This document shows, in pieces, positions 1 to 31,812 of a DNA stretch of 31,812 nucleotides. Position 1 is the first letter of the stretch. The number at the start of each line of letters is the position of its first letter. The notes beneath the pieces were generated by a model. It ran no database searches. It was not told the origin of the DNA and saw only the letters and a program-made list of their open reading frames with translations. This stretch comes from a virus: the IMG/VR virus record IMGVR_UViG_3300031774_000078, positions 1-31,812 of that record. One strand, 5' to 3'. Position numbers and translations under genes: made by a program.

Positions 1-2
1 CC

Positions 3-2183
3 ATGGGACGCTCGATTAGCGATACGCCTGTTGCGTCTGGGATCTCAATGGTGGTCAAGCAGGTTAGCGTACATCGGCCAGGGAACTCAATAGCAGGCTC
101 TGGGCTTATCGCTTTAAATTCTGACCTCAATGGAGCCATTGAGACAATCAGTGCTCCGATATACGACAAGTCTGTGTACGGAACGCAGTTTACAGAGCTG
201 AAACCTATACAGGTTGCGACGAGTTCGGATTCGAACTTCGCTGTTGGCGACGTGTTCACAAGGGGGGCTCTGCTTGGGCTCGACCAGTGTGGAGTCAATC
301 CTTCGTCTATACTCGATGACAGTGACTCATCTTGTCACCTAATGTCTTCACCGCACTTTTCGGGGACATTTGGTGAGGAGCTTTCACTCATGGACGCGGG
401 GGTGGTGAACCCAAACAGGGGCGGGATATGCACCCCGTCTCCTCAGGGGCTGTCTTCTGGGGTCAACGTGGCCTGGAGAGGTACATCAACAACAAAGTCT
501 TGTTATGCCCTTTCCACATATTATGACTACTCCTTCAAGAACGCATTCGAGCAGAACCTTTCCAAAGGGTGGTCAACGGGCGTTAGTCCAGAGAACGACT
601 CGCTCAGCTCGACCTACCATTCGGGCAAAAGCGCAGGCAGAAACTATAAGTCTGCAGGAAAGCTTTACACGGTCCCATCGATTGAAATACTTCTAGACTC
701 CCAAGGTGATCATGGTGATGCTGCATCAGGCGATTTGACCATGGACATAGAGCACCAAATTCGGGCGGAGGAGAACTTTGTTCCAGACGGTGTTGCTGTA
801 TTCGGCAGGAACTGGGGCGCATGCACGCTTGAGTTCTGCGATGAGGAGACATTTACGACATCTGGCGGCAGTTATAGAAAGTATGAGATTGGACAGCCCG
901 GAGACAGTTGGGCTGAAAGTCCGACATCTTCGTCCCTTTCATCTGACCCTGAACGGTACTCCCATTTGTGGGCATGGACAAACAGAAGCGATACACGGGT
1001 CTCCCCATCCAGGACTCCGATTGCGGACGGAACGGGCAATAGCAGCATTGGGTTTGGAGATAGAACGTTTTTCTACAATGCAGACACATCGAACTCCGAC
1101 ACGTCGGACGCAAACACGCCGTGGATTCCGCATCAGTTTAGAAGTACCGAGAATGGCGCGAAGTTCTACCTTCAGGTCTTGTGTAGAAAGACGGAAACCG
1201 GGAGCTACACGAAGACAAGCAATAAACTTGTGTTTAAGATACTGGATAACACAGAGGACAAGCTGATCCTTGATTCAAATCCGCTTAAATGCCTGGACCC
1301 TGCGCCGAGCACATCTGCTTCATCCGGGGATTCATCAATGCCGTGGCACACTGTATCAATATTTTCGGACAGGTTCGCTCTTCAGCTATACAACTACCAG
1401 AACTCTACATCTGGAAGTTCAAGCACGCAATCCAAGTCGTCAGCACAGTCTCACCATGCTCCAGGAACAGGCTTCAGGTATATGAAGATAACCGTTCATG
1501 GGGCAACCAGGCTTAATCAATCCGAGTCTAGCCACAAGCTGGGAAGGATTGTCCTTGGGAAGGTTAAAAACCTTGCAGGACCTGATTTCGACTGGGGATG
1601 GTCCAGGAAAGAACAGTCAGGAACAAACATTACAACATTCAAGGGTGGGCAGCGTCAGGCGAGACGAGTACATGAGCCCAGAAGAGTCTTTGAGGTGTCT
1701 CATGCGCCCTTAATGCCTAAACAGGTAGTCAGGAATGGGCAGTCTGTGTGGGAGGCAACGTCGAGGGGATTTGGCTCTGGATCTGGTGACTTCTATAAGC
1801 ACTCAACGAAGACTTGGAACGAGGTTCTCGAGATGCTTAGATCACTTGGCTTTGGTTCGGTACAGGCGGCCCTGGTGTTTGACGATGCTTCTAATGCGAT
1901 AGCAAGCAAAGGAAGCGCAAGAGCGTGGCAGTCGAACTCCGCTGACTATGATGAGATTAGTTACGTCACTGTCCCATCCGAGCCCTCCAACTTAATGCTC
2001 GTAAGAATGACTTCCGTTGGGCAGATCTCGCATGAGGGCTACGTGTGTAGAGAGGTGGTGGTTGAGAACGGCTCATTTAAGCATAGCAATGGATCTGGCG
2101 CTTCGGCTGTGATGGGCACAGTGTCAGAGAGACCATCGCCTGCAATGAAGATTGCTCAGATTGTGTTTGAGGAGGAGCTCTAA
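3..2183 (+). CDS. Large tail/baseplate-like structural protein, 5' end possibly outside window
   Basis: This open frame encodes 726 residues from the first ATG in the window. Only two bases lie upstream, so the true start may be outside and the protein longer. It is rich in Ser, Gly, Thr and Asn and has no signal peptide or membrane segment, which fits an extracellular virion protein. Around residues 510-560 it reads KLGRIVLGKV, then FDWGWSR, a GG and clustered Arg residues. I associate that pattern with beta-rich domains of phage tail and baseplate proteins; this is memory of family style, not a search result. The stop codon overlaps the ATG of the next gene (TAATG), so the two are translationally coupled, and an appendage protein and tail fibre follow. 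A tail or baseplate role is inferred mainly from position and composition; the exact function is not recognised. Confidence 0.6.
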   Translation: MGRSISDTPVASGISMVVKQVSVHRPGNSIAGSGLIALNSDLNGAIETISAPIYDKSVYGTQFTELKPIQVATSSDSNFAVGDVFTRGALLGLDQCGVNPSSILDDSDSSCHLMSSPHFSGTFGEELSLMDAGVVNPNRGGICTPSPQGLSSGVNVAWRGTSTTKSCYALSTYYDYSFKNAFEQNLSKGWSTGVSPENDSLSSTYHSGKSAGRNYKSAGKLYTVPSIEILLDSQGDHGDAASGDLTMDIEHQIRAEENFVPDGVAVFGRNWGACTLEFCDEETFTTSGGSYRKYEIGQPGDSWAESPTSSSLSSDPERYSHLWAWTNRSDTRVSPSRTPIADGTGNSSIGFGDRTFFYNADTSNSDTSDANTPWIPHQFRSTENGAKFYLQVLCRKTETGSYTKTSNKLVFKILDNTEDKLILDSNPLKCLDPAPSTSASSGDSSMPWHTVSIFSDRFALQLYNYQNSTSGSSSTQSKSSAQSHHAPGTGFRYMKITVHGATRLNQSESSHKLGRIVLGKVKNLAGPDFDWGWSRKEQSGTNITTFKGGQRQARRVHEPRRVFEVSHAPLMPKQVVRNGQSVWEATSRGFGSGSGDFYKHSTKTWNEVLEMLRSLGFGSVQAALVFDDASNAIASKGSARAWQSNSADYDEISYVTVPSEPSNLMLVRMTSVGQISHEGYVCREVVVENGSFKHSNGSGASAVMGTVSERPSPAMKIAQIVFEEEL

Positions 2184-2629
2184 TGTCTAGCTGGTTCAAT
2201 GATATTAGAAGAACCTCAAAGAGGTCCAAGGCGAACAAGTCTTGGGCCAACTCAATCGTTTTGAGATCGGGATCTTCTATAGTTACAGGAAGTGTAAATG
2301 TTTCCGACGGGTCAGGCACAGCGGAACCAGCGAAAATCACTGTAAATATAACATCTTCACAGTCTCCATACTCGGTACCCAACTTTGCCAACATGATATT
2401 ATCTGTGGACTCATCCTCTGGTGCGATTACAATTAATTTGCCAGAGATAAGCACAGTTGCCGCAGGTTCGACCCTATTTATTAAAGACTCCCTTGGTCAG
2501 TCTCCAGTGAATAATATTACTGTGAGTCCAAGCTCGGGGACCATTGAGGGTTTAGGCTCTGTGGTGCTGGACAATGCTTACTCCGGCATATTTATTTATT
2601 CAGATGGGAGCAGGTGGCTCTCTAACTAA
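2183..2629 (+). CDS. Small tail appendage/fibre-associated protein
   Basis: The product is 148 residues and its ATG overlaps the preceding stop in TAATG. After a basic N-terminus (about residues 9-20, Arg/Lys-rich) the chain is Ser/Gly/Val/Ile-rich with alternating beta-strand character. The pattern SSGAITINLP, then LFIKDS, then NNITV, then a TIEG turn and a closing DGSRWLSN is one I recognise from C-terminal or knob modules of phage tail fibres. No catalytic motif is visible. It lies between a large tail protein and the repeat tail fibre, so it is probably a small fibre, an adaptor, or a receptor-contact protein. It could also be a domain split from a longer fibre in related phages. Confidence 0.6.
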   Translation: MSSWFNDIRRTSKRSKANKSWANSIVLRSGSSIVTGSVNVSDGSGTAEPAKITVNITSSQSPYSVPNFANMILSVDSSSGAITINLPEISTVAAGSTLFIKDSLGQSPVNNITVSPSSGTIEGLGSVVLDNAYSGIFIYSDGSRWLSN

Positions 2630-2633
2630 ATCT

Positions 2634-2656
2634 GCCCCTTGGTAAACCCTTGGGGC
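2634..2656 (+). terminator. GC-rich hairpin before the tail-fibre gene
   Basis: GCCCC at 2634-2638 pairs with GGGGC at 2652-2656, and an inner GG/CC pair can also form. No T-tract follows, so this may be a weak terminator, an RNA processing or stability element, or chance. The fibre gene's own ribosome binding site (AAGGAG) lies just downstream, outside the stem. Confidence 0.3.
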
Positions 2657-2677
2657 TAAAACCTCAAGGAGAGAAAG

Positions 2678-5600
2678 ATGGGCCAAGGGCTATTTCTTCA
2701 CAAGTATGATACGAAAGCCAAGCTGTATGACACAGAAGGCACCGGCAGTTTAGTAAATCAGTATAAGCTGACTAACCAAAAATACATTACTGACAATGCG
2801 TCTCTAAGAGCAAACAATCTATCGGACCTGGCTGACGCAGGCACGGCTCGAACAAATCTTGGCGTTGCAATTGGTTCAGACGTTCAAGCGTATGACGCTC
2901 AATTGGCTTCACTTGCTGCCCTTTCTGCAGCAGCAGTAAACAACCTGTCGGACATCTCTTTACTATCACATGCTGACGGCGCGATCATTGTCTCTGATGG
3001 CACTGACTGGGTTGCAGAGTCAGGCTCTACAGCGCGAAGCTCTTTGGGATTAGGGTCCATCTCGACCCAGAACTCGAACAGCGTCACAATTACCGGCGGC
3101 TCGGTATCGGGCATTACCGACATTGCGATTGCTGATGGTGGCACAGGCGCATCAAGTGCATCAGAAGCCAGAGCAAACCTCGGTGTCGCCATTGGTAGCG
3201 ATGTTCAAGCCTTCGACGCACAGCTTGCTGACGTTGCGGGTCTTGAACCAGCAGATGGCGCTGTGGTTATTGGTGACGGAAGCAACTTTGTGGCTGAATC
3301 AGGCGCAACCCTCAGAACATCTGTTGGTGTTGGCACAAGCGACTCCCCACAGTTTGCAGGAATTGAGCTAGGGCACGCATCGGATAACACCTTGACAGCG
3401 TCAAGCGGAGACTTGAGCATCGAGGGTAACGTCGTTTATCGCGCTGGCGGTACGGACGTTCCGTTGACAGACGGTGGTACTGGTGCAAGCAGTGCATCTG
3501 CAGCTCGCACCAACCTGGGTCTTGCTATTGGTTCAGACGTTCAAGCCTGGGACGCACAGTTGGACTCACTTGCTGCGTTTAGTGCCGCTAAGGTTACAAA
3601 TCTTGACGCTCTTGGCGGGCTTACTTCAGCAGCCAACAAAATTCCAATGTTCTCTGGCAGTGGCACTGCTGGACTCATCTCATTCTTGGATGAGGATGGA
3701 CTTACAAGCAATAGCGCATCAGCCGTACCTTCACAGCAGAGCGTAAAGGCTTTCGTTGAGGCTCAAGTTCAAGGCTTGGACATTAAGGATTCAGTGCGAG
3801 TTGCTTCGAGTGCCAACGTCGCAGGCTCCTATAGCTCAGGCGCTTTGACGGTTTCAAGTGCTGGCGTTCTTACGATTGACGGCGGCAATATTGCGTTAGG
3901 CGACCGCGTACTATTGAAAGATCAGACGACCGGCACTCAGAACGGTATCTATGAATGCACTACAGCGGGAACAACGGGGACGGCGGCTGCCCCCGACGAT
4001 TCAACGGCGGCGTCTGGTATTGGAGACGTATATAATACCTCAAGCGCCTTTACGCTTGATTTGTCTTCTTTGCCGTCATCTGGTGCCATAGATGTAAACG
4101 GCGGCAACATTCCGATGTCAGGATCCTCTAGCTATCAAGGGTCAACGGTAACGATTGCCGGAGGATCTGCGATCTTGGTTTCTGATGGTACAAATACTCT
4201 GGCGCTTCGGAAAAACTCGTCTTCGGGGACCGTAAGCAACGGCAGCGGCTACCAGTACGTGTATCTCGATTCTCGATATACTTATATTGACGAGCTTTCA
4301 GATACAACAAGCATCAACTATGCTGACATTACCTCAATCACTGTATACCCGTTAAGCTCAAAGGGTTTGAAGGTGCTTCTTGAAAGTGGTAGCGGCGGGT
4401 CGGATCATAATGTTTCTGGCTTTATCTTGGATAGCGCATGGGCGGGAAGTACGGTTAGCGCGGGCTTTTATGTTCGGTATGAGCCGGTGACAAATCAAGC
4501 CTATTACTGGAAGGTCACACAAGATCTTGACAATGGCGACACGTTTTTGAGTGCGGATTTTGATGCGACAAATTCCCACGCAACTACCATCAGCTCATTT
4601 ACTTTGCCGCTATCGAGATCAAATCAGTTGAAACTGTCTTTTGTTGGAGCGACTTCAGTCGCATCGGGTGATGCCGCCGTCCTTACTCGTGCGGACGACT
4701 TTGATAGTGATGCCGACATCTCTCCAGGCGCATTCTGCTTCGTTGAAGAGGGCACGATTGCTTCTGATACAGGGTTTGTTCTATCGACAAATAACCCTAT
4801 CACCTTAGACAGTACCGCACTCTCCTTCACGCAGTTTAGTAGTGCGGGAGTACCAAGTGCCGGAGATGGTCTTGAAACGTCTGGAAATGTATTCTCAGTT
4901 GACCTTAAGGCTAACGGCGGTCTCGTCATCGAGTCTTCAGAGGTTGCAGTTGATCTTGCAGCAAGCAGCATCACCGGAACTCTGGCTATTGGTGATGGTG
5001 GTACTGGGGCTACATCCGCTAGTACGGCTCGAAGTGCGCTCGGTGTGGCAATCGGCTCTGATGTTCAGGCGTTCGATGCTCAACTGGCAGATATCGCGGG
5101 ATTAACGCCAACTGACGGTCATGTGATTGTCGGTGATGGATCAAACTTTGTTGCAGAGTCGGGCGCTACAGCTCGTGCCTCTCTTGGACTCGCAATTGGC
5201 TCTGATGTTCAAGCATACGATGCCCAACTGGCTTCAATTGCTGGACTATCTGATGCTGATGGCAAGTTCATTGTTGGTTCATCCTCAGGCTTCGTGGCTG
5301 AAGACGGCGCAACCGCCCGGGCAAGCCTTGGTGTCGCTATTGGCTCAGACGTGCAGGCGTATGACGCACAGTTGGCGGACGTTGCAGGATTGAGCCCGGC
5401 AGACGGCTCATTCATTGTTGGCGATGGCTCAAACTTTGTCGCTGAGTCTGGCGCAACAGTAAGAACCTCGCTTGGAATGGACATGGCTGCAGGACAGGGC
5501 GTTGCACTGCCAAGCGGCACGTCGATTCAGACCATAACTAGCAGTAATCCTGCATCCCCAAGCACCGTTTCGGATCTTCGCGCACAATATGTCTTTGACA

Positions 5601-5884
5601 TGTCGGGTGCTGGAGCAGCCAGAACGTTCAGCCTTCCCACAACCGTCGGACAAACTCCTGGTGCCCAGTTTGGCATTAAGATTAAGGGCGACATGGGGAG
5701 CAGTGCCAGCTTGGTCATTGCTGCACCCACAGCCTCCGGTGGAGGGCAAGAGCAAATTGAGAATGCTTCTGGTGTCGGTGCCTCATTGACATTGGACGGC
5801 TCATATCAAGCCGTTAAGCTGATGCTTGTTGCTGCTCATGACGACGGCAGTGGTGCAATCCATTGCTGGTCTGTTATTGACTGA
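2678..5884 (+). CDS. Repeat-containing tail fibre
   Basis: The 1068-residue protein is preceded by AAGGAGA, a good ribosome binding site. It contains six near-identical 13-residue blocks AIGSDVQA(Y/F/W)DAQL at residues about 64, 171, 283, 791, 839 and 887. Each is preceded by an A-R-x-x-L-G segment and often followed by DGSNFVAESGAT. Between them (about residues 360-450) is a distinct module with GDRVLLKDQT and QNGIYE, also seen in other phage fibre proteins. The C-terminal 90 residues are a separate Ser/Gly/Ala-rich beta domain, plausibly the receptor-binding tip. Long repetitive, Gly/Ser/Ala-rich proteins of this layout usually form trimeric fibres that contact the host surface. A strong hairpin terminator follows the stop. 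Confidence in the fibre assignment is high; the receptor is unknown. Confidence 0.85.
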   Translation: MGQGLFLHKYDTKAKLYDTEGTGSLVNQYKLTNQKYITDNASLRANNLSDLADAGTARTNLGVAIGSDVQAYDAQLASLAALSAAAVNNLSDISLLSHADGAIIVSDGTDWVAESGSTARSSLGLGSISTQNSNSVTITGGSVSGITDIAIADGGTGASSASEARANLGVAIGSDVQAFDAQLADVAGLEPADGAVVIGDGSNFVAESGATLRTSVGVGTSDSPQFAGIELGHASDNTLTASSGDLSIEGNVVYRAGGTDVPLTDGGTGASSASAARTNLGLAIGSDVQAWDAQLDSLAAFSAAKVTNLDALGGLTSAANKIPMFSGSGTAGLISFLDEDGLTSNSASAVPSQQSVKAFVEAQVQGLDIKDSVRVASSANVAGSYSSGALTVSSAGVLTIDGGNIALGDRVLLKDQTTGTQNGIYECTTAGTTGTAAAPDDSTAASGIGDVYNTSSAFTLDLSSLPSSGAIDVNGGNIPMSGSSSYQGSTVTIAGGSAILVSDGTNTLALRKNSSSGTVSNGSGYQYVYLDSRYTYIDELSDTTSINYADITSITVYPLSSKGLKVLLESGSGGSDHNVSGFILDSAWAGSTVSAGFYVRYEPVTNQAYYWKVTQDLDNGDTFLSADFDATNSHATTISSFTLPLSRSNQLKLSFVGATSVASGDAAVLTRADDFDSDADISPGAFCFVEEGTIASDTGFVLSTNNPITLDSTALSFTQFSSAGVPSAGDGLETSGNVFSVDLKANGGLVIESSEVAVDLAASSITGTLAIGDGGTGATSASTARSALGVAIGSDVQAFDAQLADIAGLTPTDGHVIVGDGSNFVAESGATARASLGLAIGSDVQAYDAQLASIAGLSDADGKFIVGSSSGFVAEDGATARASLGVAIGSDVQAYDAQLADVAGLSPADGSFIVGDGSNFVAESGATVRTSLGMDMAAGQGVALPSGTSIQTITSSNPASPSTVSDLRAQYVFDMSGAGAARTFSLPTTVGQTPGAQFGIKIKGDMGSSASLVIAAPTASGGGQEQIENASGVGASLTLDGSYQAVKLMLVAAHDDGSGAIHCWSVID
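2867..5374 (+). repeat. Six dispersed coding repeats in the tail fibre
   Basis: The 39-nt units start at 2867, 3188, 3524, 5048, 5192 and 5336 and encode AIGSDVQA(Y/F/W)DAQL. The last three are exactly 144 nt apart (48 codons), a tandem array. The first two gaps are 107 and 112 codons. Protein identity is nearly complete while many third codon positions differ (for example GCAATTGGTTCA, GCCATTGGTAGC and GCAATCGGCTCT for AIGS), so the DNA copies are more diverged than the protein. Confidence 0.9.
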
Positions 5885-5896
5885 GACTAGGGGCAC

Positions 5897-5930
5897 GCCT
5901 CACCCTCAATCTTGGGGGTGGGGCTGTTTT
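5897..5930 (+). terminator. Rho-independent-type terminator after the tail fibre
   Basis: GCCTCACCC (5897-5905) pairs with GGGTGGGGC (5916-5924) over nine positions with one T-G wobble and a ten-base loop, followed by TGTTTT. It lies 13 nt after the fibre stop codon. The TTG at 5912 lies inside the loop, which argues against using it as the start of the next gene. Confidence 0.65.
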
Positions 5931-5938
5931 GTATACAT

Positions 5939-6241
5939 ATGGACACACTTTCAACAGCATTGTTAGATTTTGGAGCCCTCGGCATAATGGCTGGAGCCCT
6001 GTTCTATATGAATCAACAGCTTCAGAAGAGGCTGGATGGACTCTTAGAGAAGTTTACGGAGCAACTGCATAAGCAAGAGCTCGAACATCAAAAGTCAGAG
6101 GAAGGTATCCGAGATAGATACGACAAGGTCGTTAAGAGGTACGACGAAAGAATAGATAAGGTCTACGAGCACATTGTCGAGAGTCTGAGAGATCAGTCTT
6201 CGGTCTTGTCCTCAATCCGAGATCTTATCAATAACAAATAG
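5939..6241 (+). CDS. Small membrane-anchored coiled-coil protein, holin-like candidate
   Basis: I chose the ATG at 5939 (100 residues) because the upstream in-frame TTG falls inside the terminator hairpin. One hydrophobic segment (LLDFGALGIMAGALFYM, about residues 7-23) is followed by a long, highly charged helix (residues 25-100) rich in Lys, Glu, Asp and Gln with heptad-like spacing. This topology, an N-terminal anchor and a charged cytoplasmic tail, resembles BhlA/UviB-type holin-like peptides, though those are usually shorter. It could instead be a membrane-tethering or virion-assembly protein. No clear Shine-Dalgarno sequence is seen: the G-rich stretch is in the hairpin 15 nt upstream. 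It stands between terminators, so it may be its own small unit. Confidence 0.6.
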   Translation: MDTLSTALLDFGALGIMAGALFYMNQQLQKRLDGLLEKFTEQLHKQELEHQKSEEGIRDRYDKVVKRYDERIDKVYEHIVESLRDQSSVLSSIRDLINNK

Positions 6242-6283
6242 CCCACCAAACCTCTTCCATATTCAATCACGCTCTAATACAAT

Positions 6284-6306
6284 ACCCCCATTCAGGGGGT
6301 TGTTTT
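6284..6306 (+). terminator. Hairpin with T-rich tail abutting the next start codon
   Basis: ACCCCC (6284-6289) and GGGGGT (6295-6300) form a perfect six-pair stem with a five-base loop, followed by TGTTTT and then directly ATG at 6307. It looks like a small intrinsic terminator. However, the GGGGG arm is also the only Shine-Dalgarno-like sequence for the next gene (7-nt spacing), so it may instead be a translation-control hairpin. Confidence 0.5.
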
Positions 6307-6627
6307 ATGAAAAAGAAGAAGCCGAAAGATCGTTCTGACCCAAACGGGTGGAGAAGGTGTGAGGTTGTGCTGCCGCCAGGCTTTATCAGGGAGCTTTGCC
6401 CCACCAGGGACTCTGTTGGGAATATGCTCTCTATGCCTGCTGCAAGGGGTAACGCAATAGTCAACAGGCTTGCAAAAGCACTTGGTGTTGCCCAGGAGCT
6501 TGCTGATGCTGTTGGGGCTCATGAAGCAACAATCAGACAGCTCCTTGAAGTTGTTGAGCGATATGAGAACATTATGACGGAGAACGAAATTGAGTTTAAA
6601 CAGAAAAGTGAAGAACCTGAAGCCTAA
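6307..6627 (+). CDS. Small RHH-like protein of unknown function
   Basis: The product is 106 residues, with a very basic N-terminus (MKKKKPKDR) followed by EVVLPPGF, a helix, LSMPAARGNAIVNRLAKALG and a charged C-terminal helix. The strand-helix-turn-helix order (about residues 18-60) resembles ribbon-helix-helix DNA-binding folds, and it lines up by eye with the next gene's product (VQVKLTHEIV...RGETISRIIADAAG). The two genes overlap by 38 nt. No family name can be given. It could be a small DNA-binding regulator or a morphogenesis factor. Translation may be gated by the hairpin immediately before its ATG. Confidence 0.6.
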   Translation: MKKKKPKDRSDPNGWRRCEVVLPPGFIRELCPTRDSVGNMLSMPAARGNAIVNRLAKALGVAQELADAVGAHEATIRQLLEVVERYENIMTENEIEFKQKSEEPEA

Positions 6628-7045
6628 GAACGGGACGCCTGTGAAGAAGGTCAGCCCAAAGCAGACGGTCCAGGTTAAGCTTACACATGAAATAGTCACC
6701 TACCTAGACAGCAAGACCGATGGGTTATCAAAGGGATCGCTGTCTGAAAAAAGAGGGGAAACAATCTCTAGGATTATTGCTGATGCAGCGGGGCACCATG
6801 ACCTTAAGTCTAGGCTAGAGAAGTCAATACAGACGCTCCAGGGCACGACGGACTCACTTCTTAAAGCTACCGCTGAGAACAAGAGGCTGGACGCCATAAA
6901 CCAGTCTCTTAGAGGAACGATAGAGGCTGCTAATGAGTCAATTGAGACTGCCGCATCTGTGGCTGAGTCAAGGAACAGCGTTATTAAGTCATACCAGTCC
7001 ACGCTGGAGAGCATGATGAACGTTATGAGAGAGCTGACCCTATAG
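6590..7045 (+). CDS. RHH-like plus coiled-coil protein, unknown function
   Basis: The 151-residue frame starts at a TTG preceded by GGAG at usable spacing; a GTG at 6608 is an alternative start. Residues about 20-65 (VQVKLTHEIVTYLD, then SEKRGETISRIIADA) have the strand plus two-helix pattern of ribbon-helix-helix proteins. Residues 75-150 form a long helical region with heptad spacing, probably a coiled coil. It overlaps the preceding gene, whose product shows a similar N-terminal pattern, suggesting a tandem duplication and divergence. A DNA-binding or oligomeric accessory role is inferred; no catalytic residues are visible. Confidence 0.6.
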   Translation: MSLNRKVKNLKPKNGTPVKKVSPKQTVQVKLTHEIVTYLDSKTDGLSKGSLSEKRGETISRIIADAAGHHDLKSRLEKSIQTLQGTTDSLLKATAENKRLDAINQSLRGTIEAANESIETAASVAESRNSVIKSYQSTLESMMNVMRELTL

Positions 7046-7053
7046 CAATAGAC

Positions 7054-7107
7054 GGACCCTCGATAAAGTTATTGGAATATAATACATTGAGTATATAGGT
7101 GAGGGTC
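7054..7107 (+). promoter_or_regulatory. Leader with perfect -10 box and SD-covering inverted repeat
   Basis: A perfect TATAAT lies at 7078-7083, but no convincing -35 box is present 15-19 nt upstream, so any promoter is weak or activator-dependent. GACCCTC (7055-7061) is the exact reverse complement of GAGGGTC (7101-7107), which contains the Shine-Dalgarno sequence (GAGGG) of the gene starting at 7110. A transcript from upstream could therefore fold to hide that ribosome binding site, whereas one starting at this -10 would lack the left arm. Confidence 0.4.
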
Positions 7108-7109
7108 TT

Positions 7110-8246
7110 ATGAAAAAGCTTCCATATTATATCATTTCTGCCTTGAAGAAAGGTCTTGAGTTGCATCGCAAAGGGCTGTCTGGAGACGGGCTGCGCCCAG
7201 AGACTGTTTCGGCTGCAACCAGGGCTGTAAACAGTGGCTCCTGGTCGGATGAGAAAATCAAAAAAGCATCAGCTTGGTTTGCTCGGCACATGTTTGATAG
7301 GAGAAGGATGAAGTCTCCGTCAAAGTGGGACGATTCTCCTGAATATTCCCCAGCGTATGTGGCATGGCTCCTTTGGGGGGACTCGGGCAGTGGTCGAGGG
7401 CGATCCTGGATCGATAGGGAGTCTAAAAAGATTGCTGCAAATGAGGCGGGCTCCTCCAGCACCCCTGCGCCTCCATCAGACAGGATTAAAGGCGGAAGGA
7501 ATACGGGCAGGGCTGGGACATATGGGAGAGGAATCAGGCTGTCCGGGTCAACGCTAAAAGCAATAGAGAATAAGGTTAAGTCCCACAACGATTCTCACGG
7601 AGAGGACGCAAGGAGAAGGGTGACCCCCTCCATGCTTAAGAAAGTCTACTTAAGGGGCTCAGGAGCATTTAGTACGTCACATAGACCGTTCATGACAAGG
7701 GCGCAGTGGTCGATGGGTAGAGTTAACGCATTCCTGTACCTGCTATCCAATCTTAGACCAAAGAAAGCGTCATATGTGACAGACAACGACCTTTTGCCTG
7801 TGGCGCACCCTCTTTCATCAAGATCTAAGAACGAGGGCGTATCAAAACCGTCTAAAGGGCAGAGGTCAAACCTGCCTGCTGAGGCGTTTTCCCCGTCAGA
7901 CTACTTGGACGACGACGGCAGGTTTCTGGCAAGCAAAAGCAAGCTACCACACCATGTGAATTCTGTTAACGACCCAAATGACCACAATAGTGTGGATCTT
8001 CCAAGGCTAAGAAATGCCCTTGCACGCTTTGGTCAAACAGACTTTTCCCAGTTCCCCCCTGATACACCGGGGCGTGTAAGGGCTCACCTTGAAAGGCACG
8101 CAGACGCTCTGCTGGCTTCAAGAGATCGCGGCGATGAAAAAGATCTACAGGCTAATCACGAGCTTATTATGCTCGAAAAAGACGTCGTTGATTTCAGGCT
8201 CGGTCGATATCATCTAATTGCAAAGAGGATTAACAATGAAGACTGA
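7110..8246 (+). CDS. Three-module conserved phage protein (DUF5824-like centre)
   Basis: The product is 378 residues with GAGGG just upstream of its ATG. Three blocks stand out. Residues 10-90: GLELHRKGLSGDGLRPETV, AWFARHMFDRR and YVAWLLWGDSG. Residues 165-215: RRRVTPSMLKKVYLRGSGAF and RPFMTRAQWSMGRVNAFLYLL, which I associate with DUF5824. Residues 279-335: LPHH, then LRNALARFGQTDF and RAHLERHADALL. As I recall, the first and third blocks occur in or next to phage prohead proteases and head-module proteins. The gene lies just upstream of the protease-scaffold and capsid genes, so a head-assembly or packaged-protein role is plausible. The biochemical function is unknown, and the linkers are Ser/Pro/Gly-rich. 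Confidence 0.65.
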   Translation: MKKLPYYIISALKKGLELHRKGLSGDGLRPETVSAATRAVNSGSWSDEKIKKASAWFARHMFDRRRMKSPSKWDDSPEYSPAYVAWLLWGDSGSGRGRSWIDRESKKIAANEAGSSSTPAPPSDRIKGGRNTGRAGTYGRGIRLSGSTLKAIENKVKSHNDSHGEDARRRVTPSMLKKVYLRGSGAFSTSHRPFMTRAQWSMGRVNAFLYLLSNLRPKKASYVTDNDLLPVAHPLSSRSKNEGVSKPSKGQRSNLPAEAFSPSDYLDDDGRFLASKSKLPHHVNSVNDPNDHNSVDLPRLRNALARFGQTDFSQFPPDTPGRVRAHLERHADALLASRDRGDEKDLQANHELIMLEKDVVDFRLGRYHLIAKRINNED

Positions 8247-8505
8247 TGTCCCCTACTCGCTTGATGGCGTAAGCCTTTTTGGAAAAGACAGGGACCTCTT
8301 GGGAACCCTAATATCATCAATATACAAGGTATATAGAGGCTCAAACGAGGAAGTGGTCATAAAGTCGGCGGTGTCAACATTCAGGCAGGTTATGGAGATA
8401 AGGTCTGGAAGGTGGGTAAGGAAGAGCGTGTTCCAGATTGGGCATGAGGGCTCCCGCATAGACGTCCGACCGTCAGAAACATTGCTCAGTATACGTGACG
8501 AGTAG
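8236..8505 (+). CDS. Small conserved-context protein, unknown function
   Basis: The product is 89 residues from the ATG at 8236, chosen because AAGAGGA lies at good spacing; a TTG 18 nt upstream is less likely. The gene overlaps the previous stop by 11 nt. The sequence has a short Asp/Gly-rich N-terminus (VPYSLDGVSLFGKDRD), a helix, EEVVIKSAVSTFRQVMEIRSGRWVRK and an Asp/Glu-rich end. No signal peptide, membrane span or known motif is seen. Lying between the three-module protein and the protease-scaffold gene, it is probably a head-assembly accessory. Confidence 0.6.
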   Translation: MKTDVPYSLDGVSLFGKDRDLLGTLISSIYKVYRGSNEEVVIKSAVSTFRQVMEIRSGRWVRKSVFQIGHEGSRIDVRPSETLLSIRDE

Positions 8506-8564
8506 TAAGTGTTTGATTATATTATTGTTTGTGTATTGAAATGCATATGTGAGATAAATATACC

Positions 8565-10001
8565 ATGAGAAAATTATTTACAGAGTCAAACGTCTCGACG
8601 AAAAAGCTTATTGAATCCGTTGAGGATAAGGGGCTTGACCCCAGTCTTTACCTTGCGGTCATAGAGTCTGAGTTGGGGCGTGCTGGCGTGGTCAACATGA
8701 ACGGCAGAATTTACGACGTGGAAGAGTTTGTTAGAGAGAACACTCTCTTGGCTCAGCGTGTTGACTCTGGCTTTGTGGAGGGTGAGCTCGGGCACCCAAC
8801 TGGCGGTCCAACCTTTGACGTCCCCGTTCAGCTTAAGTCTGTCTCTGTTGATGTTGACGAGGATATGAACACTGCTGAAGCTAGTGGCTCGTTTGCAATT
8901 CTTAATACTCAGTCTGGTAGAGATGTATTGACCCTATATAAGGCGGGCATGGATGTTGGCACGAGCTCTCGTGGCAGCGGGGTGACCGAGAAGCATTTAA
9001 TTGATGAGGCGTCTCCATACTATAAGGCAAACTCTGAGCATGAGGGCAAAGAGGTTGTCGAGGTTAAGGAGTTTAGCCTTTTAACTTATGATTTAGTTCG
9101 AGTGCCGTCTGCAGGCACACATTTTCAAGCGGCGACAACGGAGTGTATGGAAGCGTGGAATCGTCTTAACGAGTCTGGCGCATTCAGCACGTCGTCAAAT
9201 CCTATGGAGGAAGACATGGTAGAAGAAACAAAGGTCGCCGTGGAGATCAAAGATGCTCCCGTGGCTGAAGAAGAGACTGTGGAGGTTGCTGAGGCTGTAG
9301 AGGTTGAAGCTGTTGAACCTGTCGAGACTGTTGAGGAGGTTGAGGCCGTTGAGGCTGTTGAAGCTTTAGAGGTTGAGGACGTTGAGACTGTTGAGACTGT
9401 TGAGACTGTTGAGTCCGCAGATAGTGATGGCGGTCCTGTTACTGCTGTGTCTCTTTCGGAGAGTCAGCAGAAGGTTCTCCTTAAGCTTGCCTCTGTTATT
9501 GAGTCTGCTGGAACTGACAGTGAGACTGAGCTCGCCGAGCAAGTTCGACGTGTTGCGGATCAGGCTGAAGTTGACCGTGTTCGTCTCGCTGAGGCTGAAA
9601 TGGTTAACCAAGAGCTTGAGTCGCGGCTTTCAGCATTAACTGAAGAGATTGAGTCTCAAAAGCGTGTCGAGGAGATTCGGAAGTCATTAGACGAGTCTGT
9701 TGACGGAATGAATCACAGCGTTGAGATCAGAACTGAGGTTGAAGCCTTGGTTAATGAGGGACGAATTGAGACTGCTGATGAGATTAAGGTTTGGTCTAAT
9801 CGCCTATCCTGTCTTATTGAAAATGCTGTCTCAAAGTCCGTTGACACTACGGGCACAGCAAAGGTTGTAGCTGTTGATGAGTCTGACGACCTTGTTGAAT
9901 CGGATGTTTCGGATTTGTCCACTAAGGACGCACCGGGAATTATTAAGGAAACTTTTATCTCTAAGATTGAGAAGATCTTAGCTAACAACACTGATCGATA
10001 A
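8565..10001 (+). CDS. Prohead protease (T4 gp21-like, S80 family) fused to acidic scaffold
   Basis: The product is 478 residues. Residues 1-190 carry the hallmarks of T4-type prohead proteases: NMNGRIY (44-50), GELGHP with probable catalytic His77 (73-78), VGTSSRG with Ser134/Ser135 (131-137) and TYDLVRVPS (174-182). Residues 218-290 are extremely acidic with Val-Glu repeats, and residues 300-478 are helical and coiled-coil-like, as expected for a capsid scaffold. In T4 the protease (gp21) and scaffold (gp22) are separate genes; here they share one frame just before a gp23-like capsid gene. The protease would digest the scaffold and trim head proteins after prohead assembly. A ribosome binding site and ATG lie inside the gene at the domain boundary. 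The start codon's own Shine-Dalgarno sequence is weak. Confidence 0.88.
   Translation: MRKLFTESNVSTKKLIESVEDKGLDPSLYLAVIESELGRAGVVNMNGRIYDVEEFVRENTLLAQRVDSGFVEGELGHPTGGPTFDVPVQLKSVSVDVDEDMNTAEASGSFAILNTQSGRDVLTLYKAGMDVGTSSRGSGVTEKHLIDEASPYYKANSEHEGKEVVEVKEFSLLTYDLVRVPSAGTHFQAATTECMEAWNRLNESGAFSTSSNPMEEDMVEETKVAVEIKDAPVAEEETVEVAEAVEVEAVEPVETVEEVEAVEAVEALEVEDVETVETVETVESADSDGGPVTAVSLSESQQKVLLKLASVIESAGTDSETELAEQVRRVADQAEVDRVRLAEAEMVNQELESRLSALTEEIESQKRVEEIRKSLDESVDGMNHSVEIRTEVEALVNEGRIETADEIKVWSNRLSCLIENAVSKSVDTTGTAKVVAVDESDDLVESDVSDLSTKDAPGIIKETFISKIEKILANNTDR
9206..9218 (+). promoter_or_regulatory. Internal ribosome binding site and ATG for a scaffold-only product
   Basis: GGAGG at 9206-9210 lies 5 nt before an in-frame ATG (9216-9218, Met218). 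This is a better initiation site than the one at the start of the full gene. It sits exactly between the protease domain and the acidic repeat region, so it would yield a 261-residue scaffold protein ending at 10001. This resembles nested protease/scaffold genes such as lambda C/Nu3. Confidence 0.5.
9381..9413 (+). repeat. 9-bp tandem repeat in the scaffold coding region
   Basis: GTTGAGACT is repeated three times in tandem, followed by GTTGAG, encoding V-E-T-V-E-T. It is the most regular part of a longer run (about 9250-9420) of Val-Glu and Ala-Glu codons. Copy-number changes would stay in frame and lengthen or shorten the acidic segment. Confidence 0.85.
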
Positions 10002-10036
10002 CCTAAGAGGATCGGTCCAGAAGAAGGAGCATTTAA

Positions 10037-11251
10037 ATGCAGGGTACAGTATTAGATCCTCGCGTTGCGGCACCTGCCATTGTAAACAAGTGGGCGCCAA
10101 TCCTCGAGGGAATCAAGAATGAAGAAAAGCGACGTTGGGTCGCCCACAATCTTGAGAACCAACATAAATTTCTTGAGAGCAGCTATGCTAACGGAACTCT
10201 TGGTCACCATTTCTATGGTGAGGCAGCATTCCTTGGTGGTCGCCGGTCTCTCGAAGAAAGCACGCTGATCGCAAACATTGATCGTTTGCCAACTCAAACA
10301 CTTGCCATCGTTCGTGACGTATTCGAGCGATTTGCAATTGATGAGCTTGTAAGCATGCGAACCATGGACGGACCTCAGGCGTACATCCAAACTATCGGCT
10401 TTGATGCATCTAACGCTGGTGTTATTGACGCAAATGGTGACGCTGCCCCAGACAATGATGCAGGATTCAAGTTCAACGCAATCATGGAGCCTGATTACTC
10501 AGACTGTCCAACAGAGTGCGCTGCTTCTAATGGCGTTGACTTCGATGTTGCTGTAACAACCCTTGATGCTGCATGTAAGCGACTTCAGGGCAAGTTCAGC
10601 GTAATGGCTGAGCAAGACGCTGCATCACAGTACGGTATGAACCTCGGTGACGAACTTCGTCGCTTCATGGGCGTTCAGATGGCTCGAGAGATTCAGGCTG
10701 AGGTTTTGGCTTTGATTACTTCAAGCGCAGCAACTTCTTTGACGTTCGCATCTGCGATCCCAGGTGGTTCTGTTTATGCCAACCTTGACCCACGGGTATA
10801 CGCTCGTACTCTGTACGAAAAGATTGAAGATGCCAATAACGGTATTTTCAAGCACTCGGACGGTCGTCGTGGCGCAAACTGGCTCGCAGGAGACCCGGAC
10901 AGCATCAACCGATTGGCCAAGCTTGAGGACTTCAGCATTGTCTCTCGTGACAACGTTGCACGTTCTGCTGCTGGCGAAGGCGAAATCAGCCAGCACAGCA
11001 ACCTTATGGGTATTGCTAACGAGCGATACAAGACCTACAAGTTCCCGTTCATGCAGGCTAACACCATTCTTATGGGCGTTAAGTCTGAGGACGCTGACGA
11101 GGTTGGCTTTGTTCATGCTACATACATCCCGTTGACTGACCTTGGTACTCACCGAGATCCATCAAATGCTTGTGTTCAGGTTGGTGCAACCACCCGTTAC
11201 GCAAACAAGGTCCTTCGACCTGGAATGTTCGCCAAGATCACCATCAGCTAA
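10037..11251 (+). CDS. Major capsid protein (T4 gp23-like)
   Basis: The product is 404 residues with a strong AAGGAG site before the ATG. Residues near the N-terminus (APAIVNKWAPILEGI) and LPTQTLAIVRDVFERFAIDE resemble the start of T4-type capsid proteins. The central LQGKFSVMAEQDAA...LGDELRRFMGVQMAREIQAEVL and the C-terminal YKTYKFPFMQANTILMGVK, GFVHATYIPL and TRYANKVLRPGMF follow the gp23 pattern. An upstream protease-scaffold gene and a downstream portal complete the head module. All arginine codons I could trace are CGN, with no AGA/AGG, unlike the portal and many neighbours; this fits very high expression. A perfect terminator follows. Maturation by the neighbouring protease is expected, but the cleavage site was not identified. 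Confidence 0.9.
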   Translation: MQGTVLDPRVAAPAIVNKWAPILEGIKNEEKRRWVAHNLENQHKFLESSYANGTLGHHFYGEAAFLGGRRSLEESTLIANIDRLPTQTLAIVRDVFERFAIDELVSMRTMDGPQAYIQTIGFDASNAGVIDANGDAAPDNDAGFKFNAIMEPDYSDCPTECAASNGVDFDVAVTTLDAACKRLQGKFSVMAEQDAASQYGMNLGDELRRFMGVQMAREIQAEVLALITSSAATSLTFASAIPGGSVYANLDPRVYARTLYEKIEDANNGIFKHSDGRRGANWLAGDPDSINRLAKLEDFSIVSRDNVARSAAGEGEISQHSNLMGIANERYKTYKFPFMQANTILMGVKSEDADEVGFVHATYIPLTDLGTHRDPSNACVQVGATTRYANKVLRPGMFAKITIS

Positions 11252-11272
11252 GGCTTTTAGTGACCAAGAAAG

Positions 11273-11299
11273 GCCCCTCTTCGGAGGGGCTTTTTTTTT
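11273..11299 (+). terminator. Strong rho-independent terminator after the capsid gene
   Basis: GCCCCTC (11273-11279), a TTCG tetraloop, GAGGGGC (11284-11290) and nine T residues (11291-11299) form a textbook intrinsic terminator 21 nt after the capsid stop codon. Confidence 0.95.
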
Positions 11300-11328
11300 G
11301 CCAAATTTCACTCCTGTAGCAGTAAATT

Positions 11329-11357
11329 TAGACATATCTCGTCGTAGGCAGTAGAAA
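11329..11357 (+). promoter_or_regulatory. Candidate sigma-70 promoter for the portal operon
   Basis: TAGACA (11329-11334, five of six matches to TTGACA), a 17-nt spacer and TAGAAA (11352-11357, four of six to TATAAT) lie between the capsid terminator and the portal ATG. A promoter is expected here because the upstream terminator should stop read-through. The rest of the 11252-11409 gap shows no gene. Confidence 0.4.
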
Positions 11358-11409
11358 ATGGTAATCTTTGTTTAAATGACTTAAACCCGCAGAATGACAG
11401 GGGCGCATC

Positions 11410-12963
11410 ATGCCAGACAATCAATCAACCTTAAGTCCTATCGTAAGAGGCATAGTTAAGCGTGCCTCTGGGCTTGTACGTGGTAAAGATGAGATTATCT
11501 CAGCAGAGCTGGGTATCGGCTCGGTGGATTACGAGAAGACGTCTCTTGCTGATAGTCGCGCCTTAAGAAAGGCTAGGACCGCCAACTCAAGAAGCCGTTT
11601 GGTCAGAGACTTCAAGGACGATCGAAGAGACAAGCGATACAAGGACCTGAGGGAGATGGCTGACGAGGTTCCCGAGCTAACGACCTCCCTTGACGTACTT
11701 AGTCACTTTGTTTTTAGTGGGGACACTGGGGTTGGCTCAAAGGGTGACGCCGACGGTCCTTCGATTGTATTTAGCGATAGCATTGATCCAAAGGCCAGGG
11801 GCGTTGTCGAGACGGCTTTCTCTCAGCTTCGACTTCCGTCTTTGATGTATGATGTATTTAGGGAAGGGATGCACCTTGGTGACAGCTTTAGCGAGCTAGT
11901 CTACACCAAGGACAGAATGGTCAGTCATCAGTACCTTAAGCCGGACACCACAGATGTATCTTGGGACGCCTACGGTCGCCTATATGGATACAATTGCTCA
12001 ATCGGCGGATCTAAGGGCGGGAGTTATGGTATGGGTAGATCCTCCTCCGTGGGGCTCAACCCTTGGCAGGTTATCCACTACGCTCCAGATAGACCAAGAG
12101 GCTTTAAGTATGGCAGAAGCAACTGGCATGCAGCAAGAAAGCTCTGGCGCATCTCTCAAAGCACTCTCGACGTTACTGCAGTCCTGGCAATATTAAGGGC
12201 ATCTAGCAGGAAGACTGTCAGCCTCCCAGTTCCAGCAGGAATTAAAGAGGATGAGATTAATGACTGGATTGACAAGTTAAGGGGTGGCTCTTGGCGTGAT
12301 GAGTTCTTCGACAAGGAGGGGATGCTTCATCATAGAATAGCCTCAGCTCTTGAATTGGAGGACACTGTGTATCCGTATAGAGCGGGCACAGATAAGCCGA
12401 ACTTTCACAACGAGCCATCCGCAGACCTTGATCAGCTCGTTAACTTCCAGAAGTTTTTGCAGGAGTCTTATTTTGTTGCAACCGGCGTGCCTGCTGCCTT
12501 GTGCGGACTTGAGCGCAATGTTAACGCACGAAGCACCTTGGAGCAGCAGGGGCAGCAGTTTGTTCATACGGTAACTAGGAGGCAGTCTGAAATATCTAGC
12601 TTGGCTAGAGATGTCCTTGAGCGTGCATGCCTCGCTGCTGGTTTCGTTGTTGCTCCTGGTGACTTTAAGTTTGAGATGCCCGACGTATCTGCCTTTGACC
12701 AGAGGATGCGTGCAGAGGTCTGGAAGCTTCGGTCTGAGACCGCGTCTAAGCTCATAAATGAGGTTCAGATGGACGAGAACTGGGTATTTAGGAACATACT
12801 GAGAATGACGCCGTCGGAAGCTGACTCAATAACAAATTCGCCCTCATCTGGGCAGGGCAATGAGTCCTACACCGCTCAGCTTATGGACGCCAGAGATAGA
12901 GCCAAGCTCATGTACGAGCAGGCTGACGTAATACAGGGGATACTAGAAGATGCTCAAAAATGA
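11410..12963 (+). CDS. Portal protein (T4 gp20-like)
   Basis: The product is 517 residues with AGGGGCG before the ATG. Diagnostic features are the N-terminal RYKDLREMADEVPELTTSLDVLS (about 77-100), the RPRGFKYGRSNWHAARKLWR block (about 228-247), the helical LDVTAVLAILRAS stretch and FVATGVPAALCGLERNVNARSTLEQQG (about 357-383). These follow the portal-family pattern of clip, stem and crown regions. The portal forms the dodecameric ring at one capsid vertex, docks the terminase and conducts DNA. It overlaps the minor head protein gene by 14 nt. Many Arg codons are AGA/AGG, unlike the capsid gene. Assignment to the T4-type branch rests on the neighbouring gp21-like and gp23-like genes. Confidence 0.85.
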   Translation: MPDNQSTLSPIVRGIVKRASGLVRGKDEIISAELGIGSVDYEKTSLADSRALRKARTANSRSRLVRDFKDDRRDKRYKDLREMADEVPELTTSLDVLSHFVFSGDTGVGSKGDADGPSIVFSDSIDPKARGVVETAFSQLRLPSLMYDVFREGMHLGDSFSELVYTKDRMVSHQYLKPDTTDVSWDAYGRLYGYNCSIGGSKGGSYGMGRSSSVGLNPWQVIHYAPDRPRGFKYGRSNWHAARKLWRISQSTLDVTAVLAILRASSRKTVSLPVPAGIKEDEINDWIDKLRGGSWRDEFFDKEGMLHHRIASALELEDTVYPYRAGTDKPNFHNEPSADLDQLVNFQKFLQESYFVATGVPAALCGLERNVNARSTLEQQGQQFVHTVTRRQSEISSLARDVLERACLAAGFVVAPGDFKFEMPDVSAFDQRMRAEVWKLRSETASKLINEVQMDENWVFRNILRMTPSEADSITNSPSSGQGNESYTAQLMDARDRAKLMYEQADVIQGILEDAQK

Positions 12964-14020
12964 GGCAAATTCAAAAGCCTCAATGGTTAGATCTAGGGCC
13001 TTATTCTGTGCGCTAGATGAGGCTGAGACAGAAGACTCAAGGCGATCCACTTCATCAGAGACCAACGCGGTGGTCGTTGACATGTATGCTGCTGCCACAG
13101 AAGCCAAGGATAGGATTGACTCTGGGGAGGACTCGGCGGTTGTCTTTGCTTGGCTTCTGGCTTCTTGGGTGGGTGCAATTACCCGGAGTGCTTCGTCTGC
13201 ATTTAGGAAGGGTGCTTCGCTCAGAGCCTCACAGGTCCCCAGCAGCGACCCGGAGCTGTTGGACAGGTACCCTCGGTTAAGAAAGTCGATAGTTGATCAA
13301 TCAAGGTACCTTTCTGGATTCGCTGAGGACTTTCTTGACGGTGTCCCCGAGAGGAAGGGTCGGATGTCCTTCGTTAACAGATCGGTCCTATACGGAAAGA
13401 GCATGAAGGGGTACTACAATCTTGGCGCAATGGCTGCAGGTGGAGGCAGGGATGTAGTGTTCTGGAACCTTGGGGCGTGTGAGCACTGCTCTGATTGCGT
13501 TGCATTGTCTGCCTCGGGCCCCTACTTTTCAGATGAGTTGCCAACAGTTCCGGGTATGGGGCACACCAAGTGTGGTCATAATTGCTGCTGTCATCTATCT
13601 ATAAGACCAGGGTCCGGTAGGCTTCTTGCTGCACCCCAGATCTCGCTTGGACCGCTTGCTGCTGCAGGCTCACTTAGGGCTCCATCTAGGCAGGAGGCGC
13701 TTTCTGTTTCAGACGATAGGCTTAAGGAGGCTTTTGTTGCCAGGTCTATTCAGGAGTCGGACTCTTCGGATGTTTCTAGCCTTATATCCGATAGGGATAG
13801 GATTAGGGGTGAGATAGATGACCAGGTTTCCAGGCTTAGGATTAATTTCCCCGAACTTCTTCCCCTTGGTGGACCAATATCAATGCTTATTTCCTCCAAT
13901 GAGGATTTTGAGGAGCAGTTTGATGAGAACAGCATTGACGGCTCCAGCCTAATGAGGCTTAAGGATGATCAGTTAGAGTCCGCGCTCGAGGATTTGATTG
14001 GGTCTATTAATGAGCTCTAA
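12950..14020 (+). CDS. Minor head protein (Mu gpF/SPP1 gp7-like)
   Basis: The product is 356 residues and its start overlaps the portal's 3' end, the usual place for this family. Residues about 150-220 include YNLGAMAAGGGRDVVFWNL followed by a Cys-rich stretch CEHCSDC, a Gly/Pro-rich segment with PTVPGMGHTKCGHNCCCHLSI. The layout of a Trp/Asp block, C-x2-C, G-x-P, P-G-x-x-x-C and N-C-x-C is typical of phage minor head proteins and suggests metal binding. The N-terminal 130 residues are helical, and the C-terminal 100 residues are acidic and low in complexity. Family members bind the portal and are ejected or remain in the head. Identification is good; the C-terminal extension is unexplained. 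Confidence 0.75.
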   Translation: MLKNEANSKASMVRSRALFCALDEAETEDSRRSTSSETNAVVVDMYAAATEAKDRIDSGEDSAVVFAWLLASWVGAITRSASSAFRKGASLRASQVPSSDPELLDRYPRLRKSIVDQSRYLSGFAEDFLDGVPERKGRMSFVNRSVLYGKSMKGYYNLGAMAAGGGRDVVFWNLGACEHCSDCVALSASGPYFSDELPTVPGMGHTKCGHNCCCHLSIRPGSGRLLAAPQISLGPLAAAGSLRAPSRQEALSVSDDRLKEAFVARSIQESDSSDVSSLISDRDRIRGEIDDQVSRLRINFPELLPLGGPISMLISSNEDFEEQFDENSIDGSSLMRLKDDQLESALEDLIGSINEL

Positions 14021-14267
14021 GAGATTCGTATACTATAGCTGTGTTGGAGATGGGCTAAGGGGCACTGTTGCTGCATACGCTTCCGCGATTAGGTCAGCAA
14101 GGTCTCTTGGGGCTTCCGGTGTAAAGGTTTTCCCCTTCACTGAGGACCTCCTAATGGACATTGGTAGGAATGGATTCATGGTTTACGGCGATAGGGACGC
14201 CGTGGTAGGTGTCCTTGATGACATAAACAAAAGGACTCCGATTAGATCGGTGCCTGTGATTTCATGA
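14010..14267 (+). CDS. Small protein between head and tail genes, unknown
   Basis: The product is 85 residues from the ATG at 14010, which overlaps the minor head protein's end; an in-frame TTG at 13998 is less likely. It begins KRFVYYSCVGDGLRGTVAAYASAIRSAR and contains a helix followed by VKVFPFTEDLLMDI and RDAVVGVLDDINKR, an alternating alpha/beta pattern. No known motif is seen. Position suggests a head-completion or connector component, but this is inference. Confidence 0.55.
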   Translation: MSSKRFVYYSCVGDGLRGTVAAYASAIRSARSLGASGVKVFPFTEDLLMDIGRNGFMVYGDRDAVVGVLDDINKRTPIRSVPVIS

Positions 14268-14599
14268 CCATTATCGCAATCATTAACATTCTTATGCTCA
14301 GGTCGGTGTCTCTCATAAAGGGGTCTCGGTTTAGCATGATTTCAGTTGATCAGTCTGTGGACTCCGAGTCAATTGAGCGATTGATGGATGGCTGCGATGA
14401 TGAGTTTATAGAAAAAGTTGGGGGCAGGATAAATATAGTTATAGGTCCTATAGAGAAGTCATCCGATGGTGTAGTGGTCAAGGTGGTGCGAAGAAGAGGG
14501 CGGAACTATATCTACTGCTTTGGTCCCTCCACGGCCAGGTGTGTAGCCAGGGGTCTGGACTCCCTTAGGAGGTATGTTTACAATGCTGGAAAAGATTGA
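14264..14599 (+). CDS. Small protein with hydrophobic N-terminus, unknown
   Basis: The product is 111 residues. Its ATG overlaps the previous TGA (ATGA), indicating coupled translation. The first 20 residues (TIIAIINILMLRSVSLI) are hydrophobic but short and end in basic residues. The remainder has Asp/Glu-rich helices, then INIVIGPIEK, VVVKVVRRRGRNYIYCFG and a basic C-terminus. No family is recognised. It belongs to a run of four small genes between the minor head protein and the tail tip candidate, where connectors and tail-completion proteins are common. Confidence 0.55.
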   Translation: MTIIAIINILMLRSVSLIKGSRFSMISVDQSVDSESIERLMDGCDDEFIEKVGGRINIVIGPIEKSSDGVVVKVVRRRGRNYIYCFGPSTARCVARGLDSLRRYVYNAGKD

Positions 14600-14978
14600 A
14601 AAGCTTATAAGCAGGTCTCAAAGAGGAATCAAGGTCAAGGAGGGCGACATGTTCCTAAGGAGCGGACGTCTCTTCATTGTGGTCGGCTCTGAGTCTTCGG
14701 GGGTGACGGTTATGGAGCCCTCAACGGGCAAGAATAGGTCGTTCTCTTTATCAGGCTTTAAGTCTAGACACATTCAGCGTGTGAGGGTCAGCTCTGCCGC
14801 AAAGCCTTCTGCTGTAGACACCGCGAAAGAGGTCGCGTCTTCAGTATCTTTAGGGAAGGCGGCAAAGTCTGCCATACTTACATCGCTTCAAAGATCTTCT
14901 GGAGAAGAGGACTCGTTAAAGATTAGGGACATTGCCAGCAGTGTATGGTCCATGGCTTCAGGAGGGGGCTCAAATTGA
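14583..14978 (+). CDS. Small structural-module protein, unknown
   Basis: I chose the ATG at 14583 because AGGAGG (14567-14572) is 10 nt away; the ATG at 14574 is only 1 nt from it. The product is 131 residues and overlaps the preceding gene. Residues about 18-65 alternate strand-like segments (VKEGDMFLRSGRLFIVVGS, VTVMEP), suggesting a small beta barrel, followed by a Ser/Ala/Lys-rich helical tail ending GGGSN. No catalytic or metal motif is visible. Confidence 0.55.
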   Translation: MLEKIEKLISRSQRGIKVKEGDMFLRSGRLFIVVGSESSGVTVMEPSTGKNRSFSLSGFKSRHIQRVRVSSAAKPSAVDTAKEVASSVSLGKAAKSAILTSLQRSSGEEDSLKIRDIASSVWSMASGGGSN

Positions 14979-15406
14979 TTAAGACTAGACGAGAGATGCA
15001 CAGTCTCATCATGAACCACATACAGTCTCAGACTCATCAGATGAGAAACATGGTTGTTCACAACCGAGCCAGAAACGAAAAAGAGCATCGCGAGATGCAG
15101 ATGAGGAAAAAAAAGAAGTTCCTTGTCTGTGGAAGAGTTGAGTCCGGCAGGGTCGTTTGGGACATATTTGAACTGGGCGGTACGTCTAGACCCAAGTTCG
15201 TGGCCGGTGGGTTCAACTGGCAAGAGGAGGCAATAAGTTTCGCTCGAGACAGGTCGCTTGGACGTCAGTCTGTTAGCTTTAAAGGGGTAAGATGCGTACT
15301 TGGGTCGGGAAGGGGTAAGATCATGTCCCCTGACAGGACGCTAGAGATGCCGGGGCAGAAGGTTGTTCCAATTAAGAGCACAAAGAGCGGAGTTGTCGTT
15401 GGATGA
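14975..15406 (+). CDS. Basic small protein in the tail module, unknown
   Basis: I chose the TTG at 14975 because AGGAGGGGG lies at good spacing and the codon overlaps the previous stop (TTGA). The ATG at 14996 is an alternative. The product is about 143 residues. It has a His/Met/Arg-rich helical N-terminus, a lysine cluster (RKKKK at about 43-47), then FLVCGRVESGRVVWDIFELGG and several Gly/Ser/Lys-rich strands. It overlaps the next gene in ATGA. The basic charge suggests nucleic-acid or capsid contact, but no function is recognised. Confidence 0.55.
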   Translation: MIKTRREMHSLIMNHIQSQTHQMRNMVVHNRARNEKEHREMQMRKKKKFLVCGRVESGRVVWDIFELGGTSRPKFVAGGFNWQEEAISFARDRSLGRQSVSFKGVRCVLGSGRGKIMSPDRTLEMPGQKVVPIKSTKSGVVVG

Positions 15407-18000
15407 GCCACTTTATTTCCATTGCAAAGATTGATCTAGGTGACACCACGCTGCTGGTGACCTCAGACGCTCCTGTTGTTATGCTCAAAAGCCAGGAGGA
15501 GATGCATGAGATGCATTTCAATGTTCCCTCACTGGGCATATCGGTTCCAGCCAGATCTGTTGACATGCTTGGCTCGTCGGCGTCATCAGGCTCTGCGTCA
15601 ATAGGAATTTCCACTGAAGACTTTGATGTTATTGGGTACATAGCTTCCGGGGGATCGGTCCTACATAAGCAGGTTGAGATAAGACTCGTCTATGAAGACA
15701 GTTTCTACGAGGACAGTTATCTCGCATACCGTGGAATAATAAGCTCATTCGGCGTAGACCCAGAGTCGGGTAGAGTTGACTTTGATATTGGTCCTGACTT
15801 TATTTCTGTGGACAAATCGTTCCCAGCCACAACTGTTGGCGACGAAGGCAGGTTCCCCGGCTCTCCAGATGGAACAAAGTCGAGAGCCATACCAGTCATA
15901 TACGGAGAGGTCCGAAAGGTTCCAGTCCCAATTGTCGCCTACGTACAGAGGGGCTCCAAAGTAAGGCTTGCTGTTGCGTCTCACCATATATACGGATCGA
16001 ATGAGAAGCCCGGCTATCTGCAGATTGGAACAACCCCAAAGGGCGATCTTGTAGAGTATTATGAGATCAAGACAGATAATGACTCTCTTGGAGGATTCTA
16101 CTCATACATAGACGTGCCTGTGGAACATTGGGACGACTCGATATACGTTGTTAGCACTTTGGGCAAGACATCCTCTAATGGCAGAGCGATATCCAGGCTC
16201 GGCGACACGCTCCAGGACCTTTGGGTGTCCTATGCTGGCGGAAATTCTCAGAGCTTTGATGCAGCTCGAGCGTCAAGGTCTGCACTATTCCTAAACTCGA
16301 TCCGGGTAGGACTTGCGATAACTGAGTCGGTCTCAGGTCAGTCTGTTATAGACATCGTTGCTGGCAGATTTAACAGCCTTCCAGTTAGACTGTGCTATGA
16401 CAGGGGGCTGTTTTGCTGGGAGGCTGTCTCTTGGCCTGCCGTCGGCTCGGGATCAAAGTCATTTACATACGGCGTAGACTCTTCGCAGAGGTCACCACTG
16501 TCAATTACTCAAATTAACGAAATTAGAAACAAGTTTCGATTTAAGATGGGATTTGACGCAAAGTTCAATGAAACAACAGAGACCAGAATTGTTGACAGGT
16601 CAAACAGCCCCATACTAAGGCAGAGCGCCTCAATGTTTGGCGAGACTTCAATTCATGAGGTTGACCTTTCTGATGCAACAGACAAGCTTGGCGCTGGCAT
16701 TGCAATCGACAGTATTATTAAGAGCAAAAGCGGTCCAAGGATAACCGTTTCATACAGTGGGTGCGACCCGTCTTTTCTTGACGAGAATCTTGGTGAGCCA
16801 TGGTCGATAACTGATGACGAGTCTGGACTAAGGAGTGCGTCCTTTGTCCTTGTATCAGTCCAGCCTGACGTTGACTCTGGGACCGTGTCGCTGACATTTG
16901 TCAGCACAGAGGACGTGAACACCACGCTGAGAAGGTCTAGGGCTGCTGCAGAGATCGTGGTGTCTTCAACACCGACACAGTCTTCTTCCGACGGCGGCGG
17001 CGGCGGCAGTTTTGAGCAGGCGAGGAAGTACGGGGTGTTCCTTGGGCGAACCGGCGCCAACAACTGGTCTGCCGCAAACTACGAGTACCTAAAGGACGCA
17101 CCGCTGATTGCCTTCGAGGACAAGAGTAGCATTTCTTATGATGGAACATACGCCGGGTTCAACTGCGTCGTTCAGAACGATTTCAACTGGGGTGCATCTA
17201 GCCTATCTGGTGGGTCATCATACCCAAGGTATCGGTATTTCCCGCTTGAGCTTACGAACGCAACCGTCGTTCATGGCGACATATCAAAGGTAATTCCAAA
17301 CCAGAGGGTTATGGGGCTAAATGCGGACGGAAGCAATTACCTGGGGGCGACAGTAAGCAAGGCTCAAGTAACCGGCTACATGCGATTCAACTACTCCGTT
17401 AAGGCGCTTGTTATGTACGGTCAATTTCCCTACAGCGACACAAACAAGAACGGCATCGGGTGGGTCACACTAAACCCCGTCAACAGGATGGGGATGAACA
17501 CGGATGCAGCAGGAGTCCCCAAAAGCACATTCAACTCAAACAGCTGGTTTGACTATGGGACGAACTATGTCGCATACAAGCACATTGCGACTGTTGCTGG
17601 CGGCATAACCAAACAATCCGCATTCGCAGATGCGTCAGCCTCCCTATCTGCTGGAATAGAGACCCTGAACGCCCCGAGCCATGACGCTGGCATTGATTCC
17701 GATCTGCTCTGGTCCGCTAACGCAGTAACCCTATACGGGGACTTTCAAAACTTTTCGGATGAAGACATGTACATGATGGACTTCAACGGGACCACAATAC
17801 CCGAGCTTCAGCAAGACAAGACATCTGAGACAAGCATAAAGATAAACGCAACCAGTAACAGTTGGAGTACGTATCAACCCTGGTCTCCGGGTGACACATA
17901 CTACGACACCCATTACGCATCCAGCGCATACTTTAATTCCATGATTGTGGGATTTGTGACCGAAAAAAACCTTCAAGACTTAGGGATATCTGTCCCTTAA
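15403..18000 (+). CDS. Large tail tip/baseplate hub candidate with C-terminal domain after a Gly linker
   Basis: The product is 865 residues. Residues 1-170 are strand-rich (ISIAKIDLGDTTLLVTSDAP, YLAYRGIISSFGVDPESGRVDFDIG) and lead to AIPVIYGEVRKVPVPIVAYV, a pattern I associate with phage tail tip or hub proteins. The middle (about 270-520) continues in mixed alpha/beta style. A Gly-Gly-Gly-Gly-Gly stretch at about 531-535 separates a C-terminal domain of about 330 residues rich in Tyr, Asn, Ser and Trp, as in surface-binding or carbohydrate-contacting modules. It is the largest tail protein in this half and starts in ATGA overlap with the previous gene. A role at the tail tip or in host contact is likely but not proven. 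The Arg codons are mainly AGA/AGG. Confidence 0.6.
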   Translation: MSHFISIAKIDLGDTTLLVTSDAPVVMLKSQEEMHEMHFNVPSLGISVPARSVDMLGSSASSGSASIGISTEDFDVIGYIASGGSVLHKQVEIRLVYEDSFYEDSYLAYRGIISSFGVDPESGRVDFDIGPDFISVDKSFPATTVGDEGRFPGSPDGTKSRAIPVIYGEVRKVPVPIVAYVQRGSKVRLAVASHHIYGSNEKPGYLQIGTTPKGDLVEYYEIKTDNDSLGGFYSYIDVPVEHWDDSIYVVSTLGKTSSNGRAISRLGDTLQDLWVSYAGGNSQSFDAARASRSALFLNSIRVGLAITESVSGQSVIDIVAGRFNSLPVRLCYDRGLFCWEAVSWPAVGSGSKSFTYGVDSSQRSPLSITQINEIRNKFRFKMGFDAKFNETTETRIVDRSNSPILRQSASMFGETSIHEVDLSDATDKLGAGIAIDSIIKSKSGPRITVSYSGCDPSFLDENLGEPWSITDDESGLRSASFVLVSVQPDVDSGTVSLTFVSTEDVNTTLRRSRAAAEIVVSSTPTQSSSDGGGGGSFEQARKYGVFLGRTGANNWSAANYEYLKDAPLIAFEDKSSISYDGTYAGFNCVVQNDFNWGASSLSGGSSYPRYRYFPLELTNATVVHGDISKVIPNQRVMGLNADGSNYLGATVSKAQVTGYMRFNYSVKALVMYGQFPYSDTNKNGIGWVTLNPVNRMGMNTDAAGVPKSTFNSNSWFDYGTNYVAYKHIATVAGGITKQSAFADASASLSAGIETLNAPSHDAGIDSDLLWSANAVTLYGDFQNFSDEDMYMMDFNGTTIPELQQDKTSETSIKINATSNSWSTYQPWSPGDTYYDTHYASSAYFNSMIVGFVTEKNLQDLGISVP

Positions 18001-18009
18001 GGAGAAACA

Positions 18010-18225
18010 ATGAGCAAGATATTATCTAGAAAGCTATTCGTATCCCTGGGTTCAATCGCAATGATTGTCTCGAGCGCCATTCAGGGGTCCCTGGTGTGGG
18101 CGGAAGCCATTCCCAGCATCGCCGCAGTTGCCATTGGGTATTGCATTGCGCAAGGCTGGGTCGATGCGAAGGCGATTGAGTCGGCAGCGGTGAAGGCTGG
18201 TTTAAGTGAAGATAAGTCTGAGTAA
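18010..18225 (+). CDS. Small two-span membrane protein, holin candidate
   Basis: The product is 71 residues with AAGGAG directly upstream. Two hydrophobic segments, LFVSLGSIAMIVSSAIQGSLVWA (about 9-31) and IPSIAAVAIGYCIA (about 34-47), are followed by a short charged tail ending EDKSE. Size, topology and position between the tail genes and two further membrane proteins match phage holins, which form membrane lesions at lysis. The identification rests on topology only; other small phage membrane proteins look similar. Confidence 0.6.
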   Translation: MSKILSRKLFVSLGSIAMIVSSAIQGSLVWAEAIPSIAAVAIGYCIAQGWVDAKAIESAAVKAGLSEDKSE

Positions 18226-18547
18226 AGTCGCGGCAACGGCGATCGTCGTCCTTGTCTTTATTGCGATTGGGTATTGGCTCGGAACTGCGGGGCTTCTTTC
18301 CGGTGGCGCTGTTGTCGCCGTTGCCGCTGGTCGTGCGAGACGGGGTATTAAGCAATCTGTGGTTATCGCCGAAACGGCTTCGAGCGAAATCTCTAGCGCT
18401 GTGGACGGCATAAACCTAAGAATGGACAGACTTGAGTCATCTGCACGAGAGTCGGGAGGCAATGAGGGTGAAAATAGGTCAAACCATGACCCTGATAACG
18501 GTCTTATTGTTGACCGTCCAAGGCTACGCATCACCGACAAAGGGTAA
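18206..18547 (+). CDS. Membrane protein with helical tail, possible i-spanin-like
   Basis: The 113-residue frame starts at a GTG overlapping the holin candidate by 20 nt. Hydrophobic residues about 8-43 (VAATAIVVLVFIAIGYWLG, then LLSGGAVVAVAAG) form one long or two short spans, followed by a positive patch RARRG and a helical, charged tail. Its 3' end contains the start of the next gene in another frame. An N-terminal membrane anchor with a helical tail overlapped by a secreted protein recalls Rz/Rz1 spanin pairs, but the family is not recognised by sequence and the start codon is uncertain. Confidence 0.5.
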   Translation: MKISLSKVAATAIVVLVFIAIGYWLGTAGLLSGGAVVAVAAGRARRGIKQSVVIAETASSEISSAVDGINLRMDRLESSARESGGNEGENRSNHDPDNGLIVDRPRLRITDKG

Positions 18548-18932
18548 GTGGTCGGCTTCTAATGGCACAGTCTCTGAGATTCCGTGTCCCGATGAGTATG
18601 GTGATGTGACCATGCTTGCTCAAGGGTGCGTCCTTAGGCTGTCTGGCGGAGGACTGCTTTATACAAAGGCTGCGGACGCTGCGGTGTATGGGGAGATGGA
18701 TATGGCAAGCAAGATGGTGAGCGGGCTTAAGGTTGAGATTAGCACCTGCACCTCCACACTGGAGCGAATCAGGCTTGAGCACCTGTCCAAGATAAAGAGT
18801 CTTTCAGAGTCAGCTCTACTAGACATCTCTAAAATGGAGGATTCTCATAAGGCTGAAATGGTTAGCAGGACTTGGACTGCGGTATCGGTAGGATTTAGTC
18901 TCGGCGCAGCCCTTTTAATCGCCTTCAGGTAG
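18468..18932 (+). CDS. Secreted, C-terminally membrane-anchored protein, possible spanin-like
   Basis: GGGAGG (18454-18459) favours the GTG at 18468 (8-nt spacing) over the ATG at 18462 (2 nt); ATG 18486 is also possible. From the GTG the product is about 154 residues. It starts with a signal-peptide-like segment (MTLITVLLLTVQGYA), then a small Cys-containing domain (CPDEYG, GCVLRL, GGLLYT), a charged helix and a C-terminal hydrophobic segment, TAVSVGFSLGAALLIAF. It overlaps the upstream membrane gene by about 80 nt. Signal plus C-terminal anchor is the u-spanin topology, but no lipobox cysteine is seen, so the lysis role is only suggestive. The 3' end overlaps the convergent unknown gene by 18 nt. 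Confidence 0.55.
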   Translation: MKIGQTMTLITVLLLTVQGYASPTKGKWSASNGTVSEIPCPDEYGDVTMLAQGCVLRLSGGGLLYTKAADAAVYGEMDMASKMVSGLKVEISTCTSTLERIRLEHLSKIKSLSESALLDISKMEDSHKAEMVSRTWTAVSVGFSLGAALLIAFR

Positions 18933-19439
18933 ATATTTCATTCTGGGACGCCTGCTTGGCAGATGGAAATCTTCAATCGCATCAATAAACAATTGAAAGT
19001 CCTCCGGTCCCCTGTATATGCCAACCCTCGTATCCATTGCGGGCACCCTTATGCCGCTGGGATGGTTCGAAAAGAAGAGGAAGAAGTCACCCCTTTTGCA
19101 GTCGCACTGACGGACCCTTCCAGACGAGGACCTGATTAAGTCTGGGTCGTTCTCAGTGATTCCCACCGTAACCCTCCCCCTTACCTGTCCCGACCATGGT
19201 ATGACTACGCCCTTTTGATAGCCGGTAAACATGTTGCCCCATGAGACGTTAGGACCAACGCACACAAGTACGTCTGGATTACACTCCCGGAGAAGCCTTT
19301 TTAGAGGATAGTCCTTCGACTCGGGCTCCTCTTCATCAAGGTGATCTCTGTATTCATACTTTCCGCCATGAAAGACCTCGTGCCCAGCCTTCTCGAGCTC
19401 TTCTATTATGGAATGATGCATTGTAAACAAGAACTTCAT
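18915..19439 (-). CDS. Unknown protein, last gene of the leftward operon
   Basis: The product is 174 residues. It begins MKFLFTMHHSIIEELEKAGHEVF, a strand-helix opening, contains CNPDVLVCVGPNVSWGNMF and GVVIPWSGQV, then CDCKRGDFFLFFSN and a C-terminal helix. The alternating alpha/beta pattern with hydrophobic strands and Gly turns hints at a Rossmann-like or glycosyltransferase-like fold, but no signature motif supports this. It is the last gene of the leftward methylation/recombination operon, 4 nt after the RuvC-like gene, and converges with the structural operon. Its function is unknown. Confidence 0.6.
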   Translation of the reverse strand: MKFLFTMHHSIIEELEKAGHEVFHGGKYEYRDHLDEEEPESKDYPLKRLLRECNPDVLVCVGPNVSWGNMFTGYQKGVVIPWSGQVRGRVTVGITENDPDLIRSSSGRVRQCDCKRGDFFLFFSNHPSGIRVPAMDTRVGIYRGPEDFQLFIDAIEDFHLPSRRPRMKYLPEGD

Positions 19440-19443
19440 GTAT

Positions 19444-19950
19444 CTACCCTAGCACTCCGTTTTGCCTGCGACCATACTCTGCTATAAGAAGAGCGTCCGC
19501 AAGCCCGTCATGGGGCTTTCTCGCCCTCTCAGACTTACGCAGGTCAGTTGAAGGGAACAGTCTTTTGGCTCCTAGTATATTCCTATCCTTCCCGTCACCG
19601 GGAACACCTGAAAGCATTTTCGAGGTCCATGTTCTTGGGGCCACAATGTTAAGCGATACTTCGCATGAAATTATTAGCGCAACCCATATGCCGTAGCCAT
19701 AACCCGTCTTAAATGTTGAGCTCACGCCCTGACCTGGTCTTGCGCTTTGTGATTCAATGAACGCCACCTTGGCGCCAGAGTCCTTGATAAGGTCCCTCAT
19801 TGCGCCAATATCGTACTCCCTTCTGGACTTGCCTACCGCTATCGTCGGCGTAATCGACACGCTTTCAACCTCTCCGCCGAAAGAGAGGACGGCGATGCCG
19901 CCAGACAGTCCGGGGTCTACTCCAATTATCAAACCTATTCTCCTATCCAT
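19444..19950 (-). CDS. RuvC-like Holliday junction resolvase
   Basis: Using the ATG at 19950 the product is 168 residues; an in-frame ATG at 19971 would overlap the methyltransferase genes further. The RNase H-like fold is clear: IIGVDPGLSGG with catalytic Asp12, FIESQ with Glu66, and KPHDGLADALLIAEYG with Asp148 and Asp152. These match the RuvC catalytic acids. The enzyme would resolve or debranch four-way and branched DNA made by the neighbouring exonuclease, annealing protein and SSB, or before packaging. It overlaps the end of the methyltransferase gene by 16 nt, so the genes are co-transcribed. Confidence 0.8.
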   Translation of the reverse strand: MDRRIGLIIGVDPGLSGGIAVLSFGGEVESVSITPTIAVGKSRREYDIGAMRDLIKDSGAKVAFIESQSARPGQGVSSTFKTGYGYGIWVALIISCEVSLNIVAPRTWTSKMLSGVPGDGKDRNILGAKRLFPSTDLRKSERARKPHDGLADALLIAEYGRRQNGVLG

Positions 19951-20801
19951 CCGTCGGAAAGAATTGTCCATGCTGCAGCCGCCACGATTGGAACCTGCCC
20001 GTTTCCAATGGCTTTAAGCCTGTCCACCCTATCGGCCAGCCCATGAGCCACTCGACCCACGTCGGGTTCAGTGGTCCACCAGCCAGAAACGGCAAACTCG
20101 GGCCGTCTCTGAACTCCTCTGAAGGGCTGCCGCAATCCCTCGCATCGTGAGACCTCGGCGTCGGCCACCTGTTCTTTGTCTCCATGTCTGGCCACGAGTT
20201 CCCTTCCGCCATTCCTGCCAGTGTCAGGCGAACCTTCCCCAGCCAGCCTCCCTCCGACTTTCCTGCCGCGCCTCCTTTGTTTGACTTCCATGTCTGGTTT
20301 GCGGTTGGTGTTGGAAGCAAGAATCCACATTCTGTTTCTTTGATGAAGCGCACCGAGGTGCCTAGCTCCCAGCACGCACCACCTGACGTCATACCCCAGG
20401 CTGGTAAGTCCTTCGATGACGGTGCCGAGTCCACGGGTACGCAGGTACGGACTGTTTTCCGCGAAGACAAAACGAGGTTCAACCTCTCCAACAACCCTGA
20501 GCATCTGGAACCATAGTCCTGAACGGTTTCCGGCAATTCCTTCACGCCGACCCGCAGAGCTGATGTCTTGACATGGGAACCCTCCCGAAATAACGTCAAT
20601 TGACCCCCTCCAGGGTCTCCCGTCGAAGGTGTTGATGTCGTCCCAGACTGGGAAGCTTTCGAGAGATCCATCGCGCTGTCTGGCGATGAGTGAGCTTCTT
20701 GCATAGGAATCAATCTCAACAGCGCATCGGGTGCGCCATCCAAGGAGTCTCCCTCCCAGGATGCCTCCTCCTGCTCCTGCAAATAGTGCCAACTCATTCA
20801 T
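19935..20801 (-). CDS. DNA cytosine-C5 methyltransferase (Dcm-type)
   Basis: The product is 288 residues. Conserved motifs are in order: motif I LFAGAGGG (6-13), motif II acidic Glu29, motif IV GGFPCQDIS with catalytic Cys77 (73-81), motif VI ENS (115-117), motif VIII HQRNR (153-157), a variable target-recognition region with VADAEVSRC, and motifs IX/X DRVDRLKAIGNGQVP (about 257-271). The set is complete, so the enzyme should be active, transferring methyl groups to C5 of cytosine and probably protecting phage DNA from host restriction. The recognition sequence cannot be read from the gene. Nearly the whole frame is shared with a second ORF in another frame on the same strand. Its ATG overlaps the upstream gene's stop in ATGAATGA. 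Confidence 0.9.
   Translation of the reverse strand: MNELALFAGAGGGILGGRLLGWRTRCAVEIDSYARSSLIARQRDGSLESFPVWDDINTFDGRPWRGSIDVISGGFPCQDISSAGRREGIAGNRSGLWFQMLRVVGEVEPRFVFAENSPYLRTRGLGTVIEGLTSLGYDVRWCVLGARHLGALHQRNRMWILASNTNRKPDMEVKQRRRGRKVGGRLAGEGSPDTGRNGGRELVARHGDKEQVADAEVSRCEGLRQPFRGVQRRPEFAVSGWWTTEPDVGRVAHGLADRVDRLKAIGNGQVPIVAAAAWTILSDGWIGE
19943..20797 (-). CDS. Overlapping-frame protein nested in the methyltransferase gene
   Basis: This 284-residue frame starts 4 nt after the methyltransferase ATG and stops 8 nt before its stop, on the same strand. It is not random shadow sequence: it carries motifs I recognise from phage proteins found at dcm loci, HVKTSAL (about 75-81), LPTPTA (161-166), WPTPRSHDA (211-219) and LNPTWVEWLMGWPIGWTGL (243-261). 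The W/L-P-T-P blocks coincide with the VADAEVSR-type target-recognition region of the methyltransferase frame. The protein is Trp/Pro/Ser-rich, without signal or membrane span. Its function is unknown. It may be a partner of the methyltransferase or a target-recognition subunit. In-frame relatives of the C-terminal block occur fused to some Dcm proteins, as I recall. Confidence 0.65.
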   Translation of the reverse strand: MSWHYLQEQEEASWEGDSLDGAPDALLRLIPMQEAHSSPDSAMDLSKASQSGTTSTPSTGDPGGGQLTLFREGSHVKTSALRVGVKELPETVQDYGSRCSGLLERLNLVLSSRKTVRTCVPVDSAPSSKDLPAWGMTSGGACWELGTSVRFIKETECGFLLPTPTANQTWKSNKGGAAGKSEGGWLGKVRLTLAGMAEGNSWPDMETKNRWPTPRSHDARDCGSPSEEFRDGPSLPFLAGGPLNPTWVEWLMGWPIGWTGLKPLETGRFQSWRLQHGQFFPTDG

Positions 20802-21036
20802 GGGTCTCCACGTTCAGCCTGGTCTCTATCCAGCAGTGCGCCCCACAGGACAAAGGGTTGTGAGGTCGATACACTACCCTGGCAACCTCTTCACCAGCCT
20901 CATTGCGAATAACGGCCTCAGATGCATACCTGTTGTCCTTGTAGGTCTTCACCGTTAAGACGGGCTTTGCATCCTTGACCGCAATCTTCCTGTTGGACTT
21001 AATTACATGTTGGTTTACATGAATTATTGTTTTCAT
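20794..21036 (-). CDS. Small conserved phage protein, unknown function
   Basis: The product is 80 residues: MKTIIHVNQHVIKSNRK, then PVLTVKTYKDN, EVARVVYRPHNPLSCGAHCWIETR and an acidic end. I recall small phage proteins with this IHVNQHVIKSN...RVVYRP...PLSCGA layout next to replication or methyltransferase genes, but know of no function. Its stop TGA is the last part of the ATGAATGA junction in which both overlapping methyltransferase-locus frames start, so translation of all three is probably coupled. It begins 6 nt after the SSB stop. Confidence 0.65.
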   Translation of the reverse strand: MKTIIHVNQHVIKSNRKIAVKDAKPVLTVKTYKDNRYASEAVIRNEAGEEVARVVYRPHNPLSCGAHCWIETRLNVETHE

Positions 21037-21042
21037 GCCGAC

Positions 21043-21618
21043 CTAGAATGGAATCGGGTCGTTGTTGCCGGAGTTGCCACCGTTGCCCCATCCGCCTTGG
21101 TTTCCGCCCGAGCTTAGGTCACCTTGACCTCCTTTGTTGCCCCATCCGCCTTGGTTCCCGCCCGCTGGTGCAGGCTGACTGGGTCCCGATGAGCTCCAGC
21201 CACTGCTGGCGCTTTGAGTTTGCGGGACGGTGTTTTGAGACTGTCCGCCAGACCAGGAGTTCGACTGCTGGCTCTGACCAGAAAATGATGACTGCTCTGA
21301 CTGTCCAGACTTCTCTGACTTTCTCGTAATGGTGACCCGGTTTGCTGAATACTGCATACCTGTCACCTCCTGACCGTCTTTGTTCCTATAGGTCTTTTGG
21401 TACCCACTGCCCTTTATGAGGAGCATGTCTCCTTTGTTGGCATACTGTCGAAGGTATCTTGCCGTGTGCTTGTATGCTGAGATCCTGTACCAACTACAGA
21501 TGTCTTCTCCCTTCACCTTTCCATTCACGGCTATCTTTAGATTAACAATGTCTTCATTGACGTCATCCATAAACGCCAATCGGCCAAGAATCTCATATTC
21601 CATAAACTGACTACTCAT
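21043..21618 (-). CDS. ssb: Single-stranded DNA-binding protein
   Basis: The product is 191 residues with GGGAGA upstream. The N-terminal 110 residues form an OB-fold pattern: LKIAVNGKVKG, WYRISAYKHTARYLRQYANKGDMLLIKGSGYQKTYRNKDG. A long Gln/Ser/Gly/Asn-rich linker follows, with GGNQGGWGN appearing twice. The last residues, NNDPIPF, closely match the acidic-hydrophobic SSB tip (usually DDIPF) that recruits replication and repair partners. It would coat single strands from the exonuclease and hand them to the annealing protein encoded just upstream, whose stop overlaps this start by 8 nt. Confidence 0.88.
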   Translation of the reverse strand: MSSQFMEYEILGRLAFMDDVNEDIVNLKIAVNGKVKGEDICSWYRISAYKHTARYLRQYANKGDMLLIKGSGYQKTYRNKDGQEVTGMQYSANRVTITRKSEKSGQSEQSSFSGQSQQSNSWSGGQSQNTVPQTQSASSGWSSSGPSQPAPAGGNQGGWGNKGGQGDLSSGGNQGGWGNGGNSGNNDPIPF

Positions 21619-22360
21619 TACTATCTCCCTGTTTAATTAATTTGTATTGACCAAGGTCCGGTGTTGTTGATGTGATGTGAACGAGCATTGCCTGCATTGA
21701 AGACTCGCCCATATCTATTATCTGTTGAACGTCTTTGACCTTCTCGTTCTTTGGGTTGAGGTTCCACTGAGATACACATAGTTCAAAAAACTTATCCATG
21801 TGCGTTTTCCTGAAACCCCTATCCTTCTTGAATAGCCCGCTTTTAATTCCGTATTCAACGGGGTCAAGTCTTTCAAAGTCCTCAATCGTATGGTCCTTTG
21901 CGCCATAAATATCTATGCCCAGACCAATCGTGGCAAGTAATTTAACCTTGCAGCGCATTTTATTGTTTGACAGTTGAGCGGAATCAAAGCCCTTAACGGC
22001 CCTATGTCCCGTCCCATAGATCGGCAAATGCATTGAGGCAAAAAACGACTGCCCCTGTTTTAAAATCTCTAGGTTAGCCTCAATGTAAGCGGTTCCATCA
22101 GGCAAAAGGCAGTATTCATCCTTTATCCCATCTCGACCGTTGTCAAACAGGGTAAAGCTAAACATGCTGCATGGAAAGTTCTTCTTCAGGAGGAGGTATG
22201 CGGTTGACCACTTAAGGTAAGGTATCGCAGTGTTGCCCTTCTTTATCCTCTCTATCTGGTCTTCCCCAATCTTAATCGACCTTAGGGTGTCCCAGATGTG
22301 ACGAGCCAACGCCTCCTTACTTCTGATCTCCACATCATCTACTGAGTTCTTCTTACTCAC
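21611..22360 (-). CDS. DUF1071/Sak-type single-strand annealing protein
   Basis: The product is 249 residues from a GTG that overlaps the exonuclease stop (GTGA). The core pattern matches the DUF1071 branch of the RAD52-like annealing proteins: AIPYLKWSTAYLLLKKNFP, then CLLPDGTAYIEANLEI, HLPIYG, and MRCKVKLLATIGLGIDIYGAKD. These proteins anneal complementary strands and work with a 5'-3' exonuclease, here the adjacent gene. The C-terminal 80 residues are less conserved and acidic, ending DSNE, possibly an SSB or partner contact. Exo, annealing protein and SSB in consecutive overlapping genes form a lambda Red-like cassette. Confidence 0.75.
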   Translation of the reverse strand: MSKKNSVDDVEIRSKEALARHIWDTLRSIKIGEDQIERIKKGNTAIPYLKWSTAYLLLKKNFPCSMFSFTLFDNGRDGIKDEYCLLPDGTAYIEANLEILKQGQSFFASMHLPIYGTGHRAVKGFDSAQLSNNKMRCKVKLLATIGLGIDIYGAKDHTIEDFERLDPVEYGIKSGLFKKDRGFRKTHMDKFFELCVSQWNLNPKNEKVKDVQQIIDMGESSMQAMLVHITSTTPDLGQYKLIKQGDSNE

Positions 22361-23373
22361 TTCTTAGTCCTTTCGGTGACCTTCATGGTCGAATAGCTGC
22401 TTTCAACAAAATACTTGGCATATAGTTCTGGGTGCTCTTCCTTGAACAGGGTTGAGCTAAACGTAGACTTGTCAATTCTTGACATCGACACAGAGAACCT
22501 GTCGCCCCGAGCAGCCTTTGACCCCTTCATCCTTAACCTAACCTCATTCTGGAGGCGCTCAAATTCAGACGACCACTTCTTCTTCTCTGCCTGTGCGTTC
22601 ATTCGCTCCTGTAGAAGCGACTCAAATGGCTCGTCGATGTCGGACTCGCCCTCATATCTATTCCAGATTTCATATATACAATCCTTGGTCTCTTTCTTAT
22701 GGTCAGCCCTCGGAGCCTCCTTGCCCTCGATATGAGTATTCCACCAGTCCTGTAGTATTGGAACACAGGTCTCCTCATACCAATCGCTTTTTTCAAGCTT
22801 ATAGGACCAAAACCTCATAGACCTGTTCTCAATGCACTCCGCAACCGAAACCTTGTCTGAGTTCACCAGCCTCCAAACCTCTTCGGGAGCCTTAAAGCCA
22901 GCCACAATGAAGCCGTCTAGAGATGGTCTGCAGAACCAGTTGTGCCGACTCTGCAACTCAACTCTAGTCGGCACGCTCTTTGTCCAACTATCCCCCCTGT
23001 AGCCCATCGTCTTTATTTCCAGACCATAAACCTTGCCGTCCAGCACGCCTTCACCATCAATACTGCCATGGAAGTTCGGAAAGTCGTCCCTTCGATACAT
23101 GTCTAGAAAGCATTCTGAGAACTTTGCGTCGTAGTAGCTGGACACATAGTCTCTACAGAGTGGCTCTGCAAGCGTGCCTCTTTCAAGCGCCTCGCCGGTC
23201 TTCTGGGGCTTCTCTCCAAGGTTATGGTGCTGTCTTATTATCTTCTTAGATGACCAGACATCAACCTCAGAGCCAAACCCTGGATCGAAATCTAAGGGGA
23301 TTCTCCCGCTGAGTATCACGGGAACATCACTGCCACCGATGGACTCAGATCTTCTCGAAAGCCAACTATCCAT
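22357..23373 (-). CDS. YqaJ/lambda exonuclease-family recombination nuclease
   Basis: The product is 338 residues. PD-(D/E)XK landmarks are in order: IGGSDVPVIL (12-21), ALERGTLAEP with Glu70, SIDGEGVLDGKVYGLEIKT with Asp106, Glu119 and Lys121, and VELQSRHNWF with Gln141. This is the usual arrangement of the YqaJ/lambda exonuclease family, which processively digests the 5' strand of duplex ends and loads the annealing protein. Residues 240-338 form a basic helical extension. The gene overlaps its neighbours by 4-8 nt, fitting one operon. Assignment is strong; trimeric ring assembly is inferred from the family. Confidence 0.82.
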   Translation of the reverse strand: MDSWLSRRSESIGGSDVPVILSGRIPLDFDPGFGSEVDVWSSKKIIRQHHNLGEKPQKTGEALERGTLAEPLCRDYVSSYYDAKFSECFLDMYRRDDFPNFHGSIDGEGVLDGKVYGLEIKTMGYRGDSWTKSVPTRVELQSRHNWFCRPSLDGFIVAGFKAPEEVWRLVNSDKVSVAECIENRSMRFWSYKLEKSDWYEETCVPILQDWWNTHIEGKEAPRADHKKETKDCIYEIWNRYEGESDIDEPFESLLQERMNAQAEKKKWSSEFERLQNEVRLRMKGSKAARGDRFSVSMSRIDKSTFSSTLFKEEHPELYAKYFVESSYSTMKVTERTKK

Positions 23374-23587
23374 TAGGCTTGCCTCCTCTCGAGTACGGAT
23401 TTACCTCAAGGTCAGACTCCGTAAGACCAGATATGTGCTGCTTCTCATAAGCTATGTCTGCTCTCTGCATCGCAATTGAGGCAACTGCAACAAGTCCATC
23501 AATGGTCAAGTCTTTACCGAGGACCGATCTTGCAAGATCAAAGGCCCAGACCACCTCCTCCGACACGCTTTGGTTAAATTGATTCAT
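23366..23587 (-). CDS. Small helical protein of the recombination operon, unknown
   Basis: The product is 73 residues from the ATG at 23587, chosen because a G-rich GGGGTGG lies upstream and longer frames would run far into the XRE gene. It is mostly helical (SEEVVWAFDLARSVLGK, GLVAVASIAMQRADIAYEK) with a polar C-terminus ending GGKPNG. It overlaps the XRE gene by 14 nt and the exonuclease by 8 nt, indicating coupled translation. No known motif is visible; it may be a small regulator or exonuclease partner. Confidence 0.55.
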   Translation of the reverse strand: MNQFNQSVSEEVVWAFDLARSVLGKDLTIDGLVAVASIAMQRADIAYEKQHISGLTESDLEVNPYSRGGKPNG

Positions 23588-23828
23588 CAACCACCCCGCT
23601 AATATCAAAGGAGTCACTAAACATAACCCACGATGGGCTAACATTAAGAGCTCCACATACTTTCACGACATCAACAACGAGCAAGGGCTTCTCCCTGAAA
23701 AACTCGCCTATTTGCCATTCACTGAGCCCTGCGGACTCGCCAATGTTTTTTCTGCTGGCATCCCTCGCAGACATCACAGCCTTTAATCGAAATCTAATCC
23801 TAGACTCCAGAGATTCAAAATCAGTCAT
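23574..23828 (-). CDS. XRE (Cro/CI)-type helix-turn-helix regulator
   Basis: The product is 84 residues with AAAGGAG upstream. The sequence IRFRLKAVMSARDASRKNIGESAGLSEWQIGEFFREKP has the five-helix XRE layout, with the recognition helix near SEWQIGEFF (about residues 36-44), followed by a Val-rich helix and LNVSPSWVM, a common XRE ending. It lacks a long C-terminal oligomerisation or peptidase domain, so it is closer in size to Cro than to CI. As the first gene of the leftward operon facing a divergent control region, it likely autoregulates and may control the rightward replication genes. Confidence 0.75.
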   Translation of the reverse strand: MTDFESLESRIRFRLKAVMSARDASRKNIGESAGLSEWQIGEFFREKPLLVVDVVKVCGALNVSPSWVMFSDSFDISGVVDESI

Positions 23829-23848
23829 ATTGACTCCTTTCAGAACAA

Positions 23849-23877
23849 CCTATACCAGCAGATGTTTGCCATATCAA
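23849..23877 (-). promoter_or_regulatory. Leftward sigma-70 promoter for the XRE-recombination operon
   Basis: Reading on the minus strand, TTGATA (23877-23872, five of six to TTGACA), a 17-nt spacer and TATAGG (23854-23849, four of six to TATAAT) lie 21 nt before the XRE start codon, with AAAGGAG in between. Confidence 0.55.
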
Positions 23878-23878
23878 T

Positions 23879-23923
23879 AAAAAGTTGGGCTAAATTTATT
23901 ATTGTTGGATTAAGCAACTTTTT
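23879..23923. promoter_or_regulatory. Inverted repeat in the divergent control region, candidate operator
   Basis: AAAAAGTTG (23879-23887) is the exact reverse complement of CAACTTTTT (23915-23923), separated by 27 AT-rich bases. The arms can be extended with a short bulge (CTAAAT against ATTAAG). It directly borders the leftward -35 box and lies upstream of the rightward initiator gene. It could be an operator for the XRE protein, an initiator-binding site or part of a replication origin. No clear rightward sigma-70 promoter was found. Confidence 0.45.
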
Positions 23924-23958
23924 CTTGCAAAGATTCTTCAGGTATGGGTTAGTTCCGT

Positions 23959-24633
23959 ATGCCTAAGCAATCGAAATGGATCAAGTACGACGTGACAATG
24001 ATTGAGAACAATCGTGAATCCTGGGTTTTTCTGACATGGTTTCTTTCCGTTGCCAAGGGCTTCGATTACGGGGTGGTTCCTCACGACAAGATTGACTCTG
24101 ACTCCTTTATGGTTTCATCGGGGTTTAATATTGAGCAGGCGAAGGACCAGTTTCGGGCGGCACTTGTCGAGGGTTCTGTCGTTTATTGCTCGATTTCTGC
24201 GCCGACCCCAGGTCGAGGCTCTAAGGTAAGGACCGTCGAAGGTTGGAGGCTCGTTGGTTGGGATGAGATTATGCCTGATCGAAGGGTGGTTAAGAGGTCT
24301 GTTGATCCATTGCCTATGCCTCCATTCTCATTCTATACACGAGGCGGCACGCCGGTCCAGTCAAAGGCAATCAGTATCGTTGATGTTGTTAATAAGTGTA
24401 TCGAATGCATGACCGTAGGAGGCAAGCGCACGCGAGTGATTTCACTTGATGCTGTTTCCATGGACATTATTCAAAAGCTGGTTAAGGAGCATGGTGCAGA
24501 GACCGTTTACAATGCGCTTGATAAGTGCGGCGGAGCTTCTAGACCTGCATACATGCTTAAGAAGGTGATGTCTGGAGGGTCTTCGTCCTCCAGGTCTAGC
24601 GTTCCATCAAGAGAGGAGTGGTTAAAGGGATGA
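23959..24633 (+). CDS. Replication initiator-like protein, first gene of the replication operon
   Basis: The product is 224 residues. The N-terminus is compact and helical (WIKYDVTMIENNRESWVFLTWFLSVAKGFDYG), followed by a winged-helix-like stretch (IEQAKDQFRAALVEGSVVYCSI), a Pro/Ser-rich linker, a helical C-terminal domain (about 150-205) and a Ser-rich tail. Phage initiators of the lambda O type have a DNA-binding N-domain, a linker and a helicase-contacting C-domain. The gene order initiator, DnaC-like, DnaB-like supports that reading. It overlaps the loader gene in ATGA. The ribosome binding site is weak. Function is inferred mostly from context. Confidence 0.55.
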   Translation: MPKQSKWIKYDVTMIENNRESWVFLTWFLSVAKGFDYGVVPHDKIDSDSFMVSSGFNIEQAKDQFRAALVEGSVVYCSISAPTPGRGSKVRTVEGWRLVGWDEIMPDRRVVKRSVDPLPMPPFSFYTRGGTPVQSKAISIVDVVNKCIECMTVGGKRTRVISLDAVSMDIIQKLVKEHGAETVYNALDKCGGASRPAYMLKKVMSGGSSSSRSSVPSREEWLKG

Positions 24634-25283
24634 GTTGTAAGGTCTGCAGGGGGATGTTGAAAACAATTAAGGTAGAGGGTGACATGGTGTATGCGGTGGA
24701 CTGCCCTCTGTGTGTCAACGAAGCCTTGTCTCAGAGGATGTCTCTAGCAAATGTGCCCAGGCGTTATCTTAGCGTTCGATTTGAGAACAGCTTTGCAAAG
24801 GGTGACTACTCTAGTCTTTTTAAGTTCTGCGTAGAATGGTGTGAAGATCCCACCGGGTTCATAACGTTTTGTGGACCATCGGGCAGCGGTAAGACACACA
24901 CAATGTGCTGCATGGTTTCGTATTTGGTCTCAAGGGGAGTTAAAGCTAAATACTTGAGCCTTATCGAGCTTGTTGACGAGGAAAGACGAAGGATCGCTAA
25001 AAAGTCGCACGGTCAAGTTTATCTGCTAGAGTCTGCTGACGTATTGTTTGTTGACGAGCTTGGCAGTGGAATAGGCACAGACTTTGAGAGAGACATTGTG
25101 CATCGACTGGTCTCAAGGAGATATGACGACATGAAGCCGACGGTGTTCTCTACCAATTACAGGATTGGAACGGGCACCAAGGCTTCACTTGAGAATAGCG
25201 GGAAGCTAAATGCCAACACAATGTCAAGAATAGCGACATCTCGAATGTTTGAACTGATAGAAGACTATAGGGGCGGTAAATGA
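24630..25283 (+). CDS. DnaC-like helicase loader (AAA+ ATPase)
   Basis: I chose the ATG at 24630, overlapping the preceding stop; an in-frame GTG 12 nt upstream is possible. The product is 217 residues. A small zinc-finger-like N-terminus (C-x2-C at 3-6 and CPLC at 25-28) precedes an AAA+ core: Walker A GPSGSGKT (82-89), Walker B VLFVDELG (138-145), sensor-like PTVFSTNYRIG, and a final arginine-containing helix. This matches DnaC/IstB-type helicase loaders that open DnaB rings onto DNA. The gene sits directly before the DnaB-like gene and overlaps it by 4 nt. Confidence 0.82.
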   Translation: MSCKVCRGMLKTIKVEGDMVYAVDCPLCVNEALSQRMSLANVPRRYLSVRFENSFAKGDYSSLFKFCVEWCEDPTGFITFCGPSGSGKTHTMCCMVSYLVSRGVKAKYLSLIELVDEERRRIAKKSHGQVYLLESADVLFVDELGSGIGTDFERDIVHRLVSRRYDDMKPTVFSTNYRIGTGTKASLENSGKLNANTMSRIATSRMFELIEDYRGGK

Positions 25284-26575
25284 TGGACGCACTTTCTGCG
25301 GCAGAGACGAGCGTTTTAGGCGTCTGCTTTATGGCGGACAGGAGGACTGTAGCCGACATCTCCCAAAAGCTGGACCCCAACGACTTCTTTGAACCAAGAA
25401 ACCGGGCCATATTCAGCAGTATTAGAGGACTTATTGACGTCGGCGAGGACGTAAATACGGTATCAGTGCTTAACAGGCTTCAGTCTTCTGGAATTGACGT
25501 TGAGAATGTCGGTGGTCCAAACATAGAGTTCATACAGAACATTGAAAGCTCCGTGGCTACGACCCTGACCTACGGGTCTTATATTAACCTTATAAAAGAG
25601 GGCTCAAAAAAGCGAAAGACCCAAGGCTTGTTATCTCAGGCTATATCCGCACTCTCTGAACATGGCGTATCTGTGGATGAGACCATTGGAGCCCTGTTCT
25701 CTGAGATATCTTCAGGGTCATCCTCAGACGGCGTGTCAATTAAGACGCTTGGTGAGGCCGTGCAGGAGGCTCTTGGTGAGACTCGGGAGAGGTTTGAGTC
25801 TGGCAATGAGATTGTTGGGATCAAGACCGGGCTCGAGGAGCTTGACGAGTTGACAGGCGGACTAAAGCCTAAGAGAATGTACATTGTGATGGGCGGCACC
25901 GGCAGAGGCAAGACCTGTTTGGCGTTAAACATTGTGAACTGCGCAATGAGGGATGAGTTTAGGGTCCTGCATGTTTCGTTAGAGATGTCCGGGTCAGACC
26001 TTGCCAAAAGGCTAATGTCCATGAGGGCAAGAGTTGACGGGATGCGCATCGAGAACGGCAACCTCGATGGGGAGGATTTCGATAAGATCGTCTACGCCGT
26101 CGGCGAACTCAAAAGGCAGGACAAGCTTCTGTCGTTCATTGACACAAATAGCCTCACCACCTCTCAGTTGAGACGAGAGCTCATGAAGATGGATGAGTCA
26201 GAGAGACCAAATCTTATCATAATTGACTACCTTCAACTAATGAGGGGCGACACGTCGCAGTCTGGGCAGCAGACTAGGCAGCAGCAGATAGCAAAGATAA
26301 GCGCAGATCTTTTAGGTATAGCGAAAGACTTCAACGTTTGCGTAATCTCGCTTTCTCAGCAAAATAAAGAGGGCAAGGCAAGAGAGTCTGCCGATATCGA
26401 AAACGACGCCAGCGGTATCATGAAGATTGAGTACGAGGATGTAGAAGAGGGTCCAAGGCACCCTGCGCCGAACGTTGTGATAAACATGGAGAAGCATCGT
26501 TACGGGGACATGGGGAGGGCGAGAGCGACGTTCTTTAGGGCGCACCAGCTATTCGTTAACAGGAGGGATTACTAA
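25280..26575 (+). CDS. DnaB-like replicative helicase
   Basis: The product is 431 residues. The N-terminal domain (AETSVLGVCFMADRRTVADISQKLDPNDFFEPRNRAIFSSI) is the DnaB N-domain. After a linker, the RecA-like motor has IKTGLEELDELTGGLKPKRMYIV, Walker A GGTGRGKT (205-212), HVSLEMS, Walker B IIIDYLQLM (313-321) and VISLSQQNKE. The length is slightly below the usual 450-470. It would unwind the phage fork with the DnaC-like loader encoded immediately upstream; no primase or polymerase gene is visible here. Two adjacent ATGs (25280 and 25283) are possible starts. Confidence 0.92.
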   Translation: MMDALSAAETSVLGVCFMADRRTVADISQKLDPNDFFEPRNRAIFSSIRGLIDVGEDVNTVSVLNRLQSSGIDVENVGGPNIEFIQNIESSVATTLTYGSYINLIKEGSKKRKTQGLLSQAISALSEHGVSVDETIGALFSEISSGSSSDGVSIKTLGEAVQEALGETRERFESGNEIVGIKTGLEELDELTGGLKPKRMYIVMGGTGRGKTCLALNIVNCAMRDEFRVLHVSLEMSGSDLAKRLMSMRARVDGMRIENGNLDGEDFDKIVYAVGELKRQDKLLSFIDTNSLTTSQLRRELMKMDESERPNLIIIDYLQLMRGDTSQSGQQTRQQQIAKISADLLGIAKDFNVCVISLSQQNKEGKARESADIENDASGIMKIEYEDVEEGPRHPAPNVVINMEKHRYGDMGRARATFFRAHQLFVNRRDY

Positions 26576-27024
26576 TGAGCCCAGCATGTGTTTTGATATT
26601 TTGTAGTATGATATTGGAGTCGGGGATGGGCGCCGTCCAAAAATCCAGACACTCAGTTTGTGTGGAGGTTGTTTCAGAGTCAGTCAAGCAAGGCGTTGAC
26701 CCAGTGCTTTCTGCATCCGTAGCCTGGAGGGAGTCCGCATTCATTCGTGACGCAGTGTCTTCGGCTGGGGCAATTGGTCCAATGCAGGTCATTCCAAGGT
26801 TTTGGTGTAAAAAGCAGCCGTGTGATTACATTGAGGCGGGGGTGAGGGCACTAAAGCATTACACTGAAAAGTATGGTGAAAGACACGGGCTGTGCGCATA
26901 CTTTTCAGGCAAAAAATGCTCAAAGACTCCCGATGTCTCCCATTCTTACAGAGACAGGGTGCTAAACACTTACTCAAAATTCAGCCCCCACTTGTCCTAC
27001 TCGTGCGGTCAAGATGGTTGTTAG
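26575..27024 (+). CDS. Lytic transglycosylase (SLT-like) endolysin
   Basis: The product is 149 residues with its ATG overlapping the helicase stop (TAATG). The first 20 residues are hydrophobic with Cys and could be a signal or signal-anchor sequence. The SLT/goose-lysozyme motifs are clear: VAWRESAF with catalytic Glu53 and SSAGAIGPMQVIPRFW (62-77). Several cysteines (79, 83 and further on) suggest disulfides and an exported enzyme. It would cleave peptidoglycan glycan strands either at lysis or locally at DNA entry. Unusually, it is placed between replication and packaging genes rather than next to the membrane-protein cluster at 18.0-18.9 kb. Confidence 0.8.
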   Translation: MSPACVLIFCSMILESGMGAVQKSRHSVCVEVVSESVKQGVDPVLSASVAWRESAFIRDAVSSAGAIGPMQVIPRFWCKKQPCDYIEAGVRALKHYTEKYGERHGLCAYFSGKKCSKTPDVSHSYRDRVLNTYSKFSPHLSYSCGQDGC

Positions 27025-27160
27025 CATGTTTATGTCCGTTCGAGATGAGCCTGTGGTCCTCTCTATGTCCGAGATGGCTTCGTTTTGGGCTCCGGCTGCG
27101 GTAGTATCTCTAGTAGTAGTGTCTTATATCGAATGGAGGGGTAGGAATGGGCAAAGTTAA
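27014..27160 (+). CDS. Tiny single-span membrane protein between lysozyme and small terminase
   Basis: This 48-residue frame starts at ATG 27014 (alternatives 27026, 27032), overlaps the lysozyme end by 11 nt and the small terminase start by 14 nt. After about 24 polar residues it has FWAPAAVVSLVVVSYI, a membrane span, followed by EWRGRNGQS with positive charge. It fills the otherwise empty gap between its neighbours. Its position beside the endolysin suggests a holin, pinholin or lysis regulator. The start lacks a clear Shine-Dalgarno sequence, so reality as a gene is moderate. Confidence 0.5.
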   Translation: MVVSMFMSVRDEPVVLSMSEMASFWAPAAVVSLVVVSYIEWRGRNGQS

Positions 27161-27596
27161 GTCTGCAGTAAAGAAGAGAAGAGATTACGTCAAGGACATG
27201 ATTCTTGCTTACGTTCCAGACAGGACAATTGCAGTTAAGGCTGCAGAGAAATTCTCGACTACGACCAGTGCTATTTTCAATGATCTGAAGATCGTAAGAA
27301 AAGCAATGTCGGAGGACGCAAAGGAGCTTGAGAGCAGAAAGATGATAGAGCTGAAGAAGATTCAGCACATAAACTCTCTTCAGCGTGCCATGGCAACCTC
27401 AATATCTCGAGACAATTTAAACCTATTTGTGAGGCTTTCAGAGCAGTACATGAAACTCATGGACTTTAACGGAAAGTCTTCCCCAAAGGAGGCTGCTGCC
27501 GACTCTGGGGATAAGGTTAGCTCAATGACTGATGAGGAGCTAATGGATCTGATAAAGAAGTCTGGCGGCAAGTTTGATGCGGGAAGCGTCCACTAG
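27147..27596 (+). CDS. Probable small terminase subunit
   Basis: The product is 149 residues with GGAGGGG upstream, ending immediately before the large terminase gene, the classic TerS position. The basic N-terminus (KVKSAVKKRRDYVKDMILAYVPDRTIAVKAAEKFSTTTSAIFNDLKIVRKA) reads as a helix-turn-helix DNA-binding domain. A central helix (LNSLQRAM, then DNLNLFVRLSEQYMKLMDF) would support oligomerisation, and the acidic C-terminus (SSMTDEELMDLIKKSGG) would contact the large subunit or portal. No sequence family was recognised directly, so the assignment rests on layout and position. Confidence 0.7.
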   Translation: MGKVKSAVKKRRDYVKDMILAYVPDRTIAVKAAEKFSTTTSAIFNDLKIVRKAMSEDAKELESRKMIELKKIQHINSLQRAMATSISRDNLNLFVRLSEQYMKLMDFNGKSSPKEAAADSGDKVSSMTDEELMDLIKKSGGKFDAGSVH

Positions 27597-29093
27597 ATGT
27601 CCAAGAGTCGAACAGAGCTAGAGATGGCAATCAAAGAGCTTACCAAAAGAAACATGGAGAAGTCTCTGTCTTTGTTTGCCCAGCATTGCTGGCATATAGT
27701 TGAGCCCGCGACACCGTATAAGCATGGATGGCACATAGACGCAATTTGCGAGCACCTTGAGGCTGTGACTGAGGGTCGGATCAGGAACCTTGTAATCAAC
27801 ATGCCTCCCAGGCACATGAAGTCCATGCTGGTGTGCGTGTTCTGGCCATGCTGGGTATGGGCGACCAAGCCCGAGTCGAGATGGCTGTACTCTTCCTATG
27901 CGCAAAGCTTAAGCATTCGAGACTCGTTGAAGTGTAGGAGAATCATCGAAAGCAGGTGGTATCGAGAGAACTGGCCGCATGTAAAAATGAACCTAGACCA
28001 AAACCAGAAGGCGAGGTTTGAAAACTCTCATACAGGATACAGGGTCTCCACTTCTGTTGGCGGCTCAGCTACTGGCGAGGGTGGAGACTTTATCGTCTGC
28101 GATGACCCTCACAAGGTTGGTGATGTCCCTTCCGAAAGAATACGAGAGCAGGTTGTTAACTGGTGGAATGAGGAGATGTCAACCCGAGGGAATGACCCCA
28201 AAAAGGTCGCCAAGGTAATTGTGGCTCAGCGCGTACATGAGAATGACCTCTGCGGGTACGTCTTGCAGCAGGGTGGATATGAGCTCCTTTGCCTTGCCGC
28301 TGAGTTTGACGGACATCGCTCTGAAACCTCTCTCGGATGGAAAGACCCCCGTGACCGAGAGGGCGACCTTCTCTGGAACGAGCGTTTTGGGCAGGAGGAG
28401 TTGGATGAGCTTAAGAAGCGACTTGGGGCATATGCGGCCGCAGCTCAGCTTCAGCAGAGACCTGCCCCATCGGGCGGTGGGCTGTTTAAGGAGGAGTGGT
28501 GGAGGTTCTGGGACGAGTTTCCGGCATCAATGGATGAAATCATTCAGAGTTGGGACATGGCCTTTAAATCCAGCGCAAAGGGATCGTTTGTCGTGTGTCA
28601 GGTATGGGGTCGAATTGGCTCTCAGTTCTACCTACTTGACCAGGTCAGAAAAAGGATGTCATTTCCGCAAACAGTGACCTCGTTCAAAGAGATGTACGCC
28701 AAGTGGCCGTCCACAATGGCGATACTTGTTGAGGACAAGGCAAATGGTCCAGCCATCATTGATACGCTTAAGGGACAGATACCGGGTATAATACCAGTCA
28801 CACCCGATGGGTCTAAGATTGCTAGGGCAAGCGCAATCAGCGCACTGATTGAGGCTGGGGATGTACTTATACCCAATCCTAAGCATCACCCATGGGTTGT
28901 AGACTTCCTGCGGGAGTGCGGTTCATTCCCAGTAGGACCAAATGATGACCAGGTGGACGCAATGAGCCAGGGACTTGAAAGGCTAAGGAGGCAAATACAG
29001 GCAGGTCTTTTTGGAATACGTCGCGGACACCTTAAAAGGAATAAAAATGAGAGTATCAGCAGAATTCATAATGCTTCAAAGGGAAATACATAG
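27597..29093 (+). CDS. Large terminase subunit (packaging ATPase-nuclease)
   Basis: The product is 498 residues starting at the base after the small subunit's stop. The ATPase domain has a Walker A-like PPRHMKS (70-76), Walker B FIVCDDP (165-171) and a following coupling region. The RNase H-like nuclease domain has SWDMAFK with Asp320, LVEDKANG with Glu379/Asp380, and DDQVDAMSQ with Asp451/Asp454. This is the two-domain motor that drives DNA into the prohead and cuts concatemers. The C-terminal 40 residues are basic. The 3' end is overlapped by a 46-codon membrane ORF with a strong ribosome binding site. Confidence 0.93.
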   Translation: MSKSRTELEMAIKELTKRNMEKSLSLFAQHCWHIVEPATPYKHGWHIDAICEHLEAVTEGRIRNLVINMPPRHMKSMLVCVFWPCWVWATKPESRWLYSSYAQSLSIRDSLKCRRIIESRWYRENWPHVKMNLDQNQKARFENSHTGYRVSTSVGGSATGEGGDFIVCDDPHKVGDVPSERIREQVVNWWNEEMSTRGNDPKKVAKVIVAQRVHENDLCGYVLQQGGYELLCLAAEFDGHRSETSLGWKDPRDREGDLLWNERFGQEELDELKKRLGAYAAAAQLQQRPAPSGGGLFKEEWWRFWDEFPASMDEIIQSWDMAFKSSAKGSFVVCQVWGRIGSQFYLLDQVRKRMSFPQTVTSFKEMYAKWPSTMAILVEDKANGPAIIDTLKGQIPGIIPVTPDGSKIARASAISALIEAGDVLIPNPKHHPWVVDFLRECGSFPVGPNDDQVDAMSQGLERLRRQIQAGLFGIRRGHLKRNKNESISRIHNASKGNT

Positions 29094-29187
29094 TAGCCAA
29101 ATCGACATTCCAGAGGTAATGCTCTTCTCCTCCATTGCGGTAACGGCAATCTACCTGGTGAGGTATGGGCAGCACACGAGGCGTTAA
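29047..29187 (+). CDS. Tiny single-span membrane protein overlapping the terminase end
   Basis: This 46-residue frame starts at ATG 29047 with AAAGGA (29035-29040) at 6-nt spacing, a good ribosome binding site, and overlaps the large terminase gene by 47 nt in another frame. About 23 polar residues precede VMLFSSIAVTAIYLV, a membrane span, then the basic RYGQHTRR. Layout and size resemble the other tiny membrane ORF at 27014-27160. Function is unknown; a lysis-timing or membrane-associated packaging role is conceivable. The remaining 29188-29305 gap shows no gene, only short G/C-rich stretches. Confidence 0.55.
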   Translation: MRVSAEFIMLQREIHSSQIDIPEVMLFSSIAVTAIYLVRYGQHTRR

Positions 29188-29305
29188 CCTCCAGCTCTTA
29201 ATTACAGTGGACGGTATTTCTAGAAGATTGCCATGGGCTAATGTATGAATAGCCACCTACCCCCAAGATGGGCAGAATCAAACCAAACAATCAAAGGTTG
29301 GACCT

Positions 29306-29626
29306 ATGGACACATTAATGTATCAAGAAAAGGCAGTCAGGACGGTAAACCGATCCCTGACCGAAAAACAGTCGCTAACAAACATGTGCATGGGGCTCGC
29401 TGGTGAGTCCGGCGAACTGATTGACCACATAAAAAAGCACGTATTCCATGACCATCCAATGGACCGAGAGTATGTAAAGGCAGAGCTCGGGGACATAATT
29501 TGGTATATAGCCTGCCTCTCAGACACGCTGGGGATAAGCCTAGACGACGTCTGCAGAAGCAACATCTCGAAACTAGAGTCAAGGTACCCAGACGGATTTA
29601 GCCCTGAAATGAGTAAGAGTAGATGA
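29306..29626 (+). CDS. MazG-like nucleotide pyrophosphohydrolase
   Basis: The product is 106 residues. The all-alpha NTP pyrophosphatase signature is present: NMCMGLAGESGELIDHI with Glu34 and Glu37, and VKAELGDIIWYIACLSD with Glu60 and Asp63, the metal-binding acids, followed by SKLESRYPDGF, a common MazG-family ending. Phage MazG-like enzymes hydrolyse nucleotides such as dUTP or dCTP and are proposed to modulate stringent-response pools; the substrate here is not readable. It shares the ATGA overlap with the next gene. No strong Shine-Dalgarno sequence is evident. Confidence 0.85.
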   Translation: MDTLMYQEKAVRTVNRSLTEKQSLTNMCMGLAGESGELIDHIKKHVFHDHPMDREYVKAELGDIIWYIACLSDTLGISLDDVCRSNISKLESRYPDGFSPEMSKSR

Positions 29627-29814
29627 GAGTGCTAATTGAAATCGACTCAGACATGGTTGACTGGATTGACAATCAGGTCCTCGAGCTTGGGCTGGATGAG
29701 GGCAGCGCCGGAAAGAGGGCGCCATACCTTAGGGGGCAGCTAATAAAGCTGGCTCTTATGAGCGGCGGACTCTACGCAGGCTCCATAAAGGAATTTCTTG
29801 AGTCACGTAATTAA
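29623..29814 (+). CDS. Small RHH-like protein, unknown
   Basis: The product is 63 residues with its ATG overlapping the MazG stop (ATGA). The opening MRVLIEIDSDMVDWID, a helix, then KRAPYLRGQLIKLALMSGG resembles a ribbon-helix-helix layout and, by eye, the proteins encoded at 6307-6627 and 6590-7045. It may regulate or accompany the MazG-like gene. Its 3' end overlaps the convergent adenine methyltransferase gene by 12 nt, with no terminator between. Confidence 0.55.
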   Translation: MRVLIEIDSDMVDWIDNQVLELGLDEGSAGKRAPYLRGQLIKLALMSGGLYAGSIKEFLESRN

Positions 29815-30378
29815 GTCAACCAGCGAATGGCTCGCAGACTCCATCCAATATGCGTGATCTACCGACCCTAATGGGCGAAATTCTTTGGAGCAAAAGCTCC
29901 CAACCCTTGTGCCTGTACGCCTACAGCTTCCAGACTGCCAAACAATCACCATGCTGCCAACAACGTTGCCGCCGACAGGCTTACCTGTTTCTGGAGAAAG
30001 GAACTGCACCCGGCCGCGAAGAAACCAAAGCTCGCTGGCCTTGCCCACAACAAACCTGTGGAACCACTTCACATCGACCGTGGATGGCATAAGGGCAACA
30101 ACAGAATCGACCTCCCTATCCCTAACAGCGTGCCAGGCCCTAGACATAAACTCTGCGCTCTTTGAGTAGGGTGGGTTAATGAATACGCTAGACCCAAGGC
30201 TTGACCAGTCGCTGCCAAGCGCATCACTCTTCACGGTGAAGAACCTGGGGCACAACGCATTGTCTGGGCTTGCGCAGGCATCACCAGTAAACCTGAATCG
30301 CTCGTTTAGCCTAAGAAACAGAGACTCGGGTGTCCTCCAGTTATCCTTAGAGTCCTCCCTATTACGCCTGTGGCTCAT
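29803..30378 (-). CDS. Phage-type DNA N6-adenine methyltransferase
   Basis: The product is 191 residues. DNWRTPESLFLRLNERFRFTGDACAS near the N-terminus and INPPYSKSAEFMSRAW with the catalytic NPPY motif (68-71) are characteristic of the short phage Dam-like (DNA N-6-adenine-methyltransferase) family. FLRGRVQFL and GGNVVGSMVIVW (about 118-150) are also typical of this family. The enzyme would methylate adenine in phage DNA for protection from restriction; the target site is not determined. It overlaps the upstream gene in ATGA and is the last gene of the recombinase operon. Confidence 0.85.
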   Translation of the reverse strand: MSHRRNREDSKDNWRTPESLFLRLNERFRFTGDACASPDNALCPRFFTVKSDALGSDWSSLGSSVFINPPYSKSAEFMSRAWHAVRDREVDSVVALMPSTVDVKWFHRFVVGKASELWFLRGRVQFLSPETGKPVGGNVVGSMVIVWQSGSCRRTGTRVGSFCSKEFRPLGSVDHAYWMESASHSLVDLIT

Positions 30379-30692
30379 CTTGACCCCAGAGACATGTTGT
30401 TCTTCGCGTACTCGTGCATCTGCTCGTAAAGGTCCGAATTGATGCCTCCTTTAACGGATCTCATAACCTTAACCCTCCCGGACTCATATCCCAGTATGAG
30501 CAAAGACAGGTCCGTAAGAACGAACGTGTGGACTACCCGACCGCCGCCCTTCGGCACAGACCTCATAAAGTATGATATCCTGCCCTCTATCTCCTCGGAC
30601 ATGTGGTCCTCTACCGAGAGCAATCTCCGCATCCTTATGGCAATCCAAATGCGCTTAAATAATTTAAATATTATACGTGCAGCCTTAATCAT
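30375..30692 (-). CDS. Unknown protein between recombinase and adenine methyltransferase
   Basis: The product is 105 residues and overlaps the recombinase end by 8 nt. The N-terminal 25 residues (IKAARIIFKLFKRIWIAIRMRR) form a strongly basic amphipathic helix, suitable for membrane-surface or nucleic-acid contact. The rest is mixed alpha/beta: RISYFMRSVPKGGGRVVHTFVLTDLSLLILGY. No family is recognised. Its place in the operon is the only clue to function. Confidence 0.55.
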   Translation of the reverse strand: MIKAARIIFKLFKRIWIAIRMRRLLSVEDHMSEEIEGRISYFMRSVPKGGGRVVHTFVLTDLSLLILGYESGRVKVMRSVKGGINSDLYEQMHEYAKNNMSLGSR

Positions 30693-31392
30693 CTTGACCC
30701 CCAGTCAGAACGTCTCCCCGGGCAATCTCTTGAGCCTTATTTTCGTAGTGCTCTTTGATTGATGTAGCGTTGAATTTACTTCCCCTTCTGTTAACAATAC
30801 CCTTCTGGAAAAGTTTTTCAGATATAGCCCTTAAGCTTAGACCCTGGTCGCGAAGCTTGTATATTAAGGCAACCGTAGCCTGCTCTGCCTTGTCCTTGGA
30901 CAGAACACCATCAGCGTCCGCCTTAAAACCAAACGGAACCGTCCCATTGCGCTTGCCCTGCCTTCTCTTAGCCCTTAGCGCAGCCCGCGTCCGCATTCTA
31001 ATCATAGCCAACTCGTATTCGGCAAACACGTCAAGTATCTGTCGAATCATTCTTGCTGAAGGGTCATCACTGCAATCGATGCCGTCTGCGCTCACAATCC
31101 TGGCACCCTTTTTGGACACAATATGCTCGATTGTTGACGCCATCATTACATCTCTAGCAATACGGTCCCTTTTGGAAACAAGAAGTACATCTCCCTCTGA
31201 AATATCATTCAACGCATCCATCAGAGCGTCTCTTTTCTCCATGGGCGCTGCACCAGATACGCCATGGTCGGTATGAATCGCATCGATTTCAAGCCCCATA
31301 GAGTCCGCAAACCTCTTGCAATCCTCAAGCTGAGCCTCTGGACCAAGCTTCTGATCCTCTGTGCTAACCCTTAAATATACTACCGCACCCAT
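30685..31392 (-). CDS. Serine recombinase (resolvase/invertase family)
   Basis: The product is 235 residues. The catalytic domain has AVVYLRVSTEDQ with nucleophile Ser10 and Arg8, DHGVSGAAPMEKRDALMDAL, GDVLLVSKRDRIARD with the conserved Arg77 and Arg80, and the long E-helix (MIRQILDVFAEYELAMIRMRTRAALRAKRRQG). A small C-terminal helix-turn-helix (about 180-215: GLSLRAISEKLFQKGIVNRRG) binds DNA. It lacks the large recombinase and zinc-ribbon domains of phiC31-type integrases, so it is closer to resolvases, invertases or short phage integrases. Possible roles are integration, genome dimer resolution or inversion. No crossover site was identified nearby. Confidence 0.85.
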   Translation of the reverse strand: MGAVVYLRVSTEDQKLGPEAQLEDCKRFADSMGLEIDAIHTDHGVSGAAPMEKRDALMDALNDISEGDVLLVSKRDRIARDVMMASTIEHIVSKKGARIVSADGIDCSDDPSARMIRQILDVFAEYELAMIRMRTRAALRAKRRQGKRNGTVPFGFKADADGVLSKDKAEQATVALIYKLRDQGLSLRAISEKLFQKGIVNRRGSKFNATSIKEHYENKAQEIARGDVLTGGQDD

Positions 31393-31393
31393 A

Positions 31394-31570
31394 TCACTTG
31401 CCCTCCACGTTGGCTCGAATAAACCTACTGGCGAGGAACCTGATTACGTCAACCCTGGACATCTTAATTCCCATGTCAGATTGCAGGTGAGCTGAAATAA
31501 CCTCAAGCATAGATCTTACCTCGAGGTGCGGGTCGTGAACAGGAAAGTTCGGTGAAGATTTGTGTGACAT
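31394..31570 (-). CDS. Small RHH-like regulator, first gene of the recombinase operon
   Basis: The product is 58 residues from the ATG at 31570, with AAGGAG at good spacing; a longer frame to 31621 would run over the promoter. MSRVDVIRFLASRFIRANV at the C-terminus looks like the helical part of a ribbon-helix-helix domain, preceded by EVRSMLEVISAHLQSDMGIK. It lies 1 nt before the recombinase ATG and directly downstream of a strong promoter with two matched inverted repeats, so autoregulation of the recombinase operon is likely. The beta strand is less clear than in classic members. Confidence 0.6.
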   Translation of the reverse strand: MSHKSSPNFPVHDPHLEVRSMLEVISAHLQSDMGIKMSRVDVIRFLASRFIRANVEGK

Positions 31571-31589
31571 AACTGCTCCTTCTTTGTTG

Positions 31590-31646
31590 GTATACTGAAT
31601 GTATAGAAGGATGTGTCGCATGTCAACATGTAAACTAAATGTTTAC
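31590..31646. promoter_or_regulatory. Pair of matched operator-like inverted repeats
   Basis: GTATACTGAATGTATAG (31590-31606) and GTAAACTAAATGTTTAC (31630-31646) are both near-perfect inverted repeats with a 5-nt centre. They match each other at 13 of 17 positions, share the core ACTRAATGT, and lie exactly 40 bp apart, close to four helical turns. They flank the -35 box, and the lower one covers the -10 box. Confidence 0.6.
31598..31626 (-). promoter_or_regulatory. Strong leftward sigma-70 promoter of the recombinase operon
   Basis: On the minus strand a perfect TTGACA (31626-31621), a 17-nt spacer and TACATT (31603-31598, four of six) lie 27 nt before the regulator's ATG. The -10 box falls inside the lower operator repeat. 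Confidence 0.65.
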
Positions 31647-31812
31647 TACATAGTCGATGTGTATGAGTACGACTTCCCGTTTTTCTCAAGTATCCCAAAC
31701 TTCACCAACTGGTTCATTACGCTTACCGAAAGGCTGTTTCTCGAGGGTGTAAAGCATCCCGGTGGCGCTATTTTTTTAATCTGCTCGACCGTTATCGTCT
31801 CACCAACCGTAT
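31646..31812 (-). CDS. 3' end of a further leftward gene, partial
   Basis: The frame is open from the window edge to a TAG at 31648-31646, giving the last 54 residues of a protein whose start lies outside. It reads ...TITVEQIKKIAPPGCFTP, then SVSVMNQLVKFGILEKNG and ends SYTSTM. Helices followed by FGILEKNGKSYSY look like a winged-helix DNA-binding domain. No stop interrupts the frame and the codon use is ordinary. It may be another regulator upstream of the recombinase operon. Confidence 0.55.
   Translation of the reverse strand, partial: TVGETITVEQIKKIAPPGCFTPSRNSLSVSVMNQLVKFGILEKNGKSYSYTSTM

Follow-up and report, generated by a model that had tools for sequence, protein, structure and literature searches.

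The window, meaning the whole stretch of viral DNA that was analysed (31,812 nucleotides, positions 1 to 31,812 of the IMG/VR record IMGVR_UViG_3300031774_000078), includes a minus-strand segment, 19935-20801 (867 bases), in which two frames of the same strand are open. A two-frame locus had been reported here in a first-pass annotation made from the DNA alone, and both ORFs were recovered in place, together with all of the sequence blocks quoted for them. ORF2 starts 4 nt later and ends 8 nt earlier than ORF1, and each ORF2 codon takes its first two bases from positions 2 and 3 of an ORF1 codon and its third from position 1 of the following one. The ORFs and the features around their starts are as follows, the products of ORF1 and ORF2 being referred to as alpha and beta.

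20801..19935, minus strand: alpha (ORF1, frame 1), 288 aa, C5-cytosine methyltransferase large domain with motifs I-VIII and X
20797..19943, minus strand: beta (ORF2, +1 frame), 284 aa, fully nested in ORF1, putative small-domain subunit
20795..20801, minus strand: ATGAATG double start (alpha ATG, 20801-20799; beta ATG, 20797-20795)
20806..20809, minus strand: Shine-Dalgarno-like GGAG, 4 nt ahead of the alpha ATG and 8 nt ahead of the beta ATG
20794..21036, minus strand: upstream gene, 80 aa, matching phrog_8676 (5e-26, function unknown), with a TGA stop that overlaps the beta start

The start region of the two ORFs reads GTGGAGacccATGaATGag, and the nested ORF2 begins with ATGAATGAG. The GGAG spacings of 4 (alpha) and 8 (beta) are also the commonest over 120 homologues. 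Among the 213 nested loci tallied, the beta start codon was ATG in 194 and GTG in 8, and the alpha start codon varied (ATG, GTG or TTG). The start is nearly always NTGAATGAGYTG in the first 120 loci, although ORF1 alone permits other Asn, Glu and Leu codons. The upstream gene is small and conserved, its stop overlaps the double start, and translational coupling of this gene to the beta start is possible.

The neighbouring genes, identified by profile matches, encode an SSB, a Sak annealase, a YqaJ/RecE exonuclease and a RuvC-like resolvase, and the neighbourhood is a phage recombination module. The RuvC-like ORF (19971-19444, minus strand) begins within the methyltransferase gene in the third frame, and up to 29 nt (19943-19971, minus strand) may therefore code in all three frames; later start codons are equally possible for this ORF.

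ORF1 matched PF00145 (5e-32) and phrog_363 (7e-60). All of the motifs that mark the large domain of a C5-cytosine methyltransferase (I, IV, VI, VIII and X) are found in alpha, and its key residues are unchanged across 96 homologues.

20763..20783, minus strand: motif I region, FAGAGGG, located in the translation
20568..20582, minus strand: motif IV, GFPCQ, with the catalytic Cys; PCQ is invariant in 96 homologues
20451..20465, minus strand: motif VI, FAENS, located in the translation
20331..20345, minus strand: motif VIII, HQRNR, located in the translation
19989..20006, minus strand: motif X, GNGQVP, assigned from column identity and codon-position rates

The AlphaFold2 model of ORF1 has a pLDDT of 84-98 over most of residues 1-170 and of 94 at motif X, and a pLDDT below 50 over residues 192-265 (the variable region and motif IX stretch), so that alpha is predicted to be disordered over about residues 192-265. 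The alignments used for ORF1 and ORF2 were built without one phage-collection row. With Foldseek, the alpha model matched M.HhaI/M.HaeIII over about 168 columns (E about 1e-13).

ORF2 matched phrog_1008 (labelled DNA methyltransferase, 2e-17) and phrog_26627 (1e-17) and had no match in Pfam or NCBIfam, and hmmsearch of the ORF2 profile against PDB found no solved structure. For ORF2, AlphaFold2 gave a model that is poor as a whole (pLDDT 56) and best at about residues 211-284 (block means 62-86), which share their DNA with the low-pLDDT stretch of alpha. The Foldseek search with this model was empty, with no small-domain match detectable by fold. Assignment of ORF2 to a known fold type was dropped for these reasons: the pLDDT of 56, the empty Foldseek result and the PDB hmmsearch with nothing usable. 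Three families that match the +1-frame protein, phrog_1008 (DNA methyltransferase), phrog_26627 and phrog_35493 (the last two of unknown function), resemble the small-domain subunit. The conserved blocks of beta are listed below; beta also has N-terminal and middle segments that overlap alpha motifs I-VIII.

20300..20320, minus strand: first PTP block, LLPTPTA, where the variable (TRD) region begins; common to split and single-chain relatives
20141..20170, minus strand: second PTP block, RWPTPRSHDA; frame 1 here reads VADAEVSR
20024..20071, minus strand: motif IX, LNPTWVEWLMGWPIGW; frame 1 here reads TEPDVGRVAHGLADRV

The gene is moderately GC-rich (57 %), and long spurious ORFs are frequent in GC-rich genes. 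ORF2 might on these grounds be an untranslated by-product of codon bias or composition. The 80 best loci were retrieved by ORF1 alone, to avoid selection on ORF2, and reduced to 57 representatives sharing <75 % amino acid identity. Synonymous shuffling kept the ORF1 protein and its codon usage, and stops were counted in the other frames. Shuffled genes contained a mean of 5.3 frame +1 stops per gene, and the real genes contained none in 57/57 (each P<0.05). Totalled over the set, 0 frame +1 stops were observed where 196 were expected in the part encoding motifs I-VIII and 0 where 86 were expected in the rest, about 282 in all. The third frame (+2) follows the shuffle prediction, with 841 stops observed and 744 expected. 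In the reciprocal test (49 representatives), 186 frame 1 stops were expected across the variable region and motif IX given ORF2, and 0 were found. The shuffle tests ignore shared ancestry, and their z-scores are not probabilities; stop counts and pairwise position rates are far less dependent on ancestry. As no frame +1 stop was found in 57/57 representatives, including genes of only 46-50 % GC, a chance ORF is excluded. With the start codon and the motif blocks conserved as well, an explanation from composition is almost certainly wrong. Full-length dual coding, as proposed in the first-pass annotation, is thereby borne out. Purifying selection acts on both frames, which are kept open along their whole length in diverged relatives, and the constraint on both that had been anticipated is seen in the stop counts, in column identity and in divergence at four-fold-degenerate sites.

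Divergence at four-fold-degenerate ORF1 sites is 0.21-0.22 over codons 1-70, 0.365 at codons 71-95, 0.126 over codons 96-120 and 0.171 over codons 121-165. This pattern suggests that the N-terminal and middle segments of beta are linked by a loose stretch and, as judged from the aligned genes, about residues 1-68 and 95-165 of beta carry constraint of their own.

The frame that does most of the coding changes along the gene. Codon-position rates were taken from 48 independent pairs of relatives sharing 70-97 % nucleotide identity, with positions numbered in the ORF1 frame. The difference rates at positions 1, 2 and 3 are.094/.046/.208 for motifs I-VIII and.098/.061/.250 for motif X, with.170/.104/.402 in the flanking-gene control (33 genes), versus.360/.163/.168 for the variable region and.162/.051/.048 for motif IX. 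In motifs I-VIII and X the fast position is 3. In the variable region and motif IX it is 1, which serves ORF2 as wobble base, and frame +1 is therefore the main coding frame over these two. Column identity over the 96 homologues is led by frame 1 at codons 1-160 and 261-280 and by frame +1 at codons 201-260. At ORF2 residues 201-220, frame 1 identity is 0.20 and ORF2 alone predicts 0.19. At motif IX, column identity is 0.86 in frame +1 versus 0.71 in frame 1. The frame 1 value (codons 241-260) exceeds the 0.45 forced by ORF2 alone, so alpha has some constraint of its own there. Codon rates, column conservation and AlphaFold2 are three independent lines that agree on the frame assignment. Of the earlier statements, the one that frame 1 holds every C5-methyltransferase motif must accordingly be corrected, and the one that VADAEVSR in this frame is the target-recognition region is not supported, as the variable region and the canonical motif IX lie in frame +1, the main coding frame there.

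A search with a relative of ORF2 led to actinophages with two adjacent genes, both annotated as DNA methylase. In Roosevelt gp77/76, Dylan gp7/6 and Heather gp35/36, the first gene contains motifs I-VIII and then stops, and the second, in the +1 frame, contains LPTPxAxD blocks, LxxxFxEWMMGxxxGW and motif X (GNGV). The split layout recurs in Andrew gp43/44, with a 239-nt overlap. The second genes of these actinophages match both phrog_1008 and phrog_116, the latter in its C-terminal part; the N-terminal part of phrog_116, which is one single family, matches the actinophage first genes and alpha. All of these parts (motifs I-VIII, PTP blocks, LxxxFxEWMMGxPxGW and motif X) are found in one frame and one chain in Shauna1 gp67, Fitzgerald gp4, Wachhund gp69 and McProf gp6. 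Graduation gp47, Trax gp78 and a further IMG/VR locus (L191) are single-chain forms without the PTP repeats. One locus (L185), closely related to a split +1 pair (L184), has one fused ORF through the PTP blocks and motif IX; it was rejected as a clean natural fusion, being frameshifted again at motif X.

The ORF2 profile aligned to the profile of the split beta proteins over ORF2 residues of about 73-169 (hhalign, E=5.5e-24), and motif IX aligned to the single-chain enzymes (hhalign, E=3.4e-8). By these alignments, beta is homologous to the C-terminal part of single-chain methyltransferases. With HMMER, the single-chain IX-X region falls in register on M.HhaI 274-307 (MGYPDSY ... GNSVV) at a score, -2.4 bits, that is not significant, so that this link rests on motif spacing and the in-frame relatives. 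The split-beta C-terminus had no direct match in PDB or Pfam, or reached PF00145 at 0.16 only. As the single-chain relatives have the WPTP and LNPxWVEWLMGWPxGW blocks in frame, these blocks represent the variable (TRD) region and motif IX. The TRD of beta is a putative one, assigned from its position between motifs VIII and IX and from single-chain homology. Motif IX and the target-recognition region are thus found in beta and not in alpha, on single-chain alignments and codon-position rates, the link to M.HhaI being weak. The first-pass annotation had taken the partner for a separate protein of unknown function. Its blocks belong instead to the same enzyme, as its variable region and motif IX.

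This homology bears on a reading in which frame 1 encodes a complete methyltransferase with a motif IX of its own (EPxVGRVAxGVxxRVDRL) and frame +1 an unrelated, overprinted protein, e.g. a regulator or anti-restriction protein. Conservation of frame 1 over motif IX past what ORF2 forces (0.71 versus 0.45), its freedom from stops there, and the extra N-terminal segments of beta with constraint of their own would fit it. However, the frame +1 blocks are those of the C-terminal half of single-chain methyltransferases, frame +1 is identified as the main coding frame by the fast position 1 across the variable region and in motif IX, and alpha 192-265 is predicted to be disordered. We consider this reading unlikely. 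Programmed frameshifting, by +1 after motif VIII and back after motif IX, would instead produce a single-chain enzyme from the gene and make the ORF2 start incidental. The main coding frame does change exactly at the domain borders, and single-chain relatives exist, but frameshifting has no need of a nearly invariant beta start at +4, of a beta frame open upstream of the shift point (0 stops versus 196 expected, with reduced four-fold-site divergence) or of a frame 1 free of stops across the variable region and in motif IX (0 versus 186). All three count against it, and we rate it as quite improbable.

The nested arrangement is widespread. Relatives of ORF2 were found in at least about 600 stretches of viral contigs and at 351 places in GTDB genomes. 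Motif IX in frame +1 and motif X in frame 1, with both frames open, were present in 78/79 loci retrieved with ORF1 and 78/80 retrieved with ORF2. The stop-free second-frame homologues in many independent phages that the dual-coding proposal called for thus exist. In all, the nested form occurs at several hundred phage, prophage and plasmid loci in several bacterial phyla, and is present even where alpha is only about 28-36 % identical (SG4, Likha). It was also found in E. coli, in a prophage region sharing 94.5 % identity with the gene of Salmonella phage S9-5, on a Leptospira plasmid, and in further genomes, among them those of Pseudomonas, Acinetobacter and Halomonas and verrucomicrobial ones. 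Acinetobacter phage ABMM1 is another carrier, like S9-5. Of the nested loci that were opened, those of Likha and its relatives were the only ones deposited as two fully overlapping genes.

One frame is broken in a few loci, namely alpha in L001, L206, L207 and L231 and beta in L066/L140. The L001 locus (positions 2997-3791), a close ORF2 relative (50 % identity), has a stop in the methyltransferase frame at about codon 95 and an intact ORF2; this stop is either a sequencing error or decay. The L066/L140 locus (one contig) has one internal ORF2 stop, at codon 144, with the remainder conserved, and is the sole such case in the set selected by the methyltransferase. In L206, L207 and L270, all from bacterial genomes, alpha ends just past motif VIII and beta is open, and motif X remains in frame 1 in L206 and L207 despite the alpha stop. 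These three are possible intermediates between the nested and split forms. Short nested versions (about 225-245 aa), almost devoid of PTP blocks, are found on a P. aeruginosa plasmid (L170), in Klebsiella phage BUCT711 (L168) and in Pseudomonas phage phPA-G (L169), and may represent a natural minimal small domain.

Given the frames, the motif placement, the two-frame constraint and the homology of beta, all of them computational results, we conclude that the product of the locus is very probably one C5-cytosine DNA methyltransferase of two subunits, encoded on the same strand in overlapping frames. It is also likely, though less firmly so, that a single run of nucleotides encodes its two domains, one per frame, as obligate subunits (alpha and beta) with starts 4 nt apart, that the nested form is old and common, and that the N-terminal domain of beta is new and not present in single-chain enzymes. 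Alpha would be the large domain, responsible for cofactor binding and catalysis (PCQ) and carrying motif X. The part of alpha that joins motif VIII to motif X must be read through and looks unstructured in the model; it is probably no more than a tolerated linker. Beta would supply the missing small domain, with the variable target-reading region and motif IX, in addition to its N-terminal and middle segments. The division into two chains would coincide with the border between large and small domain. Ribosomes probably initiate at either ATG from the one Shine-Dalgarno site, so that one mRNA would serve for both chains. The two chains would then assemble, presumably as a heterodimer, into the active enzyme, with DNA specificity residing in beta. 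The assembled enzyme would methylate the DNA of the phage, most likely as protection from host restriction; this role is suggested by the early-module location and by the lack, in the genes scanned, of a recognised nuclease partner.

For the majority of inspected loci, the public annotation keeps a single frame or labels both 'DNA methyltransferase', so that the DNA-reading half is often missing or mislabelled. If the two-subunit reading is correct, many orphan phage methylases have been annotated, and perhaps tested, as half an enzyme. These loci would also supply a rare collection of full-length overlaps on one strand for which the biochemical function is known and nature provides hundreds of replicates; the switch of the main coding frame along a single gene is visible in them. 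The origin and maintenance of the overlap and the choice of start site would then be directly testable. Changes in the DNA-reading domain would have to be tolerated by the alpha linker in the other frame. The nested form occurs alongside single-chain and partly overlapping split forms.

No described phage case was found among open-access PMC papers searched for the motif string and for overlap plus methyltransferase. The nearest known case is M.EcoHK31I, a two-polypeptide C5-methyltransferase (YGGCCR) with a small subunit of 176 aa whose gene likewise uses an overlapping alternative frame. According to PMC3404938, which cites Lee 1995, the large subunit of M.EcoHK31I has motifs I-VIII and X, together with the predicted TRD, and a smaller polypeptide has motif IX. 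The same division, with I-VIII and X in one polypeptide and IX in another, is found at this locus. However, beta is longer here (284 aa), starts 4 nt after alpha and spans nearly the whole gene, and the PTP blocks of the variable region are in beta. We therefore place the locus with split methyltransferases like M.EcoHK31I by analogy of architecture and do not claim it as a family member by sequence.

M.AquI (two polypeptides, CYCGRG) is divided between motif VIII and motif IX (PMC3404938). It resembles the actinophage split of the Roosevelt gp77/76 type, with motif X in beta, whereas motif X is in alpha here and beta is fully nested in the other frame. Shauna1 gp67, Wachhund gp69 and Fitzgerald gp4 share a homologous large domain, the PTP blocks and motif IX with this locus, but in one frame and one chain, without dual coding. 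The large domain of M.HhaI and M.HaeIII is matched by alpha in sequence and fold; in these enzymes that chain includes the small domain as well, unlike here. On the best reading, what is new relative to enzymes of the M.EcoHK31I kind is a second subunit that is fully nested within the gene for the first.
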